The translations under genes and the position numbers were made by a program. From the NCBI RefSeq assembly GCF_017921895.1, contig NZ_JAFIDN010000001.1, positions 62,001 through 126,000 on the forward strand: DNA of 64,000 bases. The letters run 5' to 3'. Shown in pieces: positions 1 to 64,000 of the stretch (position 1 is its first letter; every line of letters begins with the position of its first letter). The DNA is from Natronogracilivirga saccharolytica. GTDB lineage: Bacteria; Bacteroidota; Rhodothermia; Balneolales; Natronogracilivirgulaceae. A model generated the notes under the pieces. The model did no database searches and was not told the origin of the DNA. It saw only the letters and a program-made list of their open reading frames with translations.

Positions 1-1390
1 CGGTATATTGCCCGGGCTGGTGTGTGCCACTGGCGAGAACAGCGATACGCTGGCCCATCAGATTGAATACTTCAAGCGTAACCTCAGACTGCTCCGGGAC
101 TTCATACCGGATTTGTGTCTCCGGATTGAACGGGTTCGGGTAATTCTGCTCGAGATTAAATGCCGCCGGTGTAAGGTCACCGGATTCATCAATGCTGGTA
201 GGCTGATATTCTACGTTTACTTCCAGGTCATCAAAATACCAGGTTGAACTTTCGCCACCGTCTCCTACACCACTTTCCTGGAAATCGAAAATCAAGGTTA
301 CCACATCCCATTCGGTTTCAAAACCGGCACCGGACATATCCCAGATCATCTCCTCCCATTCTTGACTTTTTGTGGTATTACCGACGACTTCATATTCGGC
401 CTCGCCATCCTGCTGTTCAACTTTCATCAATATGGGAACATCTTCTCTGGGTGACCAGACTTTCATGGATATGGCAGGGGCATTTTCATCTATGGTAAAA
501 CTTTCATCAATATGTGTGAATGCACCTGCCCAGAAAGGTCCGGCACCTTTAATCATTTTTCCTACCCAGTCACTGCTGTTGCGGTCTGACTGATCGGGAT
601 TTTCCACGCGCTCGACAAATCCTCCTTCAAATCCAAAAAAGGCGAAATTCCAGTTGTAATCCTCATCTTCAAAATCAAGCGGCAGTGTTACAGGATGCAA
701 ATCCTCCGGATTAGCAGGGCCTTCGGGTCTTTCGGCATCCGGGTCAGCTGCATTGACTTCAAGATTGTCGAAGTACCAGGTCCAGTCCTCGCCGCCATCT
801 CCGTCCTGGCCTTCATCGAAGTCAAATATCATGGTAATCTGATCCCAGTCATGAAGTACATTGGCGCCGCTGTATTCCCATGTCAATGTTTCCCACTCTC
901 CGCTGGTTGAAGTCACTGCAAAAGCATCAACCTCGTTTTCACCATCGAACTGCTCGACTTTCAAATTGATCCCGACATTACTGCGGGGTGACCAGACGTC
1001 CATACTGATGGTATAATTTTCATCATCAAAATAGAATGGTTCGTCTACAAGAAAGAATGCTCCTGCCCAGTAGATTACAGCATCCTTTACCATGCGTCCT
1101 ACATAGTCGCTGTCGTTATCTTCATCTTTGTGCGGATTTTCAATGACATCCACGTGGGCGCCTTCAAAGCCCAGAAATACATTATCCCAGTTGATATCCT
1201 GATCTTCGAAATCAAGAGGCAGTGATACGGGGGTCAGGTCCGGTTCGGGTTCATCATCAACGGTGTCGGCAATGACGACGCCATCCGGTCCTGCAGAATT
1301 TGATTCAGATACATTATTAGTGGTCTGTGCGAACAAACCTGATACGGGCAGTAAGGCTGCAATTATTACGGTAAAAATAAAACGATACAT
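1..1390 (-). CDS. Secreted tandem-repeat surface protein with T9SS tail (3' end cut by window)
   Basis: The gene opens at an ATG complementary to 1388-1390 and stays open to the window edge (463 codons visible). Residues 1-22 are a signal peptide ending ..SGLFAQ. Residues about 52-211 and 230-390 are two copies of one domain: both start with LPLDFEDxD and end with TWYFD(N/D)LEVN. This looks like a beta-sandwich carbohydrate-binding module. From about residue 410 comes a type IX secretion sorting domain (EQNYPNPFNPETQIRY, then VFNLMGQRIAVLASG), so the protein is probably exported and surface-attached by T9SS. It lies downstream of susD on the same strand, which suggests a surface glycan-binding partner of the SusCD transporter (inference). 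The repeat, signal peptide and tail are seen directly; the ligand is unknown. Confidence 0.85.
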   Translation of the reverse strand, partial: MYRFIFTVIIAALLPVSGLFAQTTNNVSESNSAGPDGVVIADTVDDEPEPDLTPVSLPLDFEDQDINWDNVFLGFEGAHVDVIENPHKDEDNDSDYVGRMVKDAVIYWAGAFFLVDEPFYFDDENYTISMDVWSPRSNVGINLKVEQFDGENEVDAFAVTSTSGEWETLTWEYSGANVLHDWDQITMIFDFDEGQDGDGGEDWTWYFDNLEVNAADPDAERPEGPANPEDLHPVTLPLDFEDEDYNWNFAFFGFEGGFVERVENPDQSDRNSSDWVGKMIKGAGPFWAGAFTHIDESFTIDENAPAISMKVWSPREDVPILMKVEQQDGEAEYEVVGNTTKSQEWEEMIWDMSGAGFETEWDVVTLIFDFQESGVGDGGESSTWYFDDLEVNVEYQPTSIDESGDLTPAAFNLEQNYPNPFNPETQIRYEVPEQSEVTLEVFNLMGQRIAVLASGTHQPGQYT

Positions 1391-1474
1391 TAGTAATCCT
1401 CTAAAAATAGTAATTTTTGTTGATGTATGAATAGTTTTGTCCGGGGAAAGATTGCATGCCTTCCGGTGAACAAA

Positions 1475-1519
1475 AAAAGATCCCTGTGACCCCGGGAAAT
1501 ATTTCCCGGGGGTCACAGG
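1475..1519 (-). terminator. Strong hairpin with T-run after susD (terminator/attenuator)
   Basis: The sequence 1483-1519 folds into an approximately 18-bp stem (CCTGTGACCCCGGGAAAT against its complement, with one bulged base), followed in minus-strand sense by seven T's (complement of 1472-1478). It sits between the susD stop and the start of the T9SS-tail protein. It is probably an intrinsic terminator or partial attenuator that lowers expression of the downstream gene relative to susCD. Confidence 0.8.
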
Positions 1520-1532
1520 TTAGTCAATTGAA

Positions 1533-3077
1533 TCAGTAGCCGGGGTTCTGCTCAAGTGTTCGGTCCGAAAGGTTGATTTCGGATTGTGGAATCGGCAGCA
1601 AACCCAGCCGTTCGGTCCGAAATTCAATCCGGATGTCACCGTCGGCACGTGCATTAATTGTTTCCGCGGCGGTATCCAGACCCATCCTGAGAAGATCCCA
1701 GTACCTTTTTCCTTCACCGGCAAACTCCAGTCTTCTCTCTTCCATGATGTTCTCACGATTGACCGGAATTTGTTCGAAGTCATCGCCGTAAGCCCTCATT
1801 CTGACCTGATCGAAGTAGTTCTGGGCATCGGATGCTCCGAGTTCAGCGGCCATGAGAAGAACATCCGCAAAACGGATAACCGGACGGTTGTAAGGCCAGT
1901 TGAATTCTAGATTGACGGATGGGAGGTCAGCACGACGAGGATAAAACTTCTTGAACGCGAATCCACGCCATTGATGCATTCCGTCTGCGTCGTGATTTAC
2001 TCCTTCCTCAACCGGATCCAGGATACTCGCGAAATAGCGTGAATCTGCATCCTCATCAAATGATTCCGCCAGGTCGCCTGTTACGGGTTGGAAAGACCAC
2101 CCAGAGATATACTCCGGATGAAAACCGACACCACGCAGACCTGTCATCTGGGATGCCCAGTTGCCGATCGATCCGTTCAGAAAGCCCCAGTCACCAAATG
2201 AGGTTTCGATGTGCTGAACCGAGAAAATGGCCTCATTGTTGTTGTTTCCGTCAGTGCCCCAGAGATCAGCAAAATCATCCAGCAGTTCATGACCGCTGTT
2301 GTTGATCACATCTTCAAGGTGTCCAATTACCTCGGATTCACTTACCGGCGGGTTGCCGACACCAAGCACCGGCTGCGCATAATCCCTGTGGTACAGGAAA
2401 ATACGGCCAAGCATGGACTTCGCAGCCCATGAGGATGCTCTTCCCATCTCATTGGACGGGATGTTATCACGAAGATCGGGAATGATATCCAGCAATTCGG
2501 TAATCATGAAATTGTAGACATCGTCCGGATCGTCCTGGGGGATACGGATATCTTCAGCTACCAGCGGCCGCTCGACAAGCGGAACATAGCCAAAGAAGCG
2601 AACCAGGTCATAGTAGAACAGAACACGCAGGAAGCGAGCCTCTGCAGCCATGATTGCCCGGGTCTCTTCATTGTCGAAAGAAACATCATCGATATTGTCG
2701 AGCAGCAAATTTGCCCGGTAGATTCCCGTAAAGCGGTCAGACCAGATTCCGAGAGCCTTACCGTTGGTTACGGAAATATTATGCCGGTTGAACTCGAGTA
2801 TTTCAGGCTGGTCACCCGGACCGGATCCACCGCCGAAAGCATCATCCGAAAGTACATTGGAGATGAGATCGAACGGGTGAAAGCCTTGATTGTCTCGTCC
2901 ATGATGGAAGGTCAGCACTTCATAGACGGCGAACAGGGCCTGCTGGGCATCCCTTTCAGACTGAAAGAAATTGTCCTGGGTTCGCTCAACCGGCGGCGTG
3001 TGCTCAAGGAAATCATCAACACAGCCGGAAAGCAGCAACAGGCCAAAGAGAGTAATAATTAACGTTAGTCTTTTCAT
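1533..3077 (-). CDS. SusD/RagB-family nutrient-binding outer membrane lipoprotein
   Basis: 514 aa. The N-terminus MKRLTLIITLFGLLLLSGC is a lipoprotein signal with the acylated Cys at residue 19. The rest has SusD-family hallmarks: an N-terminal TPR-like helical region (AEARFLRVLFYYDLVRFFGYVPLV at about 145-170, typical of the RagB/SusD family) and the C-terminal region with ..RRLEFAGEGKRYWDLLRMG. The protein acts on the cell surface as the glycan-binding lid of the SusC channel. It starts 19 bp downstream of the susC stop, so the two are co-transcribed. The substrate cannot be read from the sequence; the neighbouring GH3 and GH1 genes point to a beta-glucan or beta-glucoside. Confidence 0.95.
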   Translation of the reverse strand: MKRLTLIITLFGLLLLSGCVDDFLEHTPPVERTQDNFFQSERDAQQALFAVYEVLTFHHGRDNQGFHPFDLISNVLSDDAFGGGSGPGDQPEILEFNRHNISVTNGKALGIWSDRFTGIYRANLLLDNIDDVSFDNEETRAIMAAEARFLRVLFYYDLVRFFGYVPLVERPLVAEDIRIPQDDPDDVYNFMITELLDIIPDLRDNIPSNEMGRASSWAAKSMLGRIFLYHRDYAQPVLGVGNPPVSESEVIGHLEDVINNSGHELLDDFADLWGTDGNNNNEAIFSVQHIETSFGDWGFLNGSIGNWASQMTGLRGVGFHPEYISGWSFQPVTGDLAESFDEDADSRYFASILDPVEEGVNHDADGMHQWRGFAFKKFYPRRADLPSVNLEFNWPYNRPVIRFADVLLMAAELGASDAQNYFDQVRMRAYGDDFEQIPVNRENIMEERRLEFAGEGKRYWDLLRMGLDTAAETINARADGDIRIEFRTERLGLLPIPQSEINLSDRTLEQNPGY

Positions 3078-3096
3078 AACAGCTTTGAATTAATGA

Positions 3097-6000
3097 TTAA
3101 AAATCGAGGTTGATACCCATGGTGATGGTGCGGGCCTGCGGATAGATGTTACGGTCGATACCCACATCAAGCGCCCAGCTGGAGCCGATTTCAGGATCAT
3201 GTCCGGAATAGCCGGTGAATGTCAGCAGATTCTGCGCAGCTGCATACACTCTCAGCCTGCTTGCACCTATCATGTCCGTAAAGCTGCCGGGCAGAGTGTA
3301 GCCAAGGCTGATATTTCGCAGTCTCACATATGATCCGTCTTCAATGAAGAAATCGGATGGTCGGACATAGTTTCCATTCGGATCATCGATTGTAACTCTT
3401 GGATGATCAGTGGACGGATTTTCTTCGGTCCAGCGATCTAGTACATCATCCTGCCAGTTCGGCATGGAAAGATCGTGGCGTCGTCTTCCACCGGTAAAAA
3501 TGTCATTGCCGAATGACCCGTACCAGAACATGTTCAGATCCCAGTTTCTGAAATCGATGTCAATATTGAGACCCATCGTGAAATCAGGATAGGGATTTCC
3601 GATTTTGACACGATCTTCATCAGTAATCTGACCGTCATCATTCTGGTCAACAAAGATCAGGTCACCGGGACGCGCATCGGGCTGTATTATTTCACCTTCG
3701 GAGTTTACGTGGTCCTCAACTTCCTGCTGAGTCTGGAAAATTCCTGCCGTTTCATATCCCCAGAAGAAAGCAATCGGCTCACCTTCCATGGCCATGGCCA
3801 CATGATCCATAGCAGTGGAAACGCCGGCTCCGAAAAGTCGTCCCTCTTCATTGTCAATAGAGGTAACCTCATTGCGGTTGATGGTACCCGTCAGGCTGAA
3901 GTTGAACTGCCAGTCATCCAGGATCTGACGGTATCCGGCCTCGATTTCAACTCCTCTGTTCTGAATGTTCCCGCCATTGATTGTGGGAGGAGCATTTCCG
4001 ATAAACGCTGGAATCGGAGCGGACAAGAGCAGGCCTTTGGTTCGCTTGTCGTAAACGTCAAGGTTGAAATATACCCTGTGATCCAGGTATGCCGTTTCAA
4101 GTCCGACACTCGTCTGTTCCGAGCGCTCCCATTTCAGAGCCGGGTTTGCAATTTGTGAAGGATAGGCTCCTGTTACTACAGACGGATCCATCCCGAAACC
4201 GTAGCCGGCGTGTGTTGTAATCAGCGGGGTGTAGGTAAACTGTCCGATGTTGTCACTTCCGTTACGTCCCCAGCCTCCGCGAAGCTTAAGAAAGCTGATG
4301 AAATCATTATCTTTGAGAAAATCCTCACGGGAGAGAACCCAGCCAAGTGAGAAGGCAGGAAACGTTCCCCATCGGTTATCAGGTCCGAACTTGGAAGAAC
4401 CGTCAAACCTCAGAACACCTTCAAACATATACCGGTTGTCGTAATCGTAATTTACCCGGCCGAAAAATGATGCCAGCGATTCAATACCCTGACCGCCGAA
4501 ATTGGTCTGATTTTCTTCGTCTGTGCCAACAGAAAGCCATGCATTGTCATAGGTTTCCATGGTCAGGTCATAGGCTGTTCCGCCGAGGTACTCGTTACGG
4601 TAGTCCAAAAGCTCAAATCCGCCAAGCAAACTGAAATTGTGGTCAGAAATCTGATCCTGGTAGCGGATCGTGTGGCTTGTCTGCCAGGTAAACCACTCAT
4701 TCCGTTCCTGGCTCACAGTAGTCGTGCTGTTGGACTCATTTCCTCCAAGATCATAAATCGGAATGAATGTCCGGCTGTCACCATAAGCCAGGTCAAGGTC
4801 AAGCGTTGATCGAACACTCAGCCTGTCGGTGATGTTGAAGTTACCGAAGACACCGCCAACAAATTTGTTTTCGTTCCATTCGGAATTGATGATATCGATA
4901 GCACCGACCGGATTGACAACTTCCTGAGATGCATAGGGGGACTCGGCAAAATTACCGTCTTCATCATACACCGGTGTTACCGGATCGATATTTGCGACCC
5001 GTGCCATGATGCCGCCGAACTCTTCGTTGGGATCGATACCGCGGGTAGTCTTGTTGGTGTAGGTCATTCTTGTCCCGTAATTGAGACGGCCACGGGTATG
5101 ATCCGAATTAACACGGAAAGAAAGTCGCTCAAAGTTGGACTTGCCTTCAGCCACAATACCATCCTGCTGCCGGTATGACATGGATGCGGAGTAGGTGGAT
5201 GTTTCCGAACCTCCGGAAAAACGCAGCGTGTGATCGGTCACCGGAGCATTGTAAAAGAACACCTCATCCTGCCAGTCTGTACCCTGCCCTACTTCACTGA
5301 TTCGGTCATCGATGTCAGGAAATGGAATAGTTCGCCCGTCATTGGCATAACTTTCATTCATGATTTTCATATAATCCGGAGCGTTCAGCAGGTTTGTCTC
5401 TCTCCAGGGGTTCTGAAAGCCGACATAGCCGTTGTAGCTGACCTGCATGGGTCCGGGTGATCCTTCCTGGGTTGTGATCATCACAACTCCGTTGGCACCC
5501 CTGGCACCGTAGATGGCAGTAGCAGAGGCATCCTTGAGGACCTCTATGGACTGAATGTCAGCAGGGTTCAGGTAGTCAATGCCGCCAACCGGCATCCCGT
5601 CTACAACATAAAGAGGTTCGGCATCACCTGTAGTACCGATACCACGAATCCGGACAGTTGCACCGGAACCCGGCTGGCCTGAGTTTTGCATAACGGTTAC
5701 ACCTGCAGTTCTTCCCTGCAGTGCCTGCTCGACGCGCAGCGGTGCAGCCTGTTCAATTTCTCTGGCTTCCATACGTGAAATAGCGCTGGTAACAAGGCTT
5801 CGCTGCTGCAAGCCATAACCGACAACGATCATTTCTTCACCGTAAATGATATCGGGTTCCAGATTGACAGTGATCTCTTCACGTCCGTCAATTTCCACGT
5901 TTTTTGTAACGAAACCGACATAGCGGAAGGTCAGGGTGCCCGACAGCTCCGGAACAGAAAGTGAAAACTCGCCGTTAGTGCCGGTTGCCGTACCAATATC

Positions 6001-6153
6001 GGTATCCTCGTACACGATGTTGACACCGATCAGCTCTTCACCGGTTTCTGCGTCAACAACGGTACCTCTTACGGTCTGTGCATCGGCATAATTAACAGCA
6101 CCGACTAGCATCACCGCAATTAAGATTAGTAATAATGATTTGTATCTGTGCAT
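3097..6153 (-). CDS. SusC/RagA-family TonB-linked outer membrane transporter
   Basis: 1018 aa, the usual length for SusC. Residues 1-25 are a signal peptide (cleavage near YADAQ). Residues about 27-110 are a carboxypeptidase-D-regulatory-like domain (VRGTVVDAETGEELIGVNI). About 118-230 is the TonB-dependent plug, with the SusC signature LYVVDGMPVGGIDYLNPADI and SIEVLKDASATAIYGARGANGVV. The remainder is a beta barrel ending in ..ITMGINLDF with a C-terminal aromatic residue. The protein imports oligosaccharides across the outer membrane together with the SusD encoded just downstream. It is the first gene of the susC-susD-T9SS-protein unit. Confidence 0.97.
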   Translation of the reverse strand: MHRYKSLLLILIAVMLVGAVNYADAQTVRGTVVDAETGEELIGVNIVYEDTDIGTATGTNGEFSLSVPELSGTLTFRYVGFVTKNVEIDGREEITVNLEPDIIYGEEMIVVGYGLQQRSLVTSAISRMEAREIEQAAPLRVEQALQGRTAGVTVMQNSGQPGSGATVRIRGIGTTGDAEPLYVVDGMPVGGIDYLNPADIQSIEVLKDASATAIYGARGANGVVMITTQEGSPGPMQVSYNGYVGFQNPWRETNLLNAPDYMKIMNESYANDGRTIPFPDIDDRISEVGQGTDWQDEVFFYNAPVTDHTLRFSGGSETSTYSASMSYRQQDGIVAEGKSNFERLSFRVNSDHTRGRLNYGTRMTYTNKTTRGIDPNEEFGGIMARVANIDPVTPVYDEDGNFAESPYASQEVVNPVGAIDIINSEWNENKFVGGVFGNFNITDRLSVRSTLDLDLAYGDSRTFIPIYDLGGNESNSTTTVSQERNEWFTWQTSHTIRYQDQISDHNFSLLGGFELLDYRNEYLGGTAYDLTMETYDNAWLSVGTDEENQTNFGGQGIESLASFFGRVNYDYDNRYMFEGVLRFDGSSKFGPDNRWGTFPAFSLGWVLSREDFLKDNDFISFLKLRGGWGRNGSDNIGQFTYTPLITTHAGYGFGMDPSVVTGAYPSQIANPALKWERSEQTSVGLETAYLDHRVYFNLDVYDKRTKGLLLSAPIPAFIGNAPPTINGGNIQNRGVEIEAGYRQILDDWQFNFSLTGTINRNEVTSIDNEEGRLFGAGVSTAMDHVAMAMEGEPIAFFWGYETAGIFQTQQEVEDHVNSEGEIIQPDARPGDLIFVDQNDDGQITDEDRVKIGNPYPDFTMGLNIDIDFRNWDLNMFWYGSFGNDIFTGGRRRHDLSMPNWQDDVLDRWTEENPSTDHPRVTIDDPNGNYVRPSDFFIEDGSYVRLRNISLGYTLPGSFTDMIGASRLRVYAAAQNLLTFTGYSGHDPEIGSSWALDVGIDRNIYPQARTITMGINLDF

Positions 6154-6788
6154 GCTGGTTTAATTTTTGATTTATCTGATTAAGGTAGCGTAATAACATA
6201 ATCCGTTTTGAATCTTTTGCACGGAGAGCAAAGGAGCGGCCATTTTTTGATGATAATCCCGTTTCCAGAACATTCACCAGGTGCTTCATCTCAGTGCAGG
6301 CTCACTCTTAACCAATATATACAAAATTTTTAATCTTGGCGCAAACAATGCAATTTTTTTTCATCATAAAATGATAATTCCTGCTATGAGAGCACGTTCC
6401 ATCCTGCCGGCCAGATAACCGAACCTGGTGCGCGCACCTGCCCTGAAAAGCCTCTAAGCACTATTTTACTGTTACTTATACCGTGAAGCACAGGATAGGT
6501 ACCGATGTGCAACAACTGTGACTTCGACAGAAATTGTATTTTCACCCAAAACCCCAAATCTACCCGGTCATCCACCGAGCTGGCAATACCGGCAATACAA
6601 TAATTTTTCATTAACAGTGCAATATTTTTTACTATTTCATTTTTTTGCATTATTATTCAAGCACAAGCAGCAGCAGTATTACAAGGCAAATCAATGTTGT
6701 ACCCCGGCGAAACCGCACTGCATGCAAGTAAAACGCGGGAGACAATACACATGACTCCATATTTACACTGAAATAATTACCCACCAAG
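6154..6788. promoter_or_regulatory. Divergent intergenic region between susC and the GH3 gene
   Basis: These 635 bp separate two divergently transcribed sugar-utilisation genes and should hold both promoters and any regulator site. For susC the minus strand shows a weak Bacteroidota-type promoter candidate: TTG (complement of 6351-6353), 21 bases, then AAATTTTG (complement of 6322-6329), close to TAnnTTTG. No regulator gene, RNA gene or convincing ORF was seen. Small ORFs in the interval have no coding features. Confidence 0.35.
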
Positions 6789-9125
6789 ATGAATAATGAT
6801 ATGAAACAACATTCTTCTTACCGTTACTATTTGATAATACCGGTGCTGATCGTCGGTCTGGCGCTGGTATACCCTTTTGGCCGGGCATCCTCTGATGTCA
6901 TGGTTTATCAGGATCCGGAAGCTCCAATCGAGGACCGGGTTGAGGATTTGCTCTCACGAATGACCCTGGAAGAAAAAATCGGGCAGATGACTCAGATCAA
7001 CATTTCAGAAATCAACACTGATCGAGAGCATGAAGTAGAGCTGGACCCTGAAAGAGCCCGAAATGTAGCTGCAACCTATCAGATCGGATCTTTCCTGAAC
7101 GGATTTGCCGATACACCCCAACGGTGGTATGATTTCACACGCGAGCTGCAGGAAATTGTCATTGAGGAATCACGGCTCGATATTCCGATGATATACGGAA
7201 TCGACCACATGCACGGAGCAAGCTATTTGCTTGAAAGCACCATTTTTCCACATAACATTAACCTGGCCAACAGCTTCAACACAGAGATGTCCCGCCAGAT
7301 GGGAAAAATCACTGTACTTGAGTCCGCGCACCTCGGTCATCACTGGAATTTTGCACCGGTCCTGGACATTGGCCGCGATCCACGCTGGGCGAGGTTTTAT
7401 GAAACATACGGGGAAGACCCCCACCTGGCTTCTGTTCTCGGCGCTGCATATACGGAAGGACTCGAAGGTGAAGACCGTGTTGCCCCGCACAGAATGGCTG
7501 CTACAGCAAAGCACTTTATTGCATACTCAACACCATTGAGCGGTCACGACCGTTCTCCGGTGGACTTGTCATGGCAAAATCTGCAGGAAGTTCATCGCCC
7601 GCCTTTCCAGGCTGTTGTTGATGCCGGTATCAAAACTGTCATGGTCAACAGTGGAGAGGTGAACGGTGTTCCCGTACATGCATCCAAACCCCTGCTCACC
7701 GACCTGCTCAGAGATGAAATGGGATTTGAAGGCGTCATACTTACTGACTGGGCGGATATTATCAAACTGACTCAGCTTGATGAGGTCGGATTCCAGCAGG
7801 AACATTATCATCATATAGCGGTTGACGAAAAAGAAGCAACTTATCTTGCCATCAAAGCGGGCATTGATGTCAGCATGACGCCTCAGTCTTTCGACTTTGT
7901 TTACCACATGAAAGAGCTCGTAGAAGAGGGTAAACTGACAGAAGAGCGAATTGATGAATCAGTACGAAGAGTGCTGCGGCTCAAGTTTAAGCTGGGACTT
8001 TTTGAAAATCCTTTTCCCACAACCGACTTCTTTGATCTGGTAGGTGCCGAAGAGCATAAAGAAAAAGCTCTGCAATCTGCACGCGAGTCGCTCGTGCTGC
8101 TTGAAAACAACGACGGCCTTCTGCCGCTTGATATCGATCAAACACAGAAGATACTTGTTGTCGGTCCCAGAGCAGACTCGAAAAGAGATTTAAGCGGTGG
8201 CTGGACCCTCGAGTGGCAGGGAGGTCCGGAGGAGATGTACCCGGATGACATCCATACCATCTATACCGGCATCAGCAGTACCTTCAGTGATTCCGAAGTT
8301 ATCCTTATGGAATCCATTGGTGAAGAAGGCGACTCAGAGCGGCAGCGTTTTGAAGATGCGGCTGCGGGTGCTGATGTTATCATAATGGCACTCGGTGAGG
8401 AGCCATATACCGAATTCATAGGTGATATCAACGATCTTACACTTTATGAGGAACAGCTTGAGCTGGCTGATGTCGTTCTTGAAACAGGAACACCAGCGGT
8501 ACTTGTATATGTCGGCGGACGTCCGAGAGTTCTGTCGGAGTCAGCAAGAAACAGTGATGCCATTCTGTTTGCCGGACTTCCCGGATTCAAGGGCGGTGAA
8601 GCTGTTGCCGATATTATATCCGGCAAGTTCAACCCGAGCGGAAAACTGTCATTCACATATCCTGCTGAACCAAGCCACTTTACAACATATGATCACAAGC
8701 ACACCGACAGAGTTACCGCAGCCTGGGAATTCGGACACGGTTTGAGCTACTCTGAATTTGAGATCTCTGATCTGCAGATTAATTCAGAAGAGATTGGTCC
8801 GGATGATTATCTGACTGCTGAAGCAATCGTTACCAATCATGGTCCGATGGCAGGGCAGAAGAATGTACTCTGGTTCCTCCGGAACGAGGTAAGCATCATT
8901 ACACGCCCTGTCCGGCAATTGAAGCATTTTGAGAAAATCGAGCTGGAACCCGGCGAGTCACAAACGGTTTCTTTCAGGATCACTCCCGAAGACCACCTGT
9001 ACTATCCAGACAAGATGGGAGATGATGTTATTGAAAGTGGCTACTATACCCTCATGATTGGTGATGAAAGCACCCGGTTCTATCTGGATGTTCCAGAAGA
9101 CAGAGCAAGTGCTCCAGCTCATTAA
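6789..9125 (+). CDS. Exported glycoside hydrolase family 3 beta-glucosidase
   Basis: 778 aa. An N-terminal hydrophobic segment (residues about 12-33) is an export signal or anchor, so the enzyme acts in the periplasm or at the surface. GH3 domain 1 contains SRMTLEEKIGQM, the KHF(I/L)AY segment and the catalytic nucleophile motif GVILTDW, with Asp320. The (alpha/beta)6 sandwich follows (ARESLVLLENNDGLLPL, ..GFKGGEAVADIISGKFNPSGKL), and the C-terminus carries a fibronectin-III-like domain. It releases glucose from the non-reducing end of beta-linked oligosaccharides. It is divergent from susCD and upstream of a GH1 gene, consistent with one beta-glucan pathway. A second in-frame ATG at 6801 is possible. 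Confidence 0.95.
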   Translation: MNNDMKQHSSYRYYLIIPVLIVGLALVYPFGRASSDVMVYQDPEAPIEDRVEDLLSRMTLEEKIGQMTQINISEINTDREHEVELDPERARNVAATYQIGSFLNGFADTPQRWYDFTRELQEIVIEESRLDIPMIYGIDHMHGASYLLESTIFPHNINLANSFNTEMSRQMGKITVLESAHLGHHWNFAPVLDIGRDPRWARFYETYGEDPHLASVLGAAYTEGLEGEDRVAPHRMAATAKHFIAYSTPLSGHDRSPVDLSWQNLQEVHRPPFQAVVDAGIKTVMVNSGEVNGVPVHASKPLLTDLLRDEMGFEGVILTDWADIIKLTQLDEVGFQQEHYHHIAVDEKEATYLAIKAGIDVSMTPQSFDFVYHMKELVEEGKLTEERIDESVRRVLRLKFKLGLFENPFPTTDFFDLVGAEEHKEKALQSARESLVLLENNDGLLPLDIDQTQKILVVGPRADSKRDLSGGWTLEWQGGPEEMYPDDIHTIYTGISSTFSDSEVILMESIGEEGDSERQRFEDAAAGADVIIMALGEEPYTEFIGDINDLTLYEEQLELADVVLETGTPAVLVYVGGRPRVLSESARNSDAILFAGLPGFKGGEAVADIISGKFNPSGKLSFTYPAEPSHFTTYDHKHTDRVTAAWEFGHGLSYSEFEISDLQINSEEIGPDDYLTAEAIVTNHGPMAGQKNVLWFLRNEVSIITRPVRQLKHFEKIELEPGESQTVSFRITPEDHLYYPDKMGDDVIESGYYTLMIGDESTRFYLDVPEDRASAPAH

Positions 9126-9216
9126 AAATTTTGTTATACAGATTCATTTATCTGTTTCGTTGTCTGCAGGAATATTGAATTAATGCAGAGCTTCAAAATG
9201 TTTCAATACGGAGCGT

Positions 9217-9237
9217 CCCGGCATACATTCTGCCGGG
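9217..9237 (+). other. Small hairpin between the GH3 and GH1 genes
   Basis: A perfect 7-bp inverted repeat CCCGGCA / TGCCGGG with a 7-nt loop lies 92 bp after the GH3 stop. No T-run follows directly, so it is at most a weak terminator or an mRNA stabilising element. Confidence 0.3.
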
Positions 9238-9342
9238 CAACCGGCACGGGCGTTCCGTTTGCTTTTAATGAATTTTTGCATTTATTTGCATTATACATAC
9301 ACATTACGTAATAATACTTCTTGCAACATTTTTTCCTGACTA

Positions 9343-10746
9343 ATGAGTTTAAATTTTCCGGATAATTTCCTTTTTGGTTCAGCTACATCGAGTTTTCAGA
9401 TCGAGGGCCACCCTCATGCAAAGGGTGCACAACCAAGCATCTGGAATACGTTTTGCAAGAAGAAGTTTGCAGTAAAAAACGGTCATAACGGCACAATAGC
9501 CTGCAATCATTATGAACTTTGGGAAAAAGATCTGGAAATCATTCGCAGGCTCAACCTGGATTCATACCGTTTCTCAGTAGCATGGCCCAGGATTCTTCCT
9601 GCCGGCGAGGGGCCGCCAAATGAAAAAGGACTGGATTTCTATGACCAGCTGACAGACCGTCTGCTTGAGTATGACGTCACTCCAATGCTGACGCTATATC
9701 ACTGGGATCTGCCGGAACATCTGCAGGCAAAGGGAGGCTGGGCACATCCGCAGAGTCCGGACTGGTTTGCCAACTATACCCGGGCTGTAGCATCCCGTCT
9801 TGCTGATCGCGTTCCTTTATGGGTGACGTTCAATGAGCCCTGGGTATTTTTGCATCTTGGCATGGTTACCGGAGAGCATGCACCGGGATACAGGGATCCG
9901 GCACATGCCGCAATGGCATGGAAACACGTTCTCCTGGCACACAGCCGGAGTGTTGAAACATTACGCTCATGTTCAGAGTCCATTGAGGTCGGTCTGGCCT
10001 GCAACATCTCCCCTTTCATCCCCGCATCATCCGATGAAAAAGATATCGAAGCAACCAGCCGCATGGAGGCTTACCATAATCGCCTGTTTTTAGACCCCTG
10101 GTTAAAAGACAGTTTCCCTGATGTTGCAGATCACGCATTCGGGAGGTATACACCCGCCTGGACTGAATCTGAACGGAGCGAAGCAGCGACTGAAATTGAT
10201 TTTCTCGGAATCAATTACTATTCACCAAATCGTATTGCACATCAGTCTGACACATTTCTTGAGGTTGGCATCAGGCCGCCAAAACCTCCGGTTACGGATA
10301 TGAACTGGGAAATTTATCCGGAAGGTTTGTATGAGGTACTTGAATGGGCATTTGAGCGATATGGCCCGCTGGATCTCTATGTTACTGAAAACGGTTGTGC
10401 ATATACCGATTCAGTCGGAAATGGCATCGTAAAGGATAACCGGCGCATTCATTATTTCAAAAACCATCTGGAACAGTGTTCAAAAGCCGTTTCTGATGGT
10501 ATTCCTCTCAAAGGATATTATGCCTGGTCGCTTCTTGATAATTTCGAGTGGAGTTTCGGGTATGAAAAACGGTTTGGAATAGTTCATGTTGATTTCAGTA
10601 CACAACAGCGCATCATAAAAAACAGCGGATATTTCTACCGTGATCTTATTACCAGTGTGAAAGAGGGGAAAAAAGAACTCGTGCCGTACGAAGATCCCAT
10701 TATTTTCGATAAACACGAAAGCAGTAATCAATTACAAAACGAATAG
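9343..10746 (+). CDS. Glycoside hydrolase family 1 beta-glucosidase
   Basis: 467 aa, usual for GH1. The N-terminal signature NFLFGSATSSFQIEG is present, as are the acid/base motif TFNEP (Glu165) and the nucleophile motif LYVTENG (Glu349), followed by the aglycone-site WSLLDNFEWSFGYEKRFG. There is no signal peptide, so it is cytoplasmic. It would split cellobiose-like or laminaribiose-like products imported by SusCD and an inner-membrane transporter that is not in the window. It lies 217 bp after the GH3 gene on the same strand and ends at a strong terminator. Confidence 0.97.
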   Translation: MSLNFPDNFLFGSATSSFQIEGHPHAKGAQPSIWNTFCKKKFAVKNGHNGTIACNHYELWEKDLEIIRRLNLDSYRFSVAWPRILPAGEGPPNEKGLDFYDQLTDRLLEYDVTPMLTLYHWDLPEHLQAKGGWAHPQSPDWFANYTRAVASRLADRVPLWVTFNEPWVFLHLGMVTGEHAPGYRDPAHAAMAWKHVLLAHSRSVETLRSCSESIEVGLACNISPFIPASSDEKDIEATSRMEAYHNRLFLDPWLKDSFPDVADHAFGRYTPAWTESERSEAATEIDFLGINYYSPNRIAHQSDTFLEVGIRPPKPPVTDMNWEIYPEGLYEVLEWAFERYGPLDLYVTENGCAYTDSVGNGIVKDNRRIHYFKNHLEQCSKAVSDGIPLKGYYAWSLLDNFEWSFGYEKRFGIVHVDFSTQQRIIKNSGYFYRDLITSVKEGKKELVPYEDPIIFDKHESSNQLQNE

Positions 10747-10830
10747 AAAAAAATGGCACAAGCCGGAACGTTATCACCTGCAAGGTGTTAATATAACTAT
10801 CCAAACAAGATATGTCCCTGTAATAAAATC

Positions 10831-10866
10831 AGCCCGTTATTCCTGACAGAATGACGGGCTTTTTTA
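10831..10866. terminator. Bidirectional intrinsic terminator
   Basis: AGCCCGTTATTC at 10831-10842 pairs with GAATGACGGGCT at 10849-10860 with one mismatch. T's follow on the plus strand and an A/T-rich tract lies on the other side. It sits between the convergent GH1 and UxaE-like genes and probably ends both transcripts. Confidence 0.8.
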
Positions 10867-12423
10867 ATCTGCAAAAAACGTATCCACCCAATATTGATAC
10901 TTTGAGGCAAGCCGGGCTATGTACAAGTCTTCATGCTCATTCAGAAAATCCATGAGAGACTGACGCAGATATCTTTTCCCGTGTTCATCCTTGAGTGAAA
11001 GCACATTGCTCATGGCCAGCTTCACAAACTCTTCGGCTTGATCACCTTGAAGCAGCTGCATCAGTTCCGGATCCTGATATTCCGAACTGCCTGGTATCCG
11101 ATGAATCTCAAGCGAGATATGTGACCCTTTTTTCGCATCTTCAAATACATTCCTGGATGAATCCCACATAATTCGAAACAACTCAGGATCCTTCTCAATC
11201 ATACATTCCAGAGCTGTTGTGTAACCGATATCAGGTACAATTCCATGCTGTGTCAACCCTGACCCCGCAGGCGGACTGTCACTAAAGAAACGAATATCTC
11301 CTGATAGACCTTTGACATTGGTATGATTCGCCAGCTTCCATTGATTTTTATCCGGCCGGCCAGGCCCCAGAAAATCAGGCTGGACATCATGCCGGTGCAG
11401 CTCATTCATCAGAAAATAGTGCTCAAACGGAGTCAAAACCTCCCCGGAACGATTGAATGACAAATCCACACAGATCTTATCCCTTACTCCTTCTTTTTCA
11501 AATACGGCTTCTATCGCCTCCATAGTAAGTATGATGTCCGCAAACATGGCAATAGCTGCAAGTACTTCTGATTCCGTTGGTATGACAACAAGTGGCTCAT
11601 CTTCCTCATATGGATGCCCGGATGTGTCAATAGCAGAAATTTCTATGCGATGCCCCTTGTACCGGTGCAGCATTAATTCAAACTTGTCGCGCAGGGCAAT
11701 CCAGGGAACTTCGAACATATGATTCAGAAGTTCATGTTTTGTTTTCTCACGGCATGCAAACAGGTCCGTTTGATCCGGCTCAACCGAAAACCGGGTATAA
11801 CCCGCATCCAGCATCACCTGTACATCTTCTTCTGATGTGAGATGGCAGGCCTCTGCTGCATATCCGGTTTGCAACCCTTCCTGAAATACGGTAAATGTAA
11901 TCACATCGATGACATCTTCGGGATGGATATCCAGATCTCTGAGCTCGTGTATGCATTGTCGTGAGAACGCAAGACCGGCTTTTCCGGAAAACGCTCTGAG
12001 CTGGGCACGTCCGGCCATACCCAATACATCACCAAAAGCCAGGCTTTTTTCCCAATTTTGTCCGTTATCTCCCGTTCCCGGAGCACATTCCGGAAATGTA
12101 TCCCGGATCTTTCGCGCAATTGTCCGTGACCAGCGGCATTTTTTTATAACAAAATCACTGTACCGGGCGATGATGCGCCCGTCATATTCCTCCATTATCT
12201 TCAGTGATTCACCTGCCAGAATGAACAGTGCTTTTCTGAGGTTATATTTTCCCGCAATGAAAACTCCGCCTTTGGGATTGCTGCGCAAGGATGCCGGATA
12301 CACTTCCAGCTCGCCCTGACCTGCTCCCAGGTCAATTATAACAGGCGAACCGCCGGCCATTTGTTTGGCACGACCAATTTTATCAACAAGATCCCTTCGG
12401 TTGGAAAACTCCTCAATTTTCAT
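10864..12423 (-). CDS. UxaE-like (tagaturonate epimerase family) protein, diverged
   Basis: 519 aa from the ATG at 12423; an ATG at 12447 would add 8 residues and lengthen the overlap with ctaA. The central part resembles the tagaturonate/fructuronate epimerase (UxaE) family: FGDVLGMAGRAQLRAF, ..VFQEGLQTGYAAEACH.., AGYTRFSVEPDQTD and TPFEHYFLMNEL match in order the family's GDRLG, VFQEG-GADADH, TIDPSD and LEHYF blocks from memory. Several probable active-site positions differ (EACH for DADH), so the substrate may differ. It overlaps the heme A synthase gene by 11 bp and is the distal gene of that unit, an odd partnership. Family membership is inferred by eye; the reaction is unproven. Confidence 0.55.
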   Translation of the reverse strand: MKIEEFSNRRDLVDKIGRAKQMAGGSPVIIDLGAGQGELEVYPASLRSNPKGGVFIAGKYNLRKALFILAGESLKIMEEYDGRIIARYSDFVIKKCRWSRTIARKIRDTFPECAPGTGDNGQNWEKSLAFGDVLGMAGRAQLRAFSGKAGLAFSRQCIHELRDLDIHPEDVIDVITFTVFQEGLQTGYAAEACHLTSEEDVQVMLDAGYTRFSVEPDQTDLFACREKTKHELLNHMFEVPWIALRDKFELMLHRYKGHRIEISAIDTSGHPYEEDEPLVVIPTESEVLAAIAMFADIILTMEAIEAVFEKEGVRDKICVDLSFNRSGEVLTPFEHYFLMNELHRHDVQPDFLGPGRPDKNQWKLANHTNVKGLSGDIRFFSDSPPAGSGLTQHGIVPDIGYTTALECMIEKDPELFRIMWDSSRNVFEDAKKGSHISLEIHRIPGSSEYQDPELMQLLQGDQAEEFVKLAMSNVLSLKDEHGKRYLRQSLMDFLNEHEDLYIARLASKYQYWVDTFFAD

Positions 12424-13387
12424 AGGAATGCACTCCTTTTTTTTCATCTTCAGATGAAATGACTATCAATAATGCCACAAACGGAACTGATGTCATGAAT
12501 GCCGCAACCCACAAATGTAAAACCTGAAATGACGGAGGGAGGCCCAGATACACCAGTCCCGCTCCGAATATGATCTGCATCAGCGTAGCAGCTGTGGTCA
12601 TGGCAGCTAGTATGTAAAGGTAGGGTCCGGTTTTGAATTTCCACACCATATACTGAAACAATAGGACCATAATCAGAACAACCCATGAGAAACTGCGATG
12701 CACCAAATCTATGGCACCGACCCGGTCAATCCACTCTGACCTCTCCAGCACGGGATACACCTGACGCACACTTTCCAGTGCCTCTCTTACCTGAGTACCG
12801 AAAATGACCTGGGCAACGGTTACCAGGAGCAGCACTGCAAGCACCGCAACAAGGGGACGTTTAATCCCGCTTTCAAGACTAAAATCGAAACGCTCTTTCA
12901 CGGAAAGATAAAGCGTGAGGATGAGCATGTTCAGAATCAGCACTGCAGTAACCATATGCAGCGTAATCAACCAGCTTTGCAAGCCGCTCTGCACGACCTG
13001 TCCGCCCAGCCATCCCTGAAACAGAACCAGAATCAGCGATACAGTTGCACAAAGGAAGACCAGAGGCCTTGACCGGATGTATGTTGTTGAAAAGGCAAAT
13101 GTCAGTAAAATCAAAAAACCAACGATGACGCCCACCAGACGGTTGACATACTCCATCCAGGTTTTGAACACATTGAATTGATCAGGATCGTAACCGGATG
13201 GGAGATCAGCCGCATCAAGAGGTGGTATCCACAGCCCGAAACACTTTGGCCAGTCCGGACACCCGAGGCCGGCGCCGGAAGCACGAACCAGCCCCCCGAT
13301 AAAAATCAGCAGAAAAGTAACTGCTATGGTAATTACTGCAGTTTTCTGAAAAACATTCAATTGCAAAAAAACGGAACGCCAGGACAT
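12413..13387 (-). CDS. ctaA: Heme A synthase (COX15/CtaA family)
   Basis: 324 aa, with about eight hydrophobic segments. Family motifs are GGLVRASGAGLGCPDWPKC near the start and the haem-ligand histidines in ..ITLHMVTAV.. and ..LVHRSFSW... It oxidises the C8 methyl of heme O to the formyl group of heme A for cytochrome c oxidase, in the inner membrane. Its partner ctaB is divergently encoded across a 185-bp gap. The downstream gene starts inside its last codons, so translation is likely coupled. Confidence 0.95.
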   Translation of the reverse strand: MSWRSVFLQLNVFQKTAVITIAVTFLLIFIGGLVRASGAGLGCPDWPKCFGLWIPPLDAADLPSGYDPDQFNVFKTWMEYVNRLVGVIVGFLILLTFAFSTTYIRSRPLVFLCATVSLILVLFQGWLGGQVVQSGLQSWLITLHMVTAVLILNMLILTLYLSVKERFDFSLESGIKRPLVAVLAVLLLVTVAQVIFGTQVREALESVRQVYPVLERSEWIDRVGAIDLVHRSFSWVVLIMVLLFQYMVWKFKTGPYLYILAAMTTAATLMQIIFGAGLVYLGLPPSFQVLHLWVAAFMTSVPFVALLIVISSEDEKKGVHSYEN

Positions 13388-13419
13388 TAAATATGATTTT
13401 TTTTACAGATGGAAAGATG

Positions 13420-13442
13420 AGAGACCATCATTAGTGGTCTCT
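13420..13442. promoter_or_regulatory. Perfect 8-bp inverted repeat between ctaA and ctaB
   Basis: AGAGACCA (13420-13427), a 7-nt spacer and TGGTCTCT (13435-13442) form a perfect dyad in the middle of the divergent ctaA/ctaB promoter region. It could be an operator controlling both heme A genes, or an RNA hairpin in the ctaB leader. There is no T-run, so a terminator is unlikely. Confidence 0.45.
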
Positions 13443-13572
13443 GACATTGTAACCGATGAACTGAATTGATGAGCACTGTTATGGAATATAATTGCCCAAT
13501 AAATTGAAAAGAAAATACTGGAATTTTTCGTATTATTTGAACTTGTTTTTAAGTGGATTAGTCACATTTGCA

Positions 13573-14496
13573 ATGAATTCCGCCTCTGCTCAGCCTGCCG
13601 AAGTGAAAAGCAATACCAACCAGACTTTACTATCAGATTATCTGGAGTTGACGAAACCCGGAATAACACTTCTGGTGCTTTTCAGCATGAGTGTTGGGTT
13701 TATACTGGGTGCCGGTTCCGGTTTTTCCTTTATGCTTTTCGTAAATGCGGCAATAGGCACTTTTCTGATAGCATCAGGTACAGCGGCACACAATCAGTAT
13801 ATTGAACGGGACCTGGACAAAAAAATGATCCGGACCGTCAAAAGGCCCCTTCCGGCAAAAAAAATTTCTGCCGGACATGCCTGCTTGTTTTCGATCACAC
13901 TCATCATCACAGGGTTCTTTTATCTGCTGATATTCGTCAATCCGCTTACCGGCCTGATCTCTGCTCTTACAACGGTATTGTACCTTGGTTTTTATACACC
14001 ACTTAAACGCATCACTTTTGTGAATGTGATGGTAGGAGCGGTTCCGGGAGCGCTCCCGCCGGTTGGAGGATGGGCTGCTGCAACAGGATCCGTCTCCGAC
14101 CCTGCAGCCTGGGTATTGTTTGCGATTGTTTTTCTGTGGCAGGTACCTCACGTTGTTGCAATTGCCTGGCTCTGCAATGATGATTACAGATCAGCCGGCT
14201 TCAAAATGCTCCCCGAAAGTGACAAAGAAGGCATCATTTCCGCTCTGACCATTTCCGGCTGTCTTTTGATGCTGATCCCCGCAAGTGTCTATCTGTTCAT
14301 GCTCGATCTTATCGGACTGGTCTATCTGATCGGAGCGATTCTCAGCGGGCTGTTCTTTCTTTATTTTGGCCTCAGGTTTCAGCTGGCCAGAACCAAAGAC
14401 AATGCCCGAAAGGTGCTGTACGGATCATTGGTATACCTGCCGGCAGTCTGGGTTTTCATTCTTTTTGACCTTTTCATCTCCTGGCTCGTCTGGTAG
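13573..14496 (+). CDS. ctaB: Protoheme IX farnesyltransferase (heme O synthase)
   Basis: 307 aa from the ATG at 13573; a TTG at 13492 would add 27 residues with no family support. UbiA-superfamily prenyltransferase with DYLELTKPGIT, the first Asp-rich motif in ..NQYIERDLDKKMIRTVKRPLP, the second motif ..LFAIVFLWQVPHVVAIAWLCNDDY, and about eight membrane segments. It attaches a farnesyl group to heme B to make heme O, the substrate of CtaA across the divergent promoter. Together the two genes indicate an aa3-type oxidase and aerobic respiration. Confidence 0.95.
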   Translation: MNSASAQPAEVKSNTNQTLLSDYLELTKPGITLLVLFSMSVGFILGAGSGFSFMLFVNAAIGTFLIASGTAAHNQYIERDLDKKMIRTVKRPLPAKKISAGHACLFSITLIITGFFYLLIFVNPLTGLISALTTVLYLGFYTPLKRITFVNVMVGAVPGALPPVGGWAAATGSVSDPAAWVLFAIVFLWQVPHVVAIAWLCNDDYRSAGFKMLPESDKEGIISALTISGCLLMLIPASVYLFMLDLIGLVYLIGAILSGLFFLYFGLRFQLARTKDNARKVLYGSLVYLPAVWVFILFDLFISWLVW

Positions 14497-14535
14497 CAAA
14501 TGTAAATGGACTGCTGGTTTGCCGGTTGATTAGAT

Positions 14536-14574
14536 AAAAAAATCCGGAGCCGGCACACAGGCCGGGTCCGGATT
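14536..14574 (-). terminator. Hairpin terminator downstream of fumC
   Basis: AATCCGGAgCCGGC (14541-14554) pairs with GCCGGgTCCGGATT (14561-14574) around a 6-nt loop. On the minus strand it is followed by a T-run (complement of the A's before 14541), so it mainly ends fumC transcription and may also serve ctaB. Confidence 0.75.
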
Positions 14575-14628
14575 ATAATCAATGCTTCAGCTTCTCCCGC
14601 TGAAGGCAAATCTGAAAAAAGACGGATC

Positions 14629-16026
14629 TTACTCGGTAAAGCCCCCTTTGGTCATTTTCATGGGATCAAGAGCTTTGTCCAGCTCCTCTTCACTCAGATC
14701 AGTCATTTCAATCGCAACTTCTTTCAGAGAACGATTTTCAGCAAATGCCTTCTTTGCTATCTGCGCTGCCTTGTCATAACCGATAACCGGGTTCAACGCC
14801 GTTACCAGTATGGGGTTCTTTCCTACCTTGTCAGCAATCGCCTCTTTTTTAACAATCAGACCGGAAACGGATTGATTTGCAAAATTCCGCGCTGCATTGG
14901 CAAGCAGAACGATGCTTTGATTCAGGTTATACCCGACAACCGGAAGCATGACATTCAGCTCGAAATTGCCGGACTGTCCGCCAATCATGATGGTGCTGTC
15001 GTTACCAATGACCTGGGCACAAACCATGGTTACAGACTCTTCAATCACCGGATTCACCTTTCCGGGCATGATGGATGAGCCGGGCTGGAGCGCCTTGAGC
15101 TGTACTTCTCCAAGTCCGCTGTTCGGCCCTGAATTCATCCAGCGCAGATCATTAGCCATTTTCATCAGTCCGACAGCAATGGTTTTCAACTGGCCGCTGG
15201 TCTCAACAGGAGCATCAATGGTAGCCTGGGCTTCAAAATGATCAATGGCTTCGGTGAAGGATTCGCCTGTCAGTTCAGAAATTTTCTGAGCAAATCGCTT
15301 GCCGAACTCTTCATGTGTATTAATACCGGTACCGATGGCCGTCCCTCCCTGCGGGAGTTCGCGCAATCTTTCAAGCGCCGAATCAATCCGCTCAATACCG
15401 AGTCTGAGCTGCCTTTCATATCCACCGAACTGCTGGGGTATGGTCAGAGGCATTGCATCCATGAGGTGAGTTCTACCCGTTTTTACGACATCGGCATATT
15501 CCTGTCCCTTGTCGTAAAAAGCTTTCCTGAGATGATCAAGTGCAGGAATGAGCTGTTGCCTGGCTGCAAGAAGCGCCGATACACGAATAGCTGTCGGGAA
15601 AACATCATTTGAACTTTGCCCAAAATTCACATGATCATTTGGATGGATTTTTACATCGACACCGTCCTGACTCGCAAGATGGTTGGCACGATTGGCAATA
15701 ACTTCATTTGCGTTCATGTTTGTGGATGTACCGGATCCGGTTTGAAAGACATCAACCACAAAATGATCATCCAGCTCTCCATCAACAACCATCTGGGAAG
15801 CTTTGACAATATATTTAGCCACATTGTCAGGAAGCATGCCCAGGTCATCATTGACCATGGCACAGGCCTGTTTCACATATCCGACTGCCTGGATGAACGC
15901 ACGGTCAAAGCGCATTTCACTGATGGGAAAATTTTCTTTGGCCCGTTGTGTCTGAGCCGCATAGTAGGCATCCTGAGGTACTTTCACCTCGCCCATTGAA
16001 TCTTTTTCAATTCTGAATTTTGTCAT
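14629..16026 (-). CDS. fumC: Fumarate hydratase class II
   Basis: 465 aa from the second ATG (MTKFRIEKDSMG); a start 6 bp upstream is also possible. Fumarase/aspartase-superfamily signatures: TGSGTSTNMNANEVIANRA, HPNDHVNFGQSSND, GRTHLMDAMP and the mobile-loop consensus GSSIMPGKVNP. It interconverts fumarate and malate in the cytoplasmic TCA cycle, using no Fe-S cluster. Length and motifs are typical. Confidence 0.97.
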   Translation of the reverse strand: MTKFRIEKDSMGEVKVPQDAYYAAQTQRAKENFPISEMRFDRAFIQAVGYVKQACAMVNDDLGMLPDNVAKYIVKASQMVVDGELDDHFVVDVFQTGSGTSTNMNANEVIANRANHLASQDGVDVKIHPNDHVNFGQSSNDVFPTAIRVSALLAARQQLIPALDHLRKAFYDKGQEYADVVKTGRTHLMDAMPLTIPQQFGGYERQLRLGIERIDSALERLRELPQGGTAIGTGINTHEEFGKRFAQKISELTGESFTEAIDHFEAQATIDAPVETSGQLKTIAVGLMKMANDLRWMNSGPNSGLGEVQLKALQPGSSIMPGKVNPVIEESVTMVCAQVIGNDSTIMIGGQSGNFELNVMLPVVGYNLNQSIVLLANAARNFANQSVSGLIVKKEAIADKVGKNPILVTALNPVIGYDKAAQIAKKAFAENRSLKEVAIEMTDLSEEELDKALDPMKMTKGGFTE

Positions 16027-16097
16027 GATCAAGTCCGTAATTGTAAACAGTTTAACGTATGGTTACTTCAGCTGCAAATATGCGGATAATAAATGAA

Positions 16098-18170
16098 TTA
16101 ATAATGAATCAGCTCTTCAAGAGCCGTTTGGATGTCATTATCATTAGGAAGCACATAATCCTCGAGCTGAGCGGCATAGGGAATAGGCGAAAACTTTGCG
16201 GCAACTCTCTTTACAGGGGCATCCAGCGCGGTAAAAACCTTGTCCGCAATCTGGGCGGCAATCTCGGCGCCCATACCGAGGTATTCGTAATCTTCATGCA
16301 GGACAAGAACACGGTTTGTCCTTGATACAGAAGCAAGGATGGTATCCATATCCAGGGGAAGCATGGAACGGATATCAATGACTTCCAGCTCTGTGCCGGC
16401 TTCTGAAAACTTTCTGGCTGCAAGCAGTGCTTTCTGAACCATTGCGCCGTAGGTGACCACCGTAACATCACTCCCTTTACGTACAACAGCGGCCTTGTCC
16501 AGTGGCACCAGGTAATTGGAGTCAGGTTCCGGCCGGCGCGCAAATCCTTGCCTGTAAAGAGCTTTGTGCTCCAGAAATATAACAGGATCATCACCTCTTA
16601 TAGCTGTTTTCAGCATACCTTTTGCATCAGAAGCATTGCTTGGCATGACAACTCTGAATCCCGGGAAATGGGCAAACGTTGCCTCGATATTCTGACTGTG
16701 GCATAGTCCGCCGTGAATATATCCGCCTATGGGAACCCTTATGACCATAGGGCAGCTGAAATGGTTGTTTGAGCGATAGCGAAGAGAGTCGATCTGGTTT
16801 TTGATCATCTCCATGCCGGGCCAGATATAGTCTCCGAACTGAATCTCCGCAACCGGTTTCAATCCCCGGACGGCCAGACCGCAGGCGGTTCCAAGTATCG
16901 ATGCTTCTGACAGCGGTGAGTTATAGCACCGTCGTTCACCGAATTTCTCTGTCAGGCCCCGGGTTGCGGTAAAAACACCCCCTTTCCCCCCGGCGACATC
17001 CTGTCCGAATACCAGAACATTATCATCACGCTCCATCTCCTCTTTCATGGCATGATTTATGGCATCAACCATGACAACGGGTTCACCTGAGGGAGTGCCT
17101 TTCTCATATTCATGCTCTGGTGGATTTTCAGAAAGTACGTGCAGCAAGGCCTCTTCGGCTTTTGGATCATCCTGTTTAGCACACCAGGCTGTATCGGCCT
17201 CGACCTGCTCAAAGACCTCCTGTTTCAGATCATCCAGCTCTTTTTCGGTGCCCATGTCGGAAGATAGCAGACGCTGTTTTAGCTTTTCTATCGGGTCGTG
17301 CCTGCGATCGTTTTCCAGATCCCCGGCATCTCTGTATTTATTCTGATCGTCGGATGATGAGTGTGGCAGCAATCTGACCACATGGGCATGAACAAGCGAC
17401 GGCCCTTCTCCCTTTCTGGCCCGGCCAACTGCTTTTTTCATAGCTGCGTGTGAATTCATCAGATCGGTACCGTCAACCTCGAAAATTTCGAGATTTTCGA
17501 ATCCTCTGACTGTTTTTGAAATGCTGTTATTACTGGTCTGCTCTGCTACGGGTACACTTATTGCATACTTGTTGTCCTGAACAACGATCACAACCGGAGC
17601 CCTGCAGCGGGTTGCCCAGTTAAGCAATTCAAAAAAGACACCTTGTGACGTACCGCCTTCGCCTGTTGAAATATAAATGACTTCATCTTTCTCAAGAAAC
17701 TGCGATGCCTGGGCTGTCCCGAGCCCGGGCAGAAAATTTGCTCCGATGGCACTGGAAACAGAGACAATCTTATGTTCCCTGCTGTTATAGTGAGAAGGCA
17801 TCTGGCGGCCTCCCGAAGGATCTGTTACTTTGCTCAGATGCGAAGAAAGAATATCACGGGAAGTGAGTCCCAGGCCAACAGAAAATGCCAGGTCGCGATA
17901 ATACGGATATGCCCAGTCTGTTTTGGATTTCAATGTCATGGCTGCCGCAAGCTGAATGGCCTCGTGGCCGGAGCAGCCGATGTGAAAATGTCCCTTGCCC
18001 TGTTTGAGCAGAATCAGCATCTTCTCGTCCAGTCTTCGGACAAGCAGCATATTGCGGTATACGGCCAGCAGCTCCTCTTTAGTGAAAGCAGATATCGGAG
18101 TTGAGCGAATCTTGAATTCAGAGTTGTTCATAACCAGCGATGGTATCTTGGCAGGCATTTTTACAGACAT
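16098..18170 (-). CDS. 2-oxoisovalerate dehydrogenase E1, fused alpha and beta subunits
   Basis: 690 aa. Residues about 25-330 are the E1-alpha domain, with the thiamine diphosphate motif TGEGGTSQGVFFELLNWA ending ..VVIVVQDNKYAIS (GEG in place of GDG). Residues about 365-690 are the E1-beta domain (MVDAINHAMKEEM, VFGQDVAGGKGGVF, YNSPLSEASILGTACGLA, HEDYEYLGMGAEIAAQI). Such fusions occur in Bacteroidota. The enzyme decarboxylates branched-chain 2-oxoacids, giving branched acyl-CoA for catabolism and for iso-fatty acid primers. It lies 194 bp downstream of the sphingolipid genes on the same strand. A pyruvate substrate is not excluded. E2 and E3 are not in the window. Confidence 0.88.
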   Translation of the reverse strand: MSVKMPAKIPSLVMNNSEFKIRSTPISAFTKEELLAVYRNMLLVRRLDEKMLILLKQGKGHFHIGCSGHEAIQLAAAMTLKSKTDWAYPYYRDLAFSVGLGLTSRDILSSHLSKVTDPSGGRQMPSHYNSREHKIVSVSSAIGANFLPGLGTAQASQFLEKDEVIYISTGEGGTSQGVFFELLNWATRCRAPVVIVVQDNKYAISVPVAEQTSNNSISKTVRGFENLEIFEVDGTDLMNSHAAMKKAVGRARKGEGPSLVHAHVVRLLPHSSSDDQNKYRDAGDLENDRRHDPIEKLKQRLLSSDMGTEKELDDLKQEVFEQVEADTAWCAKQDDPKAEEALLHVLSENPPEHEYEKGTPSGEPVVMVDAINHAMKEEMERDDNVLVFGQDVAGGKGGVFTATRGLTEKFGERRCYNSPLSEASILGTACGLAVRGLKPVAEIQFGDYIWPGMEMIKNQIDSLRYRSNNHFSCPMVIRVPIGGYIHGGLCHSQNIEATFAHFPGFRVVMPSNASDAKGMLKTAIRGDDPVIFLEHKALYRQGFARRPEPDSNYLVPLDKAAVVRKGSDVTVVTYGAMVQKALLAARKFSEAGTELEVIDIRSMLPLDMDTILASVSRTNRVLVLHEDYEYLGMGAEIAAQIADKVFTALDAPVKRVAAKFSPIPYAAQLEDYVLPNDNDIQTALEELIHY

Positions 18171-18298
18171 AGTTCATTTGTTGATTCGAACAGTAACCAA
18201 AATAATCTCACAAGTGAAGTAAGTAATGCAAAAATATAAACTTTTACAAATCATCGGGGATTCTCCAAGCCCTGATGTAACTGCAACTGTGCAAACAG

Positions 18299-18314
18299 GG
18301 TATCTTCAGATACC
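18299..18314. other. Short inverted repeat between the GNAT and E1 genes
   Basis: GGTATC-TTCA-GATACC forms a perfect 6-bp dyad in the 194-bp gap between the candidate ceramide synthase and the E1 gene. It could be a small mRNA hairpin or an operator; there is no flanking T-run. Confidence 0.25.
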
Positions 18315-18364
18315 ATGATCCCGTATGTGAGGGAAATCAATCCTGCATCAATTAATAGCGATTT

Positions 18365-19489
18365 CTACACCAGCGACCGGCCATAAAGCCTGTAGGTTTT
18401 TTCCCTTTGTGCACCGAGCCGCTCAACCACTCTTAAAATTCCGGTATTGGTTTCAAGGAGCCATCCAACTTCCGATGAATAAAAGCCTCGTTTCATCCCG
18501 TTTACGATGGACTCCCTTGTTAAAAGAGCATCTATCCCGCGACCCTGATATTCCGGCAATACGCCCATCAGGGCTGTTCTGATGGCATTGATTTTTCTTC
18601 TGTGCCACAGCAACTTCAGAAACCCGGTCGGAAACAGCGTGCCGTCCATTTTCCGGAAGACCTGATTGTAATCAGGCAGAGCTATTGAAAACGCAACAGG
18701 ACTCCCGTCGATTTCTGCAACGTGAGCAAAATCCGTATCAATGATCATTTTCATATCTTTTGCAAGATGCACCAGCACGTCTTTACTGATCTCGTAGAAA
18801 CCCCAGTTTTTTGACCATGCTTTGTTAAAAATTTGGTGTATCGTGTCCACTTCCTGGTCAAAATTCTTCAGGTTGACCTTGCGGATGGAAAGCCCCGGTG
18901 TTCTTTTCCTTACAATTTCAACCGCGCGGTCCATCCGCTCATGTGATACGGAGTCCTGTGTAACCTTATATGAAAAAAGGTCCATTTCTTTTGACAAACC
19001 TGCATTTTTTATCAGATGATCATACCAAGGTTTGGAGTGTGGCATCATGATTGCAGGGTATTTATCAAAACCATCGACCTGAATCCCAATTTCATCAAGC
19101 AGACCAGGACTCATAGGTCCCAGAAGCTTAGTACAACCACGTTCACGCAGCCAGTCGCTGACCACCCGAAACAGCAAATCAGCTACAAACTGATTCTGAA
19201 TACATTCAAAAAATCCGAAAAAGCCGGCGCTGTCATTGTTATGGCGATTATATGCATGATTGTGGATCGCGGCTATTCGTCCGGCCGGTATTCCATTATG
19301 ATAGGCCAGGAAAAGAGCAATTTCTGCTTCCTTGTAAAACGGGTTTTTACGCGTGTCTATCAGCTCTTTCTGCTGAATTTTTAACGGGGGAGTCCAGTTG
19401 GGATCATCGGCATAATGACGGTACGGAAATTCAAGAAATTCTTTTTTTTCTGCTTCTGTGGTAACAAATACGACACCCTGCAAATCCAT
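18365..19489 (-). CDS. GNAT-fold acyltransferase, candidate bacterial ceramide synthase
   Basis: 374 aa from the ATG at 19489; a GTG at 19561 would add 24 charged residues and sit 3 bp after the upstream stop. The start (FLEFPYRHYADDPNWTPPL) and centre (GRIAAIHNHAYN.., GFFECI, LLGPMSPGLLDEIGIQVDGFD) match a family of two-lobed GNAT-like proteins often found near serine palmitoyltransferases. The C-terminal lobe has the acyl-CoA-binding region MGVLPEYQGRGIDALL. In Caulobacter a GNAT-like protein has been shown to acylate the sphinganine-type base. Its position directly after the SPT-like gene supports the same role here. Family and position are observed; function is inferred. Confidence 0.65.
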   Translation of the reverse strand: MDLQGVVFVTTEAEKKEFLEFPYRHYADDPNWTPPLKIQQKELIDTRKNPFYKEAEIALFLAYHNGIPAGRIAAIHNHAYNRHNNDSAGFFGFFECIQNQFVADLLFRVVSDWLRERGCTKLLGPMSPGLLDEIGIQVDGFDKYPAIMMPHSKPWYDHLIKNAGLSKEMDLFSYKVTQDSVSHERMDRAVEIVRKRTPGLSIRKVNLKNFDQEVDTIHQIFNKAWSKNWGFYEISKDVLVHLAKDMKMIIDTDFAHVAEIDGSPVAFSIALPDYNQVFRKMDGTLFPTGFLKLLWHRRKINAIRTALMGVLPEYQGRGIDALLTRESIVNGMKRGFYSSEVGWLLETNTGILRVVERLGAQREKTYRLYGRSLV

Positions 19490-19564
19490 TTTTGCAACAG
19501 ACGGCCTGTCACTACCGCTCTCTTCACTTTTTTTTGTATGCTTCTCGCGCACTGGTTCCACTGA

Positions 19565-20806
19565 TCAGACCTCTATAAGAGAATGTCCGTTATGGTCAAT
19601 GATCCCCCTTTTAATGCCTACTTTGCGGAAAGCATCAAGGATATTGTCCAGCTGATCATTGGTGTGCGTGGCCATGTAACTGGTGCGTATGAGCGACTGG
19701 CCTCTTGGAACAGCAGGCGGAACGACAGCATTGGCATAAACCCCCTCGTCAAACAAGTCCCTCCAGAATTCCAGACAGTCCATTAAACCGCCGATAACCA
19801 CGGGAATAATCGGGGATTCACTCGTCCAGATGTTAAAGCCGTGCTCTTTTAAACCGTTTCTCATGTAATTGGAAATTTCTTCAAGCCTTTCAAGACGCCA
19901 GGTCTCTTCCTGAAGTACTTCGAGGGCTTTCAGAACGGTCGCCACATTGGCCGGAGGCATGGAAGCACTGAAAATATGGGCCGGAGAGTGATGGCGGATG
20001 TACTCTATCACGGAACGCTCCCCGACGAGGAATCCACCAAGTGATGCAAATGACTTTGAAAAGGTGCCGCTGATAAGGTCAACATCATCAAGAAGGTCAA
20101 AAGCCGAAGCTGATCCGCGCCCGCCTTCACCGATAACACCGATAGCATGGGCGTCGTCGAGATAAACCCGGGCATTGTGCTCTTTGGCCAGTGCCACAAG
20201 TTCGGGTACTTTAGCAAGTGTGCCGGACATGGAAAACACACCGTCACTCACAATGATTTTCCCGGTCGAAGCATCTTCCCGCTCCATCAGTTTTTTAAGA
20301 TGTGCGATATCGTTGTGATGATAGCGAACGGTCCTGGCATTAGAACTCAGCGTGCCGACAACTATACAGGTATGATTATCCTTGTCAGAAAAAATGATAT
20401 CATTTCTTCCGGCAATGGTTTGGATAGATCCTTCATTGGTCTGATAGCCGGTACTGAAGAGAACGCAGTTCTCCTTGCGCATGAATTTCGCAAGCTTTTC
20501 TTCCAGCTCAAGATGCAGATCAAGAGTTCCGTTCAAGTACCGTGACCCGGTACAGCCGGTTCCGTATTTGCTGATCGCATTTTGAGCAGCTTCCATGAGC
20601 CTGGTGTCATTGGTAAGCCCCAGGTAGTTGTTGGAACCTGCCATAATGACTTCCCTGCCTTCAATAACAACAACATTGCCGTCAGTGTCGGTCAGGGGTT
20701 TGAAATAGGGGTATAATCCTTTCGCCTTAACCTCATCTGCAGCTGTAAACTGATGGGCTTTTGCAAAGATGTCAGCAGAATTAATACTATGATCGGATCG
20801 AGCCAT
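19565..20806 (-). CDS. Serine palmitoyltransferase-like alpha-oxoamine synthase
   Basis: 413 aa PLP enzyme of the AOS family (SPT, KBL, BioF). NYLGLTND, GTGCTGSRYLNGTLDLHLELE, the DDAHAIGVIGEGGRG loop and the PLP-lysine motif GTFSKSFASLGG (Lys251) are present. The GCTGSRYLNGT and KSFASLGGF wording matches bacterial SPT better than BioF or KBL. It would condense serine (or glycine/alanine) with a long-chain acyl-CoA or acyl-ACP to form the 3-keto sphingoid base. No biotin genes are nearby; the neighbours are a GNAT protein, a GT4 and an SDR, as expected for sphingolipids. A KBL function remains possible. Confidence 0.8.
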   Translation of the reverse strand: MARSDHSINSADIFAKAHQFTAADEVKAKGLYPYFKPLTDTDGNVVVIEGREVIMAGSNNYLGLTNDTRLMEAAQNAISKYGTGCTGSRYLNGTLDLHLELEEKLAKFMRKENCVLFSTGYQTNEGSIQTIAGRNDIIFSDKDNHTCIVVGTLSSNARTVRYHHNDIAHLKKLMEREDASTGKIIVSDGVFSMSGTLAKVPELVALAKEHNARVYLDDAHAIGVIGEGGRGSASAFDLLDDVDLISGTFSKSFASLGGFLVGERSVIEYIRHHSPAHIFSASMPPANVATVLKALEVLQEETWRLERLEEISNYMRNGLKEHGFNIWTSESPIIPVVIGGLMDCLEFWRDLFDEGVYANAVVPPAVPRGQSLIRTSYMATHTNDQLDNILDAFRKVGIKRGIIDHNGHSLIEV

Positions 20807-20937
20807 TTATTATGTATGCATTGAGCTATATAAAGCTTTAAAAATAACTAATAATGCGGATAATACGCAATCAATTATCGGCATCGAATCATTCCATTAC
20901 AACTGAACTTATCATTTTTGGGAAAAAATCAAACCCG

Positions 20938-22080
20938 TCAGTTATTTTTTCTTTTCAACACATCACCATAATAGAGGAGCAACTGATCCAGTATCCGGCT
21001 CCAGTCATACAGTTCGGCATGCTGCCGTGAGGCCTCTGCCATTTCTCTGCGCAACGTCTGATTAACACTTATTTCAAGGAGGAATTCTGCAAATCCGCTC
21101 TTGTCATCCGGTTCGGTTCGAAATCCGTTAATATGATTTTTTACAATGGATCTGCTGCCAACAGCTTCTGCAACTACGGCAGGCAAACCGCTGGACATCG
21201 CTTCAAGTGTTACATTTCCAAAGGACTCGGTGTCTGAAGGAAAGAAAAAAATGTCACTGCTTGCATATGCCCTGGCCAGGTCCACACCGCCAAGATATCC
21301 GGTAAATACCGTTCCCGGAACCTTTTGAGCAAACTCATCTCTTGCCGGGCCGTCACCTACGACAAGGGTGCGTATGGATTTATTGCTGTTCATGATTCTG
21401 TTGAAAACGGAAGCAACAACTTCCAGGTTCTTCTCCCATACAAGCCGGGACACAAAAGTGACTACTATGTCATCCTCCTGAAAACCATTTTTCCTTCTCC
21501 ATTCCTCGCTTCTGTTTCGTGGATGAAACAGTGAGGTATCCACTCCCCTGGTCCAGAGCTTCATTTCTGTTCTGACACCAATCCGTTTCAATTCATCAAT
21601 CATGGATTCGGAAGGTGCATACAACTGTTCGCATTTTTCATAGAACCAATGCAGATAAACCCACAGCAACTTCTCCAGAAAACCAAGCCCGTAATACTTC
21701 AGATAGCTTGAAAAATGTGTGTGATACGAGGTCACAACCGGGATATTCTCTTTCATTGCAAACCGAAGTGCATGAAGGCCGAGGATATCGGGTGTTGCAA
21801 TATGAATCAGATCGGGTTTGAAATCCCTGAGTTTTTGGCGCTCGGTTTCCGGGAACCCGAGTGAAATGCGGTAATCAGCTCGTCCTGGTGCGGGAATAGC
21901 GTAAACGGGAACAAAATTGCCAACATGCTCCATAGCGGGAACGGGAGTCCACGGCCCGAACACAAGAACCGGGTATCCCTTGCTCTCAAGGTGACCAACC
22001 AGCCGGTTCAATGTATTTGACACACCGTCTCGAATATGATTATAGTTGCCGGTAAAAATTGCAATTCGAGGCTTTGGCAT
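20938..22080 (-). CDS. GT4-family glycosyltransferase
   Basis: 380 aa, GT-B fold. The N-terminal lobe has ..GVSNTLNRLVGHLESKGYPVLVFGP and YHTHFSSYLKYYG; the C-terminal lobe has VSRLVWEKNLE and the EX7E motif SDTESFGNVTLEA. It resembles SqdX/MgtA-type enzymes that add a sugar to a lipid acceptor. It is the first gene of the minus-strand run leading into the SPT-like gene, 131 bp away, so a ceramide or diacylglycerol acceptor is plausible. Donor and acceptor are unknown. Confidence 0.85.
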   Translation of the reverse strand: MPKPRIAIFTGNYNHIRDGVSNTLNRLVGHLESKGYPVLVFGPWTPVPAMEHVGNFVPVYAIPAPGRADYRISLGFPETERQKLRDFKPDLIHIATPDILGLHALRFAMKENIPVVTSYHTHFSSYLKYYGLGFLEKLLWVYLHWFYEKCEQLYAPSESMIDELKRIGVRTEMKLWTRGVDTSLFHPRNRSEEWRRKNGFQEDDIVVTFVSRLVWEKNLEVVASVFNRIMNSNKSIRTLVVGDGPARDEFAQKVPGTVFTGYLGGVDLARAYASSDIFFFPSDTESFGNVTLEAMSSGLPAVVAEAVGSRSIVKNHINGFRTEPDDKSGFAEFLLEISVNQTLRREMAEASRQHAELYDWSRILDQLLLYYGDVLKRKNN

Positions 22081-22264
22081 TACATTATTTATCTGTGATA
22101 ACAGGATTCCCCGCTTTATTCCCTGTTCGGATCGCGATATATTCCAGCATTGGTTTAGAATTTATTCCGGCAGCAATGACGCTCATTCTCCGGAAACACA
22201 TTATGGTTTTTTTGAAAAACCAGGAGTCAACTTTTAAAAAGTACCGGAAGTATACAAATTTTTC

Positions 22265-23233
22265 ATGAAAGCTTTTGTAACAGGTGGAACCGGATTTATA
22301 GGAAGTCATCTTACAGATCAACTGCTGAAACGTCAAAATGATCAGATTTTCTGTCTCATCCGGGGTGACAGCAAGTGGCTGCATGACAAAGATATAAAAA
22401 TTATTAAGGGCAGTCTTCAGGATCTCCCTGCATTACGGGAGGGGATCGATGGATCTGATGTGGTTTTTCATATTGCCGGTATGGTGAAAGCACCGGACCA
22501 GCGTACATTTGACAAGGCTAATGTAGAGGCTACTGAAAATGTACTGCGTTTGTGTATGAAGTACAAAGTACCGAAACTGGTCGTATTGTCATCTCTTGCT
22601 GCATGCGGACCCAGTTTCAGCCGCCCTCTGACCGAATCGGATCCGCTGATGCCTGTCACCAGATACGGTGAATCTAAAAAACGCATGGAGGAGATGATTC
22701 ATGATACTGCCGATGAAAGTATTTCCGTGTCCATTATCAGACCACCTGCTGTATACGGACCCCGTGAAGATCAGATTTTCAGTGTCTTTCAGATGGCTTC
22801 CTGGAAACTGTTCCCAATCATCGGCAACAAAAACGGGAAAATTTCCCTGATTCACGTGAATGATCTCATTGAAGGCATTTTGCTCGCCGCCCGGAATAAA
22901 ACCCCGGGAGTAAGCACATATTTCATCTCCAGTGAAGAGATCTACACCTGGGATGAAATCCGCAAGGCCACAGAGATTGCTTTTGAGCATAAAATATTCC
23001 CTTTTACAGTTAAGCCACGACTGGTGGAACACATCGGCAGTATAGCTGAAAAGAGTGCATCATTAATCGGGCGTTATCCCGTTATAAATCGTGACAAAGC
23101 AAGGGAATTGGGCATGCAATGGACCTGCTCGGTTGAAAAAGCAAAGTCGGATCTGGACTTCCGTCAAAAAACATCCCTTCAGGAAGGTATTTCAAATACA
23201 ATTCACTGGTATAAAAAACATCACTGGTTATAA
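22265..23233 (+). CDS. NAD(P)-dependent epimerase/dehydratase-like SDR, candidate ceramide reductase
   Basis: 322 aa extended SDR. The Rossmann motif TGGTGFIG occupies residues 6-13, the Ser of the catalytic triad is in VVLSSLAACGP, and the YxxxK motif is YGESK. There is no signal or membrane segment. It is divergent from the glycosyltransferase/SPT/GNAT run across 184 bp. In Caulobacter an SDR of this general type reduces the 3-keto group of the ceramide precursor, so the neighbourhood suggests CerR. A sugar-nucleotide epimerase cannot be excluded. Confidence 0.75.
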   Translation: MKAFVTGGTGFIGSHLTDQLLKRQNDQIFCLIRGDSKWLHDKDIKIIKGSLQDLPALREGIDGSDVVFHIAGMVKAPDQRTFDKANVEATENVLRLCMKYKVPKLVVLSSLAACGPSFSRPLTESDPLMPVTRYGESKKRMEEMIHDTADESISVSIIRPPAVYGPREDQIFSVFQMASWKLFPIIGNKNGKISLIHVNDLIEGILLAARNKTPGVSTYFISSEEIYTWDEIRKATEIAFEHKIFPFTVKPRLVEHIGSIAEKSASLIGRYPVINRDKARELGMQWTCSVEKAKSDLDFRQKTSLQEGISNTIHWYKKHHWL

Positions 23234-23241
23234 AGCTTATC

Positions 23242-24819
23242 ATGAAAACATTACCGGCCAAACCTGTTACACTCTTTTCTTCCCTCCTGGTCTGCCTGCT
23301 TTTAATCATCTCTTCCGGTTTTGACTCTCATGCCAGACCCAATCTTGTCAAAAACATCGAGACGTTAATGGAAATCCCGGGCATTAAAGCCGTAACCAGC
23401 AGCGAAGCCCATCTCTACGTGCTTTCCGAACGGGAAGGACTGGTTGTGTTTCGGGCCAAAGCCGATTCTCTGCAGTGGCTGTATTCTTCATCGGGTCTTT
23501 CCGACCGGGGGGACCGGCTGGTAACCGACATCAGATTCTCCTACCTCTTTGGCAAGGATAATAGACTGACCGTCATCGAACCAACATCCGTACTGGGAGT
23601 CTATTCATCTGCACGACTGGATTTCAACCCTGAAGATGTCTTGAGAATGGAAAACGATCTGTTTATTGCCGGTTGCCCGGATGGTATCTGCAAGCTTTCA
23701 CTCGAATCATCCGAATCGGTCGACAGCGATCCGGAAACTGTTTTCCGCCATGAACATGCCATAAAATCACTGGCGCGGGTGTCCGACCAGCTGTTTGCAC
23801 TTGACAGCCGGAACAAACTCCATGTTTTTGATTATGAAAACGGGGAATTGTCCGGTCATTTCGAACAGGAACTGCCCGGGAATGCCAGCAAGCTTCATAA
23901 TATCGAGCGCAGACTTTACATGTCCACCTCGGGCGGCACGCTTTACCGGGTTCGCACCGACGGCCGGTCTGACGAACTTTTCAGTATCGATGAAGCTGTC
24001 AGCGGCCTCGAGTACTGGAATGATCACTACTTTCTGAGGGGTGAGAGCAACCGATTGTGGATCGCCGGACAGGGTTTGCGTCCGACCCTCTTTCGTGATG
24101 ATCCCGACGCCGGAAATCACATCACAACCCTGAAAGGTCAGATCTGGATCAGTGACTACCGCGAATTCAGCAGATGGGAGGATGCCGGAGAGATCGCAAC
24201 CTTTGAAGATGATACCAGCCGGGCCGCCGGTCAACAGGAAGAGGATGTCGACGAATCTCTGAAAATTACGTCTATCAATGACAAGATCATCCCTTATCCG
24301 CGGCCATTGCTCGTTGCACTTGATACGGAAAGCAAACATTCCGTTGATAACATCCGGTTTCAGCAACGCTCCAACATTGATGGCATACAGATTCAGGGCA
24401 ACAGCCTGTACTGGCAACCTTCATCATCGGATGTCGGTTCGCACCGGATATCAGTCATTGCAAGCACTCCCGACGGGCAGAGCGACAGCACATCTTTTCA
24501 GGTCACCATCAGACCATTCAATAACCCTCCCCGCTTCAGTTCCATCCGGCCGCTGTCCATACCTGTAAATGAGGAGTTTTCCATTTCCATCCAGGCATCT
24601 GATCCAGACGGGACGGATGCTGACCTGATCCGTTATATCGGCGTGGACCTTCCTGACGGAGCAAAGCTTGACGAACGGTCCGGAAAGTTTGAATGGACAC
24701 CATCCCGGCGTCAGACCGGCGAACATTCATTTGAGGTAATTGCCACAGACCAGTATGGAGCCGCTGCCTCTCAGGAAGTTACCATTAATGTAATTGAGCT
24801 TGATCGTGACGAGTCATGA
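23242..24819 (+). CDS. Secreted protein with a propeller-like half and two Ig-like domains, function unknown
   Basis: 525 aa. Signal peptide at residues 1-32. Residues about 40-320 contain repeated short blocks (..LYVLSEREGLVVF.., ..DLFIAGCPDGICKL.., ..QLFALDSRNKLHVFDY.., ..RLYMSTSGGTLYRV..) suggesting a beta-propeller. Residues about 345-430 and 435-520 are two Ig-like/cadherin-like domains of the He_PIG type (LYWQPSSSDVGSHRISVIA and FEWTPSRRQTGEHSFEVIA correspond). There is no T9SS tail and no transmembrane anchor. It lies 8 bp after the SDR and overlaps mutY, so it is probably co-transcribed with both. No specific function is recognised. Confidence 0.8.
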   Translation: MKTLPAKPVTLFSSLLVCLLLIISSGFDSHARPNLVKNIETLMEIPGIKAVTSSEAHLYVLSEREGLVVFRAKADSLQWLYSSSGLSDRGDRLVTDIRFSYLFGKDNRLTVIEPTSVLGVYSSARLDFNPEDVLRMENDLFIAGCPDGICKLSLESSESVDSDPETVFRHEHAIKSLARVSDQLFALDSRNKLHVFDYENGELSGHFEQELPGNASKLHNIERRLYMSTSGGTLYRVRTDGRSDELFSIDEAVSGLEYWNDHYFLRGESNRLWIAGQGLRPTLFRDDPDAGNHITTLKGQIWISDYREFSRWEDAGEIATFEDDTSRAAGQQEEDVDESLKITSINDKIIPYPRPLLVALDTESKHSVDNIRFQQRSNIDGIQIQGNSLYWQPSSSDVGSHRISVIASTPDGQSDSTSFQVTIRPFNNPPRFSSIRPLSIPVNEEFSISIQASDPDGTDADLIRYIGVDLPDGAKLDERSGKFEWTPSRRQTGEHSFEVIATDQYGAAASQEVTINVIELDRDES

Positions 24820-25924
24820 TGACGGTAAAAAACCTTCCGGGACCCCGGAACCCGATATTGCCGGACTTATCAGCTGGTATCACCGGTTCAGGCGTGAGAT
24901 GCCCTGGAGAAACACTTCCGACCCGTACCTGATCTGGATCTCGGAAATCATGCTTCAGCAGACCAGGGTTGACCAGGCGCTTCCCTATTACGAGCGTTTT
25001 ACGAAACGGTATCCGGATGCCGCTTCACTGGCTTCATCCGGTCTGGACGAAGTTCTGCGGCTTTGGGAAGGACTTGGATATTACTCTCGCGCACGAAATA
25101 TGCATAAGGCGGCGAAGCAAATCGTGGATGAGCATGACGGATCTTTTCCCACCGACTACCAGGATGTGATTTCGCTCAGGGGAGTCGGTCCGTACACTGC
25201 CGCTGCGGTCATGAGTATCGCTTTCAATTATCCGGCTCCTGTAGTGGACGGCAATGTCATGCGTGTCATATCCCGTTTGTATCACATTGAGGATGATATC
25301 CGCCTTCAAAGTACCCGGGACCGAATTGAAATCCTGGCTGCAGATCTGCTTGACCGTGCCCGGCCGGGTACATTCAACCAGGCAGTGATGGAGCTCGGGG
25401 CAACCATCTGTACTCCCCGGTCACCCGCATGTCATGATTGTCCGCTTCAAAACAGCTGTCAGGCATACCACCGGAACCGCACAGGAGATATCCCTTACAA
25501 ATCCCCTGCAAAAAAACGTCCTCATCATCATATTGCCGTCGGTGTTATCAGAGATGCGAATAACAGGATGCTTATTTCCCGGCGGCCGGAAAATGCAATG
25601 CTTGGCGGGCTTTGGGAGTTTCCGGGCGGCAAACAGGAACCGGGGGAAAGCCTGCGGGAAACAGTAAAAAGAGAGCTGAACGAAGAACTTGGTGTCCGGG
25701 TCATGGTTGAGAAGAAACCATTCGAGGTCATCAGGCATGCGTATAGTCACTTTACCATCACCTTGCATGCCTTTTTTGCGGAACTTGACGGTCTTTCAGA
25801 GAATCCGGAAGCCAGAAATGGTGAGCCGGTAAAATGGGTGGCCCCCGGGGAGCTTGTTCGTTTCGCATTTCCTAAAGCCAACCGGAAAATCACTGAAAAA
25901 CTGGTTTCATATAGAGCAAAATGA
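24806..25924 (+). CDS. mutY: A/G-specific adenine glycosylase
   Basis: 372 aa from the GTG at 24806. No in-frame ATG exists before the conserved core, so the start is GTG (24806) or TTG (24794/24800), all inside the end of the upstream gene. The HhH-GPD core has MLQQTRVDQALPYYERF, LRGVGPYTAAAVMSIAF and the catalytic Asp in VVDGNVMR. The 4Fe-4S cysteines follow the spacing C-x6-C-x2-C-x5-C (CTPRSPACHDCPLQNSC). The C-terminal domain is the NUDIX-like 8-oxoG reader (LISRRPENAMLGGLWEFPGGK). It removes adenine mispaired with 8-oxoguanine. It overlaps the next gene by 4 bp. Confidence 0.96.
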   Translation: MTSHDDGKKPSGTPEPDIAGLISWYHRFRREMPWRNTSDPYLIWISEIMLQQTRVDQALPYYERFTKRYPDAASLASSGLDEVLRLWEGLGYYSRARNMHKAAKQIVDEHDGSFPTDYQDVISLRGVGPYTAAAVMSIAFNYPAPVVDGNVMRVISRLYHIEDDIRLQSTRDRIEILAADLLDRARPGTFNQAVMELGATICTPRSPACHDCPLQNSCQAYHRNRTGDIPYKSPAKKRPHHHIAVGVIRDANNRMLISRRPENAMLGGLWEFPGGKQEPGESLRETVKRELNEELGVRVMVEKKPFEVIRHAYSHFTITLHAFFAELDGLSENPEARNGEPVKWVAPGELVRFAFPKANRKITEKLVSYRAK

Positions 25925-26820
25925 CCCGGCAGTATAAGCTTTTACAGATTCCGGAGCAGCGGCTTAGCCGCCTGGCAGAGTTTCTGCTACCTGTGGCCCG
26001 ACAGGTAGAGGAACCCGGTTATATCGCTTCTGATCCGGTCGCTTTCATGTACAAGTATGATGAAACGGAGGACCGGAACCTGGCAGGGTTTCTTGCCGCA
26101 CTGATGGCCTGGGGCAGGCGTGATATCGTTATGGCCAAGGTTGACAACCTGATTGACCGGTTTGGAACGCATCCGGCCGACTTCATAGGAAATTTAACTG
26201 CGACGGATGAATCACGCCTGAATGGATTCCGGCATCGCACCTTTACTGCTGATGATATCCGATGGATTCTCAGAGCGCTTTCATCCATCGTGCATGAATA
26301 CGGGACATTCGAGCGGTTCTGGAAGAGCTGTTATGATTTTGCGCAGTCTCAAGTCCTGCCTTATTCTGGATCCGCTTCGGTCAGAAAAGATGACAGCGAT
26401 AAACTTGCCCGTATTTTCCTGTCCGAATTCCATAACCGCTTTTTTACTGCGATCCCCGGATCGCCTGTCCGGGTTCGGAAGCACATCGCCACACCTCAGA
26501 AAAACGGCTCCTGCAAACGGCTCTGGCTTTTTCTGCGCTGGACCATCCGGAAAAACAGCTGTGTTGATCCCGGCACGATGTCTTTTATGCCGGTTTCGGA
26601 ACTGATGATTCCTTTGGATGTGCATGCCGGACGCTTTGGCAGACTGCTCGGCCTTGTGACACGCAGAGCCAATGACTGGAAAGCCGTGCGTGAGCTCACG
26701 GATATGCTCAAGCGGCTGGATCCCCACGACCCTGCCCGGTTTGACTACGCCCTGTTCGGACTTGGAATCCGTGATATCGCAGTACCCGGGGAGTTTATTA
26801 TCAATCCGGGCACGGCATAA
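25921..26820 (+). CDS. TIGR02757 / DUF2400 family protein
   Basis: 299 aa. It has the features of this family, which is found in Bacteroidota and related groups: DPVAFMYKYDETEDRNLAGF near the N-terminus, a central helical part, and the C-terminal ..LMIPLDVHAGRFGRLLGL.. and FDYALFGLGI. The biochemical role is unknown; HhH/glycosylase-like folds have been suggested for it. The start overlaps the mutY stop (ATGA), pointing to translational coupling and perhaps a DNA-repair link. Confidence 0.85.
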   Translation: MTRQYKLLQIPEQRLSRLAEFLLPVARQVEEPGYIASDPVAFMYKYDETEDRNLAGFLAALMAWGRRDIVMAKVDNLIDRFGTHPADFIGNLTATDESRLNGFRHRTFTADDIRWILRALSSIVHEYGTFERFWKSCYDFAQSQVLPYSGSASVRKDDSDKLARIFLSEFHNRFFTAIPGSPVRVRKHIATPQKNGSCKRLWLFLRWTIRKNSCVDPGTMSFMPVSELMIPLDVHAGRFGRLLGLVTRRANDWKAVRELTDMLKRLDPHDPARFDYALFGLGIRDIAVPGEFIINPGTA

Positions 26821-26833
26821 CCGACTGGCAGCA

Positions 26834-27352
26834 TCACTTCTTGTCAAGCAGCATGTCACTGTATGATACCGGTACCAGCTGATCGTCCGAAATGCCAAGT
26901 TTATTCAAATAGTAATCACACTGTTGCCGCAACTTTTCAATACCGATACTCCCGTCCCGGTCGATAGCTTCGATTTCTATAAAAGAACCAAGAGTCTCAA
27001 CACTGTCGATATGAAACTTTACATTATCGATAAAATAGATTTCCCGTTTTTTGTCAACTACAGCCAGAGTGCCAAGGGCATCAGCCAGCAACTGCCCGAG
27101 AGCAGAATCCCCTTCGGCTGGATATAACAGCACCCGGGAATTTTTGGGTCCTGCCGAGTCGGTACGCTTATAATAGATCAGGTTATTCTCGACAGAGCCT
27201 TTGCGAAGTTTCAGGCGCCCCTGCGAAACATGAAAATAGGTATCAATCTGATGATCTGTTCCTTTGTACACAGCTTTGTTCTCCTTCAGGAATTGCCTGA
27301 CGTTGTCCTGCTGCTCACATCTGGCCTTTATTTCAATGTTTTGTATAGCCAT
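26834..27352 (-). CDS. CYTH-domain protein (class IV adenylate cyclase / ThTPase-like)
   Basis: 172 aa from the ATG at 27352. It begins with NIEIKARC, the ExExK-type strand of CYTH phosphohydrolases. YFHVSQGRLKLRKG, the YYKRTD block and a C-terminal SFIEIEAID acidic strand also fit the triphosphate tunnel fold. Members hydrolyse or cyclise triphosphates; the substrate cannot be read here. It converges on the TIGR02757 gene with a 13-bp gap. Confidence 0.85.
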   Translation of the reverse strand: MAIQNIEIKARCEQQDNVRQFLKENKAVYKGTDHQIDTYFHVSQGRLKLRKGSVENNLIYYKRTDSAGPKNSRVLLYPAEGDSALGQLLADALGTLAVVDKKREIYFIDNVKFHIDSVETLGSFIEIEAIDRDGSIGIEKLRQQCDYYLNKLGISDDQLVPVSYSDMLLDKK

Positions 27353-27514
27353 AAGCAATATCAGATAAATGAATCACTGTCAAAATTTCGGGTTGTCGTT
27401 TTTTTTAGAAAACGGATGCGGCTGCAGGGCCCATGATATGCAGTTCCAGAGTAGTTTTTATGTATTTGCAGCATGTTTCTATGCCGCTCCGGACCCGTTT
27501 CTGATGTACAAGGG

Positions 27515-29602
27515 CTACTGATTTCCGGAAAGGACTTCTTTAAGTGCTGAATCAAATTTTTCCTGGAGTTTTTCCAGTTCCGTGGTGACATCTGCCCAGC
27601 TGTCCCAGCTTCGTCCAAGCCGGCGTTCCAGGTCACTGTGCCGCTGCAATACATCCCCGGCATCGCCGGATTCATAAAATGCGGGATCCGCAAGTTTTTC
27701 TTCGATTTTCGTTTTTTCTTCTTCCATGGTGCTAATCTCTTCCTCCAGTGAAGCAAGACGTTTTTTAAGCGGCTTCATATCGCTGCTGAAACGGTTTCGG
27801 AGTTCTGCCTCCATTCGTTTGACTTCGCGCGATTTGGGGCCGCTGGTATTGCTCTGCCCGTTCCCGGAACCCTGAGCTGCTGCACTTTGCCTGTTTTCTG
27901 CCTTTTCCGCCGGTGTGCTGCGACTGGTTTGATTTTCTGTATTCTGCTGGTCTGCACTATCCTCGGCACTCTGCTGTTTCACCTTCCATTCGTAATAACT
28001 GAAATCGCCCGGGTACTCAAACAGCCGTCCGTTGCCTACCCGCCAGACCTTGTTTGCGAAACCATCCAGAAAGTACCTGTCGTGACTTACGGCAATGACG
28101 GTTCCCTGATACTGGTCAAGAGCCCTGAGCAGTACTTTTTTCGACCGTATATCAAGGTGGTTGGTCGGTTCGTCAAGTATGAGCAGATTGGCAGGCTCCA
28201 GCAGGCTTTTGGCAAGTGCCAGCCGGCTGCGTTCACCTCCGCTCAGCACACCTACTTTTTTGAAGACATCATCACCGGAAAAAAGAAATGCTCCCAGGAT
28301 GCCGCGAATTCTTGTACGTGCTTCGGAAGATTTTGCAGATAACTCCATCTCTTCAAGCACAGTTCGCTCTGAAGTCAGCACATCCGCCAGATGCTGGGCA
28401 AAGAAGGTCATGATTACATTATGGCCGGTAACCCGTTCACCGTCAAACGGCTCTGTTCCGTTTATAATACGTGCAAGTGTTGATTTTCCGGCGCCATTGG
28501 CACCGATCAGGGCAATTTTATCCCCTCTTTCAATGGATATATCCTGGTTTTCAGTGAAAACGGGAACCGGCTGCTGCCGGTCAGTCATATAGGTCTTGGA
28601 CAAGCCGTAGATGTCCATGACCTTCACTCCGCACCGGGGCGGATCGGGAAACCGGAAGTCAATGGAAGAGTTATCGACCTCCGGCATTTCGATCCGGTCC
28701 ATTTTTTCCAGCTGCTTGATTTTGCTCTGGACCTGGCGCGCTTTGGTTGCCTTGGCACGGAACCTGTTTATAAACCGTTCTGCCTGTTCAATTTCTTTTT
28801 GCTGGTTCTCCCAGGATTGTTGCTGCAGTTCAAACTGCTGCTCATACTGACGCTCATAATCTTCATAATTTCCGGTGTAAAGCTTGAGCTTTCTGTGTTC
28901 AAGCGAGGCTATATGGGTCACCATGCGGTTCAGAAACATCTGGTCATGGCTGACGATCCAAATGGCACCGGGATAACCGGGGAGATAGCGTTCCAGCCAG
29001 TCAATGCTGTCAATGTCGAGATGGTTGGTCGGCTCGTCAAGCAGCAGAATGTCGGGAGCTTCCAGAAGCAGTTTAGCCAGCAGTGCCCGCATCTGCCATC
29101 CTCCTGAAAACGTATGAAGCGGATCGTCAAGCTCAGCAGAAGAAAATCCCAGTCCCTTCAGCGCTTCTTCCACCCTTGCATCCCTTTTCCCGGCAGACAG
29201 CATGTCATAGCGGCTCTGCAGCGATTCCAGCCTGCTCAAAAGTTTTTCGTAATGTGCATCTTCGTAGGACTCCAGTGCCGCGATTTCATTGGTAATGCTT
29301 TCAATTTTTTTCTCAATATCATTGGCTTCCGAAAATGCTTCCATCACCATCCCGCGCACCGTTTGCTCTCTTGTGACTTCGAGGGATTCCTGCTGAAGAT
29401 ATCCGATCCGGGTATCCGGTGACCATTCACACTTGCCCTGATCCGGTTTCAGGTCACCCGTCATGATCCTCAGCAATGTCGTTTTACCAGCACCGTTCGG
29501 GCCTATGAGCCCCACACGGTCACCTTTATTAAAGGTCAAAGAAACCTGATCAAAAAGACAGCGATTTGAAATAAAAAATGTTATATTATGAAGTCTGTAC
29601 AT
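27515..29602 (-). CDS. ABC-F family ATPase
   Basis: 695 aa, no membrane segments. Two ATPase domains: Walker A GPNGAGKTT and GANGAGKST; signatures FSGGWQMRALLAKLLL and LSGGERSRLALAKSLL; Walker B ILLLDEPTNHLD and LLILDEPTNHLD. The approximately 80-residue linker between them is rich in Gln, Glu and Arg as in translation-factor ABC-F proteins. A C-terminal charged coiled coil follows residue 600. It probably acts on the ribosome (Uup/EttA-like) and is divergent from rpsU. The minus strand has TATTTTTG (complement of 29622-29629) about 20 bp before the start, matching the Bacteroidota -7 box, but no clear -33 box. Confidence 0.93.
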   Translation of the reverse strand: MYRLHNITFFISNRCLFDQVSLTFNKGDRVGLIGPNGAGKTTLLRIMTGDLKPDQGKCEWSPDTRIGYLQQESLEVTREQTVRGMVMEAFSEANDIEKKIESITNEIAALESYEDAHYEKLLSRLESLQSRYDMLSAGKRDARVEEALKGLGFSSAELDDPLHTFSGGWQMRALLAKLLLEAPDILLLDEPTNHLDIDSIDWLERYLPGYPGAIWIVSHDQMFLNRMVTHIASLEHRKLKLYTGNYEDYERQYEQQFELQQQSWENQQKEIEQAERFINRFRAKATKARQVQSKIKQLEKMDRIEMPEVDNSSIDFRFPDPPRCGVKVMDIYGLSKTYMTDRQQPVPVFTENQDISIERGDKIALIGANGAGKSTLARIINGTEPFDGERVTGHNVIMTFFAQHLADVLTSERTVLEEMELSAKSSEARTRIRGILGAFLFSGDDVFKKVGVLSGGERSRLALAKSLLEPANLLILDEPTNHLDIRSKKVLLRALDQYQGTVIAVSHDRYFLDGFANKVWRVGNGRLFEYPGDFSYYEWKVKQQSAEDSADQQNTENQTSRSTPAEKAENRQSAAAQGSGNGQSNTSGPKSREVKRMEAELRNRFSSDMKPLKKRLASLEEEISTMEEEKTKIEEKLADPAFYESGDAGDVLQRHSDLERRLGRSWDSWADVTTELEKLQEKFDSALKEVLSGNQ

Positions 29603-29648
29603 ATACGTTTTTAAACCAAAACAAAAATAAAGAAGTCACTGACAGAAC

Positions 29649-29846
29649 ATGCTCGGAGTAAAAGTTAAAGATAACGAAAGCATCGATCGTGCCATAAACC
29701 GATTTAAGAAAATGATGACACGATCCCGTGTCCTGATGGAATATAAAGAGCGCCAGCAGTATCTCAAGCCATCGGAAGAACGTCGGGAAGCTCACAAGAA
29801 AAGTGTCCGCGAAGAGCGGAAACGACGTCGGGACGAATGGAGGTAA
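29649..29846 (+). CDS. rpsU: 30S ribosomal protein bS21
   Basis: 65 aa. It starts MLGVKVKDNESIDRAINRFKK and ends in the Lys/Arg-rich tail typical of S21 (KKSVREERKRRR). It is a small-subunit protein near the anti-Shine-Dalgarno region of 16S rRNA. No AGGAGG-like motif lies 5-12 bases before the ATG. The stop codon runs into a small CCGG-based hairpin shared with the end of radA. Confidence 0.97.
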   Translation: MLGVKVKDNESIDRAINRFKKMMTRSRVLMEYKERQQYLKPSEERREAHKKSVREERKRRRDEWR

Positions 29847-29860
29847 GCCGGAATTTCCGG

Positions 29861-31231
29861 TTAATCCATTCCGCACTTCTTCAGAGCATCGTTGACATCA
29901 TCAACGGTGCTGACGCTGATTTTATGGTCTGCCTTTGCAGTTCCCCCGGGGATGACAGCATGGCGAAAGCCCATTGCCTCGGCCTCCTCCAGTCTTCTGT
30001 CCAGCTGTGCCACACGTCTGACCTCCGCTCCAAGTCCTACTTCTCCGACGAGGACTGCAGGCTCACCCATTGCCCTTCCAGAAACAGATGACACCAGTGC
30101 GGCAGCCACCCCCAGGTCACATGCGGTTTCCGTAAGCCTGATACCTCCTGCCACATTTAAAAACACATCCTTGTCACTGAACTTCCAGCCGCTCCGCTTT
30201 TCCAGAACCGCAAGCAACAGTGACATACGTCTGTGATCAAATCCGGATGCTGTCCGTTGCGGGACCCCGTATGAAGCAGGGGTAACAAGCGCCTGCACTT
30301 CAATCAGAAACGGACGCGTTCCCTCCATCGGGCAGACAACGGCATTGCCGCTAACATGCGGATTGAACTCCGAGAGAAACAATTCCGACGGATTGGCCAC
30401 TTCCCGCAGTCCGTCTCCGTCCATTTCGAAAACACCAACTTCCTGTGCCGGGCCAAACCTGTTTTTAAGGCTTCTGAGAATCCGGTGGTGCGACTGTTTG
30501 TCCCCTTCAAACTGGAGTACGGTATCAACCATATGCTCAAGAACCCGGGGGCCGGCAAGATCACCGTCCTTGGTGACATGTCCGATAGCGACCACTGTAA
30601 TTTTCTCCTGTTTGGCCAGTTGCATGAGCAAAGCGGCGCATTCGCGTATCTGAGCAGTAGTTCCGGGCATACTTTGCAGTACCGAATGATAAACGGTCTG
30701 GATGGAGTCAATGATCAGCAGTTCCGGTTTTTCAGAGCGAGCCGCATCTATCACACGCATTATTTCTGTCTCTGTAAAAACCCTGAGGCTATCTGACCGG
30801 ATGCTCAGTCTCTCTGCTCTTTGGCGAATCTGGCCGAGCGACTCCTCTCCGGACACATAAAGCGTCCTGCGTTTGCTGAGCAGCGACGAACACTGCAATG
30901 CCAGGGTGCTTTTTCCAATTCCCGGATCCCCTCCCAGCAGAATGAACGACCCGGGCATCAATCCACCGCCCAAAACACGGTCCAGTTCGGCCATCCCGAT
31001 CATCACGCGATCGGATTCATGAACAGGAATATCATCAAGCGATACGGGTTTTACTGCACTGTCATCCTGCTGCCTCAGGCGCGCCCTGTGTTGTACCTTT
31101 TCATTTTCTTCTTCAACTGCAATTTCTTCCAGGGTATTCCATCTTGCACAGAAACCACAGTTGCCAAGCCATTGAGAGGTTTCCCATCCGCAGTTGGAGC
31201 AAACATACCGGGTTCGTTTCTTTTTTGCCAT
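29861..31231 (-). CDS. radA: DNA repair protein RadA (Sms)
   Basis: 456 aa. An N-terminal four-Cys zinc finger (CSNCGWETSQWLGNCGFC) precedes a RecA-like core with Walker A GGDPGIGKSTL, the RadA-specific LKNRFGP motif and a C-terminal Lon-protease-like domain. It drives branch migration during recombinational repair. It converges on rpsU with a 14-bp gap, and the flippase-like gene ends 12 bp upstream, so the two may form an operon. Confidence 0.97.
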   Translation of the reverse strand: MAKKKRTRYVCSNCGWETSQWLGNCGFCARWNTLEEIAVEEENEKVQHRARLRQQDDSAVKPVSLDDIPVHESDRVMIGMAELDRVLGGGLMPGSFILLGGDPGIGKSTLALQCSSLLSKRRTLYVSGEESLGQIRQRAERLSIRSDSLRVFTETEIMRVIDAARSEKPELLIIDSIQTVYHSVLQSMPGTTAQIRECAALLMQLAKQEKITVVAIGHVTKDGDLAGPRVLEHMVDTVLQFEGDKQSHHRILRSLKNRFGPAQEVGVFEMDGDGLREVANPSELFLSEFNPHVSGNAVVCPMEGTRPFLIEVQALVTPASYGVPQRTASGFDHRRMSLLLAVLEKRSGWKFSDKDVFLNVAGGIRLTETACDLGVAAALVSSVSGRAMGEPAVLVGEVGLGAEVRRVAQLDRRLEEAEAMGFRHAVIPGGTAKADHKISVSTVDDVNDALKKCGMD

Positions 31232-31243
31232 CGGGTCCGCTAA

Positions 31244-32341
31244 TCAGGGTTCATCTGTTTTCTTTTCATTTACAACATCCACCACCTTTACATTCAGATA
31301 CCAGCTCATGGCCATAAGTCCTGCACCTACGACCACATAAAAACTGATCAGACGCCACATGAATACAGCAATTCCCAGAAACTCCCGCCGCTCCATCAGC
31401 GAACCCATGAATAAGGCATAAAGGCCTTCGAGACCTCCGCTACCACCCGGAGTAGGCATGAACATTCCGGCAAGTGTCATGGCCACTCCCCGCAGAAACG
31501 AAAGCAGAACATCCGCAGGCACAAAGCTGAGTACAACAATACCCGGCAGCCACACTTTTGCAAGCCACGCCATAACGGACAATCCAAACGCTCTGAGAAG
31601 AAATGATCGAGGTTTTTTTCTGAGCTCGTGGGAATAGGACTCCAGTACTTCGGCTTCACGCGCAATTTTATAGCGGTATCTTCTGAGAAAGGGCAGACTG
31701 AATACGAAGTTAACTGTCCGTTTGAGAATGTAGGGATTCCGGAATACACCGTATGTGAGAAACCCCGCATAGCCCAGAAGCAGCAGGTAAATAAGGAACA
31801 TCAGGCCGTGTCCTGCCAGACCGGCACCCTCCGGTATCACAGAAAAATACAGCCCGATACCAAAAAGCATTGGTATGGCAAATATCAGCAGCAGCTGATC
31901 CAGCATAATGCCATAAATCACAATGGCGCTTGACTGACCGAGCGAAAGTTTTTCACGTGTCATGACGTAGGTGGCCATTGGCCCCCCTCCGATCGTTGAC
32001 GGAGTAACTGAAGATGTAAACTCCCAGCACAAAACGACACGAAATGATGCAGGCCAGCTCAGTCTTGATTCTGATAAATAGCGGATTTTTGCACTCAGAA
32101 ACCAAATGCGAAGACCAACTACGAACAAGGCGATAAAGAGTCCGGGAGTTCTGTTCCAGTACAGTCTGTCAAACAACCCGGGTGAATAGGTAAAATAGAT
32201 CAGTAGTCCCATGCTTGTGAGACTCAGCAGTATGGACAAAAACAGGTATTTTCCCGAAAAATAACTGGTCAGGTTTTTCCCGTGCGGTGATGATGCGCTG
32301 TTTTTGTCCGGATGAATAATATGTTCGTTTTGTTCCGGCAA
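31244..32341 (-). CDS. UPF0104 / LPG-synthase-transmembrane-like integral membrane protein
   Basis: 365 aa with about eight hydrophobic segments and the family block SSVTPSTIGGGPMATYVMTRE plus ..FMPTPGGSGGLEGLYALF. Members (AglD/MprF transmembrane half) are thought to move lipid-linked molecules across the inner membrane. No cytoplasmic synthase domain is attached. No in-frame ATG is near the N-terminus; the start is probably TTG at 32341. Confidence 0.8.
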   Translation of the reverse strand: MPEQNEHIIHPDKNSASSPHGKNLTSYFSGKYLFLSILLSLTSMGLLIYFTYSPGLFDRLYWNRTPGLFIALFVVGLRIWFLSAKIRYLSESRLSWPASFRVVLCWEFTSSVTPSTIGGGPMATYVMTREKLSLGQSSAIVIYGIMLDQLLLIFAIPMLFGIGLYFSVIPEGAGLAGHGLMFLIYLLLLGYAGFLTYGVFRNPYILKRTVNFVFSLPFLRRYRYKIAREAEVLESYSHELRKKPRSFLLRAFGLSVMAWLAKVWLPGIVVLSFVPADVLLSFLRGVAMTLAGMFMPTPGGSGGLEGLYALFMGSLMERREFLGIAVFMWRLISFYVVVGAGLMAMSWYLNVKVVDVVNEKKTDEP

Positions 32342-32387
32342 CTATTTGCTATGGCTGAAAGTGTTATTGGACGAAGAAGTTCCAATA

Positions 32388-32438
32388 TAAAAAAAAGCCT
32401 TGTATCTGATAACCATGGAATGGTACAGATACAAGGCT
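32388..32438 (-). terminator. Strong terminator of the aldolase gene
   Basis: AGCCTTGTATCTG (32396-32408) pairs perfectly with CAGATACAAGGCT (32426-32438); an inner ACCAT/ATGGT extends the hairpin. On the minus strand a T-run of seven or more follows (complement of the A's before 32396). Confidence 0.9.
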
Positions 32439-32483
32439 AAAAGGTATATCAGCTCATGAAGTTACGAGCTGCAACCGCGTGCA

Positions 32484-33563
<1,080 letters not shown>

Positions 33564-33976
33564 ATGTAATCCTCCTAACTAAGGTGTGGTTAATAGTATT
33601 CCGAACAAATTGTTGCAGGTATATTCTGAAAGGTTATGCCGATTTTACTGGCATTTTGTCACAGGGATGAAATCCATGTTTATTCTAGCGATATCCTATA
33701 TCGCATCAATATAAAGAAATTAGTGTGAAAACTCTATTAAGAAACCGTTGCCCTTTATTCATAATCTCAGCTAAATTGCGTAATTTAGGTATCTGAATAT
33801 TCGTTACTCAAATCCGCAGATTCAGCACCGCAGTGCCAGTCAAATCAGTTGTTTACTGGCAGAACAAATCACCGGCAGCTGAACCGTTTGCTGCTTACTG
33901 TCTGAACGACTTTTGCATCGCATAGTGTCACTCAAATGTACGAACACGTTCCGCATCCTATTGTCTTGAAATTCCC
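33564..33976. promoter_or_regulatory. Divergent fbaB/dusB intergenic region with two inverted repeats
   Basis: 413 bp without a gene. It holds GCGATAT-CCT-ATATCGC at 33688-33704 (perfect 7-bp dyad) and GCCAGT...ACTGGC at 33835-33860 (stem extendable by AAA/TTT with one bulge). No tRNA or other RNA gene was recognised. The dyads could be operator sites or leader hairpins. Confidence 0.4.
33570..33577 (-). promoter_or_regulatory. Strong Shine-Dalgarno (AGGAGG) before the aldolase gene
   Basis: The minus strand reads TTAGGAGGATTACATATG; AGGAGG ends 7 bases before the ATG at 33563. Most genes in this window have no such motif, so this is exceptional here. Confidence 0.8.
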
Positions 33977-35041
33977 ATGACCATAAAGCCACATATTCAA
34001 AAATCGCCGCACAAAGTTTCTTTAATGCCGGAGTCCGCTGTGACGGAAGAAATGCTGCCAGTCCTGCAAAATGACAGCCGGTGTGTGGTTCTTGCACCCA
34101 TGGAAGATGTCAGCGACTCTCCTTTCCGGCAAATGTGCCGTAATATGGGGGCTGATCTGGTTTATACGGAGTTCATCAGCTCGGAGGCCATGATTCGTGA
34201 CTCTGATGCCTCCAGACACAAAATGGCATTCGAGGAGTCCGAACGGCCTTTGGGAATACAGATATTTGGCGGACGTGAAGAGGCCATGCACGGAGCAGCC
34301 AGGGTTGCCGAGGCCAATAACCCTGATCTGATTGACATCAATTTCGGCTGTCCTGTCTATAAAGTGGTAAAAAAGAATGCCGGTTCGGCCTGTCTTCGTG
34401 ACCTGGGCATGATGGAACGGATGGCCGGTACAGTAGTCGATGCCACCCATCTTCCCGTCACTGTCAAAACACGTCTGGGGTGGGATGACAAAACCATACG
34501 CATCCGTGAAGTCGCACTGATGCTGCAATCTGCTGGAATCAGGTCACTGACTGTTCACGCGCGAACCCGGAGCCAGGGTTATAAAGGTGAAGCCCGGTGG
34601 GAATATTTCAAATATCTCAAGGACACCCCGGGCCTGCACATTCCGGTCATCGCCAATGGTGATATCCTGACCCCTCAGGATGCCCGCTATCTTTTTGAAG
34701 AAACCGGCGTGGACGGAGTTATGATCGGCAGGGCCGCCATTGGCTATCCGTGGATTTTCAGAGACATCCACCATTATATGGACACCGGAGAACTGCTGCC
34801 GCCGCCATCATTGGAGGAGCGAATGAAGATGTGTGCGGAACAGCTTCGTGCTTCAGTTGATCATCACGGTGAACGCTACGGAGTCATCATGATGAAAAAG
34901 CATTACGGCAACTATCTCAAAGGGATCCGCAACGGAAAGAAACTCCGGATGGAGATCATGGAAAAAGACCGGATGGATGACATCATCGAACTGTTGATGA
35001 ATTTTTCTGAAGAGCCTTCCGGTACTGTGGTTGCCGTTTAG
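33977..35041 (+). CDS. dusB: tRNA-dihydrouridine synthase (Dus)
   Basis: 354 aa. FMN-dependent TIM barrel with LAPMEDVSDSPFR, the catalytic-Cys motif INFGCPVYKVVKKNAGSACL, TVKTRLGW, LTVHARTRSQGYKG and DGVMIGRAAIGYPWIF. It reduces specific uridines in tRNA D loops. The first 30 residues exceed the usual length, so starts at 34025 or 34052 are possible. DusB is the likeliest subtype. Confidence 0.92.
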   Translation: MTIKPHIQKSPHKVSLMPESAVTEEMLPVLQNDSRCVVLAPMEDVSDSPFRQMCRNMGADLVYTEFISSEAMIRDSDASRHKMAFEESERPLGIQIFGGREEAMHGAARVAEANNPDLIDINFGCPVYKVVKKNAGSACLRDLGMMERMAGTVVDATHLPVTVKTRLGWDDKTIRIREVALMLQSAGIRSLTVHARTRSQGYKGEARWEYFKYLKDTPGLHIPVIANGDILTPQDARYLFEETGVDGVMIGRAAIGYPWIFRDIHHYMDTGELLPPPSLEERMKMCAEQLRASVDHHGERYGVIMMKKHYGNYLKGIRNGKKLRMEIMEKDRMDDIIELLMNFSEEPSGTVVAV

Positions 35042-35117
35042 ACTCCGCTGCCTGCGCGCAAACCGGGCACAATCCCGCCTGGATTCGGCCAGAATCCATC
35101 TGAAACAGTCAGATATG

Positions 35118-36407
35118 CTAAATTTCAATCCTGTCAGCGCCGATCCATGGCTGCAGTGCCGGGGGAATGGTGAGCGCATCATCACCCTGCTGATGGGTTT
35201 CCAGAAATGCCGCAAGCACTCTGGGCAGCGCCAGACCGCTTCCATTCAGGGTATGCACTGTTTCTGTCTTCCCGTCCTCATTCTTGCAGCGGATTTTCAT
35301 CCGGCGAGCCTGATAGTCTTCAAAATTTGAACACGAGCTTACTTCAAGCCATTTTTTCTGACCGGGACTCCAGACTTCAAGATCGTATTTTTTGCTTTGG
35401 GTGAATCCCATATCGGCTGTACCCATCAGCAGTGTCCGGTAGGGAAGTTCCAGTGCCTCCAGCAGCTCTTCGGCATCGCGTCGCAACGACTCAAGTTCCT
35501 CGTAAGACGTTTCGGGGCGGACAATTTTCACCAGTTCCACTTTGTCGAATTGGTGCAGTCTGTTGAGTCCGCGTACCTCACTTCCGTGTGATCCGGCTTC
35601 CCGTCTCCAGCACGGAGTATGGCAGACATATTTTGCCGGCAATGAAGCAGGCTTCAGTATTTCATCGCGATGAAAATTGGTTACCGGAACTTCGGCAGTA
35701 GGAATGGCAAAATATCCGTCCCGGGGAATCACGTACATCATATCCTCCTTGTCGGGTATTTGTCCGGTACCACGTGCCGAATCTTCATTTACAAAGTACG
35801 GGGCCATGATTTCCAGATACCCCTTTTCTACAGCCTTGTCCGTAAAAAACTGAATCAATGCCCGCTGCAGTCTGGCAACAGGACCGACATAGAATGGAAA
35901 ACCGGCAGAGGTAACTTTTGCACCGCGCTCAAAATCGATCCACCCGTTCTTGCTGACCAGATCCCAGTGCGGTTTGAAAGCGCCTTCACCATTCCCGCCG
36001 GCGTCATCGACCTCACCCCACTGATGGATTGTCTGATTACCCGATTCATCCTTTGTTACGGGAACAGAAGAGTGGGCAACATTGGGAATTTTCATCAGCA
36101 ATTCATCGCGCTGCCTGATTAATTCACGTTCGCGTTCTTCCAGCGATTTGATTTCCTGCTTCATTTCACCGGTTTGCCTGATGACTTTCTGAGCCTCTTC
36201 TTTTTTTCCCTGGCTCATCAGTTCACCTATCTGTTTTGCCCTGGTATTGCTTTCGTTTCGCAACTGATCTCTTTGGTGAACGGTGTTGCGCCACGTTTCG
36301 TCAACTTCTACAACACGGTCAACAATTTCAGTCTCCTTTTCACCCTTGGCCAGCATAGCCTGTTTGATTTCATCTTTCTGCTGGCGTATACGCTGAATAT
36401 CAAGCAT
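35118..36407 (-). CDS. serS: Serine--tRNA ligase
   Basis: 429 aa from MLDIQRIRQQKDEIK; upstream codons to 36515 lack family similarity. Residues 1-105 are the long antiparallel coiled-coil arm that grips tRNA-Ser. The class II core has motif 2 in KYVCHTPCWRREAGSHGSEVRG-type sequence (FRxE equivalent with RLHQFDKVE) and motif 3 at LNGSGLALPRVLAAFLE. It charges tRNA-Ser and tRNA-Sec with serine. Convergent with dusB. Confidence 0.97.
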   Translation of the reverse strand: MLDIQRIRQQKDEIKQAMLAKGEKETEIVDRVVEVDETWRNTVHQRDQLRNESNTRAKQIGELMSQGKKEEAQKVIRQTGEMKQEIKSLEERERELIRQRDELLMKIPNVAHSSVPVTKDESGNQTIHQWGEVDDAGGNGEGAFKPHWDLVSKNGWIDFERGAKVTSAGFPFYVGPVARLQRALIQFFTDKAVEKGYLEIMAPYFVNEDSARGTGQIPDKEDMMYVIPRDGYFAIPTAEVPVTNFHRDEILKPASLPAKYVCHTPCWRREAGSHGSEVRGLNRLHQFDKVELVKIVRPETSYEELESLRRDAEELLEALELPYRTLLMGTADMGFTQSKKYDLEVWSPGQKKWLEVSSCSNFEDYQARRMKIRCKNEDGKTETVHTLNGSGLALPRVLAAFLETHQQGDDALTIPPALQPWIGADRIEI

Positions 36408-36705
36408 AATTTGTCTTAAAAAGTTAGCTGTCGGTTCTTCTTTTGTGTCTTTGCTCTGACATACCGGAGCCGCACTCTCCGGGCAATGATTCCAATTTGA
36501 ACACATCGATGCCAAAGATACAACTTACGCATGTGAAGCGATAGCAGTAAGTTTTACAGTTTATCTGCCCTGCAGTCAATATCAATAAAATTACAGGATG
36601 GTTTATCGTTGATATCCTGACAAAACAGACTTGACTGCCTAATTTTTTTAGGTTAAATTCCACACAGATTACAACTTATTTAGAACCCAAATCTATTTTA
36701 TACAA
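36408..36705. other. Divergent serS / Lrp intergenic region
   Basis: 298 bp between the divergent serS and Lrp genes. It must contain both promoters. It is A/T-rich near the Lrp start. No hairpin, T-box or RNA gene was recognised. Confidence 0.4.
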
Positions 36706-37185
36706 ATGCACCACCTTGATGAAATTGACATTGCCATACTGAAGCATTTGCAAAAAAACGGACGTGCTCAGCGAAACAAACTGGCTAAAATTGTCAATCT
36801 GTCCGTGCCGTCGGTATCCGAAAGGATGCGGAAACTGGAAGAAAAAAAGCTGATTGACGGGTACCATGCCGTTTTGAATGCTCAGAAATTCAATTTCGAT
36901 ATAGTTGCGTTTATTTTTGTGGAAGTTGACAACTCAAGCTACCATGGCTCTTTCGTTGAAAAAGTTGTGCTCGAACCGGAAGTGCAGGAGTGTCATTCCA
37001 TAACCGGTGACGGATCCCACATTCTCAAGATAACAACAGAAAATACGGTATCGCTTGAGAAGCTATTGTCGCGAATTCAGTCATGGGAAGGAGTGAAAAA
37101 GACCCGCTCCAACATTGTATTGTCCACGTTCAAACAGACACGGGAAATTCCGCTGGATCACCAGGAGAAAGCAGTCGAGGTCTGA
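36706..37185 (+). CDS. Lrp/AsnC-family transcriptional regulator
   Basis: 159 aa. An N-terminal winged helix-turn-helix (LDEIDIAILKHLQKNGR, SVPSVSERMRKLEEKKLI) is followed by a RAM/AsnC ligand domain (VQECHSITGDGSHILKI). Such proteins sense amino acids and bind as octamers. It lies 8 bp before an orphan membrane protein gene and is divergent from serS, so both are candidate targets. The ligand is unknown. Confidence 0.93.
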   Translation: MHHLDEIDIAILKHLQKNGRAQRNKLAKIVNLSVPSVSERMRKLEEKKLIDGYHAVLNAQKFNFDIVAFIFVEVDNSSYHGSFVEKVVLEPEVQECHSITGDGSHILKITTENTVSLEKLLSRIQSWEGVKKTRSNIVLSTFKQTREIPLDHQEKAVEV

Positions 37186-37193
37186 TTATTTCC

Positions 37194-38711
37194 ATGCATC
37201 CAATGGCAAGACCCATCCTGATTCTGCTTACCGGAATCATCGCAATTTTCTTAATGACAGACCCGGCTTTGGGGCACCGGTCTTTCGGAATTCTTTATCC
37301 CGAATCTGATGCTGACTCCATTGCATCCGGTGATGCCGAAGTAATCGAACGCAGTGGTATCAGCTGGGTTCTGTTGCAAGAAATCCCGTCTGAGGAAACC
37401 AGGGAGGCTATTCAGAATTATGACCTTTCTGCATATGTACTGATTCCTGAGTATTATCCCGTCCCGTACCGGTTGATGTCCGACAAATTCGGATACTTCC
37501 AGCGCGCCGACTCGATAATGAGCAACCTCACAAATTATGACTTTGTGAAGGGTTTCGGCCTGTTTTCTTACGGAAGCTGGCAGGAACGCAACTTGCCAGG
37601 CAGACTAGCCTCTTTGTCGGAACCTTACAGATCGGACCGGATGATCTTTACACTGGATCTGCGGCCTTTAACCGGAACCCGTCTGGATCCTTTTGACGGC
37701 ATACTTTTGTATGTGGAAAATGCCGGAGAGCTTGAGAACAGACTTGCTGCCGGACCCGATGTCACGGGTGTTTACTACCGTCCCCGCAGCGAAACTCTTG
37801 ATCTGCGGGATTTTCAGCATTTGATGTCTCTGATGGAGGATATGCGCGACATCCCTGTGTTTTTCAACCGGGACTGGTTTTTAAAGAACGCCGGTGAGAA
37901 TGAGGGTAACATGAAAAACAATCTGTCCGAAATCACCCATTATTACCAGAAGGTTGATGATGCCAGGTTTGCAAACCCTGCGCCTGCCGACCAGGATCGT
38001 GACCTGAACGGGTCAATGGTGCTGCTATTTCTCTTCTGGCTGGTTTATGCCGGATATTATCGAATGAATCCGGTTTACAGGAAATCGATAGCCCGATTTT
38101 TCCTGAACTATGACTTTTTTGTCAACGACATATTGCTTCGGCGTATTCGTCTGCCTGTGGACGGACTGATCATGTATGCAATAACCTGCATACTTGCGGG
38201 AATTTTGGGATTCGCAATTTCAGATATGGTTCTGGATCCGATCTCGCGTGAAGCACTGATGTTTTATACACCCATAATACCTTACCACTGGAGCAGTCCG
38301 GGAGTCTTTTTTTTACTTTTCTTTGCCGTAACAGCTTTGTTACTGGGTGTCCAGATCATCTGGATTCGTATTGCCAACAGGCAGCATGGTCACACAGATC
38401 AGATTTCTACCTTTGTTCTCTGGCCTAATCACATCAATTTTCTCATTGTGACATTTGGTGTGATATTAATGCGCTCATTTCCGGATACACTGCTTGCTTC
38501 AACTTTAATTGTCGTTTTTTTCGGAATCATGTTTGTCAGCTTTTTCACATCTGCCTACAACATGAGACGAATTATTCCGACTTCACCATTTTATATGACA
38601 GGAACCTATGTGCTCTTCATTCTGGTAAGCACTACCGTTCTTTCGTGGCTTATTTTCGGTTTTGATTTATTGAAAGCATGGGATCTGGCTGCATCACTGG
38701 CATCAGCCTGA
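37194..38711 (+). CDS. Exported multi-pass membrane protein, unknown function
   Basis: 505 aa from the ATG at 37194. A signal sequence (MARPILILLTGIIAIFLMTDPALG) leads into an exported domain of about 260 residues that resembles a TIM-barrel-like fold (..VIERSGISWVLLQEIP.., ..FDGILLYVENAGEL.., ..VTGVYYRPRSE..). About six membrane helices follow from residue 290, beginning NGSMVLLFLFWLVYAGYY. The helix region loosely recalls DUF4271-type proteins. No catalytic motif was recognised. It is probably co-transcribed with the Lrp regulator and converges on rpoN. Confidence 0.75.
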   Translation: MHPMARPILILLTGIIAIFLMTDPALGHRSFGILYPESDADSIASGDAEVIERSGISWVLLQEIPSEETREAIQNYDLSAYVLIPEYYPVPYRLMSDKFGYFQRADSIMSNLTNYDFVKGFGLFSYGSWQERNLPGRLASLSEPYRSDRMIFTLDLRPLTGTRLDPFDGILLYVENAGELENRLAAGPDVTGVYYRPRSETLDLRDFQHLMSLMEDMRDIPVFFNRDWFLKNAGENEGNMKNNLSEITHYYQKVDDARFANPAPADQDRDLNGSMVLLFLFWLVYAGYYRMNPVYRKSIARFFLNYDFFVNDILLRRIRLPVDGLIMYAITCILAGILGFAISDMVLDPISREALMFYTPIIPYHWSSPGVFFLLFFAVTALLLGVQIIWIRIANRQHGHTDQISTFVLWPNHINFLIVTFGVILMRSFPDTLLASTLIVVFFGIMFVSFFTSAYNMRRIIPTSPFYMTGTYVLFILVSTTVLSWLIFGFDLLKAWDLAASLASA

Positions 38712-38736
38712 GCTATGGATGCAGAATTGCCGTTTT

Positions 38737-40320
38737 TTAACCAATGGACTTTCGCATCCTGGCTACGGGAATATTGAGCTGCTCCCTGTACTTGCTTATG
38801 GTCCGGCGCGCAACCGGATATCCTTTTTTTTCAAGCGCATCTGCAAGGGCTTTATCACTCAGCGGCGATGATTTGTCCTCATTTTGCACCAGCTCCAGAA
38901 GTATATTCTTAATTTCCCTGTTAGAAACAGACTCCCCGCTTTCTGTTTCCATCCCCTCCGTGAAAAAATATTTCAGTTCATAAACCCCAAAAGGTGTCTG
39001 GACGTATTTTCCATTCACAACACGCGAGACGGTGGATATATCCATCTGAATACGGTCGGCGACATCTTTCAAAATCATGGGTTTGATCCCGCTTCCGGTT
39101 TTGAAAAAGTCTTCCTGCAATGCGACGATCGTCTTCATTACAGCCATTAACGTGTGCTGTCTTTGGCGTATGCTTTCGATAAACCAGCGTGCTGACTCCA
39201 TTTTATCTTTTATGAACTGACGCGTCTGGCGATCGCTGCCATTCTTATCGTTGCCGCCATTGTCCTTTCTGCTGTCCCTGCGATTCATCTCATCCCACAT
39301 CTCTTTATAGTGTCTGGAGATCCGGATATTCGGCATGTTTCTGCTGTTCAGCCGGATTACAAACTCGCCGGCTTCCGGGTCCTGTCCCTCTGCGGCCTCT
39401 TCGTAGCAGACCTCGAAATCAGGTACTATGAACTGGTCCGGGTTCAGATACTCATCCGTCTCACCCGGCTTGGGGTCAAGCATCATGATAATCTGATATG
39501 CTTCCCGCAACTGATCTTCGGTGAGGTTCAGTTTTTGCTGAATTTTGTCATAATGCTTTTTTTCGAACTGCGGCCAGGCTTTGGTGAGAATATCCATAGC
39601 CACTTTTTTTGAGGGATGGGATGATTCCATTACCTCGAGCTGAGTAACAAGGCATTCACGAAGGTTTCGTGCTGCAATGCCCGGCGGATCCAGCTTTTGA
39701 ATTTTTCGCAGCACATGCTCTGCTTCTTCGTTTGACACTACCACGCCGTCATTGAAGGCCACGGCATCTATGATGGAGTCGATATCACGTCTGAGATATC
39801 CGTCAGGATCAATGGATCCGATGATCTGATCAGCCACTTTCCGTTGTCTCTCATCCAGATCGAGCAAAGCTACCTGCCGCTCGATGTTCTCCATGAAGCT
39901 TGTTTTATAAGGCTTGGGAAGATTCTGCCATTCCTCCTGATCCTTGCTGTACTGTGCTGAATAACCGCCTTCATCATCATGGAAATAGGTTTCCCAGTCA
40001 ATTTCCTCGTTTTCATCAACAGGGGATACATCATCGCTTCCGTCGTCAGAACTATCTTCCTGCTTTGCTGTATCTTCTTCAGCTGATGCGGGCTCCGGGT
40101 TTTCGTCAGTCTCATTTTCAGGCTGCTCCGGCTGTTCAGCGCTTTCTTCGATGTTCTCTTCTTCAACTTCCAGAACCGGATTGGTCTCAATTTCCTGCTT
40201 CACTTTCTGCTCCAGCAGAAGAGTCGGTAACTGAAGCAGTTTAATGTACTGAATCTGCTGCGGTGATAACCGCTGCTGCAGAGACTGCCTCTGTCCGATG
40301 GATTGACTTTGCCTGATCAT
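38737..40320 (-). CDS. rpoN: RNA polymerase sigma-54 factor
   Basis: 527 aa. Region I is Gln/Leu-rich (QRQSLQQRLSPQQIQYIKLLQLP), an acidic region II spans about residues 50-125, the core-binding region has LDPPGIAARNLRECL, and the RpoN box is ARRTISKYREQLNIP near the C-terminus. It directs polymerase to -24/-12 promoters with an AAA+ activator. No activator is in the window and no clear TGGCAC-N5-TTGC site was found upstream of its genes. Confidence 0.96.
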   Translation of the reverse strand: MIRQSQSIGQRQSLQQRLSPQQIQYIKLLQLPTLLLEQKVKQEIETNPVLEVEEENIEESAEQPEQPENETDENPEPASAEEDTAKQEDSSDDGSDDVSPVDENEEIDWETYFHDDEGGYSAQYSKDQEEWQNLPKPYKTSFMENIERQVALLDLDERQRKVADQIIGSIDPDGYLRRDIDSIIDAVAFNDGVVVSNEEAEHVLRKIQKLDPPGIAARNLRECLVTQLEVMESSHPSKKVAMDILTKAWPQFEKKHYDKIQQKLNLTEDQLREAYQIIMMLDPKPGETDEYLNPDQFIVPDFEVCYEEAAEGQDPEAGEFVIRLNSRNMPNIRISRHYKEMWDEMNRRDSRKDNGGNDKNGSDRQTRQFIKDKMESARWFIESIRQRQHTLMAVMKTIVALQEDFFKTGSGIKPMILKDVADRIQMDISTVSRVVNGKYVQTPFGVYELKYFFTEGMETESGESVSNREIKNILLELVQNEDKSSPLSDKALADALEKKGYPVARRTISKYREQLNIPVARMRKSIG

Positions 40321-40904
40321 ACTGCTGCTCCGGTCCGCATTCTCACTTCATTGCATGCTTCGAGAAAATCAGCATACCATTTGCTGCCATACGCCCGCAC
40401 AAGCGGGTCTTTTAGAAAATCCGCCAGATAAACACCCTCGGCCTTACCACGTTCACATCCTGCGGAACAAAGCTCGGGAACATACTCAAGATTAAGGTAA
40501 TGTGTATCAGCAACTTCCATCACCCTGACAGGAAACAGCTCACAACTTAACGGCTTGATCCAGTTAAACCGGCCTTCCATCCACGCTTTTTGAATACCAC
40601 ACAAGGCTACATTTTGTTCATTATAAGTGACAAATACACACTCGGCACCATCAGTGCAATTTATTTCCGGTCTTTTATAACCGTTTTTTATCAGACCTTC
40701 TGCTTTGACAACCTGCCTTGCTCTTGGCCTCAATTCATGCCCGAGCAGACTCCAGGCCTTGTTCAGTACCGGTATTTCAGAAACCGTGACAGGAGCTCCG
40801 GCTTCCCCTACTACGCAGCATCCCCCTTTGCAACGTGCGAGATCACAGGAGAATTTGAATGTTGCAATATCATCTGATATGATTGTGTGTCGAACCTGGA
40901 ACAT
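40317..40904 (-). CDS. DUF3109-family cysteine-rich protein
   Basis: 195 aa from the ATG at 40904 (MFQVRHT), which gives the usual family start; four extra codons upstream are possible. Conserved cysteines lie in DLARCKGGCCVVGEAGAP, INCTDGAECVFV, CGIQ, LSCELFPVR and ELCSAGCERG, suggesting a bound Fe-S cluster or zinc. Function is unknown; it is widespread in Bacteroidota. It overlaps rpoN by 4 bp, so the two are translationally coupled. Confidence 0.88.
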   Translation of the reverse strand: MFQVRHTIISDDIATFKFSCDLARCKGGCCVVGEAGAPVTVSEIPVLNKAWSLLGHELRPRARQVVKAEGLIKNGYKRPEINCTDGAECVFVTYNEQNVALCGIQKAWMEGRFNWIKPLSCELFPVRVMEVADTHYLNLEYVPELCSAGCERGKAEGVYLADFLKDPLVRAYGSKWYADFLEACNEVRMRTGAAV

Positions 40905-41016
40905 GCAGCTAACCAATTGTATTCAGGATGATTCCATTTAGAAAAAATGTTATGAAATACAGTCTTTCGTAAAGTAATGGATGGAAATAATGAACAAAGA
41001 TACAAAAAAGATGATT

Positions 41017-42189
41017 TCACCACTCACTGGCCGTGAATCTTTTACCAGGCTTCTGAGTGACTCTGCCGGCTAATTCAAGCTCTAACAGCTCGTGCAGCAA
41101 TTCATTGGCCGGAATGGACAAACTTGCCGAAATAATATCAATATCTTCTGTTTTCCCTTTAAGAAAGGTAATTATGTCGTTTTGCCGCGCCTTTAATCTT
41201 GTGCTTTCACCATCATTGCGTTTACCGGGCCTTTTTCCCTGCGCATCCGGCTGCCTCCGGTGGTGTTTGATACTTATTTTCAAAAGATGCTGCGGCAGCT
41301 CGTCAGCAATGTCATTGACATCACAAATCAGTTTGCCCCATCCGTTTCTTATAAATTCATTACAGCCCCTTCCGCTGTTATTGCGAATATCATGCGGTAC
41401 TATGAACACCTCCCTGCCCTGATCGAGCGCAGTGTTCAATGTAATTCTGCTCCCACCGGTAAATCTGGTTTCTGTAATCACCACACCAAGTGACATTCCG
41501 CTGACGAGGCGGTTTCTCACAGGAAAGTGATGAGACTCCGGTTTTGTTCCGGGTGGATATTCGCTCAAAACAGCACCCCCGCTTTTTATGATTTGGCTGG
41601 CAAGATTCCTGTTGCTTCGGGGATATATGTTATCCAGTCCAGAACCAAGAATGGCAACGGTGCAGCCACCGTTTTCAATAGTGGTGCGATGAGCTGCGGT
41701 ATCCACACCATATGCAAGGCCACTGACTATACCAACATCAAGAGCCGCGAGAATCGACTGTGTGATTTTTTTGGTCACATCCCGGCCCCAGGACGTCGGA
41801 TTGCGTGTCCCAATTACGGCAATAAAGCTTTTTTTCAAAGCTTCGGTATTCCCTTTTACCCAAATCACAGCAGGGGGATCGTAGATGTGTTTCAGCAGTT
41901 CCGGATAATGGGAATCATGCGGCCCCAGTAGCTTGTAACCCTGTTCAAGTGCCCTGTTTATGGTGTTGTCTACTTTTTCCCAGTCTTTGAAATTATGGAT
42001 GGACTTTGCCGCAGCTGCCCCAATTCCCTTGATTCTGGTCAGCGCTTCCCATCCGGTGGAAAATACGGTCATGGGAGAAGGACAGGCTTTGAAGAGCCTG
42101 TTGATTTTACCAGCTCCAACATCCGGAATCATTGAAAGAGCTACACCGGCACGAATGTGGTCATTAATATCGTACTTTTTGGTTTTCAT
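41017..42189 (-). CDS. dprA: DNA-processing protein DprA
   Basis: 390 aa. N-terminal HhH-like region (ALTRIKGIGAAAAKSIHNF), then a Rossmann-like DNA-binding core with IAVIGTRNPTSWG, VSGLAYGVDTAAHR, TVAILGSGLDNIYPRSNR and GREVFIVPHDIRN, then a C-terminal winged-helix domain. It loads RecA on incoming single-stranded DNA during natural transformation. The first 26 bp overlap the obg end. Confidence 0.95.
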   Translation of the reverse strand: MKTKKYDINDHIRAGVALSMIPDVGAGKINRLFKACPSPMTVFSTGWEALTRIKGIGAAAAKSIHNFKDWEKVDNTINRALEQGYKLLGPHDSHYPELLKHIYDPPAVIWVKGNTEALKKSFIAVIGTRNPTSWGRDVTKKITQSILAALDVGIVSGLAYGVDTAAHRTTIENGGCTVAILGSGLDNIYPRSNRNLASQIIKSGGAVLSEYPPGTKPESHHFPVRNRLVSGMSLGVVITETRFTGGSRITLNTALDQGREVFIVPHDIRNNSGRGCNEFIRNGWGKLICDVNDIADELPQHLLKISIKHHRRQPDAQGKRPGKRNDGESTRLKARQNDIITFLKGKTEDIDIISASLSIPANELLHELLELELAGRVTQKPGKRFTASEW

Positions 42190-43153
42190 TTAGCAATTTC
42201 CAGATGTGCTCCTTGAGTATATCCGTCTGGTATCCGGTAACAGCTGATATTTCCAGTTTGGGTATGTCCAGCGCCACCTCCTTGTCCAGCTTGAATTCTG
42301 GCAGCAGGTCCATATGAGTAATAACCGCCATTTTGGGTTTATCCATCAGATCCTTTCGGTAGGCTTCCAGTTCAGCACAAAGAATACTGAATTCGCTCTC
42401 AATATCACTCATCGCATTGATGACAAATAACAACACCTTGTTTCGTTCAATATGCCTCAGAAATTGTATCCCCAGCCCTTTTCCTTCATGTGCATTTTCG
42501 ATAATTCCGGGGATATCGGCCATCACAAAACTGCGGTGATCCGGCATCTGAACAACCCCGAGATTCGGTTCCATGGTTGTAAAGGGATAATCGGCAATTT
42601 TGGGCCTTGCAGCAGAGAGGGCCGAAAGCAGCGTGCTTTTTCCGGCATTTGGAAAACCAACAAGTCCGACATCTGCAATTAATTTCAGCTCTATTTCCAC
42701 TGTTACTTCCTGTCCCGGCTCCCCGGGCTGGGCATAATCAGGTGCCTGGTTTGTCGGCGTTTTGAAGTGAGTGTTCCCAAGACCGCCTTTACCACCCCTG
42801 GCGACCACAAGCTGATCACCGTGTTCTACAACTTCGCCGATAAATCTTCTTGTTTCGCTTTCATAGGCAACGGTTCCGAGGGGTACGCCCAGAATAACAT
42901 CCTTGCCTTTTTTTCCTGTTTTTTGTGAAGATCCGCCCGGCTGCCCTTTTGCGGCCTTCAGAAATTTTTTATACCTGAGATCAAGCAGGGTATTCATCTG
43001 ACTGTTCCCTTCAAGAATGATGTTGCCGCCGTCGCCGCCGTCTCCGCCATCAGGCCCTCCCTTGGGAACATACTTCTCACGCCGGAAGTGGGCCATACCG
43101 GGTCCGCCGTCACCTGCCTTAAGATACATCTTTGCGTAATCTGCAAATCTCAT
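42164..43153 (-). CDS. obg: Obg-family GTPase
   Basis: 329 aa from the ATG at 43153 (MRFADYAKMYLKAGDGG); residues further upstream lack family similarity. A Gly-rich Obg fold covers residues 1-155 (KYVPKGGPDGGDGGDGGNII), and the G domain has G1 GFPNAGKSTLLSALS and G3 DIPGIIENAH. There is no C-terminal OCT extension. It is a ribosome-assembly and stress GTPase. It is likely co-transcribed with dprA. Confidence 0.96.
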   Translation of the reverse strand: MRFADYAKMYLKAGDGGPGMAHFRREKYVPKGGPDGGDGGDGGNIILEGNSQMNTLLDLRYKKFLKAAKGQPGGSSQKTGKKGKDVILGVPLGTVAYESETRRFIGEVVEHGDQLVVARGGKGGLGNTHFKTPTNQAPDYAQPGEPGQEVTVEIELKLIADVGLVGFPNAGKSTLLSALSAARPKIADYPFTTMEPNLGVVQMPDHRSFVMADIPGIIENAHEGKGLGIQFLRHIERNKVLLFVINAMSDIESEFSILCAELEAYRKDLMDKPKMAVITHMDLLPEFKLDKEVALDIPKLEISAVTGYQTDILKEHIWKLLNENQKVRY

Positions 43154-43256
43154 ACAAACTGTTGTTTTGATTGGGTAAACTAATGTAAGCAATTGCATGG
43201 TACCAAGATGAGCGAATTGGTACCAATTCGTCCTGTGATTCTGATAAAAACAATGT

Positions 43257-43784
43257 TTATCGCTGACTATACCAGTATTTCAGGCCGGGATACAGATCTG
43301 AAACAACATCGGTGTTGCGTTCAACTGCCTTGTTCCAATAATATTCGGCCTTTTCATTATCTCCCATAGAGTGATATACAGATCCTTTCAAAGCCAGCAT
43401 GTCAGCCGTTTCGTCCCGGTTCAATCCCTGCGAAATATATTCATAAGCCAGTTCCGTATCTCCTTTGAATAATGCTTTCTGGGCTTTCACATGTTTGGTA
43501 AGACTTCTGTTGGTTTTCATGAACGTATCGTGCTCAAGTTGCAGATAGTGCCGGTTTTCATCATGCATCCGGTTGAATACTTCCAGTGTTTTAACATCCG
43601 CAATCTCTTCAGGAGTTACACTTTCAAGAGTATCCTCATCTGCTGCTTCCCTGTCTTTTTCAGCCCGCAGAGACATGGGTGTCTGGCTGGTTGAAGTACA
43701 CGCCAGAGCGCCGGTCAGTAAAAGCATCGAAATAAATAATACTGTCAAATTCCGCCCGTGAAGGAAATATTTATTGTCGGTCAT
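43257..43784 (-). CDS. TPR lipoprotein at the end of the chaperone-usher locus
   Basis: 175 aa. A lipoprotein signal has the cysteine in LTGALAC (about residue 29), so the protein is membrane-anchored. The C-terminal half is a TPR-like repeat, ADMLALKGSVYHSMGDNEKAEYYWNKAVERN, here split as LALKGSVYHSMG and EKAEYYWNKAVERN. It matches the C-terminus of the usher-like protein two genes upstream (LALKGSINYLLG and FWEQASQRN). It lies 28 bp after the FliF-like gene. A role as a peripheral assembly or docking factor for the usher is inferred. Confidence 0.75.
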   Translation of the reverse strand: MTDNKYFLHGRNLTVLFISMLLLTGALACTSTSQTPMSLRAEKDREAADEDTLESVTPEEIADVKTLEVFNRMHDENRHYLQLEHDTFMKTNRSLTKHVKAQKALFKGDTELAYEYISQGLNRDETADMLALKGSVYHSMGDNEKAEYYWNKAVERNTDVVSDLYPGLKYWYSQR

Positions 43785-43812
43785 ACTATTTCTTTAAAAA
43801 ATTGTGACGCTG

Positions 43813-44634
43813 TTAAGGGTTTCTGTTCTCCGCTTCTCTTTGATCCGACAGTCTCCGATAAAAATACCAGATAAGAAAAATAATGATCAGCAGAAGCAGC
43901 ATCGACAAGGCACCGGATACAAAGCCGGCTGCACCTGCCCAAAATGACACCTCTTCGGTATCTTCTTTAGTGAACTGCTGAAGTTCAATCGTAAACCTGT
44001 CACCACGATCATTATCAAGTCTGACCCTGCTTTCAACGATTTGACTCATCAAATCAAGGTCTTCATTACTGTACAACGAATCAGCATACAAGGTAATTTC
44101 AAACCTTTCAATATCCAGAAACTGAATCTCACGCTTGTCAATTTGTTCAGCCTCTTGTTCGATTTGCAATTCTCTCAAATAGGCTTCCGGGACAAAAGGC
44201 AGCCCGGGCAAGTCGGCATCAGCCCTGCGCAGTTCCTCCCACCGGTGCAGAACAGGAACGTCAACACTGTAAACGTTTTTTGAAATATCCGCCCGCACAT
44301 CAGTCAGGAACGTATTCGGATCAAAAAAAGCCTCCAGTGCCCGTTGTAACTCACGACCAATTCTGTGCTCTATATCCTGTGACAGCTCTTCGTCACGAAT
44401 CTGTTCCGTGCGTTCTGCATCCGTTCCCGAAAGCAGCGCCTCAAGAATTTCTTTTACAGTATAGGACCTGGTGGTGCGTGTGTCATCTTGTTCCTGATCT
44501 GTGTAATTGCTCTCTTCCAATTCAGTACCAGCTGACACAGATCCGGCTGATCCATAGGATAACGGGACCGGGCAGAGACTTATACCCAAAGCCAAAGCAA
44601 TGAGCAGCAGAGGGAAATTTTGTGTATTTAGCAT
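43813..44634 (-). CDS. Inner-membrane protein resembling the FliF C-terminal region
   Basis: 273 aa. Residues 1-28 are a signal peptide. Residues about 85-120 (DIEHRIGRELQRALEAFFDP..) and 193-232 (DLMSQIVESRVRLDNDRGDRF..) follow the order and wording of the FliF MS-ring C-terminal domain: a helix with a paired amphipathic pattern, then the A/V-x-x-V-x-L-x-x-x-RGD block before the second membrane helix. Residues 236-258 are a transmembrane segment followed by a basic cytoplasmic tail. There are no other flagellar or injectisome genes nearby. It sits between the usher-like gene and the TPR lipoprotein, so an inner-membrane ring or anchor for the fibre system is possible. The similarity is by eye only. 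Confidence 0.6.
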   Translation of the reverse strand: MLNTQNFPLLLIALALGISLCPVPLSYGSAGSVSAGTELEESNYTDQEQDDTRTTRSYTVKEILEALLSGTDAERTEQIRDEELSQDIEHRIGRELQRALEAFFDPNTFLTDVRADISKNVYSVDVPVLHRWEELRRADADLPGLPFVPEAYLRELQIEQEAEQIDKREIQFLDIERFEITLYADSLYSNEDLDLMSQIVESRVRLDNDRGDRFTIELQQFTKEDTEEVSFWAGAAGFVSGALSMLLLLIIIFLIWYFYRRLSDQREAENRNP

Positions 44635-44666
44635 AATGGTAATGTTTGCGGTTGGATATTTTGCTG

Positions 44667-47630
44667 TCAGTTCCGTTCCGGTATAATACTTCTTTCAAGC
44701 TCATCCATGTCCGGAATCTCAATATCCGGATTCCTTTGTGATGCCTGCTCCCAGAATTCTCTGGCAATTTCCCGTTGTCCAAGCAGATAGTTTATCGATC
44801 CTTTCAATGCAAGGCCGTAATCTGTCTCGTACAAATCAAGTGATCGCTGAATAAAATCAAGAGCTTTTTCAAGCTCCTGATCAACCGTTGCCTGCTGGGC
44901 TGCTGCAAAAAGCCTGAGCGCATTTGCGGCTCTTTCCGTCAGGCGCTGCAGCAGATCTTCACTGACAGGCATCTCATCAGGAGGCATTTCCGGCACTCTG
45001 TCAAAGAGCACGAAATTCATATCCTCAAGAATGTCGCCCTCTGCTGTGGCTTCAACTTCATAGCGCATTATTGCCGGATCGGAGTAAACATCCAGAAAAT
45101 CAAGCTGAGTAGAGTCAACCCATGATTCATATCTGCCAGGGGGAATTTCCATGGTGTAATAACTTCCGTCTGAAAAAGTGCGGACAGTTTTATCGAAGTC
45201 CCCGTCCAGCTGACGTATCCTTACCCTGACTCCTCCAAGTCCGTGGTCTTCCCCTCTTTGCTGCCGCAGAACCATGCCCTCGACAACACCGCTCATATAA
45301 AATGGAATATCCATGGGTTTGAACCTGTTGGGGTCGGCAATGAAAGAAAAGTCACCGACATATGGTACCAGAAATGGATCGGGAATGGCTCCTGTATTGA
45401 TCTCGACATTTTCCTTGTAGTATTGCTGCAGTTGCGTTACCCTGACAATTCCGTCATCATGAAGCCTTGTTCTTCCAGTCCTGTCCAGTCTCAGTGCATC
45501 CGCATGAATAAGTTCATCTCCTTCATCATAGGTTCCGCTGTTGTTGTGATCCACAAAAAACCGGAATGAAGCTGCGGCGCGGCCGACCTGTTGTCTGTTG
45601 TAGAATACCATCCGTTCATGGTAATCATCAAAGCCTACAGATCCGCGAAGACTTTGCCGCACGGAGGATGATCCTCGTGCCGTGCGGGCTGTTGTCGTTG
45701 AACGGGTACGGTTGAAGTCAAATGTGAGCCCGGCTTCAAAGATATTGTTCTGGCTGATCAGGTCTCTTCCGGCAGAAAACCGGAACCATCCGTTGGAAAG
45801 AACTCTCCTGGATACCTGAAAATCAATTCGTTCAAACTTGTCGCGGCTCAGACTGTAATCTAGCTGTGTCCTGAAGTATGTACCTCTGAACATACGGGGC
45901 GTGGTACGTGCCCGGCTTGCCGAATAGGTAACGGTGGAAGTCAAGCGGCCGTCTGTAGACAGCCGTTCGCTGCCGTCATACCGAAACGTGTCACGGTAGC
46001 CACTGCGTAGAGTCAATCTGCCGAACCGCACACCAAGTTCGGTTCTGATCCTGTTGTTGCTTCTGGATCCAAAGGCTTGTCTGTCGGCGTGCAACCTGAA
46101 ATTGAACGGAGTTCCTGAGAAGAGAAACGGAAGGAAGAGATTTGCCCGCGCGTCGTAGTCATAGCGCCCGACATTGTGGATGGCATCTTCGGTAGTAAAG
46201 TGAGTGTAGGTAATGTCCCAGCTGGCGGAGTTTGGATAGACAGCACTTGTTGAAATACGGTAAAGAGCGTCCGGAGCTATATCAATGCTGGTGAGATACT
46301 GATCGAAGAATCTTGCCGACAACCCGCCATATAAAAGAGGCCTGTTGTCATGAATTTCTGAGTAATAGTCCCCTCCGAGAGAAGCCGTCAGCCAGTTTGA
46401 GACCCCGTACGACATTTTTGCTGAAGCCATATCAGAATAGGATTGGGATCCCGGCAGAGGAGTCTCCAGACGCCCGGCACTTACGTTGTAATTGAACTCT
46501 CCCGGCGGAAGAAATGTAAACGGAATCTGAATTCGACGATCATCCTCACGTATTCTTCCATCCGGTTCATATACCATCAGCCGAACCTGGTTGCTGCCAT
46601 ATGTCATGGGAACTGTCAGATCATAAGTGCCCATTTCATCAACAATCTGATAATCAACAAGCCGGTTGTTAATGAAGAGTTCTACTTCAGAATCGGCTGG
46701 TGCTGTTCCGTGGAAAACAAAATCGTCCAGCATACGCCGTGGCATTATCGGCTGATTGGTGAGGTGAATGCCGCGGAATTGTCTGGATTGGAGTCCTTCC
46801 GAGTAATGCTGCCCAACGTAGAGCTGTGTAAGCCAGGGCTGATCATCAAATACATACCGCCATCTCATGTTACTTGTCGTCACACTGGATGTGGTTTCGG
46901 TCCAGACGCCGAACAAACCGCCCTGCAGATCGCCACCCAGCACCTCCATACCCAGAGCACCCGAATAATTGTAGTTGTTAGGCCTGTCGCTGATATTGGC
47001 AGTAAGTGAATAATCAAGAAAGCCGCCGCCAAGGAGACTCCTTCTTCGTTCAAACTCCTCTGAATAGAACTCCAGATATGGTATTCCAAGCTCCATTCTG
47101 GCCCGCTGCTCTCTTCTTTCAAATCGGCGAACCACCGGCATTGTTTCGGGAGACTGAAGGCGCAGGAAGAGGTTGCTCAGGTCAATCTGAAAATCCATGT
47201 TGAATATTTTTGAAAACAATTCCGGATCCATGTAAAAATCCATCTCATCAACAAACATCTCGTCTATTGAGAAGTTGAATGTTTCATCTTTTATGGATAC
47301 CCGGAATTGTGAAAAATCCAGGCGGAACTTCCTGTCTGGTTCCAGATAATGACCGGAAAGCAGAAGCTGCCCGGCATCTGTCTGATAATATATTCCCAGC
47401 AGATCGAACAGCTCAGAGACCGGCAGATATATCCGGTCTCTGTACATAATAGCAGTCACGACCTGTTCATCCACTCCCCTGTGTCGAAATGCAAGGAATA
47501 CTTCTTCCCGAACCGCCTCATCGGGTCCATTGTCAGCTGCGATAGCGGACAGCTTCAGGCTATGGTCTGGCGATCCCGGAAGGATCAGCAGCCACACCAT
47601 AATCGCTATAATGCAGACAACGAGTTTCAC
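44667..47630 (-). CDS. Usher-like outer membrane protein with C-terminal TPR
   Basis: 987 aa, starting at a GTG. A signal segment is followed by an N-terminal domain (about 40-165), then beta-strand-rich sequence. Residues 301-370 resemble the usher plug: FVFHGTAPADSEVELFINNR, then GTYDLTVPMTYGSNQVRLMV and YEPDGRI, as in FimD/PapC/TcfC-type ushers. Residues about 380-740 have alternating aromatic beta-barrel strands. About 780-880 is a carboxypeptidase-regulatory-like domain (GGVRVRIRQ.., ..FSDGSYYTMEIPPGRY). The last 90 residues are a TPR-like helical unit not found in classical ushers. It follows the chaperone gene by 258 bp. The overall architecture suggests the outer-membrane pore for the subunits encoded upstream. 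Confidence 0.75.
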   Translation of the reverse strand: MKLVVCIIAIMVWLLILPGSPDHSLKLSAIAADNGPDEAVREEVFLAFRHRGVDEQVVTAIMYRDRIYLPVSELFDLLGIYYQTDAGQLLLSGHYLEPDRKFRLDFSQFRVSIKDETFNFSIDEMFVDEMDFYMDPELFSKIFNMDFQIDLSNLFLRLQSPETMPVVRRFERREQRARMELGIPYLEFYSEEFERRRSLLGGGFLDYSLTANISDRPNNYNYSGALGMEVLGGDLQGGLFGVWTETTSSVTTSNMRWRYVFDDQPWLTQLYVGQHYSEGLQSRQFRGIHLTNQPIMPRRMLDDFVFHGTAPADSEVELFINNRLVDYQIVDEMGTYDLTVPMTYGSNQVRLMVYEPDGRIREDDRRIQIPFTFLPPGEFNYNVSAGRLETPLPGSQSYSDMASAKMSYGVSNWLTASLGGDYYSEIHDNRPLLYGGLSARFFDQYLTSIDIAPDALYRISTSAVYPNSASWDITYTHFTTEDAIHNVGRYDYDARANLFLPFLFSGTPFNFRLHADRQAFGSRSNNRIRTELGVRFGRLTLRSGYRDTFRYDGSERLSTDGRLTSTVTYSASRARTTPRMFRGTYFRTQLDYSLSRDKFERIDFQVSRRVLSNGWFRFSAGRDLISQNNIFEAGLTFDFNRTRSTTTARTARGSSSVRQSLRGSVGFDDYHERMVFYNRQQVGRAAASFRFFVDHNNSGTYDEGDELIHADALRLDRTGRTRLHDDGIVRVTQLQQYYKENVEINTGAIPDPFLVPYVGDFSFIADPNRFKPMDIPFYMSGVVEGMVLRQQRGEDHGLGGVRVRIRQLDGDFDKTVRTFSDGSYYTMEIPPGRYESWVDSTQLDFLDVYSDPAIMRYEVEATAEGDILEDMNFVLFDRVPEMPPDEMPVSEDLLQRLTERAANALRLFAAAQQATVDQELEKALDFIQRSLDLYETDYGLALKGSINYLLGQREIAREFWEQASQRNPDIEIPDMDELERSIIPERN

Positions 47631-47888
47631 GAATAAGTGTATTTAAATGGTTTACGGTAAAAAAGCAGATGACTGGATTTTTTTCATGCACAATCTCGAT
47701 ATATACTTCAAGTGAAAACAACATCCTGAAGATCAAACCTTTGTATGATAAAATCGCAATTAGTTTCATTAATAGCACCGGCATAAGTATTAGATTATTC
47801 CAAACAAACTGCCGCTTTTTCTTTTTTAAAAAACTGATTGCCGGCATGGTTTGTCATCTCTCAGCCGTATGAAAAAACAGGAAGAAAA
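47631..47888. other. Gap between the chaperone and usher-like genes
   Basis: 258 A/T-rich bases with no supported gene. No clear hairpin or promoter was recognised; it may hold an internal promoter for the usher-like gene. Confidence 0.3.
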
Positions 47889-48731
47889 TTACTCTGAAAT
47901 CCGGAATGAAACTGTTTCCGTCACCGGTGTTGTCTGGACAATATCACGCGAAGAAATGTCAGGTCTCTGAGATTCAAATCTGACTTCAGCACTGTATTCT
48001 CCTGAAGAAAATTCCGAAGTATCAAAAGCCATCCGGCGGATAACATCCATGTAAACCGTGGTTGATTTCCGGCGTTCATAGACTACTTCATCATCACTGT
48101 TGCGTACTGTAAGGAACATAGAACCAAGAAACGGGGAATTCCCGGTTCGGACAACTTCTGCTTCTATTTCTTTTTGATTCCCACTGTCTTTAACATCCAC
48201 TGCCTTGATCTCAACTCCGGTGTTTACATCACCATGCTTGTAAAACCCTGCAGTTACCTGTTCAAACCGAAAAGTGATTTGAGCCTGAACCCCGTCTGTT
48301 ACTTCATCATCAATATCCGGAACGGCAGGGTTAGACGCTGTTTTAATCCGTGTCCAGTAAGTTCCGTCAGCAATATCCTGAGGGGGTCTTACTGTCATGC
48401 GAACTGTTTGTCGCTCATCAGGTTCCAGTGTAAAACTTCTGGGGAATACACGTACCCAGTCTGCCATAGAATACTTTTCCCGGGCCTGTTCGTCATCATA
48501 GTTCATAAAACTTTGGCCATTCTCATCGGTATCAGGGTAACCAAACTGAAAAGAGAGTGAAACTTCCTGTGTTTGGCTCGAACCGTTAATGACAATAAAT
48601 GTTCCGAACCTGGAAGTATCGTCAATGAAAAGAGCTGTGGGAGCAATTGTAACCTGTGCCAGTGCATTGCCGGTTACAGCCATGAGTAAACCAATGAATG
48701 CAAGTGACAGAGTTTTAAAAAAGGTGGCCAT
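47889..48731 (-). CDS. PapD-like periplasmic fimbrial chaperone
   Basis: 280 aa, signal peptide 1-25. The N-terminal Ig-like domain has PTALFIDDTSRFGTFIVIN and the G1-strand-like block VRVFPRSFTLEPDERQTVRM, matching the PapD-type pattern (R/K at the P-strand, alternating hydrophobics before the LEPDERQTVRM turn). The second domain is less conserved (..KEIEAEVVRTGNSPFLGSMFLTV..). It would cap folding subunits and hand them to the usher. It is larger than classical PapD (about 225 aa) and lies downstream of a cluster of small subunit genes. Confidence 0.85.
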   Translation of the reverse strand: MATFFKTLSLAFIGLLMAVTGNALAQVTIAPTALFIDDTSRFGTFIVINGSSQTQEVSLSFQFGYPDTDENGQSFMNYDDEQAREKYSMADWVRVFPRSFTLEPDERQTVRMTVRPPQDIADGTYWTRIKTASNPAVPDIDDEVTDGVQAQITFRFEQVTAGFYKHGDVNTGVEIKAVDVKDSGNQKEIEAEVVRTGNSPFLGSMFLTVRNSDDEVVYERRKSTTVYMDVIRRMAFDTSEFSSGEYSAEVRFESQRPDISSRDIVQTTPVTETVSFRISE

Positions 48732-48870
48732 ACACTTAAGATGTTATAAATAGTTTCATGGTTGAAATCAGGTAAGCTTACTCCGGATATTATACCAAAA
48801 ATTGCACCGCTGATGTTAATGCTGCAAGGTAATTTAAAGTAAACGATGGCTTGAATAGTAAATATAAATA

Positions 48871-48904
48871 AAAAAGCGGCTAACCCACAGAGAGCAGCCG
48901 CTTT
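48871..48904 (-). terminator. Hairpin between the putative major subunit and the chaperone gene
   Basis: AAAGCGGCT (48873-48881) pairs with AGCCGCTTT (48896-48904) around a 14-nt loop; on the minus strand a T-rich run follows (complement of 48865-48875). It lies 25 bp after the stop of the 173-aa subunit gene. It probably ends most transcripts there and lets a fraction read on into the chaperone and usher genes. Confidence 0.75.
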
Positions 48905-48928
48905 CCAACATCTGTCTGAAAAATCAGA

Positions 48929-49450
48929 TCAAACATCCTGTTCAACTGTGATAACGATTTCTCCGGAATAGCTGCCTGATTCCTGGTTGGAAGGCGGATC
49001 AACTGTTCCCCCGAGAAATACATTAAGCTGCTGCTCGGCACCACCGCTTACCGGTGTTGTAACACCATCTACCGGGCTGAACATGTCACCGGTTGCCGGA
49101 TCATTTTCCGTATTGTAAATACCATCATTGGCTCCGAAGGAGATCGGCATGGTAGCGCCTGCATCCAGAGCGACCCCTGATATGCCCACAAGTTCCGTGG
49201 GGAGCGTGAATGTAAATGTCACATTTTCATCACCGGTGTCAATTACAAAACGTCCGGCCTGATTGTCTGACGGTTCAATGCTGGTTGAAGTACCCGCTGT
49301 AACGGTACCGAATTCCAGATTATCTACACCAAATACCGAAAAAGCCGACACCACATTGGCAGTAGCTTCTATATCTGCTGTTTCCTGGGCATGTACATTT
49401 GCCACTGTAACAGCAAAGAGCAGCATTATGGTAAGTATTCCTGATTTCAT
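48929..49450 (-). CDS. DUF4402-type small surface subunit, putative major pilin
   Basis: 173 aa, signal peptide 1-21 (..NVHAQE). The mature protein has the DUF4402 pattern: a short N-terminal strand (ADIEATANVVSAFSVFGVDNLEFG), Gly/Thr-rich beta strands, and the C-terminal ending GSYSGEIVITVEQDV shared in pattern with the four other subunits. The strong downstream hairpin suggests high expression, as for a major subunit. It precedes the chaperone and usher-like genes. No Cys pair is present. Confidence 0.8.
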   Translation of the reverse strand: MKSGILTIMLLFAVTVANVHAQETADIEATANVVSAFSVFGVDNLEFGTVTAGTSTSIEPSDNQAGRFVIDTGDENVTFTFTLPTELVGISGVALDAGATMPISFGANDGIYNTENDPATGDMFSPVDGVTTPVSGGAEQQLNVFLGGTVDPPSNQESGSYSGEIVITVEQDV

Positions 49451-49672
49451 AATTTATCTCATATGTTTGTGATATGACAATCATGCACGAGTACACAGGA
49501 TACCGGCCTGATTATCACTTTTTTTGATTGCTGTTTGTTTAAAAGTACATTCAATTCACCATCACTCCTAATTATTATTCATTAATGTTTTTACAATAAA
49601 AAAATTGGCATAAAGTTCTTAGAGCCCGTTTTAGTATTAATGATTTTTAATTTTATATAAGAGTATAACAGT

Positions 49673-50248
49673 TTATTCATATTCTACCGTCAGAAAGACA
49701 TCAGCATCGTATGATCCGGCAGGTATGTCGCCTACCTCGATCAGGCCGTATACATAGATATAAGCCGTAGCTGTTGCAGCGGTCCTGTCGGTCACTTGCT
49801 GTTCATCGGAATCTTCATAAATAGAAAACCTGATATTCGGATCAGGTAATGGCTCTGCATGATCGATATTATTCTCATTTCTGTTGGCCATCGAAACTTC
49901 CAGATCTACGGGAATTCTGAAGTCACCGTTCCCGTTGCTGAACTCGAGGTATTCCGGCAAATCCAGATTCAGCTCAACAACCATATCTCTGGGCCCGCTC
50001 ACGGAGAAAACTCCCATTTCCGAGTCACCAAGTGGTATACGAATGCTTCCCATATTCGGTACCACCTGTCCAAAACTCAGGGGTTGCATCATTTCAGCTA
50101 CAATTTCGGAATCCACGTCTAACGATAGGGTAATATATTGTGCTCTTGATGCCTCCGCCGACAGAACAGTAAAAAGCAGCATCAACACAGGAACTGTAAT
50201 CCTGGATGAAACCCGGTCCCGCAAAGACAATTCCGACTTAGATATCAT
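49673..50248 (-). CDS. DUF4402-like surface subunit
   Basis: 191 aa with an export signal ending near ..EASRAQ. Family-like start YITLSLDVDSEIVAEMMQPLSFGQVVP and C-terminus GSYDADVFLTVEYE. It overlaps the upstream subunit gene by 11 bp, showing coupled translation. Probably a minor subunit. Confidence 0.75.
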   Translation of the reverse strand: MISKSELSLRDRVSSRITVPVLMLLFTVLSAEASRAQYITLSLDVDSEIVAEMMQPLSFGQVVPNMGSIRIPLGDSEMGVFSVSGPRDMVVELNLDLPEYLEFSNGNGDFRIPVDLEVSMANRNENNIDHAEPLPDPNIRFSIYEDSDEQQVTDRTAATATAYIYVYGLIEVGDIPAGSYDADVFLTVEYE

Positions 50249-50876
50249 ATGTCACTTCCAGTGTGATTTGGGCTCTGTAATATCCCGGCAAGATCCCTGA
50301 AGGTATGCCGCTTCCATCTCCGAGAATACCTCCTATCAGCAAATATGCAGTTGATCTGGGAGGTTCATATCCTGAATGAGGGGGCGTTGGGGGCGGCCCC
50401 GGGGGACCACCGTCCCGTCTTCTTACGGGAAAGCGGGCCATGGTACCGGAAAACTGCTCCCGGGAACCGCTTAAACCTTCTCCCGTATTGGAATAAGCAA
50501 ATTTGAGCTGAAGCGGAATACGTTTTTGTGAGTCAGCCGTAACCACTCCATCCAGCCACAGGTATTCGGGATTCTCGACAACATTGACAAACACATCCAG
50601 ATAACTGACACCTTCGATGGCAACTATACCTGCTTCTCCACTATGCACATCAATAACTTCCTGAGCAGTCTGACCGGAAATGATCATTCCGAATTCAAGG
50701 TTTTGCTCGGCATAAAGATGAACGGAATAGCGCTCGTCGTCGGGAACAAATGATCCAAAATCCACCTCCTGACTATAAACGGATGTTGCGGCCAATCCCA
50801 GCTGAATTGCAAATGCAGCCAATGCCAGTCGCAGCAAATATACAATCCGGTTATTGTGTTTGTCGCTTAGTGACAT
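50238..50876 (-). CDS. DUF4402-like surface subunit with a Pro-rich insert
   Basis: 212 aa, signal segment to about residue 36 (..SVYSQ). The DUF4402-type strand NLEFGMIISGQ is near the start and the end is GYYRAQITLEVTYDI. Residues about 150-170 carry a Pro/Gly-rich loop (GGPPGPPPTPP) absent from the other subunits. Its start is 41 bp downstream of the previous subunit gene. A minor subunit or adaptor is inferred. Confidence 0.72.
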   Translation of the reverse strand: MSLSDKHNNRIVYLLRLALAAFAIQLGLAATSVYSQEVDFGSFVPDDERYSVHLYAEQNLEFGMIISGQTAQEVIDVHSGEAGIVAIEGVSYLDVFVNVVENPEYLWLDGVVTADSQKRIPLQLKFAYSNTGEGLSGSREQFSGTMARFPVRRRDGGPPGPPPTPPHSGYEPPRSTAYLLIGGILGDGSGIPSGILPGYYRAQITLEVTYDI

Positions 50877-50916
50877 AACAGAGTGGTAATTCTTTTTTCA
50901 AGTGGATACTGACTTC

Positions 50917-51474
50917 TCATGGGTACTCAATTTCCACGGTAAACATTCCTTCATAGCTGCCTCTTGAAGCATTTTCCAAATTAACTTCACCGCCGATCCA
51001 GAAATAATACTCACCATCTTCATTTAAAGAATACTGACGGTTTTCAAGGTCCAGCACTTCTGCCGATGCCTGGTCTTCGATCTCATTACCGGCAATGACA
51101 AACTCAAAAGTCACCTCTGCCCCGCCTTCCATGTGGCTAAGCGACTGTTCCCGGACGAAGCTGATCTGAACAAGTGCGTTGGGCTCCCCTTCTGCACGCA
51201 GCAGTCCGGATCGTGAATCAGTAACAGGGTCAATATTGACACGTCCCCTGCTTGCCAATTGCTGGTCCAGACTCATGTTTCTGAGGGTGGTGAGCTGAAC
51301 TTCAGTCGGTATGGCAATAGAAGCGGCAACATTGATTGTACCTGTTTTGACTCCGTTATTCCCATTGCCATTCTGTCCATACACCGGCTCTGTTGCAAGT
51401 ACAGAAAACATTGCCAGACACACTATGGCGCAGGCAAAAACTCTGGAGTTATATGTTACAGAAACAAGCTGCAT
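50917..51474 (-). CDS. DUF4402-like surface subunit
   Basis: 185 aa from the ATG at 51474; a TTG at 51480 would add two residues. The signal segment ends near ..VYGQ. The mature part has GTINVAASIAIPTEVQLTTL, a strand-rich middle and the shared C-terminal pattern GSYEGMFTVEIEYP. It starts 14 bp after the stop of the T9SS-tail beta-helix gene and belongs to the same transcription unit. Confidence 0.72.
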   Translation of the reverse strand: MQLVSVTYNSRVFACAIVCLAMFSVLATEPVYGQNGNGNNGVKTGTINVAASIAIPTEVQLTTLRNMSLDQQLASRGRVNIDPVTDSRSGLLRAEGEPNALVQISFVREQSLSHMEGGAEVTFEFVIAGNEIEDQASAEVLDLENRQYSLNEDGEYYFWIGGEVNLENASRGSYEGMFTVEIEYP

Positions 51475-51488
51475 TTTCAACCATGGAT

Positions 51489-54400
51489 TTATTTTACCAG
51501 CATCATTTTTCTGCTGCGAACCTCATTGCCGGCAACTAGCCGGTATATATATGTGCCGCTCGCCACTCGTCCGGCATCCCAGATAAGCTCATGCATTCCA
51601 CGTTCATACATGCCATCAGCCAGCACAGCAACTTTCCTGCCCATGACATCATAAATGACCAGGCGTACATGTGACTCTTCCCTGACGCCAAAAGTTATTG
51701 TGGTTGCCGGATTAAAGGGGTTGGGATAGTTCTGTTTCAGGGTAATGCCGTCAGGAACACTCTCCTCTGACTCCTCAGCCTTATTCAGCAATTGAATATC
51801 TATATAAAACCTGCTGTCATTCTTGCCTGCACTTCGTTTTAGCTGCAACGGCTTGCCCGGCCGGTTAACCTCTTTCATCACATCGGCAGTTCCGGCTGAA
51901 CCGCCTTTACGTATTTCAACTTGAGACCCGAGGTCTGCCTTTTTGGATTTCAGGTGCTGTGAAGACTCAAGGATGAAATCATAGGCGGACTGCTCTCTCA
52001 TGTTAACCCGTTCACCTGTTTTGCGATCAACCAGCCATACTGAATGGTTATCTGACAGGTTACCGGGAATGTTCCAGTAGAGTTTCGCTTCACCATTGAG
52101 CGGCATTCCTGAAGAAACACCAAAAGCATCAACCGGGATTTTTGCGGATTCCTCAAACTGGTCCGGCAGACTGTTCACAGACAACTGAGTGCCGTCACCA
52201 CGATAGGAGAACAAGGATACATGATCATCAGAAAGCGGAATGAGCCGGTAAGTGTCATACATATCTTTCCCGACAGATCCCAACCCGGAAAACATCAGCT
52301 GAGCCTGTGCCCTGCTATCCGACTCACTGTGCTCAAGCTGCAGATCCATAACTTCTGCTTCATTTTCAGACAATGATGATGACCCTTTATCTGAATTCTG
52401 TGCCAATGCACCGGGTGGTACCTGCTTGCCCAAAAACCTGCCTCCGGTAGTTTTGGCATCTGCCGAAACCTTCAGTTCCGCATCCTCTGATTCCGCCTTG
52501 ACCCAGAAGGCCTGAAACGGAGCTATTTTACCCTTTTCCAGCTCCGAAAACGTTGCAGATCCGTCACCTGAACCGCCGCCTGATCCGGTATTGCCGGTGA
52601 TGCCATTCCAGTAGCGATATTCACCCCGCCCGTTATTTCCGGAAGGATCCCAAATGTAAACGGCCCGATGCATATCGTTTTTTACCCAGCCGTCAGCGTC
52701 CCAGTCCAGTGTTGCACCAAATGGATTGCCTATCAGGTTCCAGCCCTGATCATCCGAATTCATTTTTCTTGCCGTGTAACTGACATCAAACTCAAAATAA
52801 TTATCATCATCACCGAACGGACTGTCAAACGGCTCGTTTTCCTGTCCGGATGCAGATATTTCGAACGGGAGCTTGTCATCTCTCTCAGACCCGACACCAT
52901 CGCCGGACAACCCTCCGGCACCATCAAATACGTATACAAAATATCCCCTGCCCGGAACCAGTTTATCCTGCTCGCTGTGCAGGGTTCGCCATCCCATATT
53001 GGTGGTTACGGTATCTCCGGGTGTATCTTCTTTGAAGTACAGGATATTGGGCATCTGGTCTGGGTAGTCTGATCCCGCAAAACCTTGTGTTACAATTCGC
53101 TTTCCGTTGTCTTCAAAATCAGGACCCCGGGTGAAGTCACTGAATTCGGTTTCAACAGGCGATGATACCAGCCGCCATCCTTTGCTGCCTGATATATTTC
53201 TGAGAAAGCGAAGAGAACCTGCGTTCTTGTCAGGAATGGTTTTGTCATTGGCGACGAGATTGTTGCCGGAACGGATCGTCAGCACGCCCTCAAGAAGCAG
53301 GAGGTTTTCGGTAGTTACAAGATCCGATGTGACTTCAACACCCTGAGGATTGTCGATGGTAAAAGTGGCCGTATATACAGGCAGACCTGATCCCGTTTCC
53401 TGGGGAACTTGCCCGTTATAGACGTAGTGGGCCCGGGTGCTGAATGATCGCGCTGCCATCCTGACGGCACCGGCATTTTCCGATAATGTAATGCCATCGC
53501 CGGAGCCGATTTTCAGTTTTCCTCCCGCTTCAAGCACAAAACTTCCCGATCCTTTGAGATAGTGTATACCGGTTTCAAGCGCACCGGTGTTTTTTAAAGA
53601 TATCCGCTGGTCGTTTTCTACATTATCCTCCAGCCGGATGACATGATCTGCGGCAATTTCAACTTTGTCATTGCGCTGCGGCGGTGTGTCAGCCGGATCC
53701 CCTTCATGCGAGGCATCGAGCGTCCAGGAGTCAGCTGACTGCCATTTCCCGCTTTGCCGGCTGTAGTAAACTACAATTTCAATTCCCGGGAATTCATATG
53801 CTCCCATATCTACTACCGCCTCGCCGTCGTCCGTACCGTCCTGAATCCGGATATTTCCGTCGAGATCCCTGGTGATGTGTTCAGCAATGCCGCCGCTTTC
53901 AAACGGTTCATTGATACCGGAGTCGATTACCGGTGCCCCCTCAGTCAGACGATAGTTGCCGTCCGAGTTTGGGGTATTATCGGCAAGCGGATCAATATGC
54001 TGCATAAAAATATCTGACGCCGAGATCCCCATTTTGGGATTGGTGGAAAAAATTGTAGCACCGTCCCTTGAAACAGATGCTGAATAAGCAGAATAATCAA
54101 CAATCATTTTGGTCAGCGGGCCCTTGGCAATCAGATCGTGATCACCATCTTCCGCTTTATTTCCAAGTATGATGGAGTTCAGGATCTTAAGTTCTCCTTT
54201 GTCGGTTCCTGATTCTGAACCGGTGACATGGATCAGCCCGCCGGCATCACCGCTTGAATAGTTGCCGGAAACAGTCACGTTGATCAGTGTGGCCTGAAGC
54301 CCGTCAGCAATATCAGAAAACCGGGCACCGCCACCACTTGCATCCGATCCGCTGAGTTTGTTTCCGGTTATCAGGCCGTTGACCATCAGAAGCTCAGATT

Positions 54401-55211
54401 GACTGACATTCATTCCCGCACCGAATTCCCGGGCCTTGTTCCCGGAAATAATGATATTTACCATTTCCAAATGGCCGGCATCGGTTATGTGGATTCCGCC
54501 GCCCCAACCGCCTGCATAATTGTCGGTCACTGTGATATTTCTGAAGACAGGCCCGCTGCCGGAACCGTTCCGGCTTTTGCCGGAGTGAAAAATTCCTCCG
54601 CCCTTGTTTCGGGGCATCCCCAGCTGATCTTCACCCTGTAAATCGGCATGCCCTCCGCGGATGGTAAATCCATCCAGAACTGCCCCGCTGTCAAGCTCTT
54701 TTGTATCAGGATGATAAATAACCCGCAGAACATTATCTGACCGGTTGACAGAGAAATCCCCCGGAGTATCATCCTGGTTCAGGTCACCGCTGAGTATGGT
54801 TTCATTGGCACTGAAGTCCCGGTCACGGAGATCGAATGTTGCAGGATCTTCTATTCCCTCGAAACCGCCGTATATCCGGACGCCCTTGCCCAGCTGGAAC
54901 GTCTTGTACCGGGAATCATCTCCTCCTGCTTTCCTTTCCGGAAGATAGGTGCCGGCGGCAACCCATATTTCCGATCCTTCAGAGGCGGCATCCAGTGCAT
55001 CCTGAAGTGACGTCATTGCATTCTGCCAGCTGTCACCGGTACCGGTTCCTGTGGCCTGAAGATCCACGAATATGCGGTTGATGCTTTCCTGCTGGCTGTA
55101 CCGTGCATCTGCATCAGCTATCTGACCAAACAAGGCAATAGCACAAAATACCACCACGTACATCAGTACCATTGCTAATCTGTCAGACCGGTATTTAGCC
55201 ACTATGGACAT
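51489..55211 (-). CDS. Large beta-helix surface protein with T9SS tail, candidate adhesin
   Basis: 1240 aa, signal segment about residues 12-36. Residues about 47-480 form a right-handed parallel beta-helix of the choice-of-anchor-Q type (RIFVDLQATGTGTGDSWQNA, IWVAAGTYLPE, LDGFTIRGG, repeated NxxxGGG turns). A long beta-sandwich-rich middle follows, with a Gly/Ser-rich loop near residue 900. The C-terminus is a T9SS sorting domain (LKQNYPNPFNPATTITF, MGRKVAVLADGMYERG). It sits among chaperone-usher-like subunit genes but has no subunit-type tail, so it should use T9SS instead. Role as an adhesin is inferred. Confidence 0.85.
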   Translation of the reverse strand: MSIVAKYRSDRLAMVLMYVVVFCAIALFGQIADADARYSQQESINRIFVDLQATGTGTGDSWQNAMTSLQDALDAASEGSEIWVAAGTYLPERKAGGDDSRYKTFQLGKGVRIYGGFEGIEDPATFDLRDRDFSANETILSGDLNQDDTPGDFSVNRSDNVLRVIYHPDTKELDSGAVLDGFTIRGGHADLQGEDQLGMPRNKGGGIFHSGKSRNGSGSGPVFRNITVTDNYAGGWGGGIHITDAGHLEMVNIIISGNKAREFGAGMNVSQSELLMVNGLITGNKLSGSDASGGGARFSDIADGLQATLINVTVSGNYSSGDAGGLIHVTGSESGTDKGELKILNSIILGNKAEDGDHDLIAKGPLTKMIVDYSAYSASVSRDGATIFSTNPKMGISASDIFMQHIDPLADNTPNSDGNYRLTEGAPVIDSGINEPFESGGIAEHITRDLDGNIRIQDGTDDGEAVVDMGAYEFPGIEIVVYYSRQSGKWQSADSWTLDASHEGDPADTPPQRNDKVEIAADHVIRLEDNVENDQRISLKNTGALETGIHYLKGSGSFVLEAGGKLKIGSGDGITLSENAGAVRMAARSFSTRAHYVYNGQVPQETGSGLPVYTATFTIDNPQGVEVTSDLVTTENLLLLEGVLTIRSGNNLVANDKTIPDKNAGSLRFLRNISGSKGWRLVSSPVETEFSDFTRGPDFEDNGKRIVTQGFAGSDYPDQMPNILYFKEDTPGDTVTTNMGWRTLHSEQDKLVPGRGYFVYVFDGAGGLSGDGVGSERDDKLPFEISASGQENEPFDSPFGDDDNYFEFDVSYTARKMNSDDQGWNLIGNPFGATLDWDADGWVKNDMHRAVYIWDPSGNNGRGEYRYWNGITGNTGSGGGSGDGSATFSELEKGKIAPFQAFWVKAESEDAELKVSADAKTTGGRFLGKQVPPGALAQNSDKGSSSLSENEAEVMDLQLEHSESDSRAQAQLMFSGLGSVGKDMYDTYRLIPLSDDHVSLFSYRGDGTQLSVNSLPDQFEESAKIPVDAFGVSSGMPLNGEAKLYWNIPGNLSDNHSVWLVDRKTGERVNMREQSAYDFILESSQHLKSKKADLGSQVEIRKGGSAGTADVMKEVNRPGKPLQLKRSAGKNDSRFYIDIQLLNKAEESEESVPDGITLKQNYPNPFNPATTITFGVREESHVRLVIYDVMGRKVAVLADGMYERGMHELIWDAGRVASGTYIYRLVAGNEVRSRKMMLVK

Positions 55212-55425
55212 CAGTTCTTTTTCCTGAACTCTTTCAGACGTGATTTTGATTGCTGTTAATTACCCGAATAATAAGGATTAATGACCGTGATAATCAGTTA
55301 GAATTGATTAATCATACTTCGGCCCGGCTTCAGCAACCTGAAACTCAGTCAATCAGGATGGGAATATCAACAGTGGATAAGCGCCGGTCTCTTTTGGATT
55401 TGTGCGGTCAGCAGATGCGCAACAT

Positions 55426-55935
55426 TCAATAATGCTCTGCTCTTACGGTGTATGTGGCCGAGAAGTTACCCTCATCATAACCGTTTAAATCAATCATTCC
55501 GTACAAATCAACAAACTGAACTGACCTGTAGGTGTCTCTGCCATTTTCAGTAAACTCAACAAGCCGCTCTGCTCCGTTAAGCTCAACCTGTGAATTTTCA
55601 GAAACATCATTGCTTAGACTGATCTGAGGGGTAAAAGTAACAGAACGGCCATTTCCATCATTAAGCTCGTTCCCGCCTGTGACAGATATCGACATATGCG
55701 ATTCGGGGTGCGACGAAATCATGAATCTTGCCCCTTCTTCACTTGATATTTTCAGTTTGTCCCCCGGATTGCCGGCCAGCTCCCTGACAAACCCTCTCTC
55801 GACCTGAATAAGTGATGGCTCAACGGCTTCAACACTTACATTCATTACTGCTGATGCACTCCCGCCACCATTGGCATTCAGTGTTCCCGGGTGCCATATC
55901 ACTGCCAGTAATAATATCGTCAATAACCCTTTCAT
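55426..55935 (-). CDS. DUF4402-like surface subunit, first gene of the fibre locus
   Basis: 169 aa from the ATG at 55935; a TTG further upstream is less likely. Signal peptide 1-21 ending near ..LNANG. The mature part has ASAVMNVSVEAVEPSLIQVERG and ends NFSATYTVRAEHY, in line with the other subunit C-termini. It is separated from the beta-helix gene by 214 bp and preceded by a long A/T-rich region with a 15-bp inverted repeat. Confidence 0.72.
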   Translation of the reverse strand: MKGLLTILLLAVIWHPGTLNANGGGSASAVMNVSVEAVEPSLIQVERGFVRELAGNPGDKLKISSEEGARFMISSHPESHMSISVTGGNELNDGNGRSVTFTPQISLSNDVSENSQVELNGAERLVEFTENGRDTYRSVQFVDLYGMIDLNGYDEGNFSATYTVRAEHY

Positions 55936-56235
55936 AATGAGTGCATTAGCCACGACCAGCAAGGATGAATCCGAATATATTAGAAAAAATTAATATTTAC
56001 CATTATAAATTAAGATTTTTTAATAATAGTTCCGCTACTTTTATCTGTGCCGCTTCAATAAGTCCGGAAGCTACTCTCATTATCGGAGCTTTATTAATAT
56101 CTCTTAATTATATAATCTTAATAAAGCTCCGACTGATGGCATAATTACATCAAGTTGTTTCAGGCAGGCGGTAAAACATGGAAACAACTAATATCTCGTA
56201 AATAGTCCTATGAGCTGCACGGTCAGATGCCGCTG
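55936..56235. promoter_or_regulatory. Region upstream of the fibre locus with a perfect 15-bp inverted repeat
   Basis: This 300-bp gap between the accD stop and the first subunit gene is A/T-rich. TCGGAGCTTTATTAA at 56083-56097 is exactly inverted at 56118-56132 after a 20-nt spacer. No T-run follows on the minus strand, so a simple accD terminator is not evident. It may be an operator or leader hairpin for the fibre locus. No gene was recognised. Confidence 0.55.
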
Positions 56236-57084
56236 TTACTTCATATCATGCGCCAGTATTTTGAGCAGACGGGAAAGGCGCCGTTTCATTTTATTCCGGG
56301 AAACAATAAAGTCAAGAAAACCATGCTCAAGCAGATACTCCGAGGTTTGAAACCCATCGGGTAAATCGCGTCCGATGGTTTGCCGGATGACTCTGGGTCC
56401 GGCAAAGCCGATCAGTGCTCCGGGTTCCGCAATATTGAAATCTCCAAGCATGGCAAAACTGGCCGTTACCCCCCCGGTGGTTGGGTTAGTCATAACCGAT
56501 ATGTAAGGCACTTTTTCTTCATGCAGAAGGCCAAGCTTGGCGGATGTTTTCGCCATTTGCATGAGACTGAGCACACTCTCCATCATGCGGGCGCCTCCGG
56601 ACTGTGAAATAATTATCAGAGGTTTCTTTTTTTCTCTTGCATGATCAATTGCCAGACCAATGCGCTCTCCAACAACCGATCCCATGCTGCCACCAATAAA
56701 ACGGAAATCCATACAGGCTACAACAACATTCTTTTCGCGCAGTTTTCCCGTTCCAACCCTGACAGCGTCACTCAATCCGGTCTTCTTCTGGGTATCTTTC
56801 AAACGCTTGTTGTACTTCTTGCGGTCTTCAAAAGCAAGCGGATCGACGGGCTGAATGTGTTGACCGAGCTCACTGTACTTGCCACCGTCAAAAAGCAAAT
56901 GAAAGTACTCCTCACTGCCGATTGGGAAATGATAGCCGCTCACCGGATCGACCCAGCAGTTTTCCTCCAGCTCACGCCGGTGAATGGTCTCACCTGTGGC
57001 GGGAACCTTCACCCATATACCTTCAGGCATCTCTTTCGGAGATTTGGTAACTATATTGATTCCTTTTCGTTCGAACCAGCTCAT
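56236..57084 (-). CDS. accD: Acetyl-CoA carboxylase carboxyltransferase beta subunit, zinc-ribbon cysteines absent
   Basis: 282 aa. The crotonase-like core is intact (MDFRFIGGSMGSVVGERIGLA, ISQSGGARMMES, NPTTGGVTASFAMLGD, GALIGFAGPRVIRQTIG). The N-terminus is homologous to the zinc ribbon of AccD, but the four cysteines are replaced (VKVPATGE and VDPVSGYHF where CPxC pairs are usual). Some Bacteroidota AccD proteins share this loss. It transfers the carboxyl group from biotin to acetyl-CoA for fatty acid synthesis, with AccA encoded elsewhere. Confidence 0.95.
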   Translation of the reverse strand: MSWFERKGINIVTKSPKEMPEGIWVKVPATGETIHRRELEENCWVDPVSGYHFPIGSEEYFHLLFDGGKYSELGQHIQPVDPLAFEDRKKYNKRLKDTQKKTGLSDAVRVGTGKLREKNVVVACMDFRFIGGSMGSVVGERIGLAIDHAREKKKPLIIISQSGGARMMESVLSLMQMAKTSAKLGLLHEEKVPYISVMTNPTTGGVTASFAMLGDFNIAEPGALIGFAGPRVIRQTIGRDLPDGFQTSEYLLEHGFLDFIVSRNKMKRRLSRLLKILAHDMK

Positions 57085-57305
57085 ATTTTCGATTGTTTCA
57101 AGTCAGTTTATCAGGCCCATTATCATTTCCCGGTCCGGGTGGAACAAGAATGGTGATCAACAAGATACGTCAGAGTGTCCCGGCGATTCAAGCAGCCCTG
57201 ATTCAGCTCTTCTCGTAAACACTGAAATCCGGTGACACCGACTCCAATAATACGGTTCCTGGAAATTTGTTGCGAATATTTGGGTCATTTTCTTTAGCCG
57301 GACCA

Positions 57306-58418
57306 TCAGAATCCCTGTTTATTCTGGTAAAGCAGGGGTATTGTCATATTTTCCATTACCTCGTAAATGCGGTCATTTCTTTCAGCAGCCCTGGATTCCG
57401 GATTACTTGTAAATACTGCAAGAGCATCAAGGTCCGGAAGCACAAAAAGGTACTGCCCTCCGTAACCCCAGGCAAACCAGCTTTCATATCCCTGAAATTC
57501 ATTTCTCCACCAAAGCAACCCGTAGTCGTGATCCCGGTAGTTGTAACTTGTATCATCGAAATAGACAGTAAATGATTCCTCTAACCAGTCCGGCGGAATA
57601 ACAGACTTTCCTTCAAAACTTCCGCCTTCGAGATACAACCTTCCGAATTTCAGCAAAGCCTCAGGGCTGACCGACATATTGTTGCCTCCGAAATAATAGC
57701 CGGAGGGATCACGGTCCCATCCTTTAATATTCTGATTTATCGGATCAAACAAATAGGTTTGGGCAAATCTGCGGGCACTCATACCCGATGCCGCAGCCAA
57801 TACCACGGACAGCAGATGGGTGTCACCCGTACTGTAGCGCATGTGTTCACCGGGATTATGATTCAGCGGCCCGTTCAGTTTATGGGCAACCCAGTCATTT
57901 GAATTGACCCAGGAACCGTAATTACGGAAGCTTGTGGATTCCAAACCACTGGACATGGTCAGCAAATGGCGGATGGTTATTGCAGATTTTTCAGGCTCAT
58001 CGAGATTCTCAAAATACCCGGGGATGTATTTTTCCACCCGGTCATCCGGCGAGTTGATGTAGCCTTCTTCAATGGCAATTCCGATCAGAGCTGACATTAT
58101 GCTTTTGGAGGCAGACTTGATATTGACTGCGCTGTCCGGACCCATAGTTCCGGAAAAGTACTTGACAACCTTTTGTCCGTTCTGAAACAGGATAAAGGAA
58201 GTGATTCCCGGAATTTCAGCTGCCTCAGAAGCCAGCTCATCCGGCAGGATTTCTCTGAAGTTGTGCGGGGTTCTACCGGTCAGCTCTCCGGTTTCCTCAT
58301 TTTTCGTACCGGATTCCGTTGCGTCAGAAATGGAGCTGTCCTCAATTTCGCCATTTGTATTGCAACCGTAGCACAGAGCCAAAACCAGAACCGCATACCT
58401 CACTGCCATTGTTGCCAT
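57306..58418 (-). CDS. Beta-lactamase-family (class C-like) serine hydrolase, lipoprotein
   Basis: 370 aa with a lipoprotein-like signal (LALCYGC, cysteine about residue 19). The active-site SxxK is SASK in NIKSASKSIMSALIG. The second motif reads RYSTGD where YxN is usual, and the third WGYGGQ where K/HTG is usual, closer to the NylB-type hydrolases than to true class C beta-lactamases. Substrate is unknown. No antibiotic role is supported. Confidence 0.85.
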   Translation of the reverse strand: MATMAVRYAVLVLALCYGCNTNGEIEDSSISDATESGTKNEETGELTGRTPHNFREILPDELASEAAEIPGITSFILFQNGQKVVKYFSGTMGPDSAVNIKSASKSIMSALIGIAIEEGYINSPDDRVEKYIPGYFENLDEPEKSAITIRHLLTMSSGLESTSFRNYGSWVNSNDWVAHKLNGPLNHNPGEHMRYSTGDTHLLSVVLAAASGMSARRFAQTYLFDPINQNIKGWDRDPSGYYFGGNNMSVSPEALLKFGRLYLEGGSFEGKSVIPPDWLEESFTVYFDDTSYNYRDHDYGLLWWRNEFQGYESWFAWGYGGQYLFVLPDLDALAVFTSNPESRAAERNDRIYEVMENMTIPLLYQNKQGF

Positions 58419-58521
58419 AGGATCGGAATAATGTATTAAGGAAAACTCTGTTTTAACTTGTTAACAAAGCCGGCGGGACTCAAATTCCGATCAGAAGACA
58501 GCCGGTGCCGGTAATCCCCCC

Positions 58522-59280
58522 CTATGAATAATAATGCGGTTCAAATGAGGCAGGATCAACCATTTTCACAAGCGACTCAAAGACAGATGCACCCGCATGT
58601 TCTTTTAGGGCGAAATCCCTGAATTGAGGAGAATCCATGAAATAGAAATAATTCCGGGCAGATATCACCTCCAGATCATTCAAATAAGGAAGCAGCTTTC
58701 CCTTGCCCTGCTGTGAATCAATAAGTTGTTCCATTCTGTCCAGACCGGTGCCGAAAAAGTTCGGATTCTCAATGCAAACGGGGAGCAGTTCATCAAGAGA
58801 TCGCGCCTCTGCAGTGTTTTCAGGAGTTATCCCGTCAGAAGAAACCTTCCAGGACTGGTGATACAGGTGGTTGCGTCTCGCATCAATAACGGTGTGGACG
58901 GTCAGCGGGTCGGTTTGTCTGAAGTCACCGTCATCAGAAAAGTGGCGGCACCAGACGCCTGCCGCTATTCCCGCAAGGGTATTACATGCAAAAAGAGGAA
59001 TATCAAGGTCAAACAACAGCCCCTTGACAGCGCTGCTTGCTACCCTGAGTCCTGTAAAAGAACCGGGACCCGAACTGATCAGCACCCCGCCCAGATCACC
59101 CGCCCGGAGCTTTCCCCGGTCGAGCAGACTCTGTATGAAAACAAATGTCCAATCTGAATGCACGCCCTTTCCTTCGGTGCGTTCCTCGAATACGTTTCCG
59201 TCCGGAAGCCTCATGGAAACGGAGCAGACTGGCGTAGCTGTTTCTATGGCCAGAACCGGTTTATTTAAATCAAACTGCAT
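58522..59280 (-). CDS. tsaB: tRNA threonylcarbamoyladenosine synthesis protein TsaB
   Basis: 252 aa from the ATG at 59280 (MQFDLNKPVLAIETAT); codons further upstream have no family similarity. The ASKHA-fold hallmarks are LAIETATPVCSVSM and VLISSGPGSFTGLRVASSAVKGL. It supports TsaD in making t6A37 of ANN-decoding tRNAs. The upstream ABC permease genes are on the same strand across a 201-bp gap. Confidence 0.93.
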   Translation of the reverse strand: MQFDLNKPVLAIETATPVCSVSMRLPDGNVFEERTEGKGVHSDWTFVFIQSLLDRGKLRAGDLGGVLISSGPGSFTGLRVASSAVKGLLFDLDIPLFACNTLAGIAAGVWCRHFSDDGDFRQTDPLTVHTVIDARRNHLYHQSWKVSSDGITPENTAEARSLDELLPVCIENPNFFGTGLDRMEQLIDSQQGKGKLLPYLNDLEVISARNYFYFMDSPQFRDFALKEHAGASVFESLVKMVDPASFEPHYYS

Positions 59281-59481
59281 GATTTTACAGTGTGGGGACT
59301 CTGGGATTGAATGTAAACAACACCCTTTGGTTGCTACCTCTGGTGAAGTTTCAGCAACAAAGACCGACCTACAATAAGAACACTTCCGGAAGGAAGCAAT
59401 AACGGATGCCAATCCTGTTTCCAATCCCCGGCTCCGGCCCGTAAACATCAGGTCACAGAATGTTCGCCAAGGCTGTTTACG

Positions 59482-60723
59482 TCATTCATAGCGAAGTGAT
59501 TCGACCGGATTGACCAGTGCGGCACGCCTTGCCGGAAAAACACCGGCAGCCAGACCGATTACTGTGAGGACACCACTTGTCATAGCCATGGATTCCAGGG
59601 AAATCACCGGATTACCGAGAAACGCGGCGACATCCCCTTCCAGGTTAAGACTTTGCACTCCCAGTATGAGTCCGGCAGAAAAAAGCACACCAATGACACC
59701 CCCGATCAGACAAATGAACAGTGCTTCAAATATAAACTGCGAAATAATGTGCTTGTTTTTTGCCCCGATCGCCTTTTTAACTCCGATTTCGCGTGTTCGT
59801 TCCTTAACAACCACATACATAATATTGGCTACACCGACGCCGGCAATAAGCAGTGTAAAAAAGCCCACAATGAAAAGGAATATTTTGACACCGGTACTTA
59901 CCTGATTCTGCACTCTTTCCGCCTCAATGAAGTCCCATACTCCGATTGCCTGCTCATCATCTGCATGAAACCGGTACTTGCGTGCCATTATCTCCCTGAC
60001 TCTGCTCTCCACACGCTGCTGATAAGCCGGGTCTGCCGGCCTGATGAGTATGGATCCGAGCTGGCCCGGGTTGTAAATCTGCCGGAAGGTAGTATGCGGT
60101 ATGACAGCTCGTCTGGCATCCGGTCCGTGACTCATGGCCATCTGCATTTTTTCCTGCATCACCCCTATGACAGTAAAGGTGTTATTGTCAATCATAATGT
60201 TGCTTCCGACCGCATCCCCTTCCGGAAAAAGCTGAGATGCGATTTCATCACCCAGAAAAACCACACGCCTCCGCTCGTTTACGTCGCGCTGGTTGATAAA
60301 CCGGCCACCGGCCACCGGATACATCGACCGCATTTCATCAAAACCGGCATCCACACCTTCCATATGCGTATTGGTATTCTCGAAATCAGAACGCAACCCG
60401 ACACTTCGTCCGTACTGGGCAGAAACAATTTCAATTTCAGGAACCGAACGCCTCAGCAGTTCGATATCATCCTCATGAAAACGAATACGCCGGCCAACAT
60501 CCAGGCCTTCAAAAGACTTGCTGGTCTGATTGCCGTAAAACATCATGACCTGATTGCCCCCGCCTCTCAAACCTTCCATCATTCGCTGGCTGAGTCCTTC
60601 ACCGAATGCCAGCAGGGTAATTACAGCGATGGTTCCCCAGCAGATTGCAATTATGGTGAGTCCGGTACGGAGTTTCTGTTTCCGTATATCCTGTAAAAAT
60701 TCGCTGACAAGATTGCCTATCAT
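59482..60723 (-). CDS. MacB/FtsX-type ABC transporter permease
   Basis: 413 aa with an N-terminal helix (LRTGLTIIAICWGTIAVITLLAFGEGL), a large periplasmic MacB_PCD domain (FLGDEIASQLFPEGDAVGSNIMIDN, FTVIGVMQEKM) and three C-terminal helices with the FtsX block VKERTREIGVKKAIGAKN. No ATPase domain is fused. It is 9 bp downstream of a paralogous permease gene. Confidence 0.92.
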   Translation of the reverse strand: MIGNLVSEFLQDIRKQKLRTGLTIIAICWGTIAVITLLAFGEGLSQRMMEGLRGGGNQVMMFYGNQTSKSFEGLDVGRRIRFHEDDIELLRRSVPEIEIVSAQYGRSVGLRSDFENTNTHMEGVDAGFDEMRSMYPVAGGRFINQRDVNERRRVVFLGDEIASQLFPEGDAVGSNIMIDNNTFTVIGVMQEKMQMAMSHGPDARRAVIPHTTFRQIYNPGQLGSILIRPADPAYQQRVESRVREIMARKYRFHADDEQAIGVWDFIEAERVQNQVSTGVKIFLFIVGFFTLLIAGVGVANIMYVVVKERTREIGVKKAIGAKNKHIISQFIFEALFICLIGGVIGVLFSAGLILGVQSLNLEGDVAAFLGNPVISLESMAMTSGVLTVIGLAAGVFPARRAALVNPVESLRYE

Positions 60724-60732
60724 GGTATTCTC

Positions 60733-61953
60733 TTATTTAAGACATTCAATTACATTCAGGCGTGAGGCGCGGAAAGCCGGCATCCAGCCTGCCGCAAGAC
60801 CGATGACGGTCAGCACGGCGAAAGCAACCAGTCCGACTCCGGGAGTGAACTGGGGTGTACCCACAAACTCCTTGATCGGGATAAACTGCATGGCCCCGAC
60901 AATGCCCCATCCGATCAGATAGCCTGCCAGTGCCCCGATTCCGATCAGCAAAAATGTTTCGCCGAAAAAGTGTGAGAGGATGGAGCTGCGTCTGGCACCT
61001 ACCGACCGTCGTATTCCGATTTCCTTCATGCGTTCCTGGACGGCAACAAACATGATGTTGGCCACTCCGATGCCGCCGACAGCAAGTGTCACAAACCCGA
61101 TAACTCCCATGAATATGTTGAATCCGAGAAAAAAGTAGGTGATAAAAGACCAGAATTCACCGGTATCCCATATGAGGATGGAGTCCGTGTCTTCGGGGTC
61201 AAACCGGTGGCGGTGTGCCATGTGTTTCTCAATGGCGTTTTTAACATGTGTACTGTACCTGGGATCCTCAACCTGAAGCACGATATTGTTGAGGATATCC
61301 GTACCGAAAAGAGTGGAAAAGGTGGTCATCGGAATAAAAGCCCGGTCTTGATCACGCTGGTTATACGATGAGTTCTGAGATTTTGGCTGCATCACCCCGA
61401 TTACCGTGAAGGGCGTGTGATTCACATAAACCTTCTGACCAATGGCATCTTCATCGTCAAAAAGCAGCTCCTTGAGCTTGTCACCGAGAAAAATAACCCT
61501 GCGCTGTTCCCGGAGATCACGATCATTGATCCATCGGCCGCCTTCCTGTGCAAATATATTCCGCATTTTTCCGTAATTCTCAGGTATACCGGTCAGGTGC
61601 GGTGAGTTGCGCCGGTCACCGCGGCGGAGCTCGGATGCAGATGTCGTATATTCCGGGGCGATTTCCGATATCTGCGGAATATTCTGCTTGAGGCTCCAGG
61701 CATCACTTTCGCGAAAGCGAATCTGCCTGCCGATACCGTACCCCTGATATGGTTTGGTTGTCTGTGAACCGAAGACAAGCATGATTTCATCACCCATGCC
61801 CCGCATGTTGAGCGTCATCTGATCGCGGAAACCCATTCCGAATGCCAGAAGAATGATCAAAGTCGCCGTACCCCAGACAATTCCGAACAGCGTCATGAAT
61901 GTCCTGAGACGCTGATTTTTTATCATCTGGAAAAAGTCCTTGAAAAAACTCAT
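60733..61953 (-). CDS. MacB/FtsX-type ABC transporter permease, paralog of the next gene
   Basis: 406 aa with the same plan: LRTFMTLFGIVWGTATLIILLAFGMG, periplasmic MacB_PCD domain (FLGDKLKELLFDDEDAIG, FTVIGVMQPKS) and FtsX C-terminal helices (VQERMKEIGIRRSVGAR). It probably pairs with its paralog to form a heterodimeric exporter with the MacA-like adaptor 128 bp upstream. A dedicated ATPase gene is missing from this cluster. Confidence 0.92.
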   Translation of the reverse strand: MSFFKDFFQMIKNQRLRTFMTLFGIVWGTATLIILLAFGMGFRDQMTLNMRGMGDEIMLVFGSQTTKPYQGYGIGRQIRFRESDAWSLKQNIPQISEIAPEYTTSASELRRGDRRNSPHLTGIPENYGKMRNIFAQEGGRWINDRDLREQRRVIFLGDKLKELLFDDEDAIGQKVYVNHTPFTVIGVMQPKSQNSSYNQRDQDRAFIPMTTFSTLFGTDILNNIVLQVEDPRYSTHVKNAIEKHMAHRHRFDPEDTDSILIWDTGEFWSFITYFFLGFNIFMGVIGFVTLAVGGIGVANIMFVAVQERMKEIGIRRSVGARRSSILSHFFGETFLLIGIGALAGYLIGWGIVGAMQFIPIKEFVGTPQFTPGVGLVAFAVLTVIGLAAGWMPAFRASRLNVIECLK

Positions 61954-62081
61954 GTTAACGGGATATTGGTATTATTGTGAACTGAAACCGTGGTAATGTG
62001 AATGACATACTTTTCTCCTGCAATGTATCCGTGACCGAATTCCGGCATTACTGCATCGTACCCGATCCGGGCCTTGCTGCA

Positions 62082-63179
62082 TCATTTTGAAGCCAGATTG
62101 CGAACCGGTTTCTCAAGTACGGTTTCACCCTCTTCAAGCCCTTCTATGACTTCGACATTGATGGCATCACTGAGACCAACCCTGATCTCTCTTTCTTCAC
62201 GGCCACCCTCTCCCCGGCCCGGAACATACACCGTGGTTTTGTCGTCGTTGTAAGTCACAATCCGTTCCGGAACAGTCAGCACATCTTCTCTGTGATCAAT
62301 GATCACATTGGCATTAGCCGAATAACCGGCTCGCAAATTGTATCCGCCAGGATCTGTTATCCTGATTTCCACCGGAAAGACGGTGCTGTTATCACGTTTT
62401 ACCGCCTTAAGTGAAATTTTTGAAAGCTCACCTTTGACTTTGGCATCCGGAAGGGCACCGATACGGATATCTGCGGCCATGCCTTCCTCCATCTTGCCGA
62501 CGTCAATTTCATCAACGGTACCTTTGAAGATCAGATCCTCCATACAGGCAAGGCTCATTAACACGGTACCGGCCTGATAGGATGTCAGAGGCACAATGGG
62601 ATCCCCGATGTCAACCGATTTTTCAAGAATGAAGCCATTTGCAGGTGCTTTGATCACACTTTCGATGAGTGTTTCGCCGATCATGATGCGTCCGGATTCC
62701 AGAAGTTCAAGACGCTCCCTGTTGAGCTGCAGATCGATTTCGGCATCACGTTTGCGCTGCTGGAGCTCCTGATAGTCGTGATCAGACACCATGTCTCTTT
62801 CCCGGAGCTTTTCGGTGCGGAACATTTCCCGCTGAAGATTTTCCAGGGCGTTTTCCGACCGCTCAACATTTCGCTTGGCTTCGGCAAGTTCAAGCGGGGT
62901 CGGATCAGGGCGAATTTCCAAAAGCGGATCACCTTCGCGGACATAATCACCGGCTTCGGCGTAAACCCTGTTCACCACACCGGAAATCTTTGATTTTATT
63001 TCGATTTCATTCCGGGGCTCAATCTGCCCGACAGCAAGGGCGTGTGATGTCAGACTGCCCTTTTCCACCTTAAGGCTGTTGTCCGGTTGTTCGTTTTTGC
63101 TGCTGTCTCCTGAGAAAACCCAGGCTGCTATTCCTGCAGCTGCGACAATGATGGCTATTGATATTAAGAAGCGTTTCAT
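62082..63179 (-). CDS. MacA/HlyD-type periplasmic adaptor protein
   Basis: 365 aa. N-terminal inner-membrane anchor (residues 4-24), barrel-sandwich lipoyl-like halves (GQIEPRNEIEIKSKISG and IKAPANGFILEKSVDIGDP), a helical hairpin coiled coil at about 105-165, and beta-barrel/MPD domains (..RAGYSANANVIIDHRED..). It bridges the tandem permeases to an outer-membrane channel. It is the first gene of the three-gene exporter unit. Confidence 0.92.
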   Translation of the reverse strand: MKRFLISIAIIVAAAGIAAWVFSGDSSKNEQPDNSLKVEKGSLTSHALAVGQIEPRNEIEIKSKISGVVNRVYAEAGDYVREGDPLLEIRPDPTPLELAEAKRNVERSENALENLQREMFRTEKLRERDMVSDHDYQELQQRKRDAEIDLQLNRERLELLESGRIMIGETLIESVIKAPANGFILEKSVDIGDPIVPLTSYQAGTVLMSLACMEDLIFKGTVDEIDVGKMEEGMAADIRIGALPDAKVKGELSKISLKAVKRDNSTVFPVEIRITDPGGYNLRAGYSANANVIIDHREDVLTVPERIVTYNDDKTTVYVPGRGEGGREEREIRVGLSDAINVEVIEGLEEGETVLEKPVRNLASK

Positions 63180-63656
63180 CTGTTTAAGATTTTAGATTCA
63201 TATGGTCAGATGTAATTCCATGACCGTTTTTAATCATGCTCATGTGTGTCCGGATTTCAGCCGGTCATGATCATTTCATGTGTTTAATTGTTTGGATTTT
63301 GTCGTCGGATGAACCGAAGGTCACGAAGTGAAGTACAATGACCGCATTCAATTTTACCCCTGCAAGTGCGGGTTCAGGTACGGTCAGAGTGTCAATCTCT
63401 TTTACCTGACATGCTATACGCCACCACGATGCAGATGGTTGCTGATTTTTTTTCCGGGAAATTTCTGCACCGGCCCCGCACTGCACATGCCCGGCAGCAT
63501 CCCTCTGTAAACAGCCCCAAAAGCCCGTTTTGAGGCGAGCACAAAATGGATAATCATTTTATTTATCAGGTAATAGGCAGAAATTGATATATTCTCTGAA
63601 TCTTCCGTCGGCCTTTTACGTAAAGCTATTAATTTCTCACCCAAACCATCCCTAAC
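63180..63656. other. Divergent gap between the adaptor and M16 peptidase genes
   Basis: 477 bp without a supported gene. Short ORFs on both strands have no family features. Both promoters should lie here; no strong motif, hairpin or RNA gene was recognised. Confidence 0.35.
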
Positions 63657-64000
63657 ATGACGCATTCATCTTTTTTATCTGTGAAGCTGAAAGCGGCCGG
63701 ACTGATGCTATCCGTATTTTTCTTTGCGGTATCATTTGCACCGACGCTTCATGCTCAAAGCATCGAAAACATCGAACAGAACGTAACCGAGTTTACCCTG
63801 GACAACGGTCTCCATTTCATCATCATCGAAAGAGATGTTGCACCGGTTGCCAGTTTTGTAACCCATGTAGGCGTGGGATCGGTTAATGAACAAATTGGCC
63901 AGACGGGCCTCAGCCACGTTTTTGAACACATGGCTTTCAAGGGCTCTACCACCATCGGAACCACAAACTGGGAGGAGGAGAAGGTCATTATTGATCAAAT
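63657..64000 (+). CDS. M16-family metallopeptidase (5' part, runs off the window)
   Basis: 114 codons visible from the ATG at 63657 to the window edge. A signal peptide ends near ..TLHAQ (about residue 34). The M16 N-terminal pattern follows: FTLDNGLHFIIIERDVAPVAS and the inverted zinc motif HxxEH as HVFEH in GLSHVFEHMAFKGS. It is an exported pitrilysin-type zinc peptidase. The rest is outside the window. Confidence 0.93.
   Translation, partial: MTHSSFLSVKLKAAGLMLSVFFFAVSFAPTLHAQSIENIEQNVTEFTLDNGLHFIIIERDVAPVASFVTHVGVGSVNEQIGQTGLSHVFEHMAFKGSTTIGTTNWEEEKVIIDQ

Follow-up and report, generated by a model that had tools for sequence, protein, structure and literature searches.

A DUF4402-type chaperone-usher operon linked to flagellar-type motor genes in Balneolales, and its motorless derivative in Natronogracilivirga saccharolytica

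Introduction

Chaperone-usher fibres are the textbook example of secretion through the outer membrane without an energy source. The usher FimD functions independently of ATP (PMC10673952), and preserved folding and quaternary-structure (packing) energy, which is thought sufficient, drives assembly and secretion (PMC9452303). The locus described here resembles the type 1, P and archaic Csu pili in the N-terminal domain (NTD), barrel, plug-like insert and C-terminal domains (CTDs) of its usher, in a PapD-like chaperone and in having several small subunits. Unlike those systems, its usher carries an extra C-terminal TPR domain, its subunits are of the DUF4402 type, and it adds a FliF-like inner-membrane protein and a TPR lipoprotein, to which relatives also add MotA and MotB.

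These additions invite comparison with ion-driven motors. The operon of relatives is like the flagellar motor in a C-terminal half of FliF fused to the middle and C domains of FliG, and in the key residues of MotA and MotB; it is unlike it in having no FliF N-terminal ring domains, FliM/FliN, rod, hook or export apparatus, and no FliM/FliN, rod, hook or type III export gene was found among the operon genes examined. The 5:2 motors ExbBD-TonB, TolQR, AglRQS and GldLM have in common an inner-membrane ion motor acting on an outer-membrane machine, but no reported member works on an usher, and ushers are unmentioned in a review of such motors (PMC9389320). Among open-access journal articles we found none on DUF4402 or on FliG or MotA with ushers, and no description of such an operon.

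Results

Anatomy of the locus

The window is the whole stretch of 64,000 nucleotides analysed here, from a contig of Natronogracilivirga saccharolytica. The row of ten minus-strand genes reported in an earlier note, made from the letters of this DNA, was recovered in full and in place, with distances between genes of −11 to 258 bp; all features below lie on the minus strand. The most upstream open reading frame (ORF) uses a TTG start and reaches 55962, position 55935 being an ATG inside the same ORF. The neighbouring genes are ordinary: one flank has obg, dprA and the gene for sigma-54, and the opposite flank an accD-like gene and a gene for a beta-lactamase-type protein.

Sequence profiles of the usher, chaperone and subunits gave no convincing relative in the PDB, and structure search was therefore chosen for the first two. 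The usher (987 aa; 44667..47630) matches Pfam Usher (PF00577, 6.3e-8), and its AlphaFold2 model, built from an alignment of relatives (mean pLDDT 75.9), returned FimD or PapC for all of the top 19 Foldseek matches, with E values from 8.6e-30 (FimD) to 1e-9. Because TM-scores are moderate, about 0.4–0.6, the domain arrangement is uncertain: an NTD at residues 40–180, barrel strands at 200–693 with a plug-like insert at 304–340, Ig-like CTDs at 713–880 and a C-terminal TPR domain at 891–981. The earlier note had staked its usher-like outer-membrane protein on a barrel in the 987-aa product, and the structure search found both the usher barrel and the plug-like insert, with FimD and PapC as the best matches, so that this identification stands. 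The TPR domain (44688..44960), the presence of which tracks the neighbouring FliF gene, resembles the TPR lipoprotein of the same genome by sequence match, and we propose that it is the dock for the inner-membrane part.

For the chaperone (280 aa; 47889..48731), the single-sequence match to Pfam PapD is insignificant (E 0.1). Its AlphaFold2 model, again from an alignment of relatives (mean pLDDT 89.5), nonetheless matched WxLIP, EcpB (8.7e-9), PapD (3.5e-8), CfaA, CsuC and FimC by Foldseek against the PDB; the last five all gave E < 1e-6 and a probability of 1.00, and the matches are scattered across classical, alternative and archaic types. A PapD-like chaperone, as first proposed, periplasmic and with two domains, is thus supported by structure though not by Pfam alone.

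All five small subunits called earlier as DUF4402-type stand, by two routes. Subunits 1 (48929..49450; PF14352, 2.5e-6) and 4 (50917..51480; PF14352, 3.8e-5) match the Pfam family directly, while subunits 2 (49673..50248), 3 (50238..50876) and 5 (55426..55962) are recognised solely through their relatives, the last being akin to subunit 4 though diverged, with a phmmer match of 1e-7 to orthologues of the latter. Orthologues of subunits 2, 3 and 4 are kept in relatives, among which subunit 1 is the most variable. Their common trait is the DUF4402-like sequence signature only; a match to SCPU (Spore-coat-U) was weak (E 0.048) and came from one distant relative only.

Between subunits 4 and 5 lies a beta-helix protein (51489..55211) whose C-terminus carries a type A sorting domain of the type IX secretion system (T9SS) by TIGR04183 (32.5 bits against a cutoff of 23) and also matches Pfam Por_Secre_tail (1.4e-5). 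The earlier note had counted this protein as a special part of the machine. As one of about 97 such tails in the genome it carries less weight than that, although a homologous T9SS-tail protein stands at the equivalent position in 13 of 16 named loci (below).

At the other end lie the inner-membrane protein (273 aa; 43813..44634) and the TPR lipoprotein (175 aa; 43257..43784; lipobox LTGALAC; TPR_12, 1.5e-5). By hydropathy and homology to the proteins of relatives, the former consists of a signal peptide, a FliF-C-like periplasmic domain at residues ~110–222 and a transmembrane helix at 237–255, followed by just 18 residues; its own Pfam match to FliF-C is insignificant (E 0.95). Taken together, these parts make up a chaperone-usher fibre operon of the DUF4402 type.

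Conservation and linkage in relatives

The usher was found in 37 genomes out of 60 from near relatives and, at the level of the class Rhodothermia, in 107 out of 245. Scanning a genome collection with the single sequence gave no match and a first, more diverse alignment was unsuited to the purpose; a Balneolaceae alignment worked, and yielded 16 named loci, including those of Balneola and Gracilimonas. Twelve of them share the order T9SS protein, subunits 4, 3, 2 and 1, chaperone, usher, inner-membrane protein, TPR lipoprotein, MotA, MotB (L111 is among them, though with a large unassigned ORF where the others have the T9SS protein). The order is kept across three families, and the complete operon also occurs in closed genomes (L112, G028). 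Conservation of the gene order in relatives, which the earlier note had left to be checked, is confirmed.

We tested linkage in 52 loci with intact ushers, leaving out those that run off the contig, are interrupted or are too divergent. A FliF-type gene adjoins the usher in 22/22 loci with a TPR-tailed usher and 0/30 with other ushers, so that the inner-membrane and lipoprotein genes belong to the locus, as first suggested from gene order. The TPR-tail trait changes at least 9 times on the usher tree, and independent pairs agree in 8/8 cases (p 0.008). Of the 18 TPR-type loci that could be scored, 16 have MotAB linked, against none of the 30 others (7/7 pairs, p 0.016), and MotAB co-occur with the FliG part of the fusion described below (16/16 with FliG, 0/2 without; Fisher p 0.0065, relatedness uncorrected). 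Subunit-chaperone-usher loci of the same kind but without a motor are widespread in other Bacteroidota. Motorless ushers mostly carry a tail of another kind, a peptidoglycan-binding SPOR domain matching that of MotB; such an usher looks as if pegged to the wall. We hold the anatomy and linkage of the operon, as described here, with high confidence.

The motor proteins of the complete operon

In relatives (Balneolales), homologues of the inner-membrane protein are 610–770 aa long and consist of the C-terminal half of FliF, one membrane helix and FliG. The FliG assignment rests on Pfam FliG_C (3e-13 to 2e-9, over the gathering score) and FliG_M (down to 2e-10), and in the PDB the family profile finds FliG at 3.7e-27 (1lkv) and, for FliF, its C-terminal half at 1.8e-5 (6scn). 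Run on the window's own genome, this profile, which contains the window stump, found flagellar FliF (4.8e-8) and the adjoining FliG (8.8e-20) in the order of the fusion. The earlier description of a FliF-C-like inner-membrane protein is upheld by the family profile; what it missed is that the window protein is a truncated FliF/FliG fusion. Residues of the FliG torque helix are retained in relatives (R281 in 20/22, an acid at D289 in 19/22). In the operon FliG the EHPQ motif that binds FliM is lost, and the switch proteins FliM/FliN are therefore probably unused.

The TPR lipoprotein gene is conserved immediately after the FliF/FliG gene and is followed by MotA and then MotB. The MotA profile matches MotA/PomA in the PDB at 5e-30 to 1e-15 and TolQ only at 0.0017, and both key prolines are invariant (15/15). 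The MotB-like proteins keep the channel aspartate and carry MotB_plug (above cutoff in 14 usher loci), OmpA (9e-15) and often SPOR (3e-11). Neither FliG, scored against TIGR00207, nor MotA reached the NCBIfam equivalog cutoffs. No other FliG or MotB_plug match was found in six operon-bearing genomes (G021, G022, G028, G043, G049 and G059). That the complete operon also has MotA and MotB was missed when the window locus was first taken for a distinct type of fibre machine; since the fusion is truncated there and the complete operon has both genes, what sets the locus apart is a flagellar-type motor that has been lost here.

In a FliG tree, all sampled flagellar FliG, including that of Thermotoga, form one clade (100/99) and usher-locus FliG its own (99/98), which is a further difference from the flagellar motor. 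Between the two lie a group from family f42 and, with poor support, a group from FliF/FliG-TPR-MotAB loci that lack an usher, which occur in the same family and in others; because long branches were flagged, nothing beyond the separation between groups is drawn from the tree. A second ion motor occurs in other families of Rhodothermia, whose usher loci contain ExbB (5.9e-12), ExbD (5.8e-7), a transmembrane protein labelled TonB-like by topology and position only, and a TPR lipoprotein of roughly 500 aa. The Zorya defence system (ZorA/ZorB) was considered and rejected: PADLOC gave ZorB matches to the MotB-like protein only, no ZorA-type protein or Zorya effector was matched among the proteins tested, and the context, an usher operon, differs.

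Motor loss in the window copy

The window locus is without FliG, MotA and MotB, the genome's only copies of which lie in a flagellar cluster on another contig (C3). The TPR lipoprotein starts 28 bp past the end of the stump, and obg comes next. A hidden FliG was rejected on account of this short gap and the lack of a second FliG in the genome. An assembly artefact was likewise rejected, as there are closed chromosomes with the complete operon, and the locus studied here sits well within its 581 kb contig. Within one family, a reduction series runs from the full motor (G001) through FliG_M only, with MotAB not linked (G007), to the window; other motorless truncations are a 224-aa stump (G114) and a decayed second copy of 343 aa (G028). 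Based on this series and the missing genes, the window copy is a motorless derivative and one of several motor losses. Having lost FliG, MotA and MotB, it still has the FliF-like stump, the usher with its TPR tail and the TPR lipoprotein, and its fibre is thus most likely passive, that is, anchored and unpowered.

Discussion

That the same operon encodes an ion-driven motor in relatives suggests a rotary motor as the drive of some pili. The product of the complete operon would span the whole envelope. Ion flow via MotAB would move MotA against the cytoplasmic FliG part, and movement or force would pass through the membrane helix to the FliF-like periplasmic domain and from there, via the TPR lipoprotein, into the usher's TPR tail, and so to the usher and fibre. 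Chaperone and usher would assemble the fibre as in other chaperone-usher systems. Spinning, dragging of the fibre and an aid to export would all be compatible outputs at the usher. We consider it probable, by a fair margin over even chances, that in the full machine the ion flow of the motor is functionally coupled to the usher in the outer membrane or to the fibre; for powered fibre movement specifically the chances appear even. Besides the linkage, the second ion motor in other usher loci and the SPOR tails on motorless ushers count in favour of the coupling. The same balance applies to the full reading of the complete form as an organelle run by ion-motive force, in which MotAB turns a FliF/FliG ring and the TPR links rotate or drag usher and fibre, with no flagellum. 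On that reading, other Rhodothermia would have arrived at a similar end with ExbBD. Against the coupling, known ushers are ATP-independent (PMC10673952) and folding and packing energy is thought enough (PMC9452303), so that assembly should require no motor, and gliding is unreported in the phyla concerned (PMC5167729). The LysM domain of some fusion proteins (below), the lost EHPQ motif and the missed equivalog cutoffs weigh the same way.

The strongest alternative, to which we give less than half the weight of the coupling, is that the motor powers or gates export, a pull on the plug or CTDs of the usher helping subunits or the T9SS-tail partner to surface. In its favour, ExbB/ExbD and TonB-like proteins, which pull and do not spin, take the place of MotAB-FliG in distant usher loci. 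It also gains from the LysM domain on some fusion proteins (L031 and L066), which, if peptidoglycan-binding, would anchor the rotor in the cell wall; L066 belongs to the full motor of G001, and LysM argues against free spinning there. However, the same usher, chaperone and subunits persist in sister operons that have no motor, SPOR-tailed ones among them, and these presumably manage export unaided. To our knowledge, moreover, FliG with MotAB has a single known case, in which they are rotary parts.

A wall-tension or surface-contact sensor on the fibre, with FliF/FliG/MotAB as no actuator, is improbable. Stator units do sense load in flagella, and the OmpA and SPOR domains of MotB bind the wall, but the operon has no conserved signalling gene, and the torque-helix charges and channel residues are retained. 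Slightly less credible still is that the motor genes simply neighbour an ordinary chaperone-usher operon and act elsewhere, for which the related usher-less loci might be cited; the order kept over three families, the perfect and recurrent match between TPR tail and FliF gene and the separate clade of usher-locus FliG all oppose it. Least credible is that the window stump still works through flagellar MotAB and FliG from the other contig: flagellar FliF, FliG, MotA and MotB are present in the genome, but 18 residues after the membrane helix leave no FliG-binding part, and MotAB are likewise not linked to the intermediate truncation of G007.

With the window copy a motorless derivative, the interest of the ion-driven fibre rests on the complete operon. 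Its coupling is testable in cultured Balneola and Gracilimonas, for which the motorless sister operons are natural controls. If the proposal is true, flagella are not the only setting in which the MotAB-FliG motor is used, which bears on the relation of flagellar motors to envelope motors, and non-flagellated Balneolales might own a powered surface appendage.

Variation among related loci

In many relatives, the stretch separating the T9SS protein from the subunits also encodes a 131-aa protein and small single-TM proteins of 139, 193 and ~490 aa, the largest of which carries DUF4900, as at locus L109 (3748-6630) and similar loci; the window operon has none of these. Genome G002 retains a decayed 202-aa usher remnant (L065:11346-11954) in which usher residues 219-258 are fused to 853-985. 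It is flanked by accD and obg, a site matching that of the window operon, and on this evidence G002 has lost the chaperone-usher system.

At loci L042, L043, L048, L051 and L206-L214, motorless ushers carry C-terminal SPOR arrays. Because these match the SPOR part of motor-operon MotB, with E down to 1e-32, their sequences suggest domain exchange.

Rotor domains and possible further motor loci

Two proteins of the FliF/FliG type, one from the full-motor locus in G001 (L066:2253-4571) and one from L031 (4392-5930), carry a LysM domain in their periplasmic portion, which is hard to square with free ring rotation in either.

Usher-less loci in Balneolaceae (L077-L084, L163) and family f42 (L159, L161, L162) encode a FliF/FliG fusion, a 357-392 aa protein, a TPR lipoprotein, MotA and MotB, possibly a second predicted non-flagellar motor system. 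The C-terminal end of the 357-392 aa protein resembles that of an outer-membrane barrel.

Some usher loci, in families f8 (L183, L184, L186-L194, L196, L198) and f21 (L164), encode ExbB, ExbD, a TM protein that is TonB-like by topology and position, and a ~500-aa TPR lipoprotein. Here ExbB/ExbD is an ion motor of another kind, in the same setting as MotAB-FliG.
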